A DNA stretch of 64,000 bases from NCBI RefSeq assembly GCF_014695575.1, contig NZ_JACJOO010000016.1, positions 1 through 64,000 of the forward strand, written 5' to 3'. Below the pieces are notes generated by a model. It ran no database searches, was not told where the DNA came from, and saw only the letters and a program-made list of their open reading frames with translations. Both the position numbers and the translations under genes were made by a program. Numbering within the stretch: position 1 is the first letter of the stretch; every line of letters starts with the position of its first letter. The stretch comes from Leptolyngbya sp. FACHB-8. Lineage in GTDB: Bacteria > Cyanobacteriota > Cyanobacteriia > Elainellales > Elainellaceae. Below, one piece after another: positions 1 to 64,000 of this stretch.

Positions 1-114
1 GGTGCTAATGGCGGTTTGGCCCCACTCTCATCCATCCCGAACTGAGGTGTGAAACAGACCAGCGGCGAAGATACTTTGGGGGTTGCCCCACGGGAAAATA
101 GCTCAGTGCCAGGG
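1..114 (+). rRNA. rrf: 5S ribosomal RNA (5' end cut by window)
   Basis: This is the RNA of the large ribosomal subunit central protuberance. The conserved internal segment CATCCCGAACT and the following GTGAAAC are present. The 3' end CCAGG (109-113) would pair with the CCTGG expected at the 5' end, of which only the last two or so bases are inside the window, so about four bases are missing. The rest of the rRNA operon (16S, 23S) should lie immediately upstream of the window. Confidence 0.93.
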
Positions 115-127
115 TAATACTTAACCA

Positions 128-156
128 AAAGCCTTCCTCAGATTGAGGAAGGCTTT
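128..156. terminator. Bidirectional terminator after 5S rRNA
   Basis: A 13-bp perfect stem (128-140 with 144-156) has a 3-base loop and is flanked by A and T runs. It ends the rRNA operon on the plus strand. It lies just beyond the TAA stop (159-161) of the minus-strand acetyltransferase, so it probably terminates both. Confidence 0.85.
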
Positions 157-158
157 AG

Positions 159-773
159 TTATTGATGCAAAATTTGTCGGGGGGTACGCGGCATACAGGG
201 GCTTCCCCAGCAGATGTATTGTGCTGGCATAGAACGAAAAACGCTGCTACGGGCACCAATGACAGCATTGGCGCCAATCTTTATATTAGGCGCAATGAAA
301 CAATCGGTAGCAATCCAAGCTCCATTGCCGATCATGATCGCCCCCAACTTTAAACCGAAAGCAGGGTCATGAATATCATGGCTTCCTGTACAAAGGTAGC
401 TTTTTTGGGAGATGACGCAGTGCTCTCCCACTTCGATCGTGTCCAAGCTGTAGAAAACGACATCATCGCCAACCCAGCTGTAATTACCGATTGAGATCTT
501 CCAAGGGTAAGTAAAGCGAGCTGTAGGACGAATGACGACGCCTTTGCCGATCTTTGCGCCAAAGAGTCGTAGTAAGAAGCATCGGGGGGCATGAAAGGAG
601 TGAGGGGTTAGAGGAAAAAGTGTGCCTTGAAGGAGCCACCAAAGGAGAATGATCCAGCCAGGTCTGCCTTTATCAAATCCGTTCTGATGATAGTGGCGTA
701 GATCAACTTGCGAGGGCAGATTAGGATCGGGTTCGCTGGAATCTGAGGTTGATTGAGAGGAAGGTAAATCCAT
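159..773 (-). CDS. WcaF-type hexapeptide acetyltransferase
   Basis: A 204-residue protein of the left-handed beta-helix (hexapeptide repeat) acyltransferase family, closest in appearance to putative colanic acid biosynthesis acetyltransferases (WcaF). Such enzymes transfer acetyl from acetyl-CoA to a sugar hydroxyl of an exopolysaccharide precursor. The repeats run from about residue 75 to 190 (IGKGVVIRP, ISIGNYSWVGDD, IGNGAWIATDC, IGANAVIGARS). The likely catalytic His lies in TGSHDIHDP, about residues 131-139. A hydrophobic segment WIILLWWLLQG (residues 40-50) may associate with the membrane. ATG start at 773. It sits alone between 5S rRNA and an unknown gene, so the polysaccharide it modifies cannot be deduced. 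Confidence 0.85.
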   Translation of the reverse strand: MDLPSSQSTSDSSEPDPNLPSQVDLRHYHQNGFDKGRPGWIILLWWLLQGTLFPLTPHSFHAPRCFLLRLFGAKIGKGVVIRPTARFTYPWKISIGNYSWVGDDVVFYSLDTIEVGEHCVISQKSYLCTGSHDIHDPAFGLKLGAIMIGNGAWIATDCFIAPNIKIGANAVIGARSSVFRSMPAQYICWGSPCMPRTPRQILHQ

Positions 774-857
774 GAAAGGTTTACTATCAAAACGATCTGT
801 TTTGACTTAACGGAATTTCTGCAAGTTGTTCAGGAGTTTATCCATAAAAATTTGGAA

Positions 858-1628
858 TTAGCCTACTCCGGGAGGGGATAGAGGTTCGGAGGGCTCTTTA
901 GATGGAGTAATTGAGTTGGGCTCTTGGAGATAACTGTGAATGGTTACAAGATTTTCGGCTAGCTGGCTTAAGCGAAATTCCAGATAGTGTTTGCGACTAA
1001 GGAGTTGACGTAGCTTTTGGTGACGAGCGATCGCCAAACTAACCTGGGGAATCTGTTCAGATGGACAGGGTTGAGACTGAACGTGACCATCTGCATCGAG
1101 TGTGCAGAGACGGTAGATTGTGCGGGAGTGATCTGGGGAGGAGGGGAATGAACGATCCTCCATACTGTTAACGTATTGAGATATTTGAGAGATTTCAGCA
1201 TGCTGCAGAAAGCCATGCTCGGTTTGGACTGGTGCGCCAAGTTGGGACTCTAGCCAACCGTCTATGATTGGGCCTTCTAGCTGAACATCTTGAATATTGA
1301 GGGTGAGCTGCTGAAGCTCTGCCTGCCAAGTGGTTAAGACTTTTTCGATCTCTTTGAGAATGCCAAGACTTAAGCCAGGTTGGAGTATTTGGCGAGGTTG
1401 TTTGGGCTGGATTGAATTGAGGTGAGGGAGGGTGAGAGGCGGGGAAGTCTCAGTGCCTGTAGAAAAAGGTCGTACAGTGACTGGATCTACTAAAGGTACA
1501 GAGATTAATGGAGATGGCTGCTGTACGGTTTGATCTTCGGATTGCTTATTTTGTGTGGGCTGTTCAGATGAGGATTGGCTGAGTTCAGAAAGGGTTGCTT
1601 GAATACGTTGCAGATTTGATTGGCTCAT
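858..1628 (-). CDS. Conserved hypothetical protein, Pro/Ser-rich N-terminus
   Basis: A 256-residue protein that I do not recognise. The first ~90 residues are rich in Ser, Gln and Pro and look disordered. Residues ~90-145 and ~200-240 are predicted helical or coiled coil with heptad-like Leu spacing (LKEIEKVLTTWQAELQQLTL; RHQKLRQLLSRKHYLEFRL). Between them is a short segment with two Cys (CTLDADG, QPCPSE). No signal peptide or membrane segment is evident. It is divergent from the cobU gene across a 309-bp spacer. Codon use and HIP1 sites look native. Confidence 0.6.
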   Translation of the reverse strand: MSQSNLQRIQATLSELSQSSSEQPTQNKQSEDQTVQQPSPLISVPLVDPVTVRPFSTGTETSPPLTLPHLNSIQPKQPRQILQPGLSLGILKEIEKVLTTWQAELQQLTLNIQDVQLEGPIIDGWLESQLGAPVQTEHGFLQHAEISQISQYVNSMEDRSFPSSPDHSRTIYRLCTLDADGHVQSQPCPSEQIPQVSLAIARHQKLRQLLSRKHYLEFRLSQLAENLVTIHSYLQEPNSITPSKEPSEPLSPPGVG

Positions 1629-1937
1629 AGTTGTGCTCTTTGGCTATTTTCTCCATTGAGCTGAAATTTATCGCAAGGGTTAGCTTGTACGTACCTAGCA
1701 CCCTGTTCGTTTTCGCCTTTTGCCATATTAAAAGCAAATGCTCCTAAATAAATTCATTTGCAAAACTATTTCATCTGCTTTGGACAAATGATGCTGGTAG
1801 AGACGTAGGGTACTTTTAAGGGATTGGATGAGGAAAAATGGGACAGCTAGTGTTCTAGACATCAGTTATGAGGAGAGACAGTTAAAGCTACCAAATCAGG
1901 CTCTTCACAGGGATATTGAATTCATGGTTTTACAAAA
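1629..1937. other. Divergent intergenic spacer
   Basis: A 309-bp spacer between the minus-strand hypothetical gene and plus-strand cobU. It must hold promoters for both, but no clear -35/-10 pair, repeat or riboswitch could be identified. In particular no cobalamin riboswitch B12-box is evident in front of cobU. Confidence 0.4.
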
Positions 1938-2489
1938 ATGGGGTTGATATTGATTACGGGGCCTGCCCGTTCTGGCAAGAGTGAGTGGGCCGAGCAGTTA
2001 GCCGCACGATCGCAACACCAGGTTACCTACATTGCTACAGCTATGGTTGATGAATCCGATGATGAGTGGCGATTGCGCATCAACCAACATCGTCAACGTC
2101 GGCCTATAGAGTGGAAAACGCTGGAGGTATCCCTTGATTTGGCTTTTGTGATTGCTCAAGCTGGTGCTGAAGACTGTCTATTGGTTGACTCTTTAGGAAC
2201 CTGGCTGGCGAATGCTATTGACCAATCAGAAGTAGAGTGGAATAGGGCTGAGCAGGAGTTTCTAGATGCATTGCACAAGACTGAAAGTGAGGTCATTTTA
2301 GTGGCTGAGGAGACCGGATGGGGGGTAGTGCCTGCCTATTCTTCAGGGCGGCGGTTTCGCGATCGCCTAGGTCGACTGACTCGAAAAATTGGGACGATTG
2401 CTGACTCAGTCTATTTAGTCACAGGAGGATATGCTTTGAACTTGAGCCAGTTGGGTACACCAATCGCTCAAATCCCATCTCCTGATTAA
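1938..2489 (+). CDS. cobU: Adenosylcobinamide kinase / adenosylcobinamide-phosphate guanylyltransferase
   Basis: A bifunctional cobalamin enzyme of 183 residues, the usual length for CobU/CobP. It phosphorylates adenosylcobinamide and then transfers GMP from GTP to make GDP-cobinamide in nucleotide-loop assembly. The N-terminal P-loop GPARSGKSEWAEQLA (residues ~8-22) is diagnostic, followed by the YIATA segment, an HRQRRP motif and the VDSLGTWLAN strand. Downstream VAEETGWGVVP and the GRRFRDRLGRL helix complete the family signature. ATG start at 1938; the upstream ATG at 1924 is out of frame. No other cobalamin genes are adjacent. Confidence 0.95.
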   Translation: MGLILITGPARSGKSEWAEQLAARSQHQVTYIATAMVDESDDEWRLRINQHRQRRPIEWKTLEVSLDLAFVIAQAGAEDCLLVDSLGTWLANAIDQSEVEWNRAEQEFLDALHKTESEVILVAEETGWGVVPAYSSGRRFRDRLGRLTRKIGTIADSVYLVTGGYALNLSQLGTPIAQIPSPD

Positions 2490-2654
2490 ATTTCGCTCAA
2501 CCTTAAGATTGACTTTGCTTTTGCAGCGCAGGATTTTAGAATTTGCTCGATAGGATAGAGTTAGGGAAAAAATATCCTGGCGTTACGCTCCCTATTGTTA
2601 ATTGACGCAGGCCGGGTTTCAAGAAGTCGGATACTGACGAGTTTGAAAAATCCT

Positions 2655-3095
2655 ATGGCAACTGCTGCAAAAGTTCGAGAATATTTAGCGTTTTGGTTTC
2701 AGTTAGGGAAGCCAATTTTGTTGCAAGGTGGGCGAGAGTCCATTTTGCCCAGTCCTGTTATTGAGGGTGGTCGATATAGCGCAGCTTTTGAAGATTGTTG
2801 GGTACGCATTCTCTCTTCCGAATCGGGAGATTGCTATCTACAGGGGACAGCACAGACTGTTACAGAGCTGTTATCTTCTAAATGGGAAGTTTATGGGTGT
2901 GCTCGGTGTAACATGCCGGTACCCATGATCGATCTGGGAACCCAGGTCAATAGTTGCCCTTGCGCGGATTTGGATAATTGGCCGAATTTGGATTTGCCTA
3001 GTCCGCGATCGCCGGTTAATACAGATGCTCAATTACAACGGATTCGCGATCGCTTAAGCATCACGAGACAGAAACTCTCATCTGGAGATGATTAG
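2655..3095 (+). CDS. Conserved cyanobacterial protein with Cys motif
   Basis: A protein of about 146 residues of unknown function. The reading frame is open from a TTG at 2595, but those 20 residues look unstructured, so the ATG at 2655 (MATAAKVREY) is preferred; no convincing ribosome binding site supports either. The body is a compact alpha/beta region (YLAFWFQLGKPILLQGG, CWVRILSSESGDCYLQGT). It is followed by a likely metal-binding cysteine cluster: CARC, then CPC about 19 residues later. The charged C-terminal tail (RIRDRLSITRQKL) contains HIP1-encoded residues. No membrane segment. I do not know its role. Confidence 0.65.
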   Translation: MATAAKVREYLAFWFQLGKPILLQGGRESILPSPVIEGGRYSAAFEDCWVRILSSESGDCYLQGTAQTVTELLSSKWEVYGCARCNMPVPMIDLGTQVNSCPCADLDNWPNLDLPSPRSPVNTDAQLQRIRDRLSITRQKLSSGDD

Positions 3096-4226
3096 TGACG
3101 GTATATCTAGATTTTGCACCTATTTTCTAATGAACCTCCTGCATGAATTGATTTTGAGGACGTGAATTGTTGTACGGCGAAGCTGCGCAATGGTTCATGC
3201 AGAAGCCTATTATCCATATTGGTCGCTATTAGCGGCGGTAGCATGGATAGTAGAGGATCGATTTATTGAGCTGTAGAGTGAGAATATAACTACACAAAAG
3301 ACAAGGCAGGGGTAAGGCTTTTTTCTTCTCTTCCTTTGTATTGCTATAACTATAAACAGCTCTGATTGGGTAACTATAAATTTTCTATATAAACTACGTT
3401 TAATATTTAGTATTGTACTCATTCTATATAACGGGTTTGTCACTGAATTCTATTGAGAGTAGTAGTGGATTATGCAGCATGCTTCATTATATGAATGTGA
3501 ATTAATACCACTATATTAGTGAATCTAGATGATTCCTATAATGAATAGCGAACAAAGACAAACACAAGGCATATTAAAATCTAACGGTATTGGAAGGGCT
3601 CAACATTTTACCTAGGGCAATTTGAGATTTTCAAACTCATTCTATCTTTGGTTCAGAACAGAACTAAACGTCTTGTTGTGTTTGAAATTGCTCAGGTGTG
3701 TTCTTAGGAATTTGGGACTTTTGCTTCAAGTTGAGGGCGATCGCACAACCACACTTCTATAGTGTGTAGAGGATAAAGCTTGAGTAGGTATGTAGTAGGA
3801 ACTTCTTCCCTATTACCTATTCAAATTTTTAGTGAGTCTTATAGATGATGTTTGCTTAGGGAATCTTTCACTTGTTTTATGACTGAAAGCTCTCTTGCAC
3901 TGCTTCTAAGGTAACTTTTTTAAGTTGCTTTGAAGAAGGTTTTTCTATGGATAAAACTGTAGAAATTCAATGAGCATTTCAACATCTCCACTAGACCTCT
4001 GCGACTAGAACCTGCTTTAAATTTGTTTTTTCGTGTACCTCGTGCACGAAAAAACTTTCAGTAAGTACTAGAACACGCTCTAGTACTTCTAAATGTTGGT
4101 TGTTGGCACAAATCCTGCTTGATAAAAATTGTTCATTAATTACTAAAAAACTAGGAAAACTTTCCTAGAGGTTCCTTAACGGTTGCCAGTTTCTGTTTTT
4201 GTACTGTCATTGCGTGAGGATTGATT
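3096..4226. other. 1.1-kb intergenic region upstream of SLH porin
   Basis: An AT-rich region without a credible gene. It holds one hairpin repeat (4007-4088, separate entry) and a long stretch before the porin that presumably contains its promoter. The minus-strand frame at 3210-3443 has low-complexity composition and no ribosome binding site, and I do not consider it a gene. Confidence 0.5.
4007..4088. repeat. Dispersed hairpin repeat, family 2 (copy A)
   Basis: It opens with AGAACCTGCTTTAAA, followed by an 11-bp stem (4025-4035 with 4045-4055) built on TTTTTTCGTG, then CTTTCAGTAAG, and ends in a 10-bp inverted repeat centred at 4075. The same order of parts recurs near 10541, 30006, 42618 and 54655. 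It lies about 140 bases before the SLH porin gene. Confidence 0.7.
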
Positions 4227-6137
4227 GTGAAGAAACCATTGCCTGTCTATGCGGCTCTTGGCTATTTTTGCTGCGTACTAACTGCCGTTTTAATGGGGGC
4301 GAGTTCTGTTAGGGCTCAGAATTTAGAGGAACCTGTTCAGGAGCCAGTGGGCAATTTTTTAGAGCTAGAGGATTTAACAGCAGCAAGTAACAATACGATT
4401 ACGTCGGCTACAGATATTGTTACGCTAGAGCAAATTCGTGCACAGAGTCTGGAAGCTGGGGGTGAAGGAGATTTAACCTCCAGCCCGATGGCTCAGGTAA
4501 CCTCAGTAACTCAGTTTTCAGATGTTCAACCCGGTGATTGGGCTTATGAGGCTCTATCTTTTCTGGCCAATTCGGAGGATCAAGGGGGGTTAGATTGCCT
4601 GGAGGGATATCCCGATGGCACTTATCGTGGGAACCGCGCACTAACCCGTTATGAGTTTGCGGCGGGCTTGGCAGCTTGTCTTGATGCCATTGGCAGTAGC
4701 GCCCTCGACCCAGAACAGCTTGCCCGTATTGAAGCCCTACAACGGGAATTCGCCTCAGAGTTAGCAGCTTTGCGAGGCCGAGTTGATGCATTAGAAGCCA
4801 GTGTCGCGGAGCTAGAAGAAAATCAATTTTCCACGACAACGACCTTAAATGGCCAGGTCATCATGGGGTTTGTAGGTGCAACTGGAGCTTACCCAGGCGC
4901 AGACGAAGACGATGCGACCCCAGCAATTTTGAGCAATACGAATGGCGAACCAGGAAGTGATGCCCAGTTTTCGTTGAACTATCGGGTACGACTGAATCTG
5001 GTTACCAGTTTTTCAGGGAATGACTTGCTCATTACAGGACTGCAAGCCTATAGCTTTCGGGGAGACCCTAATAGCATTCAAGGCACGTTAGGGTATTCGG
5101 ATCCACAACCTGTAGAGCTGAATGCTAGTAATGTTCGGTTAGGGTATGAACCCCAATTTCCAGGCGTTGATCCGTCGGATCTATCGGCCCGTTCTGCGGA
5201 TGACTTTTATCTTTATAAACTGCTGTATGTCTTTCCTGGGTTTGATAATGTCACCTTTTTTGTCGGATCCCATGCTGAGGTGACGGATGCGTTTCCAAAT
5301 GTGAGCCCCTTTGCTAGTGAGACTCAGGGGGCTATTTCACGATTCGCACCTTACAATGCCGCAGTGCGCGTTTCTGGTGGTACTTCTGGAACAGGGTTGG
5401 CGTCTGCGGCGGGTTTCATTTGGGATATTTCAGACGACATCAATCTGACAGGGTTGTATGGCAGTGTAAATGCTTCTGTCTCGGAAAACCGGGGTCTGCT
5501 GGGAGGAACGCCGCTGGGTGCTGGAATTTTTAATGGGAGTTATGTGCTTGCTGCCCAACTGACAGTTCGGCCTTCGGATACTCTGAACATTGCACTTAAC
5601 TATGCCAATAGCTATCACCAAATCAATATCTTGGGAACTGGGCTGAGCAGTTCTGATATTGGTTCAGTGTTATTTAATCCTTCAACAAATCAGCTTGATG
5701 CTGTTGGGGGAGACGCGGTATTGGCGATCGCCAATGAAGGTATCCGCCTCAATTCGTTAGGGGGAACGTTGAGTTGGGAATTTTTGCCTGACCTAACCCT
5801 GGTATTACAGGGAGCCTACATTTTTTCAGACCTAACGGGAGTGGATGCTTCTACGAACTTTATTAGTTGGATGGGAGGGTTGCACTTCCAGGATGTGTTT
5901 AGCGAAGGCAATACAGCTGGGATTCTGTTTGGGCAACCACTGAATCGGGATTCTGTTGGAGGCAATGCCTTTAATCCTGAAAATAATGATCCTTACCAGC
6001 TGGAAGGGTACTTCAGCTTCCGAGTGTCGGACAATATTACGATTACCCCTGGAGTGTTTGCAGTCTTTAATCCCGAAGGTTACAGCGGTAATGATACGGC
6101 TATTGTGGGGGTATTGCGAACAGCCTTAACTTTCTAG
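4227..6137 (+). CDS. SLH-domain outer-membrane porin (SOMP / OprB family)
   Basis: A cyanobacterial major outer-membrane porin of about 636 residues. It has a signal peptide (KKPLPVYAALGYF... to SVRAQ), then an SLH domain at about residues 93-150 (FSDVQPGDWAYEAL, GYPDGTYRGNRALTRYEFAAGL) that binds the peptidoglycan-linked polysaccharide. A short coiled coil (LARIEALQREFASELAALR) follows, and then a ~440-residue OprB-type beta-barrel ending in aromatic Phe (RTALTF). The frame opens at TTG 4221, but GAGGA at 4216-4220 would touch that codon; it is 6 bases from GTG 4227, which is therefore the likely start. Family members pass inorganic ions across the outer membrane; selectivity here is unknown. 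Confidence 0.93.
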   Translation: MKKPLPVYAALGYFCCVLTAVLMGASSVRAQNLEEPVQEPVGNFLELEDLTAASNNTITSATDIVTLEQIRAQSLEAGGEGDLTSSPMAQVTSVTQFSDVQPGDWAYEALSFLANSEDQGGLDCLEGYPDGTYRGNRALTRYEFAAGLAACLDAIGSSALDPEQLARIEALQREFASELAALRGRVDALEASVAELEENQFSTTTTLNGQVIMGFVGATGAYPGADEDDATPAILSNTNGEPGSDAQFSLNYRVRLNLVTSFSGNDLLITGLQAYSFRGDPNSIQGTLGYSDPQPVELNASNVRLGYEPQFPGVDPSDLSARSADDFYLYKLLYVFPGFDNVTFFVGSHAEVTDAFPNVSPFASETQGAISRFAPYNAAVRVSGGTSGTGLASAAGFIWDISDDINLTGLYGSVNASVSENRGLLGGTPLGAGIFNGSYVLAAQLTVRPSDTLNIALNYANSYHQINILGTGLSSSDIGSVLFNPSTNQLDAVGGDAVLAIANEGIRLNSLGGTLSWEFLPDLTLVLQGAYIFSDLTGVDASTNFISWMGGLHFQDVFSEGNTAGILFGQPLNRDSVGGNAFNPENNDPYQLEGYFSFRVSDNITITPGVFAVFNPEGYSGNDTAIVGVLRTALTF

Positions 6138-6154
6138 TTGGGTAGCTAAAATCT

Positions 6155-6500
6155 GCTTGGAGGCACATTGCCCTCCAAGCCTCCTCGTTGGGGGACAGTC
6201 TGCCGTCCCCTAGTTCTTCCTCGGCTATAGCGCTGTGCGGGTTGATTAAGTACGGTGGTGTGTGGCACTTCGTGTCCCACACCACCGTTGCTGTACTTAA
6301 CGCACTTGCACATTGCTATAAAGAGTCTGGAAGGAAATGTGTTAGGCCGTCTTGCATCGATGAGGTATACAAAATAAAACCCCAATTCTTTTTGAGAAGG
6401 GTCGATGTAGTCGACCCTTCTCAGAAAATTGGAGTTTTATGAAATTCACGATTCGAAGAACAGTGGTGCATAACTCCTAAAGCTATATACCACTGTTCTT
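6155..6500. repeat. String of four or five hairpins between convergent genes
   Basis: Successive inverted repeats fill the space between the SLH porin and ftsE. A 9-bp stem (6155-6163/6172-6180) is probably the porin terminator. A small GGGGAC stem lies near 6189-6209. An imperfect 15-bp stem with a TTC triloop covers about 6253-6285 inside an outer AAGTAC/GTACTT pair. A long stem runs 6374-6440. A perfect 12-bp stem pairs 6456-6467 with 6489-6500. The 84-residue frame running through them is an artefact of these palindromes. Confidence 0.75.
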
Positions 6501-6519
6501 AAGTGACTTATGCCAATGG

Positions 6520-7284
6520 TTAGTTAACTAGATGGAAAAGCCTTCCGTGACGAAGTTGAACGACTGGATTGTCGGATAGACGAACGAGTTGCTCGTCGTG
6601 CGTGGTGATGATGACGGTAATGCCGATAGAATTGAGCTTTTTGAGAATTTTGACGACTTGGTGAGAGTTTTCGAAATCCAAATTGCCGGTAGGTTCATCG
6701 GCTAGGAGAATTGGAGGGGTGCCAACGATCGCCCGAGCAATGCTTACCCGCTGCTGTTCTCCCCCGGAGAGTTGATCGGGGAAGCATTCGGCCTTGTCGT
6801 GTAGCCCGACCATGCGGAGGGTGGGCAGGAGACGACGACGAATTTCTTTGCGAGTGTAGCCTTGAGCCCAGAGAACAAAGGCGACATTTTCGGAAACAGT
6901 GCGCCGGGGGATGAGTTTGTAATCCTGAAACACAACCCCGATGCGACGACGCAGGAGAGATAGGCGATCGCCCTTCAATGTAGACAAATCAGTTCCATTG
7001 ACAATCACCTGGCCCTGGGTTGGCTTTTCGGCCCCATAGAGCAGTTTGAGTAACGTCGACTTGCCAGAACCCGATGGCCCTGTGATGAAGAGGAATTCGC
7101 CCTGCTTGATCTGAAGATTCAAGTTGATCAGGGCTTCGGAACCGTTGGGGTAGGTTTTGTGAACGTTTTGCAACCGCACCATGATGCTGTTGCTAGAACG
7201 GGGCTGAGAACCCACAGGCGATGCAGTCGGTGCATCCAGGGGGGACGGGAAGAAAGTTGAAGGGCGATCGCTAACGGAAGTCAT
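6520..7284 (-). CDS. ftsE: FtsE-like ABC transporter ATP-binding protein
   Basis: A 254-residue ABC ATPase. After a variable ~34-residue N-terminal extension the core begins at [14 protein letters not shown]. Walker A is GPSGSGKST, the Q-loop is [15 protein letters not shown] (the DYKL form typical of FtsE), the signature is LSGGEQQRV, Walker B is [12 protein letters not shown], and the H-loop is TTHD. FtsE works with the membrane protein FtsX in cell division and control of peptidoglycan hydrolases. No ftsX lies next to it, so the partner must be encoded elsewhere. The ATG at 7284 gives the long form; an internal ATG would give a canonical ~220-residue FtsE. Generic MacB/LolD-type ATPases are the alternative. 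Confidence 0.8.
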
Positions 7285-7576
7285 ACCTGATGTCGGGGAA
7301 CTCGGGTTCTAAGGAGCGTCGAAGTCAATTCAGCAGGCTGCACCGGGGAAGTCATTCAAGCAGGCTTAGGTTTGCCTACCCTTTGAGCGGGTGGGCTTAA
7401 AGGTACCAATCAAAACGCTAACTTTATCCCGTTAATGATACTCAACTCCTGAAATTTGCCAACCAATCCGGAACAAAAGATTGTTAAGAACGTCAAGAAC
7501 TTAACATCTATCTGCATTCCGGGCGGATTAGAACCTTGCAGTGGGGACGTGCACAAAACACCCACCAGTAAATTGA

Positions 7577-8350
7577 TCAGCGGCCCAGGTGGATTAATGC
7601 TTTCCAGGCAAACTTGGGCAGAGCCAGCATTCGCCGCCATCGCCAAGGCTCTTGATAGAGGCGATAGACCCATTCCATGCCGTTGTTGCGCAGCCATTCG
7701 GGAGCGCGGGTTTTGCTTCCAGACCAGATGTCGAAGCTGCCACCTACTCCAATCCAGATGGCATTGGGACAGAGAGCGCGGTTTTCGAGAATCCATTTTT
7801 CCTGGCGGGGAACGCCCAGGCCAACCAGAATGATGCTGGGTTGAAGGGTGCTGAGTTTTTGTTTAAGGCTCTCTTGCTCCTCAGCGGATAGATAGCCGTG
7901 TTCTGCTCCGGCGATCGTCACGCTAGGAACACGCTCTTGCCAACGGCGGGCTGCTAACTCCGTTACACCGGGTGCGCCGCCGAAGAAGAACAAAGATGCT
8001 GGCCGTCCATCCGGAGTTTGTACTGCTGCGGATTGTTGAATCAGGGTTTCGGCTAGTTCAATGCCAGGGCATCGCTGAATGCGTTTGCGTCGCAACCAGA
8101 GGTAGAACACAACTCCAATGCCATCCGGAATGACCAGATCGGCCTGGCGGATGATAGCTGCCAGGGAGGGTTCCTGCTCCCCCTGCATCGCCATCTCAGC
8201 ATTGAGGGTGACAACGTGGACTCCCTGCCCCTGTTGGGCTCGGTTGAGTAGCCAGGCGGGATAATCGGACAGGAGATGAATCGGCAGACCCAGCACTAAG
8301 GCTGTCTGCGGCGATTCAGATTCAAAGCGACTTTGCAGCAGTTCTGGCAT
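7577..8350 (-). CDS. WecG/TagA/CpsF-family glycosyltransferase (GT26)
   Basis: About 257 residues. Family GT26 enzymes transfer a sugar (such as N-acetylmannosaminuronate or N-acetylmannosamine) to a polyprenyl-diphosphate-linked saccharide in cell-surface polysaccharide synthesis. Recognisable segments are VVTLNAEMAMQGEQEP, ADLVIPDGIGVVF, FFFGGAPGVTELAARRW, IILVGLGVPRQEKWI and WIGVGGSFDIWSG. The conserved Asp in PDGIG is the proposed catalytic base in this family. The frame opens at TTG 8377, but the ATG at 8350 (MPELLQSRF) is a better start. It is followed by ftsE on the same strand after 292 bases. Confidence 0.9.
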   Translation of the reverse strand: MPELLQSRFESESPQTALVLGLPIHLLSDYPAWLLNRAQQGQGVHVVTLNAEMAMQGEQEPSLAAIIRQADLVIPDGIGVVFYLWLRRKRIQRCPGIELAETLIQQSAAVQTPDGRPASLFFFGGAPGVTELAARRWQERVPSVTIAGAEHGYLSAEEQESLKQKLSTLQPSIILVGLGVPRQEKWILENRALCPNAIWIGVGGSFDIWSGSKTRAPEWLRNNGMEWVYRLYQEPWRWRRMLALPKFAWKALIHLGR

Positions 8351-8464
8351 GACGTGTCTGTCCTCTCCCACACCCAAATATTATCAAGGAAGTTCTAAAA
8401 GCTTGCGTTGGCGTCCACAGCTTCCGCACCTCTTTATAGCCATGCATTGTACTGAAGGATGGGT

Positions 8465-10450
8465 TTACGATTCCTTTAAATTCAATCCATGATGCTGATG
8501 GAGTTTCCGGTGCATTTGACGATAAGGTTCAGATGACGTACCTTTCAACCCCACCAGACTGTAGAGCATAACTTTGTTCTGACCCCGTCCCTTCATTTCG
8601 TGAGCGCCCACTGGCACGACCTCAACGGCATCCTGAACCTTTTCGTACAGGGATTCGGTGATCAGAATGTCGGTGATGAGTTTGCGGGTAAGCCCTTCCA
8701 CACGGCTGGCAACGTTAACAGCATCCCCAATCAGCGCATACTCCCGGCGGCGGGCTGAACCGATGTCTCCGGCGATCGCCTCCCCAAAGTTGATACCTAC
8801 CCCATTAAACAGGACGGCCTGCCCCCTAGCGGCCCACTCATCCTGCAACGCCAATAGTGCTTTGCGCATGGCCAATGCCGCGTGGATCGCATTTAAGGCA
8901 TCGGCCTCTTCACCCTGGGAAATGGGAGAGCCAAACTCGGCCATGATGGCATCTCCAATGAATTTATCGACGGTGCCCCCTGCTTCAAGAATGACTTCCA
9001 CCATGGCGTTGAGGTAGGTGTTGAGCTGCTCAACCAACTGCTCCGGCTCCGTTTCCAGAGAAAAGTTCGTAAATCCACGAATGTCGCAAAACAATACAGC
9101 GGCTCGAACTCGCCGTCCCTTCAGTAGCGATTGGAAGTCATCAGAGTTTGTCAAGATTTCGCGGACGATGGGAGCTGCAACGTAGCGTTCTAAAGTATGG
9201 CGCAGGCGGCGTTTTTCGAGTTGATCGGCAATACTGCCCGTTGTGAGATTGGAAAGGCCGCTGAGGAGCAGAATGGTGAACGGCACGGCAACGGGCAAAA
9301 TGGTGTAGCCATACATCAAGCTGAAGTAACTAATGCCTCCCCAGGCGATCGCCACTCCCAAAAATCCTAAAAACAGTGGCACTGGGCGTTTGAAGCGATA
9401 GATCAGGAAGGTGGCGATCGCCATGGTTCCTAACCCAACCGCCCCAGCTCGTCCAAGTGGATTGGGCAGAGCGTCCTGTATGACCCGGTTCTCCATGAGG
9501 GTTGCCAGAGTATTCGCGTGCAGTTCAATTCCCGGCATCCGTTCGGAAAAGGGTGTCGCGACAAAATCTTGAAATGACTCAGCAACAGGCCCGATGAGCA
9601 CTACTTTTCCGGCAAAGGTTTGCTGTTGCTGGTGGTAAGCCCAATTTTCGGGGGACAGCAAATGCCAGAAGGGAATGCGAGGAAACGTTGTGGGGCGACC
9701 ATAGAAATAGATATGGCCTGTTGTTTTTTCCGGGCTGGAAAACTGAGCGGCTTTCAGAGCCGCCAGGGCAAACGAGTGAGTGTCTTGAGCCAGGCCGAGT
9801 GGCTGTAAGACTTGTTGAATAAAGTTTTCAGGAAGCTGGGAAACGCTCTGATCCGGTTCAGGCAGAAAGTTAATCAGGTGATAGGGCGGCTCTGCTTGAA
9901 ATTGGGGATTGGGGACAACTAATTGCCCCATTTCGCCAGAATCTGGGTTGCCGAAGGTTTCGTATTGGCTAGCCAGGACGACGCGATCGCCATACTTAAC
10001 CAGCACTCGGCCCAACTCCGCATCCCCGGCGGGGTCATCCTGCCGGGGATCCACAAAAATGACGTCGACGGCTACGGCTTTTGCCCCGGCTTGCATCAAA
10101 CGTTCGATCACACGGGCATAGGCGCTGCGTTTCCAGGGGTAGGTCTGGAGGGGTTCAAAGTCCGGATTGCTTTGCGGATCTGCCAGGTAATCTTTACCCC
10201 GATCAAGAGAGCTTTGATCCATTTCCAGAATCACAACGTTCTCGGGGGGTGGGGTAGTGCCTCGCAGACGGAAGAAAAGGGTTTGGGCCCGGTGTTCCAT
10301 CCACTGAACTGTGCCGAGATTTACGGTGGTGGCGATCGCACCCAAGGTTGCCCAGGTTATGACCAATCCATATCCCAGGCTGCTAAGAGCGATGGGCGAT
10401 CGCAATGGCTGAAGTTTGGGGGCTCGGGGGGCAGTTTGTAATGGCTTCAT
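8465..10450 (-). CDS. CHASE2-domain adenylate/guanylate cyclase
   Basis: A 661-residue membrane receptor cyclase. A first transmembrane helix (~25-50) is followed by an extracytoplasmic CHASE2 sensor (~55-320), three transmembrane helices (~330-410) and a C-terminal class III cyclase domain (~445-640). Both metal-binding Asp are present (FCDIRGFT, KFIGDAIMAEFG), as is the purine-selecting Lys (TVDKF). At the second purine position YALIGDAVNVASR has Ala where many class IIIb adenylyl cyclases have Thr, so the nucleotide preference is uncertain. The gene follows fecR on the same strand; CHASE2 and FecR proteins often neighbour each other in cyanobacteria. Likely product: cAMP. Confidence 0.92.
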   Translation of the reverse strand: MKPLQTAPRAPKLQPLRSPIALSSLGYGLVITWATLGAIATTVNLGTVQWMEHRAQTLFFRLRGTTPPPENVVILEMDQSSLDRGKDYLADPQSNPDFEPLQTYPWKRSAYARVIERLMQAGAKAVAVDVIFVDPRQDDPAGDAELGRVLVKYGDRVVLASQYETFGNPDSGEMGQLVVPNPQFQAEPPYHLINFLPEPDQSVSQLPENFIQQVLQPLGLAQDTHSFALAALKAAQFSSPEKTTGHIYFYGRPTTFPRIPFWHLLSPENWAYHQQQQTFAGKVVLIGPVAESFQDFVATPFSERMPGIELHANTLATLMENRVIQDALPNPLGRAGAVGLGTMAIATFLIYRFKRPVPLFLGFLGVAIAWGGISYFSLMYGYTILPVAVPFTILLLSGLSNLTTGSIADQLEKRRLRHTLERYVAAPIVREILTNSDDFQSLLKGRRVRAAVLFCDIRGFTNFSLETEPEQLVEQLNTYLNAMVEVILEAGGTVDKFIGDAIMAEFGSPISQGEEADALNAIHAALAMRKALLALQDEWAARGQAVLFNGVGINFGEAIAGDIGSARRREYALIGDAVNVASRVEGLTRKLITDILITESLYEKVQDAVEVVPVGAHEMKGRGQNKVMLYSLVGLKGTSSEPYRQMHRKLHQHHGLNLKES

Positions 10451-10540
10451 TCAGCGTAGTGAGAGGTGGTTCTACTTAAAAGGGTGATGGTGCGCGCAGC
10501 TTTGCACGCGCCATCACTCTTTTGAGTATCTTGATTTGGG

Positions 10541-10618
10541 CGCGCTTTAAAACTCGCTGAAAGGGTCGTTTTTCCAGGCGCGAAGCGCACGGAAAAACGA
10601 CCTTGAAAACAGGATCTA
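10541..10618. repeat. Dispersed hairpin repeat, family 2 (copy B)
   Basis: An inverted copy relative to 30006. A 12-bp outer stem (10564-10575 with 10591-10602) encloses GCGC-GAA-GCGC. The left flank reads CTTTAAAACTCGCTGAAAGG and the right flank ends GGATCTAG. Its last bases (10616-10618) are the TAG stop codon of the fecR gene. Lying between two same-strand genes, it may also end or attenuate transcription. Confidence 0.8.
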
Positions 10619-11431
10619 GAAGGGGAAGCCAGGGATAGATGGAGTCGATGGAATAGATGGACCGGGAATGGGGAGACCAGAGCTATCCAGGGGGAATGGA
10701 ATATTGGGGTAGAGTTGCTGGAAGCTTGATTGGATGCGGCTCAAACCTGGCAACAATTGCAGAAAGCCGTCGAACAGTTCTCCCAGCAAAATATCTTGGA
10801 ACTCATCGGCGGTAATTTGTTCAATGTCGCTCAGGCGATCGCCCTCCTGGGTCGAAACCTTCTCGCCTGCTTTTAATACAACGCTCTCAGGTTCATCAGA
10901 AGTCGCCTCGGGAGCTGTGCTATCGGGGCTTGTCACGATTCCGCCACTCTCGTTTTTGGTAACGGTTACTTCCCCCTCAAGAACTTTGACCTGTTCCCGA
11001 CCATCGTCATCGACTTCCATCAGGTAAGTCGTGCCTCGCACCCCAGCGGTGACAGAACCCGTGCATCCGTTAACAGCGCCATTCACCAGCAACACGCCGC
11101 GCTGAAGCTGGGCACACTGCCCGACTGTGAGGGACGAATTGCTAGAAAGGCGGGCGACAGCTCCCGTATTAAAGTTCACCTGAGCGCGGGCACTACCTGT
11201 GCGAACGTTTTGCCCACGATTAGCTGTATCACCGACACGGGCCTGGTTGTTTTGAATAAAGACTTCAGAACCGTCTAACACTTCAGCAATAGTGCCAGCG
11301 GATACGGTTTGGGCCGTTCCAGGGGAGTTCCAACTACCGATGCCAAGTACGATCGCAAAACCGAATACAAGACCAATCAGCCACGGGCGCAACGGGCGAA
11401 GCGTTAGCCTCGCCATAAAAAATTGGATCAT
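10616..11431 (-). CDS. FecR-domain secreted protein
   Basis: A 271-residue protein with an N-terminal signal or anchor (LIGLVFGFAIVLGIGSW, residues ~18-35) and a FecR-type beta-sandwich domain at ~55-165 (GDTANRGQNVRTGSARAQV; VTAGVRGTTYLMEV; VKVLEGEVTV). A Pro/Ser-rich tail ends the protein. FecR domains act extracytoplasmically as ligand or partner-sensing modules. The adjacent downstream CHASE2 cyclase suggests they form one sensory unit, which is inference from gene order. Two Cys (GQCAQL, NGCTGS) may form a disulfide in the periplasm. ATG start at 11431; the TAG stop is formed by the end of the adjacent hairpin repeat. Confidence 0.88.
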   Translation of the reverse strand: MIQFFMARLTLRPLRPWLIGLVFGFAIVLGIGSWNSPGTAQTVSAGTIAEVLDGSEVFIQNNQARVGDTANRGQNVRTGSARAQVNFNTGAVARLSSNSSLTVGQCAQLQRGVLLVNGAVNGCTGSVTAGVRGTTYLMEVDDDGREQVKVLEGEVTVTKNESGGIVTSPDSTAPEATSDEPESVVLKAGEKVSTQEGDRLSDIEQITADEFQDILLGELFDGFLQLLPGLSRIQSSFQQLYPNIPFPLDSSGLPIPGPSIPSTPSIPGFPF

Positions 11432-11700
11432 AGGGGCATCTCACAAATTAACGGACGTCATTCACGTCTTCGAATCACCTGTCCTGTGTTCCGTGCAGCG
11501 TTTTAAACTGCGGATGCACCCATTTCCCAGTTTATTTTCCCCATCAGGCTGCCTGCATACTTGTAAGTTTGCGTAACAATAGAGTTGGGTCATGCTAAAT
11601 TGCGAGGATTTTTGAGCATAAAAACTTCTCTATATTCAAAAATTCTTACAACTCAGCAGAACCAGGATTTATTTGTGTAAACCCACCCCGTGAGAACGCT

Positions 11701-13086
11701 ATGGTTCAGTCTGTGCAGCAATCCTTCACTGATGTTATCCAGCGTCAGCGTCGCTTCTTCGAAACGGGAACTACACGACCTCTAACGTTCCGGCTAGAGC
11801 AGCTACAGCGGTTGCGACAGGCCATACTGGATGGGCGCGATCGCATCATTACTGCCCTTGCGTCCGATCTGGGCCGGCCTGAATTCGAAGCCTACGCCTT
11901 TGAAGTTGGAGTGCTGAAGGAACTGGATTATGCGCTCAAGAATTTAGCCAAATGGGCCAAACCCCAACGAGTGCCCATCCCCCTGGAACAGCGACCTGGC
12001 AAGGCACAGATTGTGTCAGAACCCCTGGGTGTTGTGCTAATTATGGGACCGTGGAACTATCCAATACAGCTGGTGTTGGGGCCATTGGTCGCTGCGATCG
12101 CTGCCGGAAACTGTGCTGTCCTCAAACCTTCGGAGCTGGCTCCAGCAAGTTCTCGCTTTGTGGCTGAACTGGTGAAGGAAACCTTTGAGCCTGATTTTGT
12201 CACCGTGGTGGAAGGCGGCGTAGAGGTGGCACAATCCCTGCTGGAGGAACGGTTTGACCATATCTTCTTCACCGGGGGGACGGCCATTGGCAAGGTAGTG
12301 ATGGCGGCGGCGGCGAAGCATCTCACCCCTGTAACCCTGGAATTGGGTGGAAAAACTCCCTGCATCGTAGACGCCGATGTCGATTTGCCCACAACAGCCC
12401 GACGGATTCTCTGGGGTAAGTTCATCAATGCGGGGCAAACGTGTATCGCTCCCGATTATTTATTGGTAGATCGCAAGCTCAAACCTGCCTTGCTGGAGCA
12501 GTTACAAACGACACTGCAGCAGGCGTATGGTGAAGACCCGAGCCAGAGCGCAGACTTTGGGCGGATTGTGAGCGATCGCCACTTCGCCCGTGTCAGCTCA
12601 TTGCTCAACTCTGGCACTATCGTCGCCGGAGGTATAACGGATGCCAGCCAGCGCTATATTGCCCCTACCATCCTGGACAATGTTGCGCCTGATTCTCCAG
12701 TCATGCAGGACGAAATTTTTGGTCCGATTCTGCCAGTGCTGGAATATGACGATTTGGGGGAGGCCATTGCCTTCATCAACCAACGCCCCAAACCCCTGGC
12801 TCTCTATGTTTTCTCTCGCCAGGCAGCCGTACAACAACGGGTCATTCAACAAACCTCATCCGGTGGAGTCTGTATCAACGACACCATCATGCATATTGGC
12901 GTGTCGGAGCTGCCTTTCGGCGGCGTAGGAGACAGCGGCATGGGTCGCTATCACGGAAAAGCCGGGTTCGATACCTTTTCCCACGCTAAAAGTATTCTGA
13001 CTAAACCCTTCTGGCTGGATTTAGATTGGCGTTATCCACCCTATGCCAACAAGATGGGGTTGCTGAAGCGGGTGATTGGTGGCTGA
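11701..13086 (+). CDS. Aldehyde dehydrogenase (class 3-like)
   Basis: 461 residues; an NAD(P)-dependent aldehyde dehydrogenase that oxidises aldehydes to carboxylates. Visible motifs are the cofactor strand VVLIMGPWNYPIQL, the FTGG turn, the active-site Glu in TLELGGKTPCIV and the catalytic Cys in NAGQTCIAPDYLLV, then GVGDSGMGRYHGK near the C-terminus. The short length and these motifs match the class 3 group used by cyanobacteria for fatty aldehydes or apocarotenals; the real substrate is not determinable here. ATG at 11701 follows a GAGAACGCT leader. Divergent from fecR across about 270 bases with no recognised element. Confidence 0.94.
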   Translation: MVQSVQQSFTDVIQRQRRFFETGTTRPLTFRLEQLQRLRQAILDGRDRIITALASDLGRPEFEAYAFEVGVLKELDYALKNLAKWAKPQRVPIPLEQRPGKAQIVSEPLGVVLIMGPWNYPIQLVLGPLVAAIAAGNCAVLKPSELAPASSRFVAELVKETFEPDFVTVVEGGVEVAQSLLEERFDHIFFTGGTAIGKVVMAAAAKHLTPVTLELGGKTPCIVDADVDLPTTARRILWGKFINAGQTCIAPDYLLVDRKLKPALLEQLQTTLQQAYGEDPSQSADFGRIVSDRHFARVSSLLNSGTIVAGGITDASQRYIAPTILDNVAPDSPVMQDEIFGPILPVLEYDDLGEAIAFINQRPKPLALYVFSRQAAVQQRVIQQTSSGGVCINDTIMHIGVSELPFGGVGDSGMGRYHGKAGFDTFSHAKSILTKPFWLDLDWRYPPYANKMGLLKRVIGG

Positions 13087-13123
13087 AAGATTGATATCAA
13101 GTTCGGTTGAATAACGTCACTCA

Positions 13124-13363
13124 TCACTGTTGCTGCCCCAACAGCTCCCGGCATTGTTGAATTGTTAGTGCACTAGGTTGGTCCAGGGTGCCGACCCAGG
13201 CCCCCAAAAAAACGAGTAACAAAATGGCCAGCACAATGGGGGTGGGGTCTCCCCAACCGTTAGGGTTACCGGGTGGATCAATTTTGGGCATAGGCTCGCT
13301 CTCGTTGCGGGTAGACAGTGGTACTCGCTCCGGCATGGCACGGAAGCTTTTAATCGCTTCCAT
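13124..13363 (-). CDS. Small single-pass membrane protein, unknown
   Basis: A frame of 79 residues whose C-terminal half carries one clear transmembrane helix (PIVLAILLLVFLGAWVGTL). Before it is a Pro/Gly/Asn-rich stretch (KIDPPGNPNGWGDPTP). The first 24 residues are basic and less convincing, so translation may begin at the internal Met (MPKIDPPGNP, ATG near 13291). No family is recognised. It lies between the convergent aldehyde dehydrogenase and the photolyase-family gene, in the same direction as the latter. Confidence 0.5.
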   Translation of the reverse strand: MEAIKSFRAMPERVPLSTRNESEPMPKIDPPGNPNGWGDPTPIVLAILLLVFLGAWVGTLDQPSALTIQQCRELLGQQQ

Positions 13364-13443
13364 TACAACATGGTTACTCGCAAGTCGGGTAAAACCCTCT
13401 CAAAAAGAGATGGCACAGGGTTAGCGCACTATCTCTTTTCGGG

Positions 13444-14907
13444 TCAACGACGGTAAACCTGGAGTGCCTCATTATAAAGTTGCTCGTTGGTCTTAGCCGA
13501 TTTGAACAAATCCACAAGGGGCCTTGGATAGTCAACGCCAACCCGGACACCAAAGCGCTGTTGCTCAACGGGCTGAAGCTTCCATGGCTCATGAATTTTG
13601 GCCGCTGGAACTCCTGCTAACTCGGGGAGCCAGTGTTTCACATACGCGCCCTGGGGGTCGTAGTCTTTTGACTGTTTCAGAATGTTGAAGAAGCGAAATC
13701 CTCGGGCATCGTTGCCAACTCCAGCCGTATAGTTCCAGTTGCCATAGTTGCTGCACACGTCGTGGTCGATCAGCTGAGATTCAAACCATTCAGCTCCCAT
13801 ACGCCAATCGATACCGAGATTTTTAGTGAGGAAGCTGGCGACATTCTGCCGCCCCCGGTTAGACATGAAGCCGGTGGTTGCTAGTTCTCGCATGTTCGCA
13901 TCCACTAACGGGAACCCCGTCATACCCTGCTGCCATTGCTCAAACCGTGGCCAGTCTTGCTTCCAGGGGATGGGAATACCCTGTAACCCGGCGGGTTGAA
14001 ACACCTTGGTGCCGTGCTTGGCACAGATAAAACGAAAGTAGTCTCGCCAGAGCAACTCGAAGATGAGCCAGTAAGTGGAATCATTTTTGATCCGCTCGGC
14101 TTCATACTGCTGCACTTGCTCGTAGATCAGACGGGGAGACAGGCACCCCAAAGCTAACCAGGGGGAGAACTTAGAGGAGTAATCGGCCCCCAGCAGGCCG
14201 TTGCGAGTTTCTTTGTAGAGATGGAGGCGATCGCCCTCCCATATATATTGATGTAATCGCGCCATCCCCGCTGTTTCCCCGCCCCGGAAGGGTAGAACCC
14301 CTCGCTCATCTGGTGTGACAGGTTTCAAACCCAAGTCAGCCAGGGTGGGCAGTTCTCCAGGTTCAATATGAGGAAGCGGGGGAAGGGTTTGGGGCGATCG
14401 CCATGGCGACCTCACGGCCGACCGCTGCTCCACCTGTTTGCGAAAGGTGGTAAACAACTCTGGCAGTTGTGCCATGGCAAAGGGGAGATCCTCAGGATGG
14501 TAAAGGGTATGGCCCCACACCAGATCCAACCGCACATTTTGAGCGGCTAAAGCTTTTTGCAATGCCCGTTCCACGTGAAGCTCTTCGGATGTTGCTTCAG
14601 CTTGGGCATAGACTGTATCGATACTCAGCTTTTCTGCTAATCGCGGAATCTCGATTTCGGGCTTCCCGTAACGAAGAATTAAATCACTCCCTAAACGACG
14701 CAAAGTTTGGCGTAAATCAGTCAAACTTTCTAGTAGGAATTGAGCACGAAACGAACCCGTTTTAGGAAAACCGAAGGATGTGGTGTGGAAGTGCCGTGGA
14801 TCGAGACAGTAAACCGGGAGGATGGGAGTTTGAGAGGCGATCGCCCGCCTTAAGGGCTCGTGATCGTGAACCCGCAGGTCGTTACGAAACCAAATTATCT
14901 GGGTCAT
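13444..14907 (-). CDS. Cryptochrome DASH
   Basis: About 487 residues of the photolyase/cryptochrome family, DASH subgroup. These FAD proteins repair cyclobutane pyrimidine dimers in single-stranded DNA and may sense blue light. The N-terminal alpha/beta domain (IIWFRNDLRVHDHEPL, LYHPEDLPFAMAQLPELFTTFRKQVE) and the FAD-binding helical domain (KETRNGLLGADYSSKFSPWLALGCLSPR, LIFELLWRDYFRF, TGFMSNRGRQNVASFL, DVCSNYGNWNYTAGVGND) fit the DASH pattern residue for residue as I recall it from Synechocystis. The frame opens upstream at 14952, but ATG 14907 (MTQIIWF) is the family start. Confidence 0.93.
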   Translation of the reverse strand: MTQIIWFRNDLRVHDHEPLRRAIASQTPILPVYCLDPRHFHTTSFGFPKTGSFRAQFLLESLTDLRQTLRRLGSDLILRYGKPEIEIPRLAEKLSIDTVYAQAEATSEELHVERALQKALAAQNVRLDLVWGHTLYHPEDLPFAMAQLPELFTTFRKQVEQRSAVRSPWRSPQTLPPLPHIEPGELPTLADLGLKPVTPDERGVLPFRGGETAGMARLHQYIWEGDRLHLYKETRNGLLGADYSSKFSPWLALGCLSPRLIYEQVQQYEAERIKNDSTYWLIFELLWRDYFRFICAKHGTKVFQPAGLQGIPIPWKQDWPRFEQWQQGMTGFPLVDANMRELATTGFMSNRGRQNVASFLTKNLGIDWRMGAEWFESQLIDHDVCSNYGNWNYTAGVGNDARGFRFFNILKQSKDYDPQGAYVKHWLPELAGVPAAKIHEPWKLQPVEQQRFGVRVGVDYPRPLVDLFKSAKTNEQLYNEALQVYRR

Positions 14908-15023
14908 CCGCGTGGTATTCGATGGGTGAATTTGCCAGGAGCCCAACCCCACGAAACATCCTCGCTGTAAATAGAGGATGATAAGACATTAGTACTGCCT
15001 TTGCTGCCCCAGGGCAGGTTGTT

Positions 15024-16058
15024 ATGCTAACGCTCCTTACTATTACATTAGCCGTCATTTGTGGCTCCGCGATCTGCTCCTGCACCGAAACGGCGCTGCT
15101 GTCCGTCTCGATGATCAAAGTCCGTCAATGGGCTCAGGGAAATCGGCGGTCGGCAAAAGCACTTCTAGCTATCCGGGAGAAGATCAACCGTCCCATTGCT
15201 ACTCTGGTTATCTTCAATAACCTATTTAATATCCTGGGCAGTATTGTGATTGGTTCTCTGGCCTCTTCCGTGCTGGAAAGTGCTCTCCTGGGGGTGTTCT
15301 CGGGCATATTGACCTTTCTTATTATTATTTTTGGAGAAATTTTACCCAAAACCTTTGGCGAACGGTTTGCAGAACCGATCTCCCTGGCGACTGCGATTCC
15401 ATTGGCCGGGCTCACATTTGTTATTACGCCACTCATTTGGATGTTGGAGAAGGTGACTGCTCCCCTAGTGGGCGATCGCCCCCTCACAACGACCAATGAA
15501 GCTGAAATTCAATTTTTGACAACGGTTGGTCGTCAGGAAGGGGTGATTGGTAATGATGAGGCAGAAATGATTCATCGAGTTTTTTCCCTGAATGACACCA
15601 CGGCGGTGAAACTGATGACTCCTCGCGTGGCGCTGACTTTTATTCAGGGAGATTCTACGCTGAGTGACGTTCAGCAGCAGCTCGTGGATTCGCAGCACAA
15701 CCGATTGATTGTAATTGACGAAACGATTGATCATGTTCTGGGGGTCGCATTACGGAACGAGTTGCTGGCCGCCATTGTGGCAGGGCAGGGCGATCGCCTG
15801 GTGGCAACTCTGGCCCGTCCGGCCTGGTTTATCCCCGATACCTTACGGGCGGATAAGTTGTTGCGTCTATTTCAGGCGAAGCGTGAACACCTGGCTGTTG
15901 TGGTGAATGAATACGGCGTGGTGATGGGTGTGGTGACTCTAGAGGATGTTCTGGAAGTCATCACCGGCGAAATTGTGGATGAGACCGATGATGTGACAGA
16001 TATGCAGGCGTTTGCTCGACGGCGGCGCGATCGCCTCTTGAAGTCCTATCGAATCTAG
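15024..16058 (+). CDS. CNNM (DUF21) and CBS-pair membrane protein
   Basis: 344 residues. The N-terminal CNNM/DUF21 transmembrane domain (~1-150) contains ETALLSVSMIKVRQWAQG, ILGSIVIGSL and FGEILPKTFGERFAEP, the family signature. A cytoplasmic CBS pair follows (~195-315; MTPRVALTFI, VVNEYGVVMGVVTLEDVLEVITGEI). Relatives act in Mg2+ or other divalent cation transport and often carry a further CorC_HlyC domain, which is absent here: the protein ends about 25 residues after the second CBS. ATG start at 15024. The downstream hairpin at 16083-16151 probably terminates it. Confidence 0.9.
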   Translation: MLTLLTITLAVICGSAICSCTETALLSVSMIKVRQWAQGNRRSAKALLAIREKINRPIATLVIFNNLFNILGSIVIGSLASSVLESALLGVFSGILTFLIIIFGEILPKTFGERFAEPISLATAIPLAGLTFVITPLIWMLEKVTAPLVGDRPLTTTNEAEIQFLTTVGRQEGVIGNDEAEMIHRVFSLNDTTAVKLMTPRVALTFIQGDSTLSDVQQQLVDSQHNRLIVIDETIDHVLGVALRNELLAAIVAGQGDRLVATLARPAWFIPDTLRADKLLRLFQAKREHLAVVVNEYGVVMGVVTLEDVLEVITGEIVDETDDVTDMQAFARRRRDRLLKSYRI

Positions 16059-16082
16059 AATCACAAATAACAACATGCTCGC

Positions 16083-16151
16083 CATTTTTTTGAAGCCCTT
16101 GATTTTGCGTGCGTGTCGCGCATGCAGAATCAAGGGCTTTAGAAAAATAGG
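16083..16151. terminator. Large hairpin after CNNM gene
   Basis: A 12-bp perfect stem (16093-16104 with 16128-16139) is extended by a T-run/A-run pairing on the outside. The apex (GCGTGCGTGTCGCGCATGC) is GC-rich and partly self-complementary. It resembles the other dispersed hairpins but lacks a recognised family flank. The rest of the 444-bp gap up to the carbonic anhydrase shows nothing else identifiable. Confidence 0.7.
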
Positions 16152-16502
16152 GTAAGCCCTGAGCAGAGTCTTGACCTGGGGCGATCGCTATACCAACCAT
16201 TGAGAACCGCTATAGCCAGGTTCAAAAGGTCTCATAGGTCAAATTCAAAAATTCTCCAAATCCCTGGTAGGCACCGTGATACAGTCCTTAACAGAGGTAT
16301 GAAGTTTGCTAATTAAATTTGGACGCTAGTAAAGAAAGAGATCAAAACTCTTGATAGAAAGTGTCCGGGCAACTTTATCCGAGATGATATATAGTGCAGC
16401 GGGCGAAACAGGATACATTTCCAGCGTCAACCCCAGAGACACCGGTTTCTGAGTTGGTGTGGGCTGCTCCTTCTAAACCCCCTGTCTGGAAGGGACGTAC
16501 CA

Positions 16503-17327
16503 ATGAAAGAACTGATTAAAGGGTTACGGCGATTTAAGTCGGAATACTTCTGTCGCAACCAGCAATTGTTTGAGAAACTGGCCCATGGGCAGCAACCCCG
16601 CGTGCTGTTCATCACCTGTTCAGACTCACGGGTTGACCCCGAACTACTCACGAGCGCGGCTCCAGGCGAAATTTTTGTGATCCGCAATGCTGGAAATATT
16701 GTGCCACCCTATGGTGCGACCAACGGCGGGGAAGGGGCCACAATCGAATATGCCGTACAGGTTTTAGGTATTGATCAAATCGTGGTATGCGGCCACTCCC
16801 ACTGTGGGGCCATGAAGGGCTTGCTCAAGTTGGAGACCCTGCGCGAAGAACTACCCCTAGTCTACGAGTGGCTCAAACATGCAGAAGGCACTCGGCGCTT
16901 ATTGCAGGAGCACTATGGCGATCGCACGGGAGAAGATTTGCTGGATACAGCGATCGCCGAAAACGTGCTCACTCAAATCGAAAATCTTCGCACCTATCCC
17001 GTCATTCGTGCTGGGCTATTTAATGGTGACCTAAAAATTTACGCCTGGATTTATGACATTGACACTGGGGAGGTGGTGGCCTATGACCCCGAAACCCATG
17101 CCTATGTTCCTCCTCAAAGTCTTCTGTCCCCCGAAGAACTGGATGCAGAGCTTTTAACACCCGCGATTGAAGGCTGTGCCCTGCCGACATCTTCTAATGG
17201 GTTCTCCTCGCAACCGACAACCGCATCGACACGCGAAATGGTTCCGGCCAATCAGCGTTTCCCCTTTGTTTATATGTCTCCAGAACAGGCGGACCGCATT
17301 TATCGAGGCTCAAAAGCATCACGTTAG
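16503..17327 (+). CDS. ccaA: Beta-carbonic anhydrase, carboxysomal type
   Basis: 274 residues, the same length as Synechocystis CcaA. It interconverts bicarbonate and CO2 inside the carboxysome to feed Rubisco. The zinc ligands are in place: Cys39 with Asp41 and Arg43 (CSDSR), His98 and Cys101 (GHSHCG). The region around RNAGNIVPPYG is typical of beta enzymes. Beyond about residue 200 there is the C-terminal extension characteristic of the carboxysomal form (also named IcfA), which contacts carboxysome scaffold proteins. ATG start at 16503, preceded by GGAAGGGACG. No carboxysome shell genes are adjacent. Confidence 0.94.
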   Translation: MKELIKGLRRFKSEYFCRNQQLFEKLAHGQQPRVLFITCSDSRVDPELLTSAAPGEIFVIRNAGNIVPPYGATNGGEGATIEYAVQVLGIDQIVVCGHSHCGAMKGLLKLETLREELPLVYEWLKHAEGTRRLLQEHYGDRTGEDLLDTAIAENVLTQIENLRTYPVIRAGLFNGDLKIYAWIYDIDTGEVVAYDPETHAYVPPQSLLSPEELDAELLTPAIEGCALPTSSNGFSSQPTTASTREMVPANQRFPFVYMSPEQADRIYRGSKASR

Positions 17328-17668
17328 CCTCAAGTTCGTTTGGTTTCTTCCGCGATAGGGGTTTTATCGTCTCGATCTTGCCTGCTTTATGGGAGCCATT
17401 GCACTATGGCTTCCTACGGGCTTTTATGAACGAAAGGGAGCTGAAGAATTAGAGTTACCTATATATCCCTAACCTCTTTCGCTGCCTAGTTCGGTTTAAA
17501 GCCCCTAAGCCGAGCCTATGAATAGGCAAAACCCTGGGTATTCTTCATCCGGAAGGAATCTATAAATGGATTGATTAAAAAATCCAATAACTCATCCCAA
17601 GGGCCGTGGCGTTTTTCATAGGCTTAACTTATTAATCCTTCGTTGATCTTTTTGAGCTGCTCCTCGTT
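17328..17668. other. Intergenic region with one hairpin
   Basis: A 9-bp inverted repeat (17391-17399 with 17405-17413) about 60 bases after ccaA is a plausible terminator. A 27-codon frame starting at the ATG at 17390 overlaps it and is not convincing. Nothing else is recognised before trmL. Confidence 0.45.
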
Positions 17669-18130
17669 ATGCCCCGTGTTGTTCTTGTTAATCCTCAGAT
17701 TCCTCCCAATACTGGAAATATTGCTCGAACCTGTGCTGCGACAGGCACAGAGCTACATTTGGTAGGGCCTTTAGGGTTTGAAATTAGCGATCGCTACCTG
17801 AAACGTGCGGGTTTAGACTATTGGAGCTATGTGAATCTGCATTACCACCCAACCTACGCTGACTTCCAACAGTACCACTCAGTGTTTTCAGGCCGTCTTC
17901 TAGGTTTCAGCACTTCAGGAAAATGTAGTTATGTTAAGTGCAGTTACGCAGCTGACGACTGGCTCCTGTTTGGTGCAGAAACTACGGGGTTGTCCCCGGA
18001 GGTTTTGCAAGCTTGCGATCTAACCTTGCGAATTCCTATGGCAGAGGTAGGAGTGCGGAGCCTGAACCTATCCGTGAGTGTTGCCGTTGGCTTATTTGAA
18101 GCGAAGCGACAATTGAATCAACTGACCTGA
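17669..18130 (+). CDS. trmL: tRNA (cytidine(34)-2'-O)-methyltransferase
   Basis: 153 residues, the usual length for this small SPOUT-family enzyme. It methylates the ribose at the wobble position of tRNA-Leu isoacceptors using SAM. Signature segments are VLVNPQIPPNTGNIARTCAA, LHLVGPLGF, LLFGAETTGLSPEVL and the knot motif RSLNLSVSVAVGLFEA. ATG at 17669. It appears monocistronic and is followed by a strong hairpin. Confidence 0.94.
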   Translation: MPRVVLVNPQIPPNTGNIARTCAATGTELHLVGPLGFEISDRYLKRAGLDYWSYVNLHYHPTYADFQQYHSVFSGRLLGFSTSGKCSYVKCSYAADDWLLFGAETTGLSPEVLQACDLTLRIPMAEVGVRSLNLSVSVAVGLFEAKRQLNQLT

Positions 18131-18150
18131 ATGAACGTAAGCTTTATTGA

Positions 18151-18222
18151 TAAATCCCTGTAGAAGTATTGCTGCGTAGAAAACCTAAGTCTTCCGCCCA
18201 GCAATGCTTCTACAGGGATTTA
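18151..18222. terminator. 24-bp-stem hairpin downstream of trmL
   Basis: Arms 18151-18174 and 18199-18222 are complementary at 23 of 24 positions; the remaining pair would be G-U in RNA read on one strand. The 24-base loop is AG-rich. The position 20 bases after the trmL stop suits a terminator, but the stem is unusually long and the tail is not T-rich. Confidence 0.7.
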
Positions 18223-19354
18223 CCTACTTCTGTTGCCCTATATAGGTGGAGCATTGGTGTGGCACCTTCTGGTTAGCCGTTCGTGCAAGACCCCGATCAG
18301 AACGTGTCAGATCAACCTAAATATTAAATTCACATACTGGTAGAACCGCATGGATATGGGTCACTGCTAAAGCTACTTAGCAGCCCAATGTAAGGAATGA
18401 AGTTTCTCACCCCAGGAAGTGGCAACATCTAAAACCTATACCGTTAGCGACAGGTGTGCTTTGAGAGACGCGCAACAAGCTGTCCATTTTCATGCTAGGA
18501 AAGCCAGCAAAACCATCTATTACTGTATAGCTGATTGGAAATTCATAGACCGTCTCCGTAAAATCCCTGAGCTTTTCGCAGCGCTTCATGGAGTACAGCC
18601 TTGCTACTGGCAGCGAAGATTTTTGAACCAGAAATGACTGTTTTCCCGGAGGATCCTTCGTTTAAAGGGAAACAATAAGGGGAAAATACGCATGACTTAT
18701 AGAAATAGAAATTCAGTAGTCTGCAATACCTTGCCACCTAGTCTTGTATAAGAAATCCCAATAAACAAGTCTGGAAATGCGCGTTAAGCTAAAGCGGTTA
18801 AGAGGGTGTATTGGCACTTCGTAAAAAAGGGTAAATGCATGCTCGTAAAAACAGGTTTGGGGCGAATACTTCCTTCAAGCCTGTAGCCAGAATTACTATC
18901 CAGGTGCTGCAAAAAGACAGCCATTGGGTTCTGGAAAAGATCTTTTAGGTTGGGTGTGAGTAATTTGGAAAAAAGCTTGAAAGCTCTGCTGAATAAGGAT
19001 TTTGGCTTTCGGTGTTAAAGCAGAAAAGCCCTTAAGAGTTGACAAGGGGTGTTTGCAAAAGGTAAAAAGCTAAGCTTGTAATTCAGATTTGCTAAAGGGT
19101 GTTGCGTTTGGCAGTTTCTGAATGCTTTCTGGATCCGGTGAGCACCTTGCTAGTTCAGTTGTTTCATCGATTCAGGAATGTCGGTTAACACATTGCTTTC
19201 GATTTTGTTTCCAAGCAGGTGTTGATTTTTCTTAAGTCTGGTGTAATCTTGTCTAAGCTAACGAGTGAAGGTAATGTTACCTAGCCGTAAGCCTTTGTCA
19301 GTGATCTGAATCGTTCGTTCGTGTGATCCCTGTCACTAAGTTCAGGGCCACGGT
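18223..19354. other. 1.1-kb non-coding region before the M23 peptidase gene
   Basis: No convincing gene. Short frames on both strands (around 18407-18737) lack ribosome binding sites and conserved-looking sequence. A TTGACA hexamer at 19037 could be a -35 element for the LysM/M23 gene, leaving a leader of roughly 290 bases. I looked for the conserved core of c-di-AMP (ydaO) riboswitches and did not find it. Confidence 0.4.
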
Positions 19355-21496
19355 TTGAACTATAGGACAGTTACACGCCGTTCACAGGGAGGTTTTTCTT
19401 TGAGACGCGTAGTTCCGCAGAAGGTTCAGCCCGCTGCTGACCAATCGTATTCCGGAGAGTTGCCGACGGAGATAAGTAAGCCGGGCAATCCCGGCGGCGC
19501 CCGTCGCGCCCGTACTTCAGCCGCCATGATTGGCTTGGCTATCTCTATGGGAGCATCCGGGCTCCTAATTCCTCGCCACGATGGTCGTGCAGTGGCCGCT
19601 GAGCCCCAAACGGCAGAGGCAGAGTCGGCTCCTGTTCCCGTTGATTCTAGCGACTTGTTACAGCCCGCCGCTGCTTCCGATGAGATTACCCGTTCTGAGT
19701 CTGTGGGTGAAGTCACAGGTTCTCTCAGCACCGATAGTCCCTCTTCCAACGCCCTCGAAAAAGCTGAGGGCGTTTCTCCTGAAGGAAGCTTTGAACAGCT
19801 GCGCATGGATCGAGATACGTCTCTCGAGCGCCTGAGATATCAGCGAAGCCAGCTCCAGCAAAGCCTATCAGGCTCAAGGGTTGCCCCAGAGTCTGTAGAG
19901 GTTCCCGAAGCGAACATTCCTAAAGCGATCGCTCCCGACACGACTCCTGAAATGCTTCCTCCGGAGCTATCGGGAACCGTACTTTATCGGGTGAAGCCTG
20001 GTGATACGATTGACTCCATTGCCCGCGACCATGGCGTCTCTCGACAGACCCTAATTTCCCTAAACGATCTGCAAAATCCTGACTTTCTGCGAGTGCATCA
20101 GGCTATCCGAGTGCCCCAGGTTTCTCAGGAAGCTCAGTTGCCTCATGGTTTTGTTAATGTGTCGGCTCCTACTGCTGAGCCGGAAGCTCAACTCCCCCAA
20201 GTGGTGCGCCCTTCTGTGGTAGCGGCCACGGTGTCCCCTGCGCCTCGGTCTACTGTTCATCGGGTTGCCCCAGGGGAGACAGTGGCGGCGATCGCTCGAG
20301 CTTACGGTGTTTCCTCAGCAGCGCTCATTACAGAGAACAGGTTGACGAATCCCAATCGCATTTGGGCTGGCCAGGAGTTGCATATTCCTGGTGGTACCCG
20401 CGTCGAACAGTCAGCTAGTTTACCTTTGACCATTGCATACAACCCTGAAGGGGCGTCTTCTGCTGAACCCTTAACTAAGGATTCAGGATTTGAGGCTTCT
20501 GTGCCTGAAGTGGCAGCGCTTCCGTCTGGTGCTTTGGAGAACTTGTCCCGCCCGGAACCAATTGTTTCCTCCAACAGCGCGGTTTTCTCGACGGAATTCA
20601 TTGCGGTTGAGTCTTCAACGCCTGAGGTTTCAGGAGTTGTGCCTCCGATTGAAGCTTTGCAAGCTTCTACAGTTCCGGCTGTGGGAGGAAGCAACCTCTA
20701 CGCGGCTCAGTTAGCAAGTGAGGTATCTGACCTCCAAACTCGCTACTCCAGTGAGCGAGTTGAGGTGCCCTCTGCTGCTCAGCAACCGACTCTAATTGCC
20801 TCCAGTTTTGTTGGCCGTCGTTCGAATTCGGTAGCGTCTTCTGATCAGCAGCGTGTTGCGGCAGTGGCTCCAACCACTGCTCCCGAGGTGATCGATGCTC
20901 AGCTGTCGACAGAAGAGTTGCAGGAGCGGGCTACGGAACGGAAACCAGATGCCGTTGCGACTGATTCTGCTACAGAACCTCAAGTGGTGGCTGCAGCTCC
21001 TATCGGCTCTGAGAATTACGCGCCGTTACTCGAACCGATTGTTGGTCGGATGGTAGCTCCTGAGTTGCCACCTCTCCCTGCCGCAGATGCCTTCTTGCCT
21101 CAGGGTTCGAACATCTTTGCAGGTTATGCTTGGCCGGCTCGGGGCGTTTTGACTTCTGGCTATGGTCCTCGCTGGGGTCGGATGCACCGGGGAATTGACA
21201 TTGCTGCTCCTGTGGGAACTCCTGTTTATGCTGCTGCGCCGGGAGTAATTGAATATGCGGGTTGGAACTCCGGTGGCTATGGCTACATGGTAGACATCCG
21301 CCATCCCGATGGCAGCATGACTCGCTATGCTCACAACAGTCGTCTGTTGGTGCAGCGTGGTCAGGAAGTCGCTCAAGGTGATCAGATCTCCGAGATGGGC
21401 AGCACGGGCTATAGTACTGGCCCTCACCTCCACTTCGAGATCCACATGCCTGAGCGAGGTGCTGTTAATCCTATGACGATGCTGGCAGCTCGCTAA
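19355..21496 (+). CDS. LysM-domain M23 metalloendopeptidase
   Basis: Up to 713 residues. An N-terminal transmembrane or signal segment (MIGLAISMGASGLLIP, ~55-70) is followed by a long Pro/Ser/Ala-rich linker. Two LysM peptidoglycan-binding motifs follow at ~210-255 (YRVKPGDTIDSIARDHGVS) and ~301-345 (HRVAPGETVAAIARAYGVS). A C-terminal M23 (lysostaphin-type) domain lies at ~590-710 with the zinc ligands in HRGIDIAAPVG and HLHFEIH. It probably cleaves peptide cross-links in the cell wall or activates amidases (NlpD/EnvC-like if degenerate, but the ligands are intact). The start is uncertain: the first codon is TTG 19355 without a clear Shine-Dalgarno sequence. Confidence 0.92.
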   Translation: MNYRTVTRRSQGGFSLRRVVPQKVQPAADQSYSGELPTEISKPGNPGGARRARTSAAMIGLAISMGASGLLIPRHDGRAVAAEPQTAEAESAPVPVDSSDLLQPAAASDEITRSESVGEVTGSLSTDSPSSNALEKAEGVSPEGSFEQLRMDRDTSLERLRYQRSQLQQSLSGSRVAPESVEVPEANIPKAIAPDTTPEMLPPELSGTVLYRVKPGDTIDSIARDHGVSRQTLISLNDLQNPDFLRVHQAIRVPQVSQEAQLPHGFVNVSAPTAEPEAQLPQVVRPSVVAATVSPAPRSTVHRVAPGETVAAIARAYGVSSAALITENRLTNPNRIWAGQELHIPGGTRVEQSASLPLTIAYNPEGASSAEPLTKDSGFEASVPEVAALPSGALENLSRPEPIVSSNSAVFSTEFIAVESSTPEVSGVVPPIEALQASTVPAVGGSNLYAAQLASEVSDLQTRYSSERVEVPSAAQQPTLIASSFVGRRSNSVASSDQQRVAAVAPTTAPEVIDAQLSTEELQERATERKPDAVATDSATEPQVVAAAPIGSENYAPLLEPIVGRMVAPELPPLPAADAFLPQGSNIFAGYAWPARGVLTSGYGPRWGRMHRGIDIAAPVGTPVYAAAPGVIEYAGWNSGGYGYMVDIRHPDGSMTRYAHNSRLLVQRGQEVAQGDQISEMGSTGYSTGPHLHFEIHMPERGAVNPMTMLAAR

Positions 21497-21522
21497 TTTC
21501 TAAAGCGTTAGCGTCTACCCTT

Positions 21523-21565
21523 GACTCAGGAAAACCATTCAGGTTTTCCTGAGTCTTGTTTTTCC
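21523..21565 (+). terminator. Rho-independent terminator of M23 gene
   Basis: A 14-bp perfect stem (21523-21536 with 21542-21555) has a 5-base loop and a T-rich tail, 27 bases after the stop codon. Immediately after it lie an imperfect hairpin with a GTGC-GAA-GCAC apex (about 21576-21611) and a 10-bp repeat pair around 21657-21689. Confidence 0.85.
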
Positions 21566-21687
21566 AAACGATGGAGTGCTGTGAAAACCTGTGCGAAGCA
21601 CAAGGTCTCACAACACTATTAGCTTATTGCTTAAATGCTTTTTACAAAGAGCAAGACCTGTATTCTGCTTCAAGTAGGGGAATACAG

Positions 21688-21740
21688 GTTTAATGACCAA
21701 AATAGAGGGGGCTTAGCCCCCTCTATTTTGGTCATTAAAC
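21688..21740. repeat. 25-bp perfect palindrome with TTA loop
   Basis: Arms 21688-21712 and 21716-21740 match perfectly. The right arm includes the TAA stop (21735-21737) of the minus-strand small gene, so the hairpin begins inside that gene's last codons. It probably serves as a terminator for both converging genes. Confidence 0.85.
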
Positions 21741-21983
21741 TAGTCGAATCTTTCCCGTTCGTAAGGCATCAAACACTTGATTAATGCGACGGCGATCGCC
21801 ATCATTCAGTCGACTATCGGATAGAAGTGCCGTCATGAGGCTCTGGTGGTCCTTGCGGCTGATCTGACCTGTTTCTAAAATATGGTTGATTTCCAGAGAG
21901 TTATTGGAGTTGGGTCTCTCGGTGTTTGACGAAATCATGCGTAACGTTGCTCCTAATGCGTCCCTAGATGCTGAATCACTCAA
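21735..21983 (-). CDS. Small conserved cyanobacterial protein
   Basis: A protein of 67-82 residues, soluble and hydrophilic, ending in RRRINQVFDALRTGKIRLV, a C-terminal pattern I associate with short uncharacterised cyanobacterial proteins. The first codon in frame is TTG 21983 (preceded by GGGA). The internal ATG at 21938, with AGGAG 11 bases upstream, is an alternative giving 67 residues. No domain, membrane segment or function is recognised. Its stop codon lies within the palindrome at its 3' end. Confidence 0.6.
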   Translation of the reverse strand: MSDSASRDALGATLRMISSNTERPNSNNSLEINHILETGQISRKDHQSLMTALLSDSRLNDGDRRRINQVFDALRTGKIRLV

Positions 21984-22129
21984 TATATTCCCGCTTGACT
22001 GTGAGAAGAGCCAGATGGGAACGTGTTGATGCTTCCTATGTTCTATTCTTCCGGAAGATCTTGCTGAACAGGCAAAGGATGGGTAAGACTTGGTTGAAGT
22101 TTCAATGAACTATTTCCGAGGAATTGCGG

Positions 22130-22903
22130 GTGGAGATTTATCGCATTCCGGCCCTGTCGGATAATTATATTTTTCTTTTGCATGATCCAGAGCGTCAGCA
22201 GGCAGCGGTGGTTGATCCAGCGGAAGCGGCTCCCGTTTTGAAGGAACTGGAGCAGTTAAGAGCAACCCTGGTCGCTATTTTTAATACTCATCACCACGGT
22301 GATCACGTTGGTGGAAATACTCAGCTATTGCAGCAATTTCCTGATGCTGTTGTCTATGGAGGCGCTGAGGATCGGGGCCGTATTCCACGCCAGCAGGTGT
22401 TTTTACAGGAGGGCGATCGCGTCATGTTTAGCGATCGCGAAGCAACCGTTTACTTTGTTCCAGGGCATACCTGTGCCCACATTGCCTATTATTTTCGACC
22501 AGAAGATCCAGGGGAAACAGGGGAGCTTTTCTGTGGCGATACCCTGTTTGCGGGAGGATGTGGCCGGCTATTTGAGGGAACGCCTGGGCAAATGGTGGAG
22601 TCCCTACGCAAACTGCGATCGCTACCTGACAGTACACGGGTCTGGTGTGCTCATGAGTACACCCTAAAAAACTTGCAGTTTGCCCATTCTGTGGATCGCC
22701 ATAACCCTGTCTTAGAGCAACGCCTGGCTGAGGTGGAGGTCCTCCGCCAGCAAGCTCAACCTACGGTGCCTTCCAACTTGGGCGTTGAAAAATTTACCAA
22801 TCCATTTCTGCGTTGGGATGAACCGGTGCTACAAACAGCCATGCAAAGCCACGACCCTATCCAGACGTTTGCCCGATTACGGGGGAAGAAGGATCAGTGG
22901 TAG
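22130..22903 (+). CDS. gloB: Hydroxyacylglutathione hydrolase (glyoxalase II)
   Basis: About 257 residues, metallo-beta-lactamase fold. It hydrolyses S-lactoylglutathione to D-lactate and glutathione, the second step of methylglyoxal detoxification. The binuclear metal site is visible: [36 protein letters not shown] and CAHEYT. The C-terminal substrate-binding region ([14 protein letters not shown]) is present. The frame opens at TTG 22124, but GAGGA at 22118-22122 lies 7 bases before GTG 22130 ([13 protein letters not shown]), which is the likely start. Confidence 0.95.
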
Positions 22904-23061
22904 TGCAGATAGTGGAGAAAACTAATTTTTCCCACTACCTGCTTAATTCTCGCGGTCTCGGGCTTGATTCCAAAATGAGAATTGCTGTAATTCTCAAATA
23001 AAGCTTGCGATCGCCCTATCTTCTTCGATATAATCCGAAACTGGTCTATCTGAGAAAGTTC

Positions 23062-23529
23062 ATGGCTAAGCGGGTTCAGTTAGTACTTAACAAAGATGTC
23101 AGCAAGTTGGGCAAGGTCGGCGACCTGGTGGAAGTCGCCCCCGGCTATGCACGGAATTATTTATTGCCTCAGGGGCTGGCGGTGAATGTAACCCCCGGAG
23201 TCCTGAAGCAGGTAGAGCGGCGGCGTGAGCAAGAGCGTCAGCGCTTGTTGGAGTTGAAGAAAGAGGCCGAAGTTCAAAAGGCTACGCTGGAGAAGCTGGG
23301 CGTTTTGACCATCGCCAAACAGGCTGGGGAAGGCGATGCCATTTTCGGCTCGGTGACGGATCGGGAAGTAGCCGAAGTTGTTAAAGAGAAGACTGGGCTG
23401 GAGCTGGATCGTCGCGAAATCGAAGTGCCCGAAGTTCGCAAAGTTGGCAGCTACAAGGTGCAAGTGAAACTGCATCCTGAAGTGGTTGTAACCCTCAACC
23501 TCTCGGTAGTTGGCGAAGCCGAAGCATAA
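23062..23529 (+). CDS. rplI: 50S ribosomal protein L9
   Basis: 155 residues from the ATG at 23062 ([18 protein letters not shown]); the 19 codons open upstream do not fit the family. The N-terminal 23S-binding domain has [25 protein letters not shown] long charged helix follows ([20 protein letters not shown]), then the C-terminal domain ([31 protein letters not shown]). It is followed in the same direction by dnaB, a neighbour commonly seen with rplI in bacteria. Confidence 0.97.
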
Positions 23530-23804
23530 AGATTCTTCGAAATAGTGGACTAGTTCACTTGTACTCTGCAACAATAGTTGCAGGGTCTTTTTATAGGCAC
23601 TGAGGGTGATGAATAATCTTCAGTAGGTGAGCAAAGCCGAACTGGCTCTAGAGTTGAGCCACCTGTCTGTTACTTATTCAGGTTGAGTAAGGCTCTGTAT
23701 CTAGTGTTATTTTCTGAAAAAGATCCGTTTCTCTCTACTACAGATGGGTAAGAGATGCTAATCTGAAATGCACCCCTTCTGGTTCTCTATCCGGTGGACT
23801 GGTT

Positions 23805-25160
23805 ATGGTTCAAGAATTGAACTTTCAGGCCTATAGCGATCGCCTGCCGCCCCAGAATATTGATGCCGAAGAGGCGATATTGGGCGGGATTTTGCTCGAT
23901 CCAGAGGCCATTGGCCGGGTAGCAGAATTGCTGCGTCCTGATGCTTTCTACATCAGTGCCCACCAGGAAATTTATCGGACGGCTCTGTCGCTCTATAGTC
24001 AGGGAAAACCCACAGATCTGATGACGGTTTCAACTGCCCTGCACGATCGAGGTGTTCTCGATAAGGTGGGCGGGCAGAGCCGTATTGCTCAGTTGGTGGA
24101 TCGGACGGTCAGTGCTGTCAACATTGATCAATACGCTCAACTGGTCACCGACAAATACCTGCGGCGAAAGATGATTCAGGTGGGGACTGAGATCAGTTAT
24201 CTGGCCTACGAAACCGCATCCCCTTTAGAATCCGTTTTGGACCAGGCGGAGCAGAAGGTATTTAGTATCACCCAATCGCGACCCAATCAAAGTCTGATTC
24301 CTACCGCCGATATCCTGACTGCCACGTTTTCAGATATCGAGGAACGCTTTGCGGGCATGGTCATGCCAGGGATTTCCTGTGGCTTCTATGATCTAGATGC
24401 CATGACGCAGGGATTCCAGCGCTCTGACCTGATTATCACCGCGGCTCGCCCAGCGATGGGGAAAACTAGCTTTTGTTTGAATATTGCTCGCAATATTTCA
24501 GCATTTCATAAATTGCCGGTGGCAATCTTTAGCTTGGAGATGTCGAAGGAGCAGTTGGTTTATCGTCTGCTCTCCAGTGAAGCGCAGATTGAGAGTGGGC
24601 GGCTGCGGTCGGGCCGAGTGAGTCAGAATGAGTGGGAACCGCTGGGCCACGCCATCAGTTCCCTGTCGCAAATGCCGATCTTTATTGATGACACACCCAA
24701 TATTTCCGTGACGGAGATGCGCTCGAAAGTGCGACGGCTTCAGGCGGAACAGGGAGGAGCCTTAGGGTTAGTGCTGATCGACTATTTGCAGTTGATGGAA
24801 GGCAGCGGCGGTGATAACCGGGTGCAAGAGTTGTCAAAGGTGACGCGATCGCTCAAAGCTCTGGCTCGCGAACTCAATGTGCCCGTCATGGCACTCTCTC
24901 AGCTCAGCCGAGGAGTTGAGTCCCGAACCAATAAGCGTCCCATGATGTCGGACCTCAGGGAATCGGGCTCCATTGAACAGGATGCCGACCTGATCATCAT
25001 GTTGTATCGGGACGAGTACTATAATCCTGATACTCCGGATCGTGGGATTGCGGAAATTATTCTAACCAAACACCGGAACGGTCCGGTAGGTACTGTCAAG
25101 GTTCTGTTTGAGCCGATGTTTACTCGCTTCCGAAATCTAGCCACTCCGGGCCGCTCATAG
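23805..25160 (+). CDS. dnaB: Replicative DNA helicase DnaB
   Basis: 451 residues. The hexameric helicase unwinds DNA ahead of the replication fork. The N-terminal primase-interaction domain (QNIDAEEAILGGILLD) is joined to a RecA-like ATPase: Walker A ITAARPAMGKTSF, FSLEMSKEQLVYRLLSSEA, Walker B LVLIDYLQLM, then ALSQLSRGVESR, and SDLRESGSIEQDADLIIMLYRDEYY. No intein interrupts the usual insertion sites, which is worth noting because many cyanobacterial dnaB genes carry one. ATG at 23805. Confidence 0.97.
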   Translation: MVQELNFQAYSDRLPPQNIDAEEAILGGILLDPEAIGRVAELLRPDAFYISAHQEIYRTALSLYSQGKPTDLMTVSTALHDRGVLDKVGGQSRIAQLVDRTVSAVNIDQYAQLVTDKYLRRKMIQVGTEISYLAYETASPLESVLDQAEQKVFSITQSRPNQSLIPTADILTATFSDIEERFAGMVMPGISCGFYDLDAMTQGFQRSDLIITAARPAMGKTSFCLNIARNISAFHKLPVAIFSLEMSKEQLVYRLLSSEAQIESGRLRSGRVSQNEWEPLGHAISSLSQMPIFIDDTPNISVTEMRSKVRRLQAEQGGALGLVLIDYLQLMEGSGGDNRVQELSKVTRSLKALARELNVPVMALSQLSRGVESRTNKRPMMSDLRESGSIEQDADLIIMLYRDEYYNPDTPDRGIAEIILTKHRNGPVGTVKVLFEPMFTRFRNLATPGRS

Positions 25161-25176
25161 GCAAAAAGAATCTTGC

Positions 25177-25217
25177 ATAAAGGATGTGTGGTAGATTTTA
25201 CTCCTCACATCCTTTAT
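25177..25217 (+). terminator. Hairpin after dnaB
   Basis: A perfect 12-bp stem (25177-25188 with 25206-25217) has a 17-base loop, starting 16 bases after the dnaB stop codon. There is no long T tail. Confidence 0.65.
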
Positions 25218-25279
25218 CTAACCCTAGCTCTGCTTAAGGATGCTTTCGAGTACCGCACAATGCCCGACCCTCAAAAACA

Positions 25280-25316
25280 CCCATTTTCGTATGTGCGAAG
25301 CGCACGCAAAAATGGG
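25280..25316. repeat. Dispersed hairpin repeat (GTGCG-AAG-CGCAC apex)
   Basis: An 8-bp base stem (25280-25287 with 25309-25316) and a 5-bp GC apex. The left flank CTTTCGAGTACCGCAC (near 25241) resembles the right flanks of the hairpins at 34000 and 47594, suggesting one family in different arrangements. Confidence 0.6.
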
Positions 25317-25338
25317 CACTTGAGTTTATCTAATAGGC

Positions 25339-25374
25339 AACAAAGAGAAGACGAATCCTCTCCCTCTCTTTGTT
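25339..25374. terminator. Hairpin before convergent lipase gene
   Basis: A perfect 10-bp inverted repeat (25339-25348 with 25365-25374) lies 15 bases beyond the 3' end of the minus-strand hydrolase gene and is suited to terminating it. Confidence 0.6.
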
Positions 25375-25389
25375 GAAATATCATGGTCG

Positions 25390-26085
25390 CTACAAGAACT
25401 GTGCCCACGCTCGAGCAATTTCAGGGGAACCATACCAAAGTTTGCCAGGTCGAGGAGAATGCACCACGTTATCTAAAACATGGTTCTCAGCTCCGTCGAG
25501 CAAAGCAGCTTCGATAGGGGTAATGCCATCTCCCCAGGCATTGCCTTGACCTATAGTTTGTTCATAGCTGCTATAGCTAAACCAGTTGCGAAAGCGATCG
25601 CCCTCAATTGATTTGCCTGCCACGCAGACATAGCGCACCGTGGAATAAAATGCGCCAGGGTAATTATTTTTGACGAAATCGAGATTACGACGCGTCCAAC
25701 GCTCCTGGCTTACATGGGGGGTGCCCAGAGTGACAAGAGTGGCAACGTTTGGGTGCGCTTTCCAAAGGCAAGTGTAAGCAGAGTCAGTGTCGTGAACCTG
25801 GTAAGGCACTTCTCCCAGATAAATCCGCGCAATCCATCCCCCTGCCGAGTGGCCAACGAGATTAATGCGATCGCTCCCGGTCCGTTCTTGTATTTGGCGG
25901 ACGGTTGTATCTAACTGTTCCAAAATAGGACGTACTGAACGTCCTCCCAGAGTTGGTAACCAGTCACGCCGTCGCAGGGGTACTGTGGCGACAGAAATTC
26001 CACAGTCCTCAAGGGCCGTTTCCATTTCACGGTAGGGTAGGGCACTGGCAAGGTATCCGGGGAGGATGACGGTAGGCAGAGGCAT
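25390..26085 (-). CDS. Alpha/beta hydrolase, lipase-like
   Basis: 231 residues with the alpha/beta-hydrolase fold: an oxyanion strand VILPGYLASALPY near the N-terminus and a nucleophile elbow GHSAGGWIAR (Ser about residue 81). The catalytic acid is probably in WGDGITPIEAALL and the His near VLDNVVHSPRP. The arrangement resembles triacylglycerol-lipase-like or PGAP1-like acyl hydrolases of cyanobacteria and plants; the substrate is unknown. No signal peptide. ATG at 26085. It follows another alpha/beta hydrolase gene on the same strand after 76 bases, so the two may be co-transcribed. Confidence 0.85.
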   Translation of the reverse strand: MPLPTVILPGYLASALPYREMETALEDCGISVATVPLRRRDWLPTLGGRSVRPILEQLDTTVRQIQERTGSDRINLVGHSAGGWIARIYLGEVPYQVHDTDSAYTCLWKAHPNVATLVTLGTPHVSQERWTRRNLDFVKNNYPGAFYSTVRYVCVAGKSIEGDRFRNWFSYSSYEQTIGQGNAWGDGITPIEAALLDGAENHVLDNVVHSPRPGKLWYGSPEIARAWAQFL

Positions 26086-26161
26086 AAAGGCAAGGGAGCG
26101 AAGAATCAGGGGATGAGTTTTCGATAGTGAGGTAGTTGATGAGGCGATCGCTCGGGTGCAA

Positions 26162-27052
26162 CTATTCGAGTCCCTTCAACCAGTCCGAGATATAGGCATT
26201 CACCTGTTCGGGACGCTCATCGTGAGGACAGTGGCCAGTATTGGGAATAGATGCGAACTGAATTCGTTCAGGTTCTTGCTCTGCCAGCATCTGGTAGAGT
26301 TTGGAGCCTGAGATAGGCGTCCAGGGGTCAGCGGCGCCCCAGAGAATTAGAAGCGGTTGAGTGATTTTGGGCAGCAATTCTGAAGGATGAGGGCCGGGAG
26401 GAGCGGTGAGGATGGAGGCGAATACCTGCTGGGCACCCGGGTCGCAAGATGGTTCGTAGATGATATCTACGAGTTCATCGGTAACGGCGGTGCGATCGCA
26501 ATACACTTGCTGCAAAGTGCTGCGAATGCGTGATTTCTGCCGCACTAGATTAAACATCAATGGGCCAAAACCAGGGGAGCTAACGACTCGGCTAAACGTG
26601 CCCATGACCATTCGGAGAGGCGGGTTCAGTTCTTCAGGCCGGTGATTTAGACCCCCGGCAGCATTAAGGAGTACTCCGCCCCGGCTCAAGTCAGGATGGT
26701 GAGCCAGCATCATGAGAGCTAAGAGGGCACCGATAGAGTTGCCCGCCCAAACGGCAGGAGCCTGGATTAATTCCCTTGAAAAGTCTGCCAGGAGGTTTTC
26801 CCAGAGTTCCAAAGAGTAGTCAAGAGCGGGTTTATCGGAGCCACCAAAGCCTAGTAGATCTATAGCAAATACCCGGTAGCCTACTTCCGCTAGAACGGGG
26901 ATATTCTTCCGCCAATGGCCAATAGAGGCACCAAAGCCATGGATAAGGACGATAGGAGTGCCCTGTCCCCGAACGGTGTAGCGGATACGGTGGCCTTGCC
27001 AATTCCAGGTGGAGAACTCGATTTGAGAGGTGGGAATTGCAGAAATGGTCAC
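26162..27052 (-). CDS. Alpha/beta hydrolase (pheophytinase/haloalkane dehalogenase-like)
   Basis: 296 residues. The oxyanion loop VLIHGFGASIGHWRKN, the strand FAIDLLGFGGSDKP and the nucleophile elbow WAGNSIGALLAL (Ser) are followed by an acid in ILWGAADPWTPI and a His in IPNTGHCPHDERPEQV. This pattern is shared by a conserved cyanobacterial and plastid group that includes pheophytinase-like esterases; the actual ester is not known. ATG at 27052. Lies upstream of the lipase-like gene in the same direction. Confidence 0.88.
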   Translation of the reverse strand: MTISAIPTSQIEFSTWNWQGHRIRYTVRGQGTPIVLIHGFGASIGHWRKNIPVLAEVGYRVFAIDLLGFGGSDKPALDYSLELWENLLADFSRELIQAPAVWAGNSIGALLALMMLAHHPDLSRGGVLLNAAGGLNHRPEELNPPLRMVMGTFSRVVSSPGFGPLMFNLVRQKSRIRSTLQQVYCDRTAVTDELVDIIYEPSCDPGAQQVFASILTAPPGPHPSELLPKITQPLLILWGAADPWTPISGSKLYQMLAEQEPERIQFASIPNTGHCPHDERPEQVNAYISDWLKGLE

Positions 27053-27150
27053 GGAACGCAGCTCAATGAAACTTCATGATTCTGATCATAAAGCCTTTTT
27101 ACGGTTGAAACAGGGGTAAGAAACCGTCCTTGACGCTCTGGTTAGGTCGA

Positions 27151-27753
27151 CTAGCCAGTCATGTCAGCACACCAGCGCCAGTTATAACGATTCCAGTCGT
27201 AAATGCCTTGAATTTCGTACTCCATCCCATTATCAAATCGCACAGTACACCGATTAATCGGGCGTTCTTCGGAGGGAAATTCTTCGACGTGGATAACGGT
27301 GCAGGGAACCCATTCCCGTATGCAGGGGCCATCTTCCTGCACCCATTCCCAGAGATTATTAGCGACTTCAATGCGATCGCCCACCCGTAATCGTTGGGGT
27401 TGGCGATAGGCTAGCACATGTTCTGGTTGTACTCGTTCCAACCAGGCTAAACCGTAAGCATCTCGCAAAAATTGCACCCTTCCAGAATCATGTCCGGCCA
27501 ACCAATCATTCAATAACTGTGCTTTCCAGGGACGATTAAGCTGGTCTTGTTCCTGGATGAAGTCCAGTAGGGTCTGGCGTTCCTCGGGGGTCAATTCCTC
27601 TAAGGGGTTTGGGGCTAAAGTGCTGCTTTGCTGAGTAATACGGGCAATCGCCTGACGCAAAATCATTTGTTGCTGGGCGTTCAGCGGTTGCCCCAGCGCC
27701 TCGCATTCTGCGAAAGCAGCATTAAGAATGTCATCCCAGTCGGCGTCTAACAT
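27151..27753 (-). CDS. Conserved hypothetical protein, two-part
   Basis: About 200 residues, unknown function. The N-terminal half is helical (ILNAAFAECEALGQPLNAQQQMILRQAIARI, LTPEERQTLLDFIQEQ). The C-terminal half is a beta-rich module (LRVGDRIEVANNLWEWVQEDGPC, WVPCTVIHVEEF, CTVRFDNGMEYEIQGIYDWNRYNW) that looks like an SH3-like or Tudor-like barrel. AGGTG six bases upstream supports ATG 27753 rather than the GTG at 27762. It is in the same direction as the two hydrolases, about 98 bases upstream of the first. Confidence 0.7.
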   Translation of the reverse strand: MLDADWDDILNAAFAECEALGQPLNAQQQMILRQAIARITQQSSTLAPNPLEELTPEERQTLLDFIQEQDQLNRPWKAQLLNDWLAGHDSGRVQFLRDAYGLAWLERVQPEHVLAYRQPQRLRVGDRIEVANNLWEWVQEDGPCIREWVPCTVIHVEEFPSEERPINRCTVRFDNGMEYEIQGIYDWNRYNWRWCADMTG

Positions 27754-27859
27754 CGCGATCACCTACCGAAACAGGGTTATGAAGACATTTTGACCTAAGA
27801 ACGCGCCCTTCTCAAGGGTTCGCTACTGGAATAGCTGAATACGTATAACCTTCGCGCCC

Positions 27860-27905
27860 GTTAGGACATAGGAACGAGTGGCAGCACTGCCTCTGATGTC
27901 CTAAC
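27860..27905. repeat. Hairpin upstream of secreted-protein gene
   Basis: A perfect 10-bp inverted repeat (27860-27869 with 27896-27905) has an internal GGCAG/CTGCC pairing in the loop. It lies in the divergent spacer, so it is not an obvious terminator. Confidence 0.55.
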
Positions 27906-28052
27906 TAACGCGACACTAGCAATAAGTATAAAATGCGAAGTGAAGTGCCTGTACGGACAGGCCGTTTGACGCGAGAATTTAGGAAATGCTCCAGCAACCA
28001 ATCATCGAGGCTGAGCGATGCATTCCTCCGTTGTTTCATTTCTATAGTTGCT

Positions 28053-28505
28053 ATGCAAATTAAACTTTCTTTTGGCCTGAAGCGGTTAGCAGCGTGGGGG
28101 GCGATCGCACTCTTAACGCTGGTTCTCTGGCTGCCCGCTGGTACTGCCCAGGCGCTAACTCAGATCCGCCTGTTTGATCTGAACTATCGTGAGTGCCCGC
28201 CAGAGCTAGCAGAAGGAGCGGTTACTCCAGGTGGTGCAGCCCTGGCTGCTAACTGCTTCATTGTGTATGGCAAAACCGAAAATACTTCGGGGCGTCCAGT
28301 ACTCAATGCTGATATTTTTGGTCGCATTCTCGATGCGAATGATAACCCAGTTATGCAAAACCGTACGCGTCTTGGTTCCATTGAGGAAGTACAACCAGGG
28401 ATTGGAGAGTTTGAACTGCGGATTTCAGTGTCAGAAAACCAGGCTACTCCCCTAAAACTGGAGCAGTTTAAAGCCTCTGGATTTGCTGGAAAAGTGCGGC
28501 GGTAA
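28053..28505 (+). CDS. Secreted conserved cyanobacterial protein
   Basis: 150 residues from ATG 28053. The frame is open for 40 codons further upstream, but the signal peptide begins here (KLSFGLKRLAAWGAIALLTLVLWLPAGTAQA). The mature part is ~120 residues with one Cys pair (YRECPPEL, AANCFIVYG) and beta-strand-like segments: GKTENTSGRPVLNADIFGRILDANDN and QNRTRLGSIEEVQPG. The pattern 'xNTSGxPVxxAxIxxRxxDxxxN' resembles FxLYD-type beta-sandwich domains. Some database entries for this family carry a misleading 'biotin carboxylase' label; nothing here supports that activity. Function unknown. Confidence 0.75.
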   Translation: MQIKLSFGLKRLAAWGAIALLTLVLWLPAGTAQALTQIRLFDLNYRECPPELAEGAVTPGGAALAANCFIVYGKTENTSGRPVLNADIFGRILDANDNPVMQNRTRLGSIEEVQPGIGEFELRISVSENQATPLKLEQFKASGFAGKVRR

Positions 28506-28535
28506 CTTCGTAGCTATTAGTTCCGAGACGAAACC

Positions 28536-28573
28536 AAAAGAGAGAGTGGGGTTCTGCTTCCACTCTCTCTTTT
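28536..28573 (+). terminator. Rho-independent terminator
   Basis: A perfect 14-bp stem (28536-28549 with 28560-28573) with A and T runs at the base, 30 bases after the stop of the secreted-protein gene. Confidence 0.88.
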
Positions 28574-28650
28574 ATTAGCCCTCGAGAAAGATTTTCTGAA
28601 ATTCCTGATTTCAACACAGGCAAACTTAAGCCGTGCATTACTAACTGCAA

Positions 28651-28692
28651 AAACAGAACCACCCTTTGCGACGTTAAAGGGTGGTTCTGTTT
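28651..28692. terminator. 17-bp bidirectional terminator
   Basis: Perfect arms 28651-28667 and 28676-28692 around an 8-base loop, lying between convergent genes. It probably ends the minus-strand receiver-like gene. Confidence 0.82.
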
Positions 28693-28741
28693 GAAGTGCC
28701 ATGAGTCTTGTTGCAATGCGGAATAAGAACCCGAGGCCAGA

Positions 28742-28966
28742 TTAATTCAGTTCTGCCAATGTTGCAGAGAGGGTTGCAAGTACTCGATCTGTACTACTAC
28801 CTGATAGATTAGGCCCCCAAAAAACCATGTCTGGCCGTTCTCTTTGAATAATTTCCAGGCTGCTCTCGACAGTGGAAACGGTTAAAACGCTATAGTTTTT
28901 TTCCAGAATGGCTCCAACATTTGGGGAGTCATTAAAACCTTCTTCAATAATTAAGACTTTCATCAA
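28742..28966 (-). CDS. Small degenerate receiver-like protein
   Basis: 74 residues resembling the first two-thirds of a response-regulator receiver domain: the N-terminal strand VLIIEEGFNDSPNVGAIL and a second half-strand DMVFWGPNLSG. The phosphoacceptor Asp expected after 'MVF' is replaced (WGP), and the C-terminal half with the conserved Thr and Lys is missing. It is either a decayed receiver or a small protein that kept the fold's start. It is the second gene of a probable pair with the 53-residue gene 55 bases upstream. Confidence 0.55.
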   Translation of the reverse strand: MMKVLIIEEGFNDSPNVGAILEKNYSVLTVSTVESSLEIIQRERPDMVFWGPNLSGSSTDRVLATLSATLAELN

Positions 28967-29021
28967 CAGGATTCCAAACTAATTGAACACACCGTTATCT
29001 AAAATCAGACGCGCTTACTGT

Positions 29022-29183
29022 TTAGGGCAAATGTTCCAGGTCGAATCGTGCAGCAAGATCGCTCAAGCGATAGGCAACAATGGTGGAGCGGCCAACAGGA
29101 CAGAGCGAGATTGTTCCCTGAACAATCTCAAGCACCCGGTAACGAGTGCCGTCATTCGAAACTAACCAAGCACCAGGGACCAT
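29022..29183 (-). CDS. 53-residue conserved-looking protein
   Basis: A short frame with ATG at 29183 and AAGGAA eight bases upstream. The sequence is compact and beta-rich (GAWLVSNDGTRYRVLEIV, GTISLCPVGRSTIVAYRL) and ends SDLAARFDLEHLP. It looks like a small SH3-type or 'DUF' fold rather than random translation: no rare composition, good codon use. No family is recognised. It lies 55 bases upstream of the degenerate receiver gene in the same direction. Confidence 0.6.
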   Translation of the reverse strand: MVPGAWLVSNDGTRYRVLEIVQGTISLCPVGRSTIVAYRLSDLAARFDLEHLP

Positions 29184-29786
29184 ATCTGTAGTTCCTTAGA
29201 ATGGATTTTAAAGAGTTGGAGATGCAGATTTTGTTGTGATTGTTGATACAAAAGAATATACGGCAGAGTCAGCCTCAGTTAAGCAAACATTAAGAAAATG
29301 TACTTAAAGATTAATTAATTTTTCTTTTTATCAGAGCTTTTTGTCTGTCTTAATGGGTTTCTGTGAGTTTTCTTTAATTCCTGGCCACGTTTCAAGTGCA
29401 TCAGCGGTATTGAGAAGAACATGGAAACCTCTAAAACCACTGATACGCTTAAAGCGCTCCAGTTATTCCTTTGCTTTGGAGATTTCCAGTAATAAAATTA
29501 CCTCCGTGATGTGAGTGCTTTGCCCGCGAAGCGGGCAAAGCACTCACATCACGGGTAAATTCTATGCAGAGATTTCCTTTCATGATGATGCGGAACCTAT
29601 TGCTGCTAGAAGAAAACCTGAAAATACTGGTTTTTAGCGGTTTTAGGGGAGACTACTAATTGTAAAAATGACTGTATCCCAGTTGTCTACCTAAACAGGA
29701 GTATTAAGAAATGTATCTAAAAGAAGATATAAGTACACCAAGTCGCAGGCTTTGATGGAGGTAATCCCTACACTTCAGATCGCTGC
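29184..29786. other. Intergenic region with repeat element
   Basis: About 600 bases without a gene. The AT-rich part near 29290-29345 probably holds the promoter of the minus-strand pair. The second half contains the hairpin element at 29478-29577. No other feature is evident before the 65-residue gene. Confidence 0.45.
29478..29577. repeat. Dispersed element, family 4 (with hairpin)
   Basis: A 24-bp perfect stem (29504-29527 with 29531-29554) closed by a GAA triloop. The left flank GGAGATTTCC...AAAATTACC and right flank GGGTAAATTCT...GCAGA also occur at 42854-42914, where the hairpin is replaced by about 8 unrelated bases. Confidence 0.8.
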
Positions 29787-29984
29787 ATGACTGTTTTCGA
29801 GACGATCAAAAAGATTGCCGCTAATTCTGGCTACCAGCTTTACACCTCCGAAACCCATTCTTTGGAGGGCTATGTTCTTAAGCAGAAAGACGCTAGCTGC
29901 CCTGATGGAATTTTTCAGTCTCTTGACGAGGTGATTGTCTATTTAATGGCGCAAAGCCAGGAGAATGGCCAGGTTGGCAAATAA
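29787..29984 (+). CDS. 65-residue hypothetical protein
   Basis: A small soluble protein with an amphipathic N-terminal helix (TVFETIKKIAANSGYQLY), a central SLEGYVLKQKD segment and a C-terminal helix (SLDEVIVYLMAQSQ). No Cys motif beyond one residue, no membrane segment. ATG at 29787; no clear Shine-Dalgarno sequence. I do not recognise a family; composition and codon use look like a real gene. Terminated by the family 2 hairpin at 30006. Confidence 0.5.
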   Translation: MTVFETIKKIAANSGYQLYTSETHSLEGYVLKQKDASCPDGIFQSLDEVIVYLMAQSQENGQVGK

Positions 29985-30005
29985 CTGCCATTCTTAGAGA
30001 AGGTT

Positions 30006-30087
30006 AGAGTCTGTTTAAGGGTTGTTTTTTCGTGCGAGATGCGCACGAAAAAACAACCCTTTCAGCCAGCTTTAAAACATGCTCTAA
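30006..30087. repeat. Dispersed hairpin repeat, family 2 (copy C)
   Basis: A 20-bp perfect stem (30017-30036 with 30042-30061) built on GGGTTGTTTTTTCGTGCG, flanked by AGAGTCTGTTTAA on the left and TTTCAGCCAGCTTTAAAAC on the right. Its right end, GCTCTA (30081-30086), supplies the TAG stop codon of the minus-strand NAT gene. Confidence 0.85.
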
Positions 30088-30911
30088 ACAAAGCGATCGA
30101 GAACAGAGGTAACATCAGTCGTTGCAGGCAAGGTTAGCAAGAATTCTTTCTCAAGAATGTTGTGTAACTCTACAGTTGTACTTAAAGTATGATGCTCTGT
30201 TTTACCGTCTAAATAACGTATCGTGAATTTATTATTATGTAATGCGTAACGGCACTGAGTGTCAGGTCTTGCAAGGATAAGGGAGTTAACAAATAACGAA
30301 TTGGGATGAGTTGATACATACCAATTACTGACCTCATAATCAGGTAAGTAATGTTCTTGAAGATTAAAGCGGTATAGAGAATTCCACTCGCTTTGTAACT
30401 TAGCCTGCAAGATGTAAGTGCTCTCGGATTTAAATAAACGAAACGGTTCATGAGGAGTATTCTGCTCCAGATCTGGAATAAGTGCTAACGGAGCAGTCAG
30501 GGTTAACCCGCCAAATCCTACATCCACGATGTAGGGCTGAGAACCAATGTCAACACGCAGCAGCATGTGTGTCAACGGATTAATGATTTCTTCTGGAAGA
30601 TTTCATAATACGCGTGCTGCCAAGCAGGTTACTTGAAAACCCAGCGTCAACAGAACCGATCGCAGCAGTAAGTTATGTTCAAAACAGTAGCCTCCACGAC
30701 CTTGGTCAATTAACTTTGACTGCAAGGAGGTTAAGTCGAGGCGTACTGGCTGTTTGAGTAGCGGACTGAGGTTCTCAAAAGCGATCGCTTTTGTATGACA
30801 CAAATGTATTGCTTGTAGTGTTTCAAGGGTAGGAGTGCGATCGCCACTATAATGAATGCGTTGGAAATAAGCATCCAAATTAATGTTTTCAGGTGACGTT
30901 TTTATTTCCAT
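30084..30911 (-). pseudogene. nat: Arylamine N-acetyltransferase, interrupted by in-frame TGA
   Basis: A cysteine-protease-like NAT that would transfer acetyl from acetyl-CoA to arylamines or hydrazines. The full frame of about 275 codons has normal NAT length. The catalytic Cys is in RGGYCFEHN (upstream part). The His (THMLLRVD) and Asp (YIVDVGFGG) are in the downstream part. A single TGA at 30603-30605 interrupts it after AARVL; the next codons (NLPEEIINPLTHMLL) continue the family sequence in the same frame. Homologues, as I recall them, have Trp here, so a single TGG-to-TGA change would explain it. A TTG at 30575 could restart only the second part, which lacks the Cys. Inactive unless read through. 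Confidence 0.88.
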
Positions 30912-31245
30912 TTTCTGTACCTAATGGTATCTCATTACCCTACTATAGCTATTCTCAACACTTGTATTTTGCGTGGAAATTTAAATAGTTTCTAAAAAGT
31001 GGAATGATTTACCCTCACCTTTCAAAAATTATTTCAAGCTGCGTGAAGAAACACTGTTGGAAATAGATTTTAGGAATATCGGCCTCATCTATAATGTCAT
31101 TTTGAGAAGACCGTCTTACTCACTTAATCCCGTGTTCTCAGAATCTCAAGAGATAGCTATTGGGTCGTTTGGGTGTTGATCCCGTTTGGGGCGTTAAAGA
31201 GTCTTTACCCAGTTTTACAGTAGGTCCTAATCCCCAAACATCTAC

Positions 31246-31346
31246 CTAGTAGGCTGCGGCCTAAGTTCGCAACCTATGTTTTTGTGTAGGGTGCGAAGCA
31301 CCCTACACAAAAACATAGGTGATGGATTTCCGCCTCAGCGTACTAG
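31246..31346. repeat. Family 1 hairpin element (copy 1)
   Basis: Begins CTAGTAGGCTGCGG and ends with CAGCGTACTAG, so the ends are partly complementary. Inside is a perfect 23-bp stem (31272-31294 with 31298-31320) closed by a GAA triloop. A second copy lies at 35025-35123. Confidence 0.85.
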
Positions 31347-31720
31347 ATTCTTTGAAGACAAAAAGGTCGGCGTTTATTCTAAAGTTGTTAAGAAATGTGC
31401 TTCAGAATAAACATTGGTCATCGCCGAGACGTGTTGTAGTAAGACAAACAACCTATAGAGGGCTACCGTGAAGGCATACAACGATCCAAGATTGAGGTCC
31501 GGCTAAAGAACTGAGTTGTCCTCCTGGCCGAACTTGCAGATTATCTTTAGACTCCTTGCTGTAGGTCAGTGGTTTATCTTTACAGGCAGAGCTATCAACG
31601 GCTTGATTGTTGTGTACGGTATCTCAAAAACACTAAGTTTTTGTATTTCGCAAGACATTGCTGGGTGAAACGATTCCATAGTTTCACTCAGTGAAATATG
31701 AGAGAAAGAGGTGTGTTTCT

Positions 31721-31760
31721 TAGGAGTGATTGGAGGGCGATCGCTCTCCAATCACTCCTA
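31721..31760. repeat. Palindrome centred on a HIP1 site
   Basis: Arms TAGGAGTGATTGGAG and its complement (31721-31735 with 31746-31760) enclose G-GCGATCGC-T. The dyad axis coincides with that of the HIP1 octamer. A short TTTCAC/GTGAAA palindrome lies at 31683-31695. Confidence 0.75.
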
Positions 31761-31967
31761 GACAAAAGAAACTGTAAGTTTCTTGTGAGAAATATTAAAA
31801 AATGCAACAGAGATAGAACATTGCTATTGCCGCCACTTCGGGACAGCAATAGGAATGCTCTGAACTTTAATTTTATAAAAGTGTAAGAACTAAACAACGA
31901 ATCGCGCACAGGTGTAAAGCACCGCGCACGATTGGTTTCTTCATTTTCCGGTCCACCAAAATGGACT

Positions 31968-32249
31968 TTAAAGGCAAAGAACCTGCCAATCCTGGTTCAA
32001 CCAATACAAGCCGTCGGCCAGCTTAACCACAGCCCCCGGAGTTAAAACTGAGAGGATACCGTCGTTCGATAGTTGATGTCGGACGATTTGGGCGATCGCT
32101 TCCTGTAACTGCTTTCGAGTGGCGGGAGTACCCTGACCTTCCTGGTTGATGCCGGTTTGCGCTTCCCAGTAAAGGGCAATGGGATGATAAGGGCTAGTGG
32201 GTCTTAGGGTGGAGACTATCTCTTGAGAGGAAGTCGAAGTGCTACTCAT
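31968..32249 (-). CDS. 93-residue hypothetical protein
   Basis: A small soluble protein. The N-terminus is Ser/Thr-rich. The rest looks folded: YHPIALYWEAQTGINQEG, a helix TRKQLQEAIAQIVRHQLSNDG, and a C-terminal LTPGAVVKLADGLYWLNQDWQVLCL. No family is recognised; composition and the HIP1 site inside suggest a native gene. ATG at 32249. It is divergent from the MPBQ methyltransferase gene. Confidence 0.6.
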   Translation of the reverse strand: MSSTSTSSQEIVSTLRPTSPYHPIALYWEAQTGINQEGQGTPATRKQLQEAIAQIVRHQLSNDGILSVLTPGAVVKLADGLYWLNQDWQVLCL

Positions 32250-32872
32250 GAATCAATCACAGATAAAATTATGTTCTAAACAGAGCAACGCATGGCTCTA
32301 TCATGCCCGATTGTGGCGGCAACTGCCATCCCCTTCGCTTTGCTACCTATGAAGGAAGTAGGGACTAAGGAACAAGGGAACATCACTGACTATATTAATG
32401 AAATCATCCTCCATTCAGGGTAGTACATTGTATCTCGTATAGCAAACTTCACAGGGTCTGAATACACTACAGCTCAAACTGTTTACGTACCTTCCGGTAT
32501 GTTTTCTTGAAGTCTTAATACTGTATTCAAGCAATACGCGCAATATCCCATCAAATCTTCAAAATCCGCTTGAAAAAGCAAGATGCGCAGGAAGTACAGC
32601 GTTTTTTGCATCTTTATAACCTATTTCCTCCCTGAATATGCCTTAGAACAACACTTTGCAGGGGTTTTCTGAAACGTTTGATACTCTCCAAGCTACTACC
32701 CTGAATTATTGGCTATAAAAGAAATAGACAAGAGTTGCTGAAAAGAGATCGCTGTACTCCTAGCGGCTCTTAACCGTGATAATCTCTAGGATATAGGATT
32801 AGGCATCGCTGGATACGGCAACCTTTGCCAATTTGGTATGCTAGCTGATTTGTTGGATCTCGTATCACCTCC
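32250..32872. other. Divergent intergenic spacer
   Basis: 623 bases between the 93-residue gene and the methyltransferase gene. It should contain promoters for both. No conserved element, long inverted repeat or RNA gene could be identified. Confidence 0.4.
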
Positions 32873-33865
32873 ATGAGTTTACTGTTCGTTCTAGGGGTTC
32901 TCCTCACTCTGTTAGCTGTAGGCATTGGTCTCTATTTGCTCACGGCCCGCCGCTATCAGACCTCTGATTCTGTCGCCAATTCCTATGACCAGTGGACTGA
33001 GGACGGAATCCTGGAATTCTACTGGGGCGAACATATTCATCTAGGCCATTATGGCTCGCCACCCCGACGGAAAAACTTTTTAGTGGCGAAAGCCGACTTT
33101 GTTCATGAAATGGTGCGCTGGGGCGGTTTGGACCAGTTGCCGCCGCACACAACAGTCTTAGATGTGGGCTGTGGTATTGGTGGCAGTAGTCGCATCTTGG
33201 CTCGAGATTATGGGTTTTCGGTAACGGGAATTACCATTAGTCCTCAGCAAGTGCAGCGGGCGCGAGAGCTGACGCCTAAAGGGGTAGACGCCCAGTTTTT
33301 TGTAGATGATGCCATGGCGCTCTCGTTCCCAGATGCCAGTTTTGATGTGGTCTGGTCTGTAGAAGCAGGGCCGCACATGCCTGATAAAGCAATCTTTGCA
33401 CGAGAGTTGATGCGGGTACTAAAACCCGGAGGTATCTTGGTTTTAGCCGATTGGAATCAACGGGACGATCGCCAAAGCCCCTTAAATGCTTGGGAACGTC
33501 CGGTGATGCGGCAGTTACTGGACCAGTGGGCGCACCCTGCATTCTCCAGTATCGAAGGGTTTGCCGAAGTGTTGGAAGCCACAGGTCTGGTTCAAGGAGT
33601 TGTGACCACCGCCGATTGGACGCAGGAAACTCTGCCATCTTGGTTGGACTCTATCTGGCAGGGGATTGCTCGTCCCAGTGGCCTGATTCGTTTTGGGCCG
33701 ACAGGTTTGATTAAGTCGTTACGAGAAGTGCCAACCCTATTACTGATGCGGTTAGCTTTCGGTACGGGACTGTGTCGATTTGGAATGTTTCGAGCCCAGA
33801 GGGCAGATGCATCACCTCCACCGATTACTCAGTCGGTCCCTATGGTTGTTGAAAAGTATAAGTAG
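32873..33865 (+). CDS. MPBQ/MSBQ methyltransferase
   Basis: 330 residues. It is a SAM-dependent enzyme that C-methylates 2-methyl-6-phytyl- and solanesyl-benzoquinol in tocopherol and plastoquinone synthesis. It matches the Synechocystis Sll0418 type from end to end as I recall it: an N-terminal membrane anchor (LLFVLGVLLTLLAVGIGLYLLTARRY), SDSVANSYDQWTEDGILE, the SAM motif VLDVGCGIGGSSRIL, DDAMALSFPDASFDVVWSVEAGPHMPDK, and KPGGILVLADWNQRDDR. The C-terminal LRFGTGLCRFGMF-like end also fits. Plant plastids use this protein or VTE3 for the same step. ATG at 32873; monocistronic. Confidence 0.92.
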   Translation: MSLLFVLGVLLTLLAVGIGLYLLTARRYQTSDSVANSYDQWTEDGILEFYWGEHIHLGHYGSPPRRKNFLVAKADFVHEMVRWGGLDQLPPHTTVLDVGCGIGGSSRILARDYGFSVTGITISPQQVQRARELTPKGVDAQFFVDDAMALSFPDASFDVVWSVEAGPHMPDKAIFARELMRVLKPGGILVLADWNQRDDRQSPLNAWERPVMRQLLDQWAHPAFSSIEGFAEVLEATGLVQGVVTTADWTQETLPSWLDSIWQGIARPSGLIRFGPTGLIKSLREVPTLLLMRLAFGTGLCRFGMFRAQRADASPPPITQSVPMVVEKYK

Positions 33866-33999
33866 GCTGGGATTGGTTCCACCTTTCAACAATGATTCAG
33901 AATTTCTCCCATTGTTGTCCGCAACTTAATTTAAGTCGGATATATTGTTGAGTCATATTATCAGAAATATTTTAGCCCCAGTTCAGGATAAGCTGGAGT

Positions 34000-34038
34000 G
34001 CCTATTTTGGCGTGCGCGAAGCGCACGCCAAAATAGGC
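34000..34038. repeat. Dispersed hairpin repeat with GAA triloop
   Basis: A perfect 18-bp stem (34000-34017 with 34021-34038) has a GAA loop and is followed by TTTTTC. The left flank CAGTTCAGGATAAGCTGGAGTG and right flank TTTTTCAAGTACCG recur at 47574-47646 with different stem bases. It lies between the convergent methyltransferase and exoD genes and would terminate both. Confidence 0.85.
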
Positions 34039-34076
34039 TTTTTCAAGTACCGTGTTAGCAAGGGAAAAGCTCACTG

Positions 34077-34697
34077 TTATAAAGACTGGAGGCGATCGCC
34101 CAAGTGTAAGAAAAATGCTAGAGCCGCACCACTAATACTGGAAAAGAAAAGAGTCGTTACGATGGTCATACCAAATCCTACCAGCATCAGAAACCCATCA
34201 GCTTCCAGAACGCCTATCGACAGCACGAGGATGGTATAGGCGGGAAACATGTTTGTAAAGGGAATGGGGAGTGGTAATGACATTAGCAACCCATTCCAGA
34301 ACAAACACAATCCTCCTAATCGATACAACATCCAATTCTCTCGAACAAATAGCAGGCGAGAGCGAGACAGACGCTCAATTGGGTAAAGAATGCGCGTCAG
34401 GTTTTTAAGAAGTTCTCGCGATAGCTTGGGGGTGAGTTCTAATCGGGCGATTGGAGAAGGTAGGCGAGGCTGATGCCAGCCTATGGCGATTTGGAATCCC
34501 ATAAGTGTAGGACCAGCTGCAAATAGCGCGGATATGCCGGGTAAAGGAATGGGTACCGGAAGGAGCAAGGGTAGCGTAAGGATGATACTAATAACGCCAA
34601 ATCCCTTCTCGCCAGTGCGTTCTAGCAGGGTTGAGATACTGAGTGAGCGATCGGTATATTCTTCAAGTAGAAGCTTAATAGTTTCAGACAGTTTCAT
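34077..34697 (-). CDS. exoD: ExoD-family membrane protein
   Basis: 206 residues. ExoD family proteins are small inner-membrane proteins linked to exopolysaccharide synthesis in rhizobia; their biochemical activity is not established. The sequence starts with a soluble helix (LSETIKLLLEEYTDRSLSISTLLERTGEKGFG) and then has several hydrophobic segments: VISIILTLPLLLPVPIPLPGISALFA (the Pro-rich motif of the family), LGGLCLFWNGLLMSLPLPIPFTNMFPAYTILVL, and MLVGFGMTIVTTLFFSSISGAALAFFL. ATG at 34697. Confidence 0.88.
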   Translation of the reverse strand: MKLSETIKLLLEEYTDRSLSISTLLERTGEKGFGVISIILTLPLLLPVPIPLPGISALFAAGPTLMGFQIAIGWHQPRLPSPIARLELTPKLSRELLKNLTRILYPIERLSRSRLLFVRENWMLYRLGGLCLFWNGLLMSLPLPIPFTNMFPAYTILVLSIGVLEADGFLMLVGFGMTIVTTLFFSSISGAALAFFLHLGDRLQSL

Positions 34698-34739
34698 GGG
34701 GCTATGCTCGCCTCTTCCACCACTTCAGGACCAAAACCC

Positions 34740-34784
34740 AGAACCCTCTTTTTTCGTTGTACAGCCATGAAAAAAGAGGGTTCT
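34740..34784. terminator. 16-bp hairpin upstream of exoD
   Basis: Perfect arms 34740-34755 and 34769-34784 with runs of T and A within the stem and a 13-base loop. It lies 43 bases upstream of the exoD start, where no gene ends, so its role is unclear; in the exoD leader it could act as an attenuator. Confidence 0.6.
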
Positions 34785-35901
34785 AAGTTTTGATGCAAAA
34801 TGGGGATGCGTCCTGTTTGCCCCCGTGTAAAATTGAGTGTGATTGAAACTCAACCAATCTAATAAACTTCCCTCAAAGCTTAACAGAGTAGTAATCCCAA
34901 AAGGACTTTCATAATAACACTTCGGATAGAATATTCTTGAGTATTCAGTCAGCTTGTTCTAATTTTCATATATAGCTTTTGAAGGGTGAATTAGGCGCTT
35001 TTCAAGGGCCATTCAAACTGCTAACTAGTAGGCTGCGGCCTAAGTTCGCAACCTATGTTTTGTGTGGGGTGCGAAGCCCCCCACACAAAACATAGGTGAT
35101 GGATTTCTGCCTCAGCGTACTAGGTAGTCATGATTCAACATAAGGGCAAAAAGGCTGTGTTGCTTCTTTCGTAGGTGATACAGTCTTTTTGCTCCTATGT
35201 TGAATTCAGCTGAGCTACTTGTAGGAAACGCAAATGGCTGTTAAAGAGTGAGTAAGTCTGTGGCGATTCTACCTTTCAAAGTTATTCTACAAACAATGTA
35301 CGAGTGCTATGTCAGGAACCCATGCTTTAAATAATATTATGTTTGGGAAAAATGTAGCAGTACTTTAATACTAAATGGCTCAGCTTAATTAAAACTAATG
35401 GACAGAAGACTGTGCCATGGTGAGTACAAATATAAGACTTGCTATACTTTTGCTAAGAAATCTTTTGTTTATAACAATAAAGATTAAACTATTTTCCTAT
35501 TGTGTTACAAAATAATAGATTGAGTTGGTTAGCTGACCTGGACCAGAGTTAAGTCTGGTGTCTAGCTGGACTTGGCTGGGCTGTATTTACAATAGGCAGA
35601 TTCTGCTGGCTTACGGCTTAGTCAACTCCAGGATGCGTTCCCTGGTTGCTATGCATTCTCTCGAATAGAAATTTGGAACATCTGAGCAAGTTACGCCTCC
35701 TTGCTCCAGTTAAGTTTGCCTCCCTCATTGGCTTTTTATATCAGCTCTAATTCATTCTTAAGAAGAACATTTGATCGATTTTGGACATCCTTGGTTTTCC
35801 TATTCTAAATGTAGGAAAAATAACTTTCTATCTCATCTTCCAGGAGAAAACGAGTATTATTTTAAATTTTGCTCTCGTCACTTAATATAAAAAGATGGAC
35901 T
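34785..35901. other. 1.1-kb region before hybrid kinase gene
   Basis: No gene. It contains the family 1 copy (35025-35123), then an imperfect 25-bp inverted repeat (35134-35158 with 35180-35204), and an AT-rich stretch near 35380-35520 likely to include the kinase promoter. CAGGAG at 35841 is too far from ATG 35902 to be its ribosome binding site. Confidence 0.45.
35025..35123. repeat. Family 1 hairpin element (copy 2)
   Basis: Same layout as 31246-31346: CTAGTAGGCTGCGG at the left, a 22-bp stem (35051-35072 with 35076-35097) with a GAA triloop and one mismatch, and CAGCGTACTAG at the right. One A-T pair of copy 1 is a G-C pair here, so both arms changed together. Confidence 0.85.
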
Positions 35902-38900
35902 ATGAAATCCGATCCCTCCGCTAAAGCTGAAAGTCCAGCGATGAACGATGAATTGGCGGCGTGTCAGACCATGCAGGATCTTGAACGGCGTCGGTATCTC
36001 GATTCATCCGAAATGGCCTTGGATGGGCACCTGCTAACCGACCAGAATGGTCTGATTCTGGAAGCAGATGCTGCTGCTGCTATTTTGATGGGCAGCTCGC
36101 AAACGGAGTTGATTGGTCAGCCCTTACTCAACTTTGTATCGTTTCGAGCGCAAGAAGCTTTTCGGGCCCGTTTGTCCCTGGTGCGACCTATCCAGTGCTG
36201 GGAAACGGTAATTAAACCGCGAGAAACCCCTGAATTTCCAATCATGGTGGCGCTTAGCCGACTTGAACAGCCACAAAATTCTGAAGTTGCCCTTTGCTGG
36301 CTGCTGCATGATATTCGCCACCGCCAACGGGTAGAACAGCAGCTTCAGTCGGCCTGTGATGGTTTAGAACAGCTGGTTGTTGAACGCGCTGTTGCTTTAG
36401 AGAATGCGGTTGATGGAATCTCCCGGCTGGACCCTCAGGGGTATTACATCTCCGTGAATAAAGCTTATGCCAGAATGCTGTGTTATTCCCAGAATGAACT
36501 GATTGGAATGAATTGGGAAGCCACGGTTCATCCTGGTGATCTGGATGCTATGAGAAGGGCCTACCAGAAAATGTTGGAGGATGGCAAGGTTACTGTTGAC
36601 GCTAGAGGCCTCCGAAAGGACGGCTCCCTGTTTTACAAACAGTTGGATATGGTGGCCTGTTATGACGACCAGCAGCATTTCATTGGGCATTACTGCTTCA
36701 TGAAAGATGTGAGCGATCGCCGTCAACGGGAATCCCTCCTCAACAGCATCTACCAAAATGCTGCCCAGGCTATCTTTCTGCTGGATGTTACCCCTGATGG
36801 AAATTTTCGCTATTTTGATTTCAATCCCCTGGCAGAACAGTTTGGAAACGTAACCAATGACCAATTGCGAGGCAAAACTCCTGAGGAACTATTTGGGGAC
36901 GCGATTGGCGCAAAATTGCGGCGAAATTATGAACGTTGCCTTCAGCAGGGAACCGTTGTTACCTACGAGGAATGTAACGAGTTTGAGGCAATGCCCCGCT
37001 GGACATTGACGACCCTATCCCCGCAATACAATGAACAGGGGCAGATTTATCGCATTATTGGTACAGCCGTTGATATTAGCGATCGCAAACAGGCTGAAAT
37101 CGCGCTACAGAAGCAGCTGGCCTCGGAACAACTAATGTCTGAGGTGACACAGTACATTCGGCAATCTCTGGATGTTAATGATGTGTTTAGCCGTACGGTG
37201 GAACGGATTCGGCAGCTCCTGAACACAGATCGGGTCGTGATTTTTCGCTTTGAGCCCGATGGGCAGGGGCGTGTTGTGATGGAATCGGTGGGGGAGGCAT
37301 GGGCATCCATTCTTTCGATGGCCATTTTCGACTCCTGTTTTTATGAGCGCTACACCGAAGCATATCGCCAGGGGCGTGTTTCTACCATTTCAGATGTTTA
37401 TGAGGGGGTAATAAACCCCTGCTATGTAGAACTGCTAGAAACCTTTGAAGCTCGGGCCAGTATGGTTGTCCCTATTCTGCAAGGCGAATACCTGTGGGGC
37501 TTACTGATTGCCCATCAATGTTCTGGCCCACGGCATTGGCAAGCAGATGAAATTCACCTATTTCAGCATCTAGCGGCTCAGGTAGGGATCGCTATTCAAC
37601 AATCTGAACTCTATCAGCAGACCCGGCAGGAACTGGTCACACGACAACGGGTGCAAGCAGCCCTTCAGGAGAGCGAGGAGCGTTTCCGGGCGCTGCTCGA
37701 TAACTCCCCAACGGTGATTTACATGATCGATGCTCAAAATCGTCACATTCTGGTAAATCAGCGCTACGCCGAATGTGTGGGAAGCACGGCGGAGAAATTG
37801 CAGGGAAAGAGTATTTATGATTTTTGGCCTCAGGAAATAGCAGATCGGTTTGCCGCCCAAAATCAACAGCTGCTGGAGGGCAATGAACTCTTACAGGTAG
37901 AAGAAGGGATTCCTTTAGAGGACGGCATCCTCCATAGCTTCTACACGGTCAAGTTTCCCCTACGGGATAGTTCCGGAAAGCCCTATGCAATTTGTGGCAT
38001 CTCGACAGACATCACTGAGATGAAGCAATTGGAAGCTCAGTTTTATCGGGCTCAACGGCTGGAAAGTTTAGGAACGTTAGCCAGTGGCATTGCCCATGAT
38101 TTGAATAATGTATTTACGCCAATTTTGGCGATCGCCCACCTATTAGGAACGCAAAAGCGCTATCTGGATGGGCAATTTCCTGAGCTGTTGCAAATTCTGT
38201 CTAACAGTGCGAATCGTGGAGCGGCTCTGGTTAAGCAGGTTCTATCTTTCAGCCGGGGAACGGAAGGTAAGCGCCTTTCACTTCAGGTCGAGAACGTGCT
38301 GCAAGAAATTGTGCAAATCATCCAGCAAACGTTGCCGAAATCCATTCGAATCCAGTGGAAACAACCTGTTCAGCTTCTCAATGCAGTTCATGCAGATCCC
38401 ACTCAACTCCATCAGGTTTTTATTAATCTGTGTGTTAATGCCAGTGACGCTATGCCCCAAGGCGGAACCCTAACCCTTGAAGTTGAAAACTGCTGCATTG
38501 ACTCGGGATACGCTCAAATGAACCTGGATGCGCAGCCGGGCAGCTACGTCGTAACTACTATTACCGATACCGGAACTGGCATTCCTAAACATTTAATAGA
38601 GCGTATTTTTGACCCATTTTTTACAACCAAGGAGGTAGGAAAAGGAACGGGTCTGGGCTTATCAACCGTGTTAGGAATTGTTAGAAACCACGGTGGATTT
38701 ATTCGGGTTCGTAGTGAACCCGGTCAGGGAACAGAGTTTCAGATTTACCTACCCGCACTTGAAGGAACAACAGCCCCGGAAGCGGACGTAGAAGAAGCTC
38801 TACCCCAGGGGCAGGGGGAGATGATTCTGCTTGTAGACGATGAGCTGGCTGTTCAGCAGGTTGTTAAAACGGTGCTGGAAGACTGTGGCTACCGTACTTT

Positions 38901-39171
38901 GACCGCTACCGATGGGGCGGAAGCGATCGCCCTCTACAGGGAGCATCAACACGATATTAACCTTGTTCTCCTTGATCTGATGATGCCTAACATGGATGGG
39001 CTAACCGTTATTTGTACCTTGCGCCAGATCAATCCTCAGGTTCAAATCATTGCGTCAAGCGGTTTACCGGCCAACAAAAACAGTGCTGTCGCTGCAGGGG
39101 CACAAGTATTCTTATCGAAGCCCTATGACACTCAGGAATTACTCAAATCGATTCAGCAGTTGGATTTATAA
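35902..39171 (+). CDS. Hybrid histidine kinase with DXCF-type GAF (PAS-PAS-PAS-GAF-PAS-HK-REC)
   Basis: About 1089 residues, cytoplasmic (no membrane helix). Three PAS domains lie at roughly residues 30-400, a GAF at ~415-580, another PAS at ~590-700, HisKA with phospho-His in GIAHDLNN, HATPase_c (NASDAMPQGG, DTGTGIP, GTGLGLSTV) and a C-terminal receiver (LLVDDE, LLDLMMPNMDG, LSKPYD). In the GAF, Cys479 (DSCF) and Cys507 (NPCY) are 28 residues apart, as in DXCF cyanobacteriochromes; Tyr replaces the usual His after the second Cys. A bound bilin would make it a violet/blue-green light sensor, which is inference. The frame opens at TTG 35869; ATG 35902 is preferred. Convergent with the response regulator gene. 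Confidence 0.9.
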   Translation: MKSDPSAKAESPAMNDELAACQTMQDLERRRYLDSSEMALDGHLLTDQNGLILEADAAAAILMGSSQTELIGQPLLNFVSFRAQEAFRARLSLVRPIQCWETVIKPRETPEFPIMVALSRLEQPQNSEVALCWLLHDIRHRQRVEQQLQSACDGLEQLVVERAVALENAVDGISRLDPQGYYISVNKAYARMLCYSQNELIGMNWEATVHPGDLDAMRRAYQKMLEDGKVTVDARGLRKDGSLFYKQLDMVACYDDQQHFIGHYCFMKDVSDRRQRESLLNSIYQNAAQAIFLLDVTPDGNFRYFDFNPLAEQFGNVTNDQLRGKTPEELFGDAIGAKLRRNYERCLQQGTVVTYEECNEFEAMPRWTLTTLSPQYNEQGQIYRIIGTAVDISDRKQAEIALQKQLASEQLMSEVTQYIRQSLDVNDVFSRTVERIRQLLNTDRVVIFRFEPDGQGRVVMESVGEAWASILSMAIFDSCFYERYTEAYRQGRVSTISDVYEGVINPCYVELLETFEARASMVVPILQGEYLWGLLIAHQCSGPRHWQADEIHLFQHLAAQVGIAIQQSELYQQTRQELVTRQRVQAALQESEERFRALLDNSPTVIYMIDAQNRHILVNQRYAECVGSTAEKLQGKSIYDFWPQEIADRFAAQNQQLLEGNELLQVEEGIPLEDGILHSFYTVKFPLRDSSGKPYAICGISTDITEMKQLEAQFYRAQRLESLGTLASGIAHDLNNVFTPILAIAHLLGTQKRYLDGQFPELLQILSNSANRGAALVKQVLSFSRGTEGKRLSLQVENVLQEIVQIIQQTLPKSIRIQWKQPVQLLNAVHADPTQLHQVFINLCVNASDAMPQGGTLTLEVENCCIDSGYAQMNLDAQPGSYVVTTITDTGTGIPKHLIERIFDPFFTTKEVGKGTGLGLSTVLGIVRNHGGFIRVRSEPGQGTEFQIYLPALEGTTAPEADVEEALPQGQGEMILLVDDELAVQQVVKTVLEDCGYRTLTATDGAEAIALYREHQHDINLVLLDLMMPNMDGLTVICTLRQINPQVQIIASSGLPANKNSAVAAGAQVFLSKPYDTQELLKSIQQLDL

Positions 39172-39219
39172 GCCTTTGCCACACTGATAAACATTCAACC
39201 GAGGCATATGAGAATCGGG

Positions 39220-40362
39220 TTATCGGCTCGTTTTGAACCAGACGCGGGTGCGAGCCAGGAGTTCAGGCCCTACGATAGGATAATTGACAAAATCGCTGGC
39301 TCCGGCTGCAAATACTTGCTCGATGACAGTGGCGTTGGAGCCGTGGAGCAGCATGAGGATGGGCAAGTTTTGCCAGGGTGGTGTCCGGCGAATTTGCTGA
39401 CAAAGCTCAAGGTTGGCCTTGAGCTTGCCATCAACCGTGCTATCCAGAATGAAGAGACGGGGATCATACGTGGTTGCTGTTGTCCAAATATGGGTTAAAT
39501 CGGTAACCATCGCCACCTGGAAATTGTGAGGCTCTAGTAATGCTTTAATTTGGGCTGCTGTGTCAGGGGATGGGGTGATGACCAGGGTCGCCTGTTCAGT
39601 GCGTGTTGGCTCTGCATCCTGTTGTAGCTGACGCGTCTTTGGGGGCGATGGAGACAACGTTGTTGGAGTGGGCGGCGTTGACACCGACTCTAATGGTTTG
39701 AGCCGATATCCAACCCGGTAAAGGGTTTCAATAAAATCTCCGGGAGCCCCTGCTGTGCTTAATTTTCGACGTAACTCTTTGATATGAACGCGGACGGTTT
39801 CTTCTCCTGGATTTTCAGCAGCTGTCCAAGCATGTTCCAGAATAATTTTGGAGCTCAAGATGCGTTGGCTATTCCGCAAAAATAGCTCTAGAATGGCAAA
39901 TTCTTTCGGGGTAAGGGCAAGAGGCTGAGTGCCATAGATGGCTGTATGCCCAACGGGATCAAGTTGAAGACTGGCCCAGGTAAAGGTTGTTTGGGTGACA
40001 ACAGATCCCCGTCGTAGTAGGGCCTGAACACGGGCAATCAACTCTTCGGGATCAAAGGGCTTAACCACGTAGTCATCTGCACCGTTGTTGAGGGCGATCG
40101 CTTTCTGCTGTGTATCATTCTGCCCAGTCAGCAGCAGAATTGGCATGGAGTAACCTTGAGACCGAAGTCGCTGACATAACTCAATACCATTGATGTCGGG
40201 TAATAGGACGTCGAGCACAATCAAATCATATTCAAAAGCTGAAAGCATTTGAGAAGCGTTTTCAGCATTAGAAGATAGATCTACAAAGTAATTATTAGTT
40301 GAAAGCAAAACCCCTAAAGTTTTTGCCACCAAGGAGTCATCCTCTACAACAAGAATCTTCAT
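39220..40362 (-). CDS. OmpR-type response regulator with second pseudo-receiver
   Basis: About 380 residues. An N-terminal receiver (ILVVEDDSLVAK, Asp in LIVLDVLLPDING, Lys in VVKPFDPEEL) is followed by a winged-helix DNA-binding domain (LTPKEFAILELFLRN, VRVHIKELRRKL, ETLYRVGYRLK). A Pro/Thr linker (~230-260) leads to a second receiver-like domain. There FILDSTVDG retains an Asp, but the acidic pair (ITPSPD) and the Lys (VNYPIV) are not conserved, so it is probably not phosphorylated. The frame opens at TTG 40398; ATG 40362 (MKILVVEDD) fits the family. It lies 48 bases from the end of the hybrid kinase gene, convergent, and may be a signalling partner. Confidence 0.92.
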   Translation of the reverse strand: MKILVVEDDSLVAKTLGVLLSTNNYFVDLSSNAENASQMLSAFEYDLIVLDVLLPDINGIELCQRLRSQGYSMPILLLTGQNDTQQKAIALNNGADDYVVKPFDPEELIARVQALLRRGSVVTQTTFTWASLQLDPVGHTAIYGTQPLALTPKEFAILELFLRNSQRILSSKIILEHAWTAAENPGEETVRVHIKELRRKLSTAGAPGDFIETLYRVGYRLKPLESVSTPPTPTTLSPSPPKTRQLQQDAEPTRTEQATLVITPSPDTAAQIKALLEPHNFQVAMVTDLTHIWTTATTYDPRLFILDSTVDGKLKANLELCQQIRRTPPWQNLPILMLLHGSNATVIEQVFAAGASDFVNYPIVGPELLARTRVWFKTSR

Positions 40363-41021
40363 GGCTGGACCCCCATTGGAAGTACTCGCTTGATTCAAGA
40401 ACTATTGAGGAAGACCCAGCATATTCCCCAGAAGAAGCAAAAGTGGTGAGATGCTTAAAAAACAAGAAAATAAGATAGAATGATAAGATTTTTTCGAGCA
40501 GTTTACTAAACTAAAACACCTGTTAAAAGAAGCCCATCATTCGTGGGATGAATAATTGACTTACTCAGCAAAGCTACGCCAGAAGAAACTTCCACAGACA
40601 CTGGGCCCAAGAATTCTACTTAGCTTAACTCTGCTAACTTCCGCTGAAACATGCCTAAGCTTCTCAAAAACTAAACGGTAGTAGAATCACAACTGCTTCA
40701 TACACCGTTCAGATTTAGTAGCAAATCTAACCATTTATATTTTAATCTGAACAAATACAGGAGGCATGTTAAGAAAATTAAAGTGTACCCTGCTCTTCAC
40801 GCTTCTTTTACAACTTATGGCCAAGAATGGCGACAACCCATCAAAACTTCTCGGTGACTGATGCAGAGAAACTTATTTGCCTCCTTTGCTTAAGTTTTTT
40901 GTAAGCTGTTTTCCTTTGCTTTCCTGAAACCAGGATTCGTGATGGGTCAGCTTGGGCTGGATAACGTTGCTATCAGAATCATGCTCCTGTTCGAACCCTA
41001 GCCGTTTAGTCAGATGTAACC
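40363..41021. other. Divergent intergenic spacer
   Basis: 659 bases between the minus-strand regulator and the plus-strand PAS gene. No gene, RNA or repeat recognised; presumably carries promoters for both. Confidence 0.4.
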
Positions 41022-41504
41022 ATGTCTAACATCTCTGAAGTTTGCCCCCCAAATACTTCCCCTACGCTGCTTTTGCATACGCTTGAGCATCTAAAACAGT
41101 ATTGTCAATCTGATGCTGATGCCACCCAGAGCAGCATCTACATTTACGATCTGGCGTCTCAGTGCAACACGTATTCCAGTAGCTCTTTGGGTGCCATGCT
41201 GGGCTATTCGGATCAGGAGATGCACTCAATGGGAGCAATGGGTCTGGCTCAACTCATTCATCCATCTGATTTGGATGCTCTATCTGCCCATTTTCAACGC
41301 CTTTTCACATTGGCTGACGGAGAAGTCATTTCCATTGAGTACCGGATGAAGCGAGCGGATGGGACTTGGTGCTGGTTGCGATCGCAGGAAACACCGATGG
41401 CGATGGTAGATGATGCTCCGTTACAGGTTTTAGGGTTGATCCAAAATATCAATCACCAGAAATCTATCCTGCCATTCAGTGATTTTCTTTCGCTCATGGT
41501 TTAA
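41022..41504 (+). CDS. Single-domain PAS protein
   Basis: 160 residues, essentially one PAS fold-3 domain at ~40-145: SSLGAMLGYSDQEMHSMGAM, IHPSDLDALSAHFQRLFTLADGEVISIEYRMKRADGTWCWLRSQETPM and QVLGLIQNIN. No output domain, so it should act by binding a partner. The N-terminal ~35 residues include a short helix (LLHTLEHLKQYCQ). ATG at 41022. It is followed, in the same direction, by the zinc-ribbon, receiver and HetP-family genes. Confidence 0.85.
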   Translation: MSNISEVCPPNTSPTLLLHTLEHLKQYCQSDADATQSSIYIYDLASQCNTYSSSSLGAMLGYSDQEMHSMGAMGLAQLIHPSDLDALSAHFQRLFTLADGEVISIEYRMKRADGTWCWLRSQETPMAMVDDAPLQVLGLIQNINHQKSILPFSDFLSLMV

Positions 41505-41721
41505 CCACGAATCAACTCTAGACGTAGAACAGGCTTACCTGCGTCTACACTCATTGACCTACTACTTTTTTAAGAAAATTATCCTTCGTCATCCTGGGTT
41601 TGTGCCTTCCAGAAAACGAAAGCCGTCATTCACCCTGTTTATAAAAAACACAAGCACATTCTACGTGCTGTGTTTTTCTTCAATTTTTTTCATGTAAATA
41701 CCCTTAAAAAACAATGTTGTG

Positions 41722-41886
41722 ATGCCTACTTGTCCTTGCTGTTCGGAAGTATTACTTCTTCACGTTCGCTCAAATAAAACCTACTGGTTTTGCCGACGCT
41801 GTTGGCAAATAATGCCAATTTTGAGCTTAAAGAATCCCCTTAAATGGCCGCATAGAGATTGTTGTTTGATCCAGGATTGTGGGTAG
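41722..41886 (+). CDS. 54-residue zinc-ribbon protein
   Basis: A short frame with ATG at 41722 and TAG at 41884-41886. It begins MPTCPCCSEVLLLHV and continues with YWFCRRCWQIMPIL, giving two CxxC-type knuckles that would bind one zinc, with a basic aromatic second knuckle. I recall similar very short proteins in other cyanobacteria, but their function is unknown. A second pair of Cys (RDCCLIQDC) follows near the C-terminus. No clear Shine-Dalgarno sequence. It lies 55 bases before the single-domain response regulator, suggesting one transcript. Confidence 0.65.
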   Translation: MPTCPCCSEVLLLHVRSNKTYWFCRRCWQIMPILSLKNPLKWPHRDCCLIQDCG

Positions 41887-41941
41887 AGACAACAGAAATC
41901 TGTTCAGCTGCATCCTTTTATTTGTTCTTAACGCTGAGGTC

Positions 41942-42286
41942 ATGAGAAAAATCCTCATCATTGATGAAAACTCTGTCTTTCGCCTATTATTGGCTGATTT
42001 TCTGTCGTTTCAAGGATTTAATGTAATGACAGCCGAATCGGGCCAGGATGGCTTAGATATTGCTCAAAAGCACCATCCAGACATGGTTTTTTGTGATGTT
42101 GATATGCCTGGGATGACTGGATTTGAAATACTGGATAGGATACGCAGCGACCAGCAAACAGCAAATATTTCATTCTTCTTTTTAACAGCCGAGCCAAAAA
42201 TTGAGAAGCAGGTTTGGAGAAGAGCTAATGGCTTCCTGAAGAAGCCAATCGATTTTGACGAATTGAATCAGATACTTGTTACTTAA
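41942..42286 (+). CDS. Single-domain response regulator
   Basis: 114 residues, a stand-alone CheY-like receiver. The acidic pocket (ILIIDEN), phosphoacceptor Asp (MVFCDVDMPGMTG), Thr (FFFLTAE) and Lys (GFLKKPIDFDEL) are all present, so it can probably be phosphorylated. It has no output domain and must act on a partner protein. GAGG three bases before ATG 41942 supports this start; the frame is open 21 codons further upstream through the end of the zinc-ribbon gene. The HetP-family gene starts 46 bases downstream. Confidence 0.9.
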   Translation: MRKILIIDENSVFRLLLADFLSFQGFNVMTAESGQDGLDIAQKHHPDMVFCDVDMPGMTGFEILDRIRSDQQTANISFFFLTAEPKIEKQVWRRANGFLKKPIDFDELNQILVT

Positions 42287-42332
42287 AAGTCTGTGCTTCT
42301 TCCTGTCCTTTTCCTTTTGAATGGAGGTGTGA

Positions 42333-42620
42333 ATGTTACCCCAGTTATCTAACCTCAACGACATAAAGGATGGTCATCATCATGCTGATAAAACTTTAAG
42401 TGCGGAACAATTTGAACAGATTGTGACCGCTATTTTAGAAGGTAAATATTCCTGGGCATGTGTTTTAATGCTTCGCTTTGGAGGTTATAACCCTATGCAA
42501 TATATCCCCTATCGAACCTATAAACGATTAATTCGAGATAATAAAATCAAACAGAGTATAAAGCAGCAAAATTTTCATGGAAATGATACCCCCAGGTATC
42601 CTCACATTCGCTTTCATTAG
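42333..42620 (+). CDS. HetP-family protein
   Basis: 95 residues. The core EQFEQIVTAILEGKYSWACV, RFGGYNPMQYIPYRTYKRL is the HetP domain. In Anabaena, HetP and its paralogues control commitment to heterocyst differentiation, but homologues also occur in cyanobacteria that do not form heterocysts, where their role is unknown. The N-terminal 20 residues and basic His-rich tail are variable. GGAGG five bases before ATG 42333 is a strong ribosome binding site. The TAG stop (42618-42620) is the first triplet of a family 2 repeat. Gene order suggests co-transcription with the receiver. Confidence 0.9.
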   Translation: MLPQLSNLNDIKDGHHHADKTLSAEQFEQIVTAILEGKYSWACVLMLRFGGYNPMQYIPYRTYKRLIRDNKIKQSIKQQNFHGNDTPRYPHIRFH

Positions 42621-42800
42621 AGCCTGCTTTAAAGGGTTCAGGACTTACGCAAGTTCGCTATCTGTAGTACATTTATGTTGTGGGTGGGGTGCAAAGCACC
42701 CCACCCACAACATAAATGCGTAAGTCTTAGGGTTGTGTTTTTGTGTGCTTTGCACACGAAAACACAACCCTTTCAGCAAGCTTTAAAACACGTCTTAAGC
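42618..42800. repeat. Family 2 hairpin repeat (copy D), split by a miniature element
   Basis: The left end TAGAGCCTGCTTTAAAGGGTT (the first three bases are the hetP stop) stops at 42638 and resumes at 42730 with GGGTTGTG. A 20-bp stem follows (42729-42748 with 42752-42771, TTT loop), then CTTTCAGCAAGCTTTAAAAC. Removing 42639-42734 restores an arrangement nearly identical to copy C at 30006. Confidence 0.82.
42639..42729. mobile_element. 91-bp MITE-like element with 5-bp target duplication
   Basis: Terminal inverted repeats CAGGACTTACGCA and TGCGTAAGTCTTA match at 11 of 13 positions. Inside is a perfect 23-bp stem (42670-42692 with 42696-42718) with an AAA triloop. It is bordered by GGGTT on both sides (42634-42638 and 42730-42734), as expected for a transposase-generated duplication. 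It has no coding capacity. Confidence 0.78.
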
Positions 42801-42853
42801 TTAACTAAGGAGAAACTGAAACGGCTATTTCTGCATACATGAAGTGCACTTAA

Positions 42854-42914
42854 GGAGATTTCCAACAATGAAATTACCCCCAATATCCTGGGTAAATTCT
42901 TAGGCAGAAACCTC
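42854..42914. repeat. Dispersed element, family 4 (without hairpin)
   Basis: Shares GGAGATTTCCA, AAATTACC, GGGTAAATTCT and GCAGA with 29478-29577 in the same order, but has only a short centre (AATATCCT) where the other copy has a 51-base hairpin. It ends 12 bases beyond the 3' end of the minus-strand kinase gene. Confidence 0.75.
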
Positions 42915-42926
42915 CTAAAAATGACC

Positions 42927-45900
42927 TTAACCTTCTAAGGGGATCTGTAGGATAAATTGAGTACGCTGATTACCACTTTCTACCCAGATCGTCCCTCCCA
43001 ATTGTTCTATCAATTTCTTGACCAGAGCCAACCCCAAGCCTGTTCCACCGTGTTTCCAGGGGTCATTATTGGGGATGCGGTAGAACTTATCGAAGATGCG
43101 ATCGCGTTCCTCTGGTGGAATTTCTACCCCTGAATTGGTGACCTTGATATGGATCTGGGAGACACCATGAGCATCTGCAAAGGGAGAGACTGAAATGGAG
43201 ATTGTTTCCTGGGGAGGGGTGTACTTGAAGGCATTGTGCAGTAACTCGGTGAGTGCCCGCTCCAGATAAGAAAAGTCAGTTGTCAAGGTTGGTAAATCTT
43301 CAGCTATCTGAATTTCTAGCTGTTGATTTTGGTGGAAGGTGCGCTGCGTGAAGGGCTCAGCAACATGGGGAATCCAGTACTGGAGGGGAATAGACGTGAG
43401 GCTGAGTGGTTCGGAACCCGAGTCAATGCGGGCCAAGTCGAGCAGGTCATTGACCAGACTCATTTCACGCTTGCATTCTGTTTGCAAAATTTGGAAATTG
43501 CTACTGATGGCATTCGTTTCAGGCTCAAAAAGCCCTAGAGGACGTAAGCAAATATCCAGCATTTGGAGCGCCATTTGCATGTTGGATATGGGCGTTCGCA
43601 ACTCGTGGGATACGGTACTGAGGAAATCATCTTTGAGTTGATTCAGCCGGGCCAGTTCCTCCACCTGAGTTTGGGCTGCCCGGTACAGGCGGGATTGCCG
43701 AAGGGCGATCGCACACTGATTGGCTACCTGCTTCACCAGTCGCACCTCGGCAACATCAAAGAGAGCATCGGCGGGTTTGAATAGCCAGAGATCACCCAAT
43801 ACTCCCTGATCATCCACAATGGGACAAGCCAACACCGACAGAAGCGCTTCATGGGATCGTAGGGGATTAGGAACCACGTCACAGAATTGACAGACTTGTC
43901 CTTGCAGTAGATGCTTGTAGACTTCCGCGTGGGGAGCAGTGGCGATCGCAAACGTTGCACCCTGAGCCGAAGATAAGGGCCCATTGAATTCGTAGGCGAT
44001 AGTGGAGGTCGTCTGGTCGGCGTTGTAAATGCCCGTATCGCAGCAGATAGTTCCCAACCCTCGGCTCAGTTCCAGCACCGCCGATTGCAAAATTTCCTGT
44101 TCATTCAGGCTGTCGCGCACGCTATCCGTGATGCGTTTGAGAAGGGCTTCAAAATCGAGAGACTGTTGGAGTTGTGCCGTGCGTTCTTGTACTTGATATT
44201 CCAGATGGGCGTTGAGATGCTGTACCTGGCCATATAGCTCGGATTGTTGGATGGCGATCGCCACCTGGGTCGCCAGTTGTAGCAGCAGGTCGCACTCTAA
44301 GGAAGTCCAGTGGCGGGGCCCCTGGCACTGATGGACAACCAATAAACCCCAGAGGGAATCTCCCTGCCAGATGGGTACGACGAGTTTGGCTTTTACCTGA
44401 AGCCGCTCTAGCATCTCAATATGGCAGGGATTCAGGCCAGCGGTATAGATGTCATCCCGGGCTTGAATGGCTTGTTTTGTATAGGCCTGCTCGTGGTGTT
44501 CAATAAAGTAGGTATCTGTAATTTCCAAGTTGAGAATTGAATTCCAGCCTGGGGCTACGGATTCAGTAACCACAATGCCACCCCAATCGGGGTTGAACCG
44601 ATAGACGATCACGCGATCGGTCTGAAGGAACTGGCGTACATCGGTAACGGTAGCACTGAGGATGTCGCCCAAATCCAGGGATTGGCGAATGTGTTGGGCG
44701 ATCGCATAGATCATCCGCTCACGCTCAGCCTGATGGCGTAAATGCGTTTCTGCTTGCTTTTGCGCTGTTATGTCGACAAACGAGGCCACAACAGCGTAGA
44801 TCTGAGATGCTCCTGGCTGTAGTAGGGGCTGTGAATTGATGGAGATCCAGGTGAGGTCTCCACTAGGTTTATAAATTCCCATCACAACATTGCACTGAGG
44901 GTGACCGGTGCGAAGCGTTACCATCGCTGGGTGGGTTTCTCCGGGGAAAGGAGACCCATCCTCGTGAATGGCTTGCCAGCGTGGATCAATGGACGTGCGT
45001 CCCATTATCTGATCCTGCGTCAGCCCTAATATCTCTTCGGCACTGTGGTTACAGGCCGTGATTTGACCGTCGGCTTGCTGCAACACAATCCCTTCGGCCA
45101 TAGTACTAACAACCGAGCGATAACGCTCTTCACTCTCCTGCAACGCGTGGACTAGCGCATTTTTAGATGCGAACTCAGAGGCTAGTTGAATGGATGCGGT
45201 GAGAAAACCCGCCATCAGTTGCAGGGTTTGGGCATCCTGCTCTGAAAAGGCAGCGGGCACTTGGGAAAACACCTTCAGCACGCCAAGACTGTTACCCGCG
45301 GAGAGAAGCGGCACCACAACCATGGAGCGCGCGCCAACGCGACGGCAGGCATCTCGATCCACTCGGGGATCCGTTTCAGTATCGTCACTTTGCAAAATTT
45401 CTTTTGCTGCAATGCAACGCCCCGACAGGCTTGTGGTTCGCTGAATCCGCAGGCCAATGAGATCCGCAGCGGCACCGCTTCCGGCGCGATAAACCAGTTC
45501 GTCTCCTTCCAGTAATTCAACGACCGCTCCGGTGGCTTGCGTCAGAGCCTGGGTTTATTCGGCGATCACAGCCATGACCGCATCCAGGTCGGAATAGTTG
45601 AGGGCAATGTCTTGTTGAACCGTGATAATGGTAGCTAAGCGCTGGGATTTTTCCCGCAATGCGACTTCAGCCTGTTTGAGTTCTGTAATATCAACGGCGT
45701 TACCAATAATGCCTTGAGCGCGATTGTGAGCATCCACCCAGGGTCGAATCACGGTCTGATACCACCGCACTTCCCCGGTAGCCGTCGTAATTTGCTGAAT
45801 CTCTTGCTGAGGTTGGCGGCTATCCATAACCTCCCGGTTGGTTGTCAAAAACTGCTCCAGCTGAGCCGCCTCAAAGTTGGGGTTGAACTCCATCTCGTGT

Positions 45901-47408
45901 TTGCCAACCATGGCGTCAACTGTTGTGCCATGAACTTCGGCGCTGGCTTGATTCACAACCTGAAACCGACCATCTGGGCTTTTGGCAAAGATTGAACTGG
46001 GGACGGTATCCATAATTTGACGGAGAAAGATGCGCTGGGCTTCAAGTTCTGCTTCAGCCCGAAGGCGATCGTCCAGAGCTTCATGCTGAGCAGTGGTATC
46101 CTGCTCATTCACCAGGATCATGGCTTTCCCAGTAACAGGGTCGTTGACACAACGGGCGTCCACACCGTGCCAACGCAAGCCCTGCCGAGTCAGCACCTGG
46201 GCTTCGGCTCTGAATACCTCCCCGCTTTCCAAAGCCGTCAGGGCTTGCGACCGAAGCTCTAGATCGACAAAGTGGCGCAAGAATGCATGGTCATTGGATG
46301 GCTGAGGATGTTGGGGATTACCGTAGCAATCTAGCGCCGCTGGATTTTGCAGGAGTACTTCCCCCTCCAGGGTGTAGAGGGAGATTATGACACTTGTGTG
46401 CCGTAGGGCTTCAATGGAACGCAGGGTATCTTGATCAATCTGATGGGCCAGCTCAAGGGTGCCTTCCACCAGCATGGCCAGTCGCCCATGTTCAATGGAA
46501 ATGCCTGAGCAGCGGCAGTGGACTGTAACAGGTTGCCCTTTGGGGTAAAACGTCCATTGTTCGACCAGGGTTTTACCTTGCTGAAATTGTTGTAAGTAGC
46601 TCTGCAAGCGAATCTGCACCGATTCAGATATGTCGCTAAAATCCCGGCGCAGTAATTCCTCTCGATGGGGCGCATTCCAGAGCGAAAGCGATGCTTGATT
46701 GGCCCAGTAGATGTGGAGCCGCTCAATATCAAACACCCATACGGGAGTTTGTAGTTGATCAAAAGCATGGAAGAATGCTGCTTCGCTTGAGCCGTACTCT
46801 ACAGGAGGGACTATAGGCGGCGTTGCCGCGTCCTCCGCCAGGGACAACTCCGGAAAACTTGTGTGCTCTGCTCGCAGGGTTTGAAGTTTGCCACTGACCT
46901 GCATCGCGATGTGGCGCAAAACCTGCGTTTCTGATGCTTGCCATTGCCGGGGGCCTTCACATTGATGGACGATCAGTAATCCCCATAGCTCAGGGAGCGG
47001 CTGCTCAGATGGCAGCAAAATGGGCACTACAAGATTGGCTCGCACCTGGAGCCGTTCCATCATTTCCCGGTAGCACAAGGGGAGATCCGCAGTTTCGAGA
47101 TCCTCAATACTACTCACATGTCCCTGCTGGTACTTCAGATGCCATTTCGTCTCGAAGCAAGGATCGTAGATGAGCTGGCCCTGGATGGCTGGCCAGTGAT
47201 AATCGATCGCTTCGGCTATCACAACTCCATCGCCACCCGGTAGGAAGCGGTAAATCAGGGCGCGATCGCACCCTAAAATCGCCCGAACGCCTGTGACTGC
47301 TGTAGTCAGTGTGGTATCTAGCTCAGTGGCTTGCTGAATCTGCTGTGCCGTGAGCGTCAGTTGTTCTAAAACCTGTTCTAGGTAGGCTTCAGGGTGACGA
47401 AACAACAT
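42927..47408 (-). pseudogene. Giant PAS/GAF sensor histidine kinase split by in-frame TAA
   Basis: One frame of about 1493 codons interrupted once, by TAA at 45555-45557. Upstream part (617 residues, ATG 47408): GAF at ~20-190 with Cys84 (DPCF) and Cys112 (LCY), 28 residues apart, then three PAS domains. The TAA falls inside the next GAF: DLDAVMAVIAE, stop, [18 protein letters not shown]. Downstream part: rest of that GAF, a PAS, a GAF with DTYF and NPCHIEML, a fourth GAF, HisKA (SHELRTP) and HATPase_c ([17 protein letters not shown]). As read, the upstream product lacks a kinase; the downstream frame could begin only at a weak TTG (45395). CAA-to-TAA or AAA-to-TAA would explain the stop. Confidence 0.85.
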
Positions 47409-47567
47409 AGTAGTAGCCGGTTAGATGACAGGGATATTTGTAGTATTCACTACTGTATGGGGATTTATTAAAGGGACTGAAGAATTTCTGTGAAGTATTA
47501 CACTGCGTAAACAATACTGGCACTTCAGAAATAACTAAGAATCTCCTTTTTGGGTCACGAGCTAATA

Positions 47568-47691
47568 AACCTCAGTTCGGGTTAAGCTGAAGTGCTCATT
47601 TTGGCGTGCGCTTTGCGCACGCCAAAATGAGCGTTTTCGAGTGCCGCGCAACGCGCGGCACTCGAAAACGTCCTTAACCCGAACTCAGGTT
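47568..47691. repeat. Three-way-junction element between divergent kinases
   Basis: A 19-bp outer stem with one mismatch (47568-47586 with 47673-47691) encloses two perfect hairpins that abut at 47632/47633: 18 bp with a TTT loop (47594-47611 with 47615-47632) and 17 bp with an AAC loop (47633-47649 with 47653-47669). It is upstream of both adjacent genes, so it is not a terminator for either. Confidence 0.85.
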
Positions 47692-47791
47692 AATAACGGG
47701 TAATCTTTGGAGCAACAATATTACAGCTAACTCTGTTATCTATGAGACCCATGATATCGTCTTGAGACTGGCTGTTGGTAGTGTTCCAGAC

Positions 47792-47852
47792 ATGTGGATA
47801 GGGCGTGGTGAAAGGGGCACGAGATACCTCTTTCACCACGCTCTATTCACAT
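47792..47852. repeat. Long imperfect hairpin in divergent spacer
   Basis: Arms of about 25 bases (47792-47815 with 47827-47852) pair with a few mismatches around CGTGGTGAAAG/CTTTCACCACG. It lies about 150 bases upstream of the membrane kinase start and may be in its leader. Confidence 0.6.
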
Positions 47853-48000
47853 ATTTGAAATGTGGCCTGACTGTTGTCAAAAGATAGAAACTTTAGAAAG
47901 ACTCAATAATTCGTCCCTTGGAGAGGTGCGGAATGTGGGGTGCTCCCTCTAACCTGTTGGGCGTCCAGCCCATTTGTGTGGCGATACGAGCGTTAGGCGC

Positions 48001-51000
48001 ATGGTCAAGCCTTCCCAACTGCTAAGCTATGGAGTTGCCATTTTGTCTGTGGCGCTGGCGTTGGTTCTCACTCTATTGCTCCAGCCTCTGCTCTCGCCAG
48101 CCGTTCTGCCCTTATTTTTTCTAGCGGTTACCTTCAGTGCCTCTTTCGGTGGTCGAGGTCCAGGCTTTACCGCAACGATTCTTTCGGTGCTGGCAACCCG
48201 ATATTTTCTACTCCCCCCCCTTTATTCATTTTTTCCCGTCCCTAGTGCTGCGATCCTGACACTGATAGTGTTTAGTCTGGTTACCCTGCTGGTGAGCTTT
48301 CTAGAAATTGACTTGCGGATGATGAATCGACGCAGCCATCGGCATTTTCTAGCGCTCAAGCAAACGGAAGCCGCTCTCCAGGAGAGCTACGCCCGTTTCC
48401 AGGCAGCGGCAGAAGGCAGCTTTGATGCCATTTATATTCTGAGAAGTGTACGGGATAAGACAGGAGCGATCGTTGATTTTGAATTTGTCGATTTGAATCA
48501 ACGGGGGGCCAATTTAATTAGTCTGAATAAGAAAGATGTAATTGGCCAGAAGCTCTGCGAGCTATTGCCTGTCAATCGAACCCAGGGTTTTTTTGAGAAA
48601 TATCGACGGGTTGTTGAAACAGGCATTCCCCTGGAGGAAGAGTTTTCTCGCCCTGCCACTTCGACGGTGGCAGCGGAGTGGTTGCATCATCAAGTTGTCC
48701 CTCTGGTAGATGGAATTGCAATTACCACCCGCGACATTACCGAGCGAAAACGGGCTGAAGAGGCATTACAGGCTAGTGAGGCTCTCTACCGTAGCCTTGC
48801 CGAAGGGATGCCTCAACTGGTTTGGATGCAGAATGCGGAAGGCCAGATAGACTACGCGAATCAACAATGGCAGAAGTCGTTGGGCACAACCCTGGAGGAG
48901 GTTGAGCACAAGGGTTGGGCTCATTTGGTGCATCCGGATGATCTGGCACAACTCAAGTTCAAAGAGTTAACCTCCGTTGAAACGGGTGATGCCCGAGAAG
49001 CGGAGTTTCGCTACCGCATGGCGGACGGCAGTTATCACTGGTTTTTGGGGCGCTGTGTACCTGTGAAAGACCCCCAAGGGCAGGTTATTAGATGGGTTGG
49101 TACCAGTACTGACATCCATGACTTAAAACGGTACGAACAACAATTAGCTCAGCATCGACAACAGTTCAGAACATTGGCGGAGAATTCCCCTGATATTATT
49201 TCTCGGATGGATCGCCAGATGCGTCATGTCTACGTCAATTCTGCGATCGCCCGAGCCACGGGTATCTCTCCTGACGTTTTCATTGGTAAAACCCATGATG
49301 ACTTGAATATACCGGCCCATTTACGGCGCGATTGGCAAGCTCGATTACGGCAGGTATTTGCAACAGGCCAGCCCTGTTCTTATGAGTTCGCCTTTCCGGC
49401 TCCAGACGGAATCCGGCACTATCTCGCACGCCTGGTTCCTGAGTTTGGCCCGAATGGTGTAGTGGAAACGATATTGGGTATTACGTCCGATATAACCGAG
49501 TTTAAGCGGGTCGAACAATCCCTTCGGGAGAGTGAGTGGCGGTTTCGGCGGGTGATGGAGTCGAACATGATCGGCATGGGTTTCTGGTCATTGGATGGCA
49601 CCATCTCTGATGCCAACGATGCCCTATTGAATCTCCTGGGCTACACCCGAGAAGAATTTTTAGCTCAGAAACCTCGCTGGAATGATCTGACCCCGCCGGA
49701 ATATCATCACCTGGAGGAACAAGCGCTCGAACAAATACAACAATCGGGGGTTTGTACGCCCTTCGAGAAGGAGTATCTGCGGCAAGATGGCTCTCGCGTG
49801 CCAATTCTGTGTGGTGGCGCTTCGTTCCGCAACAGTGCGGAGGGGGGCGTGTTTTTTGTGTTGGATTTGAGCGATCGCAAACAAGTTGAGAAGGAACGCG
49901 ATCGCCTGTTCCAACTCGAGCGGGCGGCTCGGGCAGAAGCGGAGTCTGCCAGTCGGGTTAAGGATGAGTTTTTAATGGTGCTTTCCCATGAGCTGCGCAC
50001 GCCTCTAAACCCCATTTTGGGTTGGGCGCGGTTGCTGCAAACCCGGCAGTTTGAGCCTGGTATGGTTAACCATGCTCTCAGTACGATTGAACGCAATGCC
50101 CGTCAGCAGGTACAAGTTGTGGATGACCTGCTGGATGTGTCACGGATTTTGCAAGGAAAGCTGACGCTGAATTGTGCGTTGGTCAATTTGTTAGAGGTGA
50201 TTGAGGGGGCGATCGCCAGTGTTCGGCTGTCAGCCCAGGCCAAATCTATCACTATCGAAACTCATCTAGATGCAACGGTGCGCCCGGTGCTCGGCAATGC
50301 TGCACGGCTCCAGCAGGTGGTCTGGAACTTGCTCTCCAATGCGATTAAATTTACCCCGCCCCAGGGCCGAGTTGAGGTGCGTCTGGAGGCTGCAAGTCCT
50401 GTCTACGCCCGCATCCAGGTAATTGACACGGGAAAGGGCATTGCGTCTAGCTTTATTCCCTATGTGTTTGATTACTTCCGTCAGGCCGATAGCACGATTA
50501 CCCGGTCAGCGGGCGGGCTGGGGTTAGGGTTAGCGATCGCCCGCCATCTTGTGGAGTTACACGGGGGCACCATTGAAGCCGCCAGTGAGGGGGAAAGCAA
50601 AGGCTCTATCTTTACCGTTCAATTGCCTGTGCAGTTAGATGAAGTAGATATCCGGCCTACAGCTTCTGAGGGGACTGAAGCCAACGCTCTATTGCAATCT
50701 AAACAGATACTGGTCGTTGGCGCAGAAGATGATACCCAGGAGCTAATTGCGGTCATTTTAAGACAGGCAGGGGCTGCTGTTGTGACCGTTGGCTCAACAG
50801 CGACGATGTTGGAGCAGTTGGCGCGATCGCAACCCAACCTAATCATTAGCTCACCGGATGTGCTTCGAGAGAACAACTACGAACTTACTCAACGGCTACG
50901 ATTGTGGTTTCAGGAGTTTGGTGAGGAAATTCCCCTGGTGGTGCTCGTCAGTGCCCCCGAAGAGATACCGCCCCAGGAGATGTTTCTCGCGGGAATTCAG

Positions 51001-51069
51001 CGAGTTTTGCCGATTACCCTGGAACCGGATGTATTGGTGGAGGCGATCGCCCAATTGTCAAACTCCTAA
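48001..51069 (+). CDS. Membrane PAS histidine kinase with degenerate receiver
   Basis: About 1022 residues from ATG 48001 (GTG 47974 is an alternative). An N-terminal region of about four transmembrane helices (YGVAILSVALALVLTLLL to LVTLLVSFLEI) resembles the DUF4118/KdpD-type membrane domain. Four PAS domains follow (~120-640), then HisKA (phospho-His in LSHELRTPLNP) and HATPase_c (NAIKFTPP, DTGKGI, GGLGLGLAIARH). The C-terminal ~120 residues fold like a receiver, but the phospho-Asp strand reads NLIISSPDVLR and has lost the Asp, so phosphotransfer there is unlikely. Divergent from the split kinase. HIP1 sites are frequent inside. Confidence 0.92.
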   Translation: MVKPSQLLSYGVAILSVALALVLTLLLQPLLSPAVLPLFFLAVTFSASFGGRGPGFTATILSVLATRYFLLPPLYSFFPVPSAAILTLIVFSLVTLLVSFLEIDLRMMNRRSHRHFLALKQTEAALQESYARFQAAAEGSFDAIYILRSVRDKTGAIVDFEFVDLNQRGANLISLNKKDVIGQKLCELLPVNRTQGFFEKYRRVVETGIPLEEEFSRPATSTVAAEWLHHQVVPLVDGIAITTRDITERKRAEEALQASEALYRSLAEGMPQLVWMQNAEGQIDYANQQWQKSLGTTLEEVEHKGWAHLVHPDDLAQLKFKELTSVETGDAREAEFRYRMADGSYHWFLGRCVPVKDPQGQVIRWVGTSTDIHDLKRYEQQLAQHRQQFRTLAENSPDIISRMDRQMRHVYVNSAIARATGISPDVFIGKTHDDLNIPAHLRRDWQARLRQVFATGQPCSYEFAFPAPDGIRHYLARLVPEFGPNGVVETILGITSDITEFKRVEQSLRESEWRFRRVMESNMIGMGFWSLDGTISDANDALLNLLGYTREEFLAQKPRWNDLTPPEYHHLEEQALEQIQQSGVCTPFEKEYLRQDGSRVPILCGGASFRNSAEGGVFFVLDLSDRKQVEKERDRLFQLERAARAEAESASRVKDEFLMVLSHELRTPLNPILGWARLLQTRQFEPGMVNHALSTIERNARQQVQVVDDLLDVSRILQGKLTLNCALVNLLEVIEGAIASVRLSAQAKSITIETHLDATVRPVLGNAARLQQVVWNLLSNAIKFTPPQGRVEVRLEAASPVYARIQVIDTGKGIASSFIPYVFDYFRQADSTITRSAGGLGLGLAIARHLVELHGGTIEAASEGESKGSIFTVQLPVQLDEVDIRPTASEGTEANALLQSKQILVVGAEDDTQELIAVILRQAGAAVVTVGSTATMLEQLARSQPNLIISSPDVLRENNYELTQRLRLWFQEFGEEIPLVVLVSAPEEIPPQEMFLAGIQRVLPITLEPDVLVEAIAQLSNS

Positions 51070-51108
51070 CTTGTGCGTTTACAGCGCTTTTCAAACGCTT
51101 AAAATCTG

Positions 51109-51155
51109 GTTGTTTTTGTGAGAACCGCGCTCCGCGCGGCTCTCACAAAAACAAC
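51109..51155 (+). terminator. 22-bp hairpin terminator after membrane kinase
   Basis: Arms 51109-51130 and 51134-51155 pair at 21 of 22 positions around a TCC loop, 39 bases after the stop codon. GTTGTTTTTGTG at the base and a GC-rich apex resemble the dispersed hairpins. Confidence 0.8.
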
Positions 51156-51160
51156 TTGTA

Positions 51161-51197
51161 AAAAAGTGGCACTGTGCGAAGTACAGTGCCACTTTTT
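51161..51197. terminator. 15-bp bidirectional terminator
   Basis: Perfect arms 51161-51175 and 51183-51197 with A and T runs at the base and loop GCGAAGT. It lies between the convergent kinase and dnaK genes. Confidence 0.85.
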
Positions 51198-51210
51198 ATC
51201 TTGGTTTTGA

Positions 51211-51240
51211 AATAGGGTTGAGTTTTGAATCAACCCTATT
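51211..51240 (-). terminator. Terminator of dnaK
   Basis: A perfect 11-bp stem (51211-51221 with 51230-51240), 14 bases beyond the dnaK stop codon on the minus strand. Confidence 0.75.
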
Positions 51241-51253
51241 TTGATGAGTGGGA

Positions 51254-53179
51254 TTAACTAACGACGTCGGCATCAATGACATCGTCGCTGCTATTCGAGC
51301 TAGACGAACTGTTGCCGTTATAGCCATTGCCGTTGTAACCGTTGTCATTGTAGGAAGCGTTACCATTAGCGGCATTCGCCTGAGCATATACCGCACTGCC
51401 TACTTCCATCAGGGCTTTCTGCAGGTCGTTGCCAGCAGACTTGATGCGTTCCAGGTCATCGCTGGGAATGGCATCACGCAGGTCGCGAATGAGGGCTTCG
51501 ACGCGAGTGCGATCGCTCGCAGACACCTTGTCGCCCAGGTCGGCCAGTTGTTTCTCGGCCTGGTAGGCGAGGGAGTCAGCTAGGTTCTTCGCATCAATCA
51601 GTTCGCGGCGACGGTGATCAGCTTCGGCATTGCGCTCAGCTTCGTTCACCATGCGTTCGACGTCACTCTTATCAAGAGTAGAGGCACCTGTGATGGTAAT
51701 GGATTGCTGACGGCCACTGGCCTTATCCTTGGCGGATACTGACAGAATACCGTTGGCGTCAATATCAAAGGTCACTTCGATCTGAGGAATGCCCCGGGGA
51801 GCCGCTGGGATACCATCTAACTTGAAGGTACCCAGGCTCTTGTTATCCGAAGCCATTTCCCGCTCACCCTGCAATACGTGGATTTCTACGCTGGTCTGAC
51901 CATCTGCGGCAGTGGAGAAGGTTTCCGACTTTTTCACGGGCACCGTGGTATTGCGAGTGATCAGCTTGGTCATCACACCACCCAGGGTTTCCACACCGAG
52001 GGAGAGGGGTGTTACGTCCAGCAGTAGAATGTCTTTCACATCCCCAGCCAGTACACCCGCTTGAATCGCTGCACCAACAGCGACTACTTCATCAGGGTTC
52101 ACTCCCTGGCAGGGGTCTTTGCCAATAATCTGACGTACCAAATCTTGTACAGCAGGAATTCGGGTAGAACCACCCACCAATACAACTTCCTGGATACTGC
52201 CAGGGCTTAGCTTGGCATCCTTCAGAGCTTGCTCCACCAGCTTGCGGCAGCGGCTCAGGAGGTCAGAGACCAGCGCTTCAAATTGAGCTCGGGTGAGGGT
52301 CACATCCAGGTGCTTCGGCCCATCTGTGGTTGCGGTAATGAACGGCAGGTTGATCTGGGTTTGAGTTACGCTAGACAGCTCAATTTTGGCCTTCTCAGCA
52401 GCTTCCGTCAGCCGTTGCAGGGCCTGCTTATCTTTGCGAAGGTCAATCCCTTCCAGCTTTTGGAATTCGCCTGCCAGCCAATCCACAATTTTCTTGTCGA
52501 AGTCGTCACCACCCAGGTGAGTGTCACCCGAGGTCGACAGCACTTCAAACACGCCATCACCAACTTCCAGGATGGAAACGTCGAAGGTCCCGCCACCCAG
52601 GTCAAACACCAGAATGGTTTCGTTACTTTTCTTGTCTAATCCATAGGCTAGAGCGGCAGCGGTGGGTTCGTTGATAATCCGCACGATTTCCAGACCGGCA
52701 ATCTTACCCGCATCTTTAGTGGCTTGCCGCTGGGAGTCGTTGAAGTAGGCAGGAACAGTTACCACAGCTTTGGTGACGGGCTCGCCCAGGTACTTGGCTG
52801 CATCATCGGCTAGCTTCCGCAGCACTTGTGCCGAAATCTCTTCAGGGGCGAACTGCTTGCCTTGCTGAGGGCTTTCAAGCTTAACGTTTCCACCAGAGCT
52901 TTGCAGTACTTTGTATGCAACTTCTTTGGATTCATGGGTGATTTCGTCGTACTTACGCCCAATGAATCGCTTAACGGAATAGAAAGTATTGTCGGGGTTC
53001 ATCACCGACTGGCGCTTGGCAATTTGGCCTACAAGGCGATCGCCATTCTTAGCGTAGGCCACAACAGATGGGGTCGTCCGGCCGCCCTCTGCGTTGGCGA
53101 TAACCGTGGGTTTGCCGCCTTCCATTACAGCAATACAGGAGTTTGTTGTACCCAGGTCAATTCCGACAATCTTACTCAT
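51254..53179 (-). CDS. dnaK: Chaperone DnaK (Hsp70)
   Basis: 641 residues. ATP-dependent chaperone. The ATPase domain has [60 protein letters not shown] and [14 protein letters not shown]. The peptide-binding domain has [19 protein letters not shown], and the Asn/Ser/Gly-rich tail ends [10 protein letters not shown], similar to the main housekeeping (DnaK2-type) proteins of cyanobacteria. No grpE or dnaJ is adjacent; hspA lies upstream in the same direction after 382 bases. No CIRCE-like repeat was seen in front of it. Confidence 0.97.
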
Positions 53180-53561
53180 AGCTCTACATCCTCAGTTGCA
53201 TCAATTGGGTTTGAAACTCAATAGGTCGTGCTCACAGCACACGAAATGCTGAGTTGGTGTTGGTAGCCTCAACAAACGGAATCAACTATTTGTGTGCTAC
53301 GTGAACGAACCATTTATTTGAAAACTTATTTACATCACAGACTCGGTATCGGAATACATCAGATGAAAAGCTGCGATCGCTTTAATAAAACCTGCTTGAG
53401 AACTATTAGAATGAGTGCTGCAAGCAGGTAAAAATGGTAGGGGTTGAATTGTTGCGCGTGTAGCGCGCAACAATTCAACTTTTCAGACACCCTTGTAATG
53501 GCTTGTTCAGGAGGCTGTGAATCCCCTTTGAAGTGCAAGGTTAATCACAGCCCCGTTTCAA
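53180..53561. other. Spacer between hspA and dnaK with hairpins
   Basis: It contains the dnaK promoter region and two inverted repeats: CCTGCTTG/CAAGCAGG (53391-53398 with 53421-53428) and a 16-bp perfect stem (53443-53458 with 53464-53479) rich in GCGCG at its apex. The second is probably the hspA terminator on the minus strand, although it sits 83 bases after the stop. Confidence 0.6.
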
Positions 53562-54002
53562 TTAGCCGAGGTTAACTTTCACGACTTTGTTCTTTTCAGC
53601 TTCAACCTTGGGCAGGGTCAGACGCAGCACGCCATCTTTGTACTCAGCCTGCACGTTCTGATTGTTGATTCGAACGGGCAGAGGGATAACACGTTGGAAG
53701 TGACCATAGCGGAACTCACTCCGGAAGATGCCTTTCTCTTCGGTACGAGTTTCAGCTTTGCGCTCACCACTGATGGAAACAGCTTCCGCCATGACTTGAA
53801 CATCCAGATCTTTGGCTTCCATGCCTGGGATTTCTAACCGCAGATTAATTGCATCTTCGGTTTCTTCGATCTCTGCGGCAGGAGCAAAGGTCATACCATT
53901 TTCGCGACGTGTAGTTGGTATAAACCAATCATCAAATAAACGATTCATTTCCCGTTGCAGAGTGTCAATTTCACGGAACGGTTCCAATCGAACGAGAGCC
54001 AT
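53562..54002 (-). CDS. hspA: Small heat shock protein Hsp20
   Basis: 146 residues, the usual size. A short N-terminal region (ALVRLEPFREIDTLQREMNRLFDDWF) precedes the alpha-crystallin domain at ~45-140: EIEETEDAINLRLEIPGM, DVQVMAEAVSISGERK, FRSEFRYGHFQRVIPLP, and the GVLRLTLPK motif near the end. A C-terminal NKVVKVNLG carries the partner-binding I/V-x-I/V pattern. It is an ATP-independent holdase that binds unfolding proteins and membranes under heat or oxidative stress. ATG at 54002 with AAGGAGG five bases upstream, which is itself the target of a possible thermometer (next entry). Confidence 0.95.
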   Translation of the reverse strand: MALVRLEPFREIDTLQREMNRLFDDWFIPTTRRENGMTFAPAAEIEETEDAINLRLEIPGMEAKDLDVQVMAEAVSISGERKAETRTEEKGIFRSEFRYGHFQRVIPLPVRINNQNVQAEYKDGVLRLTLPKVEAEKNKVVKVNLG

Positions 54003-54060
54003 AGTTGCCTCCTTGGGAATTTGGGAATCTCTCTGGGTGTAGGAGGTTTGGACTTCCTCA
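54003..54060 (-). promoter_or_regulatory. Possible RNA thermometer in hspA leader
   Basis: On the minus strand the Shine-Dalgarno AGGAGG (complement of 54008-54013) can pair fully with CCTCCT (complement of 54041-54046) over a 27-base loop. The same CCTCC can instead pair with an upstream GAGG (complement of 54057-54060), an alternative structure that would free the Shine-Dalgarno site. Known hsp17/hspA genes of cyanobacteria use a comparable thermometer. Confidence 0.5.
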
Positions 54061-54240
54061 TCACCTTTGATACCACTCTAAGCAATCCTCCAAGCCAGGA
54101 GGTTCGGCTTTAGGAACCTGTTCTTTTTGGGATCACCGCACCGTACCGAATTAGCCTTCTCAAAAATGGAACTGATTATTGTGAAACTCTTGTTTTTTCG
54201 TTGTAGGACTCTTTCAAAGACCATCAAAAATTTCAAAAAA

Positions 54241-54266
54241 GTACGGTTTTCCTTACTCAACCGTAC
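54241..54266. repeat. Short inverted repeat upstream of hspA
   Basis: GTACGGTT (54241-54248) pairs with AACCGTAC (54259-54266). No specific role assigned. The rest of the 347-bp gap contains the hspA promoter and a CCTCC/GGAGG repeat at 54087-54102. Confidence 0.45.
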
Positions 54267-54316
54267 CTTCTGGAGTCATAAATTTCATTTATTTCTTCCA
54301 TACTTCTGTTCATTCT

Positions 54317-54373
54317 AGTTATGACAATAAGAGAGTCCAAAGTTCAATCTCAGGCTCTCTTGTTGTCATAACT
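54317..54373. terminator. 19-bp hairpin at end of channel remnant
   Basis: Arms 54317-54335 and 54355-54373 pair with one mismatch. The right arm overlaps the last codons of the channel remnant, including its stop. Confidence 0.7.
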
Positions 54374-54601
54374 GAGAGCCCATTCCTCCTGCCGCTGATG
54401 TATAAGAACCTGAATCTCGGCTCGTAATGCTGCAATCTCTGTCCGAAGGTCTGTAATTACCTTTGCGCCCGTCATCTCTGCTTCTGAATTTTCAGCATCA
54501 CGCCCCACAAAAAAGGTGGCAAGGGTTGAGGTGACATACCCGAAGACAGCAAAGGCATAAAGTGCGAGCAGAAAGCACAATATCCGTCCTTCAGGCGTTT
54601 T
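54350..54601 (-). pseudogene. C-terminal remnant of a potassium channel
   Basis: About 80 codons: KTPEGRILCFLLALYAFAVF, GYVTSTLATFFVGRDAE and a coiled-coil tail (LRTEIAALRAEIQVLIHQ). This is the last transmembrane helix and cytosolic tail of a two-transmembrane-type ion channel; the pore helix, selectivity filter (TVGYG-like) and first helix that should precede it are absent. An in-frame TAA lies just upstream (about 54610), and no start with a ribosome binding site is present. A decayed fragment is the best explanation; an independent 76-residue membrane protein starting at TTG 54580 is the alternative. Confidence 0.65.
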
Positions 54602-54654
54602 TGGGAAGAAGCTTTACCCTTCAAGAGAAAATATTAAAATACTGGGCTATCTCG

Positions 54655-54735
54655 AAAACGTGGCCTAAAACGGGCTGAAAGGATTTATTTTTCGTACGCA
54701 AAGCACACGAAAAATAACCTTCAAAGCGGGTTCTG
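54655..54735. repeat. Dispersed hairpin repeat, family 2 (copy E)
   Basis: Inverted relative to copy C: CCTAAAACGGGCTGAAAGG, an 11-bp stem (54685-54695 with 54707-54717) on TTATTTTTCGT, then CCTTCAAAGCGGGTTCTG. The arms are more diverged than in the other copies. Confidence 0.7.
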
Positions 54736-54751
54736 TTAAATGAATATCATC

Positions 54752-54819
54752 AAACATAAAGCCCGAACTGCTATAGCCTTTCTCGAAGCAGATGGCACAG
54801 CACTTTGGGCTTTATGTTT
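54752..54819. repeat. Inverted repeat related to the 60.8-kb element
   Basis: A perfect 13-bp stem (54752-54764 with 54807-54819) has a 42-base loop. The right arm continues AATTGAGTTGAGTTACCT, matching in pattern the right flank of the hairpin at 60829-60905. One pair is G-C here and A-T there. Confidence 0.65.
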
Positions 54820-54953
54820 AATTGAGTTGAGTTACCTGTGGAAAGCAGGAAAATTTTGACGACTCAGATCAGCATTCTTCTAATGCCTCTTATTACTGGT
54901 TTGGGTGCGATCGCCTTTCCCCATTAGTAATAACATCAAAATTTCAGAGGTTT

Positions 54954-55394
54954 CTAATACCTCATGCTGGGTGTGATAAACAAATCAATTGCTTCACCCA
55001 GCCCTAAGCTGAATGTCGTAATCATAATCGTCCAGATCAATACATCAGTTTGTGTGAATTCAGTTGCTCGCATTTCCATAATTGCGTATAGCAATGTGGC
55101 TAATGGCAGCAAGACGAGACTTAATAAAATTGGTTTGATAAATGCCAACGCGACAATCAAACTGAGAACTAAGCTTAGCCCAATAGCAACAACCACTTCT
55201 TGCCGAGCAAGCCAAAGTAGAGAATCTAGAATAGGATTTTTCTTCCAGATGACAGTAAAAGTCAGGAGCAAAATGAGAGTTCCAAGCAGCCAAAATATAT
55301 GATGGGCAGCCAAATACCATCCCAATAGGACATACTCTCCACCTAGCAATAGGAGAGCAGGTAAGGGCTTTACGGCCAATACTTGATTATTCAT
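54954..55394 (-). CDS. Multi-pass membrane protein, unknown
   Basis: 146 residues with four or five hydrophobic helices: LPALLLLGGEYVLLGWYLAAHH, IFWLLGTLILLLTFTVIW, VVVAIGLSLVLSLIVALAFI, KPILLSLVLLPLATLLYAIM and VLIWTIMITTFSLGLGEAIDLF. A charged loop (KKNPILDSLLWLARQE) separates the second and third. No family is recognised. ATG at 55394; monocistronic. Confidence 0.65.
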   Translation of the reverse strand: MNNQVLAVKPLPALLLLGGEYVLLGWYLAAHHIFWLLGTLILLLTFTVIWKKNPILDSLLWLARQEVVVAIGLSLVLSLIVALAFIKPILLSLVLLPLATLLYAIMEMRATEFTQTDVLIWTIMITTFSLGLGEAIDLFITPSMRY

Positions 55395-55591
55395 ATCGGG
55401 TATTTCTAATGTCGAGCTTGCTTAAGGATGCGATGCTATTACTATAGCTAGCATTCCTGCAAAGGGGATGGCTTGTATACGAAACTCCATGTAATCATCC
55501 ACGGCTTTACAAGTTTTAAGAATGCCTGAATTGGAGAGTTTCGATTTACTTCTTTTGCTCGGCTAACGAATGATATAGATTTTTTCAGTTC

Positions 55592-56506
55592 TTAACGCCT
55601 TGTCTGTAGCCATTCGTCAGAAACCCTTTGTTGGTTCCATGCTACAGCTTGTTCAACCTTACGAATACGACGCAATTGATCTTGTACCAGTAGGTCTGGA
55701 TTATTGTTAAATCCGCTGGCGTCTAGTTCCCCCGTTTGAGAGTCATAATAAGACCTCACACGGGCACACAATATGATGCTGTGCTGCGGCTTGTTCTGGC
55801 GCTGACAATTCTTAAGATTCGAGATAAATGCAGTTCCCGCAGCAGGGGATTGAATCCATAAATCAACGCCCTGGATCAACAGCCTTGGGTTTAACATGAC
55901 TCCCTGTTGTGCCCCATCCTCTAGGAGGGATGGAATCACTGTCGTCTGAATGTGGTTAATGGCTTGTTGGTCTGCATGTCTGGCAGAAATCGCGTTTCCC
56001 TGCCAGGAAAAAGTTCCTTGATTAATAGCCTCATTCGCTGGGTCAACGTGAGATTGCCAGGCAGAGGTTCTGTCTCCTTCAATTGTTCGGGTTCCTTCTG
56101 CCATGCCGATCGCGATCGCTCCTACACTATTGGTAGTTGCAAACAATGTTTGAGCCTGTTCGAGTGTTAGTGAAGGTGGAGGCCACAAGACCTCAAAGTT
56201 TTTTACTTGCCCTGGAAGAACCTGGGGGCGAGAAGGCAGAAGTTGAGCGGCCCCCCATCCTGTCATTAAGGCCAACTGAAGCAGCATGAGGAATCGCCAA
56301 GTGCGACGTCGAAGTCCTCGTTTTAGCTGACGCCGTTGAGAAGCAGGAGAAAGATAGCACCCGTTCACAGAGTTTTTGCGGAATGTGCCTGCCTGGTGCC
56401 GTCTAAATCGCTGCTGCCGTTGCAAATGGGATGAATGCCGAAGCAAGAAAAAAAGTTCTCCAAAAAGACTATTAAGAACAAGATATTGCAGAGTATTTTC
56501 TGTCAC
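55592..56506 (-). CDS. Membrane-anchored extracytoplasmic protein, cyanobacterial family
   Basis: Up to 304 residues. A basic N-terminus (RRQLKRGLRRRTWR) leads into a signal anchor (FLMLLQLALMTGWGAAQLL, ~72-90). The extracytoplasmic domain contains the pattern IGMAEGTRTIEGDRTSAWQS, HVDPANE, NQGTFSWQG, which I recall from a cyanobacterial family of secreted proteins (AEGTR...GHxDPGN...GTFSxQ). That pattern is reminiscent of lysozyme-like or peptidoglycan-active folds, but activity is unproven. Two Cys (NLKNCQRQ, IILCARV) could bond. The first codon is GTG 56506; residues 1-45 may not be translated. Confidence 0.65.
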   Translation of the reverse strand: MTENTLQYLVLNSLFGELFFLLRHSSHLQRQQRFRRHQAGTFRKNSVNGCYLSPASQRRQLKRGLRRRTWRFLMLLQLALMTGWGAAQLLPSRPQVLPGQVKNFEVLWPPPSLTLEQAQTLFATTNSVGAIAIGMAEGTRTIEGDRTSAWQSHVDPANEAINQGTFSWQGNAISARHADQQAINHIQTTVIPSLLEDGAQQGVMLNPRLLIQGVDLWIQSPAAGTAFISNLKNCQRQNKPQHSIILCARVRSYYDSQTGELDASGFNNNPDLLVQDQLRRIRKVEQAVAWNQQRVSDEWLQTRR

Positions 56507-57072
56507 GTCTATCTTGTGCTGGACTTTTTACTAAGGTGCTCTTCTGCCTTTTAGAAGGTTTTTAGAAAATGAAATAATTGCTTTGATCCCTGAAAGGACC
56601 TTCAAATAAGGCAAAAAAGGAAATATGAGAGCAGCTCGCTTACTGATTAAAAAAGCCTATATAAGTCTTTCGGATTGATAAGGTATAAGCGATGGATGTA
56701 AGACAAGTCTCATATCCATCGCTTATACCCATCAGTTCGGACAATGCTTTATCTATTTAAGATGAACCGTATGAAGATGGTTAAGTAGGTGATTGTGATC
56801 GAATATTAAGGCTCAAAAGACTGTGGTGTCCGTAAAGCAGACAGCGTAACCTTTTGGACCTTGTATTCAATTAAGTTGAGCTACTTAAGAATACAGTTGA
56901 GGCTCGTTAAAGAGGGCAGAAAAGCGTTTTTAAATACTCCTCAGGGCTGTGTTTCGCAATCTCAGCGTAAAGGAACAGATCTCAGCCTTCGTCTTTCTCC
57001 ATCATGGGAGAGGGCTTTAATTTCTTTTACCCCTATGATGCTGTGGATAATGAATTGATGAGGTTATTTAAG
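56507..57072. other. Divergent intergenic region with hairpins
   Basis: 566 bases. A 16-bp perfect inverted repeat (56682-56697 with 56714-56729) has further AGAC/GTCT pairing in its loop. A TGTATTC/GAATACA pair lies near 56863-56889 and encloses TTCAATTAAGTTGAGCTACT, matching the flank of the 60.8-kb element. The promoter of the small membrane protein gene should lie downstream of it. Confidence 0.55.
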
Positions 57073-57297
57073 ATGAATACCTTATTGCTAGAAGTGGCAG
57101 AACAGATTACTGATGATACGGCAGCTTATTCCACTAGCCTGGTAGCTGTTTACGTTATTGGATTTGTGGCCGCTGCATTTTTGGGTTCTGTTGCTTGGTA
57201 CAACTCGAAGCGTCCTCGGGGTTGGGAAAATAAAGAGCGGCCTGCTGCTGTGCCTGATTTGGATAAATCGGAATTTATCAACAACGAACCGAGCTAA
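57073..57297 (+). CDS. Small single-helix thylakoid-type protein (Psb35-like?)
   Basis: 74 residues from ATG 57073. The frame is open 23 codons upstream, but that part is not protein-like. One transmembrane helix (STSLVAVYVIGFVAAAFLGSVAW) is followed by YNSKRPRGWENKERPAAVPDL, a pattern shared by small conserved cyanobacterial membrane proteins. I suspect relationship to Psb35 (Ssl2148), a small protein of the CP47 assembly module, but cannot confirm it from memory. A GC-rich hairpin terminator follows. Confidence 0.7.
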   Translation: MNTLLLEVAEQITDDTAAYSTSLVAVYVIGFVAAAFLGSVAWYNSKRPRGWENKERPAAVPDLDKSEFINNEPS

Positions 57298-57335
57298 TGG
57301 TTTCTCCTGTACCAGAGAGTGCTTAGACGTAGGGC

Positions 57336-57367
57336 GGGGTGCGATGGAGCGATCGCGCCCCATTTTT
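57336..57367 (+). terminator. Rho-independent terminator
   Basis: A 10-bp stem with one T-G pair (57336-57345 with 57352-57361) is followed by ATTTTTG, 38 bases after the small membrane protein gene. Confidence 0.75.
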
Positions 57368-57566
57368 GTGTCCTCACTACTCCAAAATTCAAATAATCCT
57401 ATTTTGCCGCCTCGTTGTAACAGAAATAGAATCCCCAAGTTTTGCAGTAAAAATTAGCACCATCTTCCTAATGTTGCACTTTAGCTTCTAACTGGGGATC
57501 GAGGAAATGCTTGATTAAATCCTTTATGGTTAAGCATATTGAGCAGCAGTGTCTGAGGAATGTCCG

Positions 57567-58658
57567 ATGGTATCCGAACCTAGTGGCTCGTCACCCAAAC
57601 GCATTGCGTTTTTAGTCGAAAACCACTTTGAGGATGTGGAGTTCCAGATTCCATTTACGGCTCTTCGACAAGCCGGGGCTGAGGTGAAAATCCTGGGTAG
57701 CCGGATGACAGATGAGTATGTAGGAAAGCATGGAAACGTTCACATTCGCCCTGATGCCAGTACAACGGAAGTACGTGCTGAAGATTTTGATGGGTTTGTA
57801 ATCCCAGGTGGTTATGCCCCTGATCGACTGCGTACCTTCGATCAAACTGTGCGTCTGGTCGTGGATGCGATCGCTCAAAACAAAATCATTGCCACTGTCT
57901 GCCACGGCCCTCAGCTTTTAATCGAAGCCGACCAGCTGCACGGTAAGCAAGCTACTGGTTTTCGTGCCATCCGTAAGGATATGCAGAATGCTGGAGCCAA
58001 TTATGTGAACCAGGCTGTTGTCGTAGATGGGAATTTAATTACTTCCCGTCGACCCGGGGATATGGTTCCCTTCACCCTGACCCTGCTCAATAAGCTGAAC
58101 CTTCAAATTCCAGGTAAAGCTCTGCCTAATCCAGATGAGCAACAGTATGAATTGTGGCATCTGGCCGAACAGTGGGGTGGCTCAACCCTTGATGAGATTG
58201 TCAGTGCCTTGAGCCGTGTTTTTCTAAGTGAACGCTATACTCTCACTGAGTTTCAGCATTATGAACGCATGGTCGAGGAAGCTGATGTGAAAGCCATCTT
58301 CCGAGACATCGAATCGATGAAGGCTAATCACATCGAGCTGCTGGAACGTCGCTTGCGGGGCCTCAAAGGGGCTGTTACCTGGCAAGCCGTGCGGAAAGAT
58401 GCTTTTACCCCTCTCCAAGACTATCGGCAGGCTGCAGATACGGGAGTGATATTGCGGCGATCGCTCGGAGACTTACAAACGGGCGCTATTGATGCTAACC
58501 AATTTGCATCTCAACTCACAGATCCCATTACCGTGCAGCTCTTAGAGCAAATATCCATGAACCTGGAGCGCTATGAGGAGCAATTGGGTGATTTATACCG
58601 TACCCGCATGGGCACCCAGGTCCAGCCTCCCATTCCTACAATGCCTGCTGCGTGCTGA
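57567..58658 (+). CDS. DJ-1/PfpI domain fused to a helical domain
   Basis: 363 residues from ATG 57567 (GTG 57549 possible). Residues ~10-185 are a DJ-1/PfpI glutamine-amidotransferase-like domain: IAFLVENHFEDVEF with the conserved Glu, DFDGFVIPGGYAPDRLR, and the nucleophile elbow TVCHGPQLLIEA with the reactive Cys. Such proteins act as proteases, glyoxalases or deglycases in stress; which applies here is unclear. Residues ~195-350 are all-helical, with ESMKANHIELLERRL reminiscent of the ferritin-like four-helix fold. The fusion is unusual. First gene of a probable operon with the RaiA-cold-shock gene 85 bases downstream. Confidence 0.85.
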   Translation: MVSEPSGSSPKRIAFLVENHFEDVEFQIPFTALRQAGAEVKILGSRMTDEYVGKHGNVHIRPDASTTEVRAEDFDGFVIPGGYAPDRLRTFDQTVRLVVDAIAQNKIIATVCHGPQLLIEADQLHGKQATGFRAIRKDMQNAGANYVNQAVVVDGNLITSRRPGDMVPFTLTLLNKLNLQIPGKALPNPDEQQYELWHLAEQWGGSTLDEIVSALSRVFLSERYTLTEFQHYERMVEEADVKAIFRDIESMKANHIELLERRLRGLKGAVTWQAVRKDAFTPLQDYRQAADTGVILRRSLGDLQTGAIDANQFASQLTDPITVQLLEQISMNLERYEEQLGDLYRTRMGTQVQPPIPTMPAAC

Positions 58659-58743
58659 TCTCTTAAGGGCCTAATGCCACTGTGCATGAAATGAAATTGC
58701 TTTAGCTCAACAGGTTAGATGCCACCGTGATACAGGAGTACCC

Positions 58744-59364
58744 ATGAGAATCCCCGTTGACATTACCTACCGCAACGTTGAGAAAACAGATGCACTTGAG
58801 ACGTTGATTCAGGAAAAACTCGCCAAATTAGATGAGGTCTGTGACCATATCATGGGCTGCCATATAGCCATTGAGCAGGTCCACACTAGTCCTCAAGAAG
58901 GCTCTCCCTACCGGGTTCGCATCGACATGACCATACCACCTCAGCACGAACTGGCTGTGGTCAAAAGTCCCAATGAAGGGGGGCAATACGATTCCCTTGA
59001 AAGTGTTATTCGAGATGCCTTTGACGCGGCTCGTAAGCAGCTGAAGAAACTCACCGAACGGCAACACCAGAAGGTGAAGCACCATCCCGAGCAAGTAACG
59101 GGAGGCATCATAACTCAACTTTTTGCCAGCGAAGATTATGGGTTTATCAAAACCCTCGATTCCCAGGATATCTATTTCAACCGAAACAGCGTTCTCAACG
59201 ACGATTTTGATCGCTTAACGGTGGGGACTGGGGTTCGATTCTTCGTGGTAGACGGTGTGGAAGGCCCCCGAGCTAGCACAGTACAGATTGTGGATAAGCC
59301 AGGGGTTAGCTCTGAGAAAGTCGAAGAGCACCACGTAGATGTGCCAAATGGATGGGGCACATAA
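58744..59364 (+). CDS. Ribosome hibernation factor-like (RaiA/HPF) and cold-shock domain fusion
   Basis: 206 residues. The N-terminal ~105 residues match the RaiA/HPF S30AE fold (IPVDITYRNVEKTDALETLIQEKLAKLDEV, VRIDMTIPPQHELAVVKSP, VIRDAFDAARKQLKKL), which binds the 30S decoding centre in resting cells. Residues ~118-185 are a cold-shock/S1-like barrel: TGGIITQLFASEDYGFIKTLDSQDIYFNRNSV shows the RNA-binding GFI and IYF strands, then GTGVRFFVVDGVEGPRA. It could dampen translation and bind RNA under stress. Second gene of the probable operon; ATG at 58744 after CAGGAG. Confidence 0.9.
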   Translation: MRIPVDITYRNVEKTDALETLIQEKLAKLDEVCDHIMGCHIAIEQVHTSPQEGSPYRVRIDMTIPPQHELAVVKSPNEGGQYDSLESVIRDAFDAARKQLKKLTERQHQKVKHHPEQVTGGIITQLFASEDYGFIKTLDSQDIYFNRNSVLNDDFDRLTVGTGVRFFVVDGVEGPRASTVQIVDKPGVSSEKVEEHHVDVPNGWGT

Positions 59365-59407
59365 GGTTCTTTGAACCATGTAACCAGTTGTTGTTAGGAG
59401 AGGGTTT

Positions 59408-59770
59408 ATGACGCAAGAATCTAATAAAGCAAATGTCAACAAGCAGGGTGAAATTCACCAGCCGCTCCAGCCGGAGGATGTCAGTCCCGAGCAGAAGCAT
59501 GAGATCGCGGAAATTATGCGGAAAGAGCACCCAACCGTGAATCCGGGCGATCGAATTGACGAGAGCAAAACTCTGGAAGAGAAGGCTCAACAGGTTGCAG
59601 TCGACGCGCCTGATATTACGGGCGATCACATTGTCGTTCCCACCTATTTCATTGTGGATGAACCCGATGGCGAACGTAAAGCGTTGCACCACGTTAAGGA
59701 TGCTGAAGAAATTTCTGATGTTATCCGTCAAGCTCGAATGAATGAGAACGGTGAGCGTGAGTGGTGGTAG
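59408..59770 (+). CDS. Hydrophilic 120-residue protein, unknown
   Basis: A highly charged, soluble protein without Cys or membrane segment. The first ~75 residues look disordered (HQPLQPEDVSPEQKHEIAEI, RKEHPTVNPGDRIDESKTLE). A possible small fold follows (HIVVPTYFIVDEPDGERKAL, DAEEISDVIRQARMNENG). No family recognised. AGGAG seven to eight bases before ATG 59408 is a good ribosome binding site. It is 43 bases after the RaiA-cold-shock gene and before a strong terminator, so it is probably the third gene of that operon and linked to stress or dormancy. Confidence 0.75.
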   Translation: MTQESNKANVNKQGEIHQPLQPEDVSPEQKHEIAEIMRKEHPTVNPGDRIDESKTLEEKAQQVAVDAPDITGDHIVVPTYFIVDEPDGERKALHHVKDAEEISDVIRQARMNENGEREWW

Positions 59771-59855
59771 AAGAATAAATCTTTTGTATATGTGATGTGC
59801 AAAAGATAGTTTAAAGGCTTAGATAGTTGTCTAAGAGGCTAACGAAATGGATTGC

Positions 59856-59885
59856 AAGGCGGAGAAAAACTCCGCCTTTTTTATT
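59856..59885 (+). terminator. Rho-independent terminator of stress operon
   Basis: A 9-bp GC-rich stem (59856-59864 with 59870-59878), a 5-base A loop and a run of six T residues. It ends the DJ-1 / RaiA-CSD / 120-residue operon. Confidence 0.93.
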
Positions 59886-60204
59886 GGTTTTGAAACCGAT
59901 ATCATTCTATCTATAGCTAGAGCCATTTCTGGGCTAATAAGAATGGCTATGAGTATATGCCATATTTTGAAACCTTATGTAATAGAGACATTACACCCAC
60001 ATTCCATCCAAAAGGAGCACAAAAAATAAGATAAAATTATATTGAACGTTATGTAAACACTTGTGTAGATAACCTTGATAATCCATCAAGAATATTGCAT
60101 AACAATACCAATCTAAAGGTAGATTCATTTCTTGTGCTCGTCTTTTAATCTATAGATAAGTTACTTCTGATCAGAAGAAATATTTCGTACCTCTAATTAA
60201 GGTG

Positions 60205-60420
60205 ATGGATATGCCAGACGAAGAAAACAAATCATCAGAAGATGCAAATTATACTCCTGCTCCTGGTGGTGGTCTGCAGACCCCCATTGATGAGCGGCTT
60301 CGTACCACTGGCCAGAACGCATGGAAAGCTAACGTGCGTGAAGGCGCTGAGCCGGAAGCTCCTGGTGACAAAAATATCGATGCACCCGGCAACCCGAATC
60401 AGGGTACCGATGCTCGTTAA
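60205..60420 (+). CDS. Small disordered hydrophilic protein
   Basis: About 70 residues, rich in Asp, Glu, Pro, Gly and Asn with no hydrophobic core: DEENKSSEDANYTPAPGGGL, TPIDERLRTTGQNAWKANVR, GNPNQGTDAR. It may be intrinsically unfolded, like some desiccation-related proteins. AAGG at 60199-60202 would serve ATG 60205 or, with better spacing, ATG 60211. Flanked by terminators on both sides, so it has its own promoter. No family recognised. Confidence 0.65.
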   Translation: MDMPDEENKSSEDANYTPAPGGGLQTPIDERLRTTGQNAWKANVREGAEPEAPGDKNIDAPGNPNQGTDAR

Positions 60421-60455
60421 TTGTAAATTTGATCCTTCTCTTAGCTAGTCCTCAG

Positions 60456-60492
60456 AGTGATACAAGGTTTAATCTTGTATCACTTTACTTTT
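60456..60492 (+). terminator. Rho-independent terminator
   Basis: A perfect 11-bp stem (60456-60466 with 60474-60484) followed by TTACTTTTTT, 35 bases after the small hydrophilic protein gene. Confidence 0.88.
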
Positions 60493-60527
60493 TTATCTAT
60501 ATCCACGTCTTGCATCTTTCTAAAAAC

Positions 60528-60587
60528 AAACAGCAAAGCCTTAATTTCTCATCGTTTTATGATGGAAAAATTAAGGCTTTGCTGTTT
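60528..60587. repeat. 20-bp perfect hairpin
   Basis: Arms 60528-60547 and 60568-60587 match perfectly, and the 20-base loop has its own CATC/GATG pairing. A further 9-bp repeat (60610-60618 with 60644-60652) lies just beyond. Confidence 0.75.
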
Positions 60588-60781
60588 AGGGCTGCTTTAA
60601 GGGTTGCACCCATGCACGGGGATGTTCTGCTAAATAGAAAAGTCGTGCATGGATCCCCCAACAGAATTCCTGTATTTCCCATATTTAAAAGTGGGGGTAT
60701 GAATTAGCCGCATCTTCATGGGTTGACTTCTGCCACTGCGACTAGACTGACAATTTTACATGCAGCATATTGTGATTTAGT

Positions 60782-60936
60782 GGGTACGAGAGATAGATGT
60801 GAGGTTTCATCCCATAAGTAGGTAGGTGTAAATAAACATAAAACCCAAAATGCTGTACCGCCCGCGAAGCGGGCGGTACAGCATTTTGGGTTTTATGTTT
60901 ATTTAGGTTGAACTACTTATCTGTCTCTCGTACCTC
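60782..60936. mobile_element. MITE-like element with 37-bp perfect central hairpin
   Basis: Central arms 60829-60865 and 60869-60905 pair over 37 bp around a GAA triloop. A 7x7 internal loop separates them from ATAAGTAG/CTACTTAT (60814-60821 with 60913-60920). Outer ends GGTACGAGAGATAG and CTGTCTCTCGTACC are near-complementary, with 17 extra bases on the left. No coding capacity. Confidence 0.75.
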
Positions 60937-61528
60937 ACCGAACTGGAAAGGTTTATATGTAAGGGTTCCATATAGAAGAAATGACGTAATAAATTACAAA
61001 ACACAACTGCTTTTAAGTATTTCTTACAAGTACTTCTATGTATTTTTCCATAAAGGCCCGAAACCGGAATTATACAGATGGTGCCCTATTAGGAAACTCA
61101 TTTCATCCGTAGAAAGAAGCTTGTCTATGAACTGCGTTTGGCGTTATTAAAGTATTAATTAGATTCCTTTGTAAAAGGGGTGATTTTGTGTCGTAACCTG
61201 CATAGGTAATTCCTATGCTGTGTTTCCTTAGGAAATCCCCATAAAAAGCCATAGAGGGCATCTTCTACCTAAGATGGCTAACATGGAGTAAGTCCTTCTA
61301 ATCTGACGTAACTTTTTGTCAAAGAAATTATTTCCAGAAAGCTGTAAGTGAAAACCCTTATAAGAGTAGACCTCAAGTTTCATAACTGAAATGGTAGAAA
61401 TGAAACTTTTTTGCAGCTTTTTCACACTTTTTGGGTTAACTAAACTTTTGAGAATCGTAGTTGAGTAACTTCATACTTCCTCCGTAACAGTTATAGGCTG
61501 ACACAGCATCTAATCTAGAGTCATAAAT
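60937..61528. other. Intergenic region before terminal kinase gene
   Basis: About 590 bases. A small palindrome (61200-61218, GCATAGG/CCTATGC) is the only structured feature. Short frames on both strands (60908-61150 and 61228-61425) lack ribosome binding sites and family resemblance and were not accepted. Confidence 0.45.
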
Positions 61529-64000
61529 ATGCCGGTTCCACTTCCAGTCAACGAAGCCCAAAGGCTCGCTGCTCTTCAAAGCTATAACATTCTTGATACC
61601 GAGGCAGAAGTTGCGTTTGATGATGCCACAAAGCTAGCAGCTCTGATTTGTGGAACCCCTATCTCGATGGTTAGCCTGGTCGATGAGCATCGTCAGTGGT
61701 TCAAATCTCGGTTTGGATTAACCGTTGCAGAAACCACCCGAGATCTGGCCTTCTGTGCCCATGCGATTCTCCATTCCGACATTCTGGTTGTACCCGATGC
61801 CCTTGAAGATGAACGGTTCGCTGACAACCCGCTGACAAGGGCAGAACCCACGGTACGAGCTTATGCAGGGGCACCGCTAATCAATCCCGAAGGATACGCT
61901 TTGGGAACCCTTTGTATCATTGACCATGTTCCTCGGCAATTTACTACGGAACAGTTAGATGCGTTGGCAGCGATCGCCCGCCAAGTCGTCACCCAGCTTG
62001 AACTGCGCCGCAAGCTCAATACTCTGACACAGGTGATGCAGGAGCGTCAGCAAACCGAGGCAGAGTATCAGGCTCTTTTTGAAAATGCAGTAGAAGGGCT
62101 TTACCAAACGACACAGGCCGGATGCTACTTAAAAGCCAATCCAATGCTGGCTAACATCTACGGCTATAGCTCCGCCGAAGAATTAATGGCGTCTATTACC
62201 GATGTCAATCACCTTTATATCAATCCAAGCCGTCGTCGAACTTTTGTGCGCTTGATCGAGTCGAAGGGGCAGGTGTCAGGATTTGAGTCCCAGGTTTATC
62301 GCAAAGATGGCGAGATGATTTGGACCTCAGAAAATGCACGGTTAGTTTGTGATGCAGCAGGGCACATTGTGGGCTACGAAGGGAGTGTCACGGACATCAG
62401 CGATCGCAAACGCACTGAACAGCGATTACGGGCTCAGTACGCAATTACCCGAATTCTAACGAACGCCACAACCCTGGAAACAGGCGCTACTAAAATTCTA
62501 CAAGCCCTATGTGGTAGCTTGGGCTGGGCTATGGGGGAGTTGTGGCAGGTTGACCCCCATACCGATGTGATGCATTGCGCCAGCGTCTGGCACCGTCACC
62601 AGTCTCAAGTCCAAGAATTTGCTCTGAAAACACGGCAAATGACCTTTGCGAAGGGACAGGGGTTACCCGGTGATGTTTGGCGAACTGGAACCCCCATCTA
62701 TACTCGCGATATTACTCAAGAAAAGCGCTGTCCTCGTGCCAGGATTGCGGCGATCGCTGGGCTTCATGGCGGCTTAGGCTTCCCGATTGTTTATAAGGGT
62801 ACGGTACTGGGAGTTGTCTTCTTTTTCAGCGATCAGGTGTCACCCCCTGATCAAGACCTGCTGCACATGTTGACAGCCATTGGCAGCCAAATAGGCCAGT
62901 TCATGCAACGCAAACAGGCTGAGTTAGCCCTGCAGGAAAGTGAGCATCGGTTTCGTACCCTCTCCGGTTGTGCCCCTGTCGGTATTTTCTTGACCGATGC
63001 ACAGGGCAGCTGTACTTACGTGAATGATCGTTGGTGCCAGGTCACCCAGCGTACCTTCCAACAGGCATTGGGGGATGGATGGAGCAAGGTTGTACACCCA
63101 GATGACCAGGAACGGGTTTTAGCCGCATGGATGGCCACTACGCAGAGGGGAGATGAATTTGCTTTAGAACTCCGTTTCCTACGGGCAGATAACTCGGTTG
63201 CCTGGGCTTTTGGGCAGGCTACTCCTTTGTTCGATAGTGACCATGCTGTAACGGGCTTCATTGGTACCATCAGCGACATTACTGAACGCAAGCGAGTAGA
63301 AGCCGAACTTCATCACCAGAACTATCAAATATCTCTGCTTAATGCTATTACCCAGCGCATTCGCCAGTCCCTTAACTTAAGTGAAATCCTCAATACAACG
63401 GTGGCTGAAGTTCGGCAATTTCTTCAGGCCGATCGGGTAATTATCTACCGCTTTGAGCCAGGCTGGGGCGGTACGGTGATGGTTGAGTCGGTTACTCCTG
63501 GCTGGGTTTCAACGTTAGGAGTCACCATTCAAGATACTTGTTTTCAGGAAGGCGGTTGGAAGACCTATTATCAGGGACGAACCCAGAGTATTGAGGATGT
63601 TGATCAAGCTCCTATTACGGAATGCTATAGGGCATTGCTAGCGCGATTTCAGGTGCGGGCCAACCTGGTAGTGCCAATCATTCAGGCACGGGAAACGGCG
63701 AGTGCTCAATCTCCTCTGTGGGGGCTGTTGATTGCTCATCAATGTGCCCACTCACGCCAGTGGCAAACCCACGATGTAGAACTTCTACGACAATTAGCCG
63801 ATCAGGTGGGTATTGCTTTGGTGCATGCACAACTGCTAGAACAAGAAAGCCAACAACGGGAATGTCTAGCTTTGCAAAATACGGCCTTGGCCCAAGCAAA
63901 ACAGACTGCAGAAAAGGCAAATCAGGCTAAAAGTAGCTTCTTGGCGGCTATGAGCCATGAAATTCGTACCCCTATGAATGCTGTGATTGGTATGACGGGG
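61529..64000 (+). CDS. Sensor histidine kinase with DXCF-type GAF (3' end beyond window)
   Basis: At least 824 codons, open to the window edge. ATG 61529 begins [20 protein letters not shown]. Domains in order: GAF (~25-165), PAS (~185-300), GAF (~310-465), PAS (~475-590), a third GAF (~600-775), and the start of HisKA with phospho-His in [15 protein letters not shown]. The third GAF has Cys671 (DTCF) and Cys699 (ECY), 28 residues apart, followed by [12 protein letters not shown] and [10 protein letters not shown], matching a DXCF cyanobacteriochrome with Tyr after the canonical Cys. HATPase_c and perhaps receivers should follow beyond the window. No membrane segment. Weak ribosome binding site. 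Confidence 0.9.

Follow-up and report, generated by a model that had tools for sequence, protein, structure and literature searches.

Between two kinase genes

What is a stretch of DNA that can fold into a three-way junction doing between two divergent kinase genes, and is it there for their sake? We addressed this question in a 64,000-nucleotide stretch of the Leptolyngbya sp. FACHB-8 genome (the window), where the structure at 47568-47691 lies between an ATG at 47408 on the minus strand and a start at 47974 or 48001 on the plus strand, so that the position given in the original prediction is borne out. The three-way fold is likewise confirmed, at -90.3 kcal/mol compared with -38.1 +/- 3.4 kcal/mol in shuffled sequences (z = -15.6; none of 200 shuffles was as stable), and DNA parameters give -62 to -64 kcal/mol with the same fold on both strands. 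Hairpin B (47594-47632, 18-bp arms, loop TTT) and hairpin A (47633-47669, 17-bp arms, loop AAC) abut at 47632/47633 without a spare base, enclosed by an outer stem that pairs 47568-47586 with 47673-47691. The junction had been called perfect, which is true of the two hairpins but not of the outer stem, where 18 of 19 pairs form around one C:C mismatch, nor of the junction itself, where 7 + 3 bases are unpaired.

The biological unit proves to be 122 bp long. The outermost bases of the fold are part of 6-bp duplications, TAATAA at 47563-47568 and, identically, at 47691-47696, which delimit an element at 47569-47690 with a left terminal inverted repeat, ACCTCAGTTCGGGTTAAG (47569-47586, plus strand), that IS982 elements also carry, and a right terminal inverted repeat at 47673-47690 on the minus strand. 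This element is noncoding, shorter than 500 bp, and free of a transposase or long frame; its hairpin cores are G+C rich, and the AT-richness that is typical of MITEs, without defining them, is absent. We conclude with high confidence that 47569-47690 is a MITE with IS982-type ends, presumably mobilized by an IS982 transposase, and the evidence for this reading is set out below.

Dispersed copies and target duplications

The Leptolyngbya sp. FACHB-8 assembly (G000; 6.9 Mb, 95 contigs) was searched with the unit, and the best 40 of 371 candidates comprised the query and 39 other places, at 95-98% identity over approximately the whole unit. When at most 2 mismatches are allowed, 383 places in this genome match the end sequence AACCTGAGTTCGGGTTAA, compared with 1 for the reversed control; at two ends per element, this corresponds to about 190 elements. 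A second copy with conserved folding, for which a search had been proposed, was thus found many times over. The window itself holds two more, a decayed copy at 33974-34095 (end approximate), with hairpin B still perfect and two doubly changed pairs, and a more decayed one at 25220-25343 (end approximate). An exact pattern of end plus hairpin had no match in the contigs of named genomes, and plasmid and phage collections gave no match to the element. Copies of 83 bp at L073:13149, L085:1008, and L052:17821 have most of both hairpins gone, as expected from inter-hairpin deletion.

Copies were sampled in about 0.85 Mb (848 kb) of the genome, mostly 20-kb stretches picked around known copies, and the element was bounded as ACC...GGT (122 bp) for counting duplications. 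Perfect direct repeats of at least 5 bp flank 45 of 60 sampled copies, compared with 2.4% upon random re-pairing of flanks, and they measure 6 bp in 27 copies, 7 bp in 14, 8 bp in 3, and 10 bp in 1. Two relatives of the same family but other genera, G016 and G013, have such duplications at 16 of 18 and 6 of 17 copies, respectively. Pooled over the three genomes, 54 of 62 duplications of 6 or 7 bp have T first and A last, with the consensus TANNTA or TANNNTA. A reading as 4- to 5-bp duplications beside AACC was dropped in favor of 6 to 7 bp beside ACC, a boundary that explains the constant T and A.

Gapless empty paralogous sites were found for two insertions that had gone into other repeats, L070:9853 (TACAAA; compared with L073) and L057:19416 (TATTTTC; compared with L051). 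An orthologous empty site was sought in a same-genus genome, where the window locus gave no alignment; the nearest relative compared is too divergent, with a 20-kb stretch aligning to a same-genus genome piecewise at approximately 66-77%.

Being dispersed, palindromic, and hairpin rich, the element might also be taken for a REP or IS200/IS605-like repeat, moved as single-stranded DNA by an HUH enzyme. We give this reading next to no credence, as such elements have neither the true terminal inverted repeats nor the 6- to 7-bp duplications found here, and the ends are those of a DDE transposase family. The PATEs of Haloquadratum (PMC3119063) offer a comparison: they carry palindromes, as does the element here, but are related to IS605 and have neither terminal inverted repeats nor duplications.

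Ends shared with IS982 elements

Searching the order with the end sequence led to elements of 966 to 981 bp that carry the same ends and a transposase gene. The 292-amino-acid transposase of one genome, G035, scores 247.5 bits against NF033520 transpos_IS982 (cut-off, 130) and also matches PF13612. Among 80 IS982 loci from named genomes, 64 have the same ends (at most 3 mismatches each); these elements are about 970 bp long, and 28 of the 64 are flanked by duplications of 5 to 8 bp in the T...A pattern seen in the MITE, whereas a clear duplication is absent from the other 36. The IS982 family, which includes the cyanobacterial ISNsp1, is described as having terminal AC, direct repeats of 2 to 10 bp, and conserved inverted repeat positions AC(N)6T(N)5TT (PMC7335449). 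The MITE end, ACCTSAGTTCGGG, likewise starts with AC, and its mostly 6- to 7-bp duplications fall within that range; of the conserved positions, AC and the first two T's fit, while the last T does not. Beyond the ends the likeness stops: unlike members of the family, the MITE carries no transposase, the clear match to an IS982 element is restricted to the terminal 19 to 20 bp, and the two hairpins are unrelated to the IS interior.

The host genome yielded no match to the G035 protein, and its best score for the IS982 family was a subthreshold 23.7 bits. An intact IS982 transposase was not found in G013 either; the IS982 copies of G016 mostly contain stops, and a same-genus genome, G001, has one intact copy with TAGCTA on its flanks. 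The helper is accordingly deduced from relatives, and the MITE family appears to be stranded, barring a helper in an assembly gap. This weakens the case for present activity of the MITE but not for its origin. Most plausibly, an IS982 transposase acting in trans would have recognized the ends and inserted the MITE into T-N4/5-A targets (best, TANNTA), with duplication of 6 to 7 bp; about 190 such insertions would have accumulated in this genome, from whose assembly the helper has presumably since been lost.

MITEs with IS982-type ends are already known. MITECca01 of Cardinium (PMC9769881) is one, with 169 copies, mostly intergenic; it differs from the element described here in being about 240 bp long and derived from ISCca4, with the intact parent still present, and the word "hairpin" is absent from the paper, which thus describes no hairpin core. 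The MITEs of Haloquadratum likewise share only their ends with the helper (PMC3119063). Cyanobacterial MITEs such as Nezha, cited in a review (PMC10969869), are likewise short noncoding mobile repeats.

The double hairpin in other genera

In G016 and G013, the length and layout of the element are kept while the hairpin sequences are different. An alignment of 22 sequences, drawn from the three genera, has 97.4% of its cells paired; doubly changed cells number 127, compared with 45.6 in shuffles. Helix 2 shows double changes at 11 of its 18 pairs and helix 3 at 9 of its 19 (20 of 37 together), but the outer stem at only 1 of 17; in two copies, an extra base is present in each of the two arms simultaneously (alignment columns 30/54 and 69/95). 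When 145 genomes of the class were searched with a covariance model built from this alignment, 19 contained matches. At L219 to L223, in genus g44 of another family (f24), folding revealed a pair of adjacent triloop hairpins, different in sequence, between IS982 ends, and at L228, L229, and L231, in other cyanobacterial families, 103-bp elements lack the double hairpin, although they have both target duplications and IS982 ends. Some weak model matches (L224 and L235) were excluded as single long hairpins. In the literature searched, no two-hairpin core common to unrelated MITE families is described, which is weak evidence, as most subscription journals lay outside the search.

Regulation of the kinase genes

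A regulatory RNA and a protein-binding cruciform were among the identities suggested for the structure in the divergent promoter region, but we found no support for a dedicated regulatory role there. Only 4 of 56 copies lie inside frames of at least 100 amino acids, though such frames hold 72% of the sequence, so copies avoid genes. Among 50 intergenic copies, 28 lie in tandem, 16 in convergent, and 6 in divergent gaps; divergent gaps make up 26% of the sampled intergenic bases, and about 13 copies would be expected in them. In an Rfam search of the window, the sole match above the gathering score was 5S rRNA, and the element matched no family. The 5S rRNA gene is at window positions 1-114 (plus strand), truncated by the window start.

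A structured regulatory RNA or attenuator of both kinase genes, conserved for its three-way junction, would explain the very stable fold, the position upstream of both genes, and the pair-preserving changes across genera. It is nevertheless extremely improbable given that the same fold occurs in about 190 unrelated places, flanked by target duplications, that divergent gaps hold fewer copies than their share of bases, that Rfam has no match for it, and that no promoter-like site was found in 47400-48000. A bidirectional transcription terminator or insulator, kept for limiting read-through, also appears quite unlikely, if less so. Perfect GC-rich hairpins would suit such a role, one terminator-like call falls on the minus strand, and convergent gaps hold 16 of the 50 copies with 21% of the intergenic bases. 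In that call, however, the stem is followed by CTCATTTTGG; no T run directly follows the stems on either strand, there is no plus-strand call within the element, and the kinase gap contains no convincing terminator. Most copies, moreover, occupy tandem gaps, and the MITEs at L228, L229, and L231 have the same ends without the double hairpin.

We therefore return to the MITE as the preferred reading. The position of the element in the divergent promoter region is incidental, and a dedicated role for the kinases is not supported; it would be one chance insertion, which may affect kinase expression by accident, any such effect being a by-product. A composite of two inserted repeats had also been considered, and this is correct insofar as an inserted mobile repeat is present, although it is one element and not two. 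The left kinase frame (window 42927-47408, minus strand) is interrupted near 45555 by an in-frame stop that appears to fall within a GAF domain, and this may reflect a pseudogene, recoding, or an assembly error.

The same layout in another MITE family

One empty site led us to a second, unrelated MITE family in the same genome, with the ends CAGCAATTCTCA[TG]T[TA]TG (308 matches compared with 1 for the control). Its element is 132 bp long, 16 of the 28 pairs sampled show 9-bp duplications, and the element too contains two adjacent triloop hairpins whose loops occur in both orientations. Copies lie at L051:16081-16234, at L061:10564-10695, and in about 25 further places in the sampled stretches. 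A putative helper, L213:98-1517 in G023, is 1,420 bp long, shares these ends, and has a 9-bp duplication; its 435-amino-acid protein shows weak DDE_Tnp_1/IS4-like similarity, below all curated cut-offs, and is not IS982. This element possibly represents an undescribed IS group.

Of 60 adjacent-hairpin pairs in the sampled stretches, 53 are enclosed by an outer stem, compared with 1 of 300 in a random-position control. Among the 53, 39 belong to the IS982 type, 13 to the second type, and 1 to neither; choosing the sample around IS982-type copies biases the ratio of the two families. Adjacent-hairpin pairs in this sample are thus almost wholly mobile elements, which advises against taking such folds for riboregulators.

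Co-varying arms and inverted loops

How do the hairpin arms stay perfect? We compared 109 copies or fragments from the host genome with their consensus, taking as null distribution 1,000 permutations in which right arms were dealt among copies. Compensated double changes number 55 in hairpin A (permutation mean, 8.4; maximum, 18) and 78 in hairpin B (mean, 17.0; maximum, 30), that is, 133 in both together compared with about 25 expected, while the outer stem has 6 compared with 3.4 expected. The excess in the hairpins, with the outer stem near expectation, indicates that hairpin arms change together and the ends evolve independently. These counts are not independent events, as related copies inherit changes and those shared by a subfamily are counted repeatedly; the distinct types of double change are 35 in the hairpins and 5 in the outer stem. 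The loops occur in both orientations, GTT in 43 and AAC in 27 copies for hairpin A and TTT in 36 and AAA in 29 for hairpin B, and all four combinations occur, even on otherwise equal copies.

Polymerase template switching between inverted repeats is known to cause both arm homogenization and spacer inversion (PMC8604942). In the MITE, a DNA polymerase would switch template inside a hairpin, copying one arm onto the other and inverting the loop, and template switching is probably the cause of the perfect arms. The yeast case shows the same arm homogenization and short-spacer inversion, but at single coding sites, whereas here both signatures run across a whole repeat family. Alternatively, the hairpins of this same IS982-type MITE could owe their perfect arms to selection acting on the element in its folded form, for transposition or host tolerance, with no need of template switching. 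Selection for folding could likewise yield arm co-variation, and it would agree with the finding that the layout returns, with different hairpins, across several genera and again in the second MITE family, whose ends differ, as well as with the outer stem in 53 of 60 adjacent-hairpin pairs. We consider it unlikely, though worth keeping in mind, since the near-balanced loop flips would be left unexplained, decayed copies with damaged ends keep doubly changed perfect arms (e.g., window 33974), and MITEs with IS982 ends exist that have no double hairpin.

We tentatively raise a further idea, about which we remain doubtful: that paired ends with two adjacent triloop hairpins are a convergent design of MITEs with unrelated transposases, in which extruded hairpins would give a flexible junction and raise transposition while template switching renews the hairpins. 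Since 120 to 130 bp of stiff DNA resists joining of its ends, such a junction would present both ends side by side. Should the layout indeed aid transposition, the numerical excess of very small MITEs over their helper elements could be explained. The many copies of the MITE also amount to a naturally replicated experiment for counting arm conversion and loop inversion in palindromes, the outer stem of the same element serving as internal control.

Other hairpins were seen along the way. The sampled 848 kb contain 373 of them, and single near-perfect hairpins with 1- to 3-base loops lie at window positions 21688-21740, 29504-29554, 42670-42718, 42729-42771, and 51109-51155. A 45-bp palindromic stretch at L060:4097-4141, which is matched dozens of times on the two strands of G001, belongs to another dispersed hairpin family.
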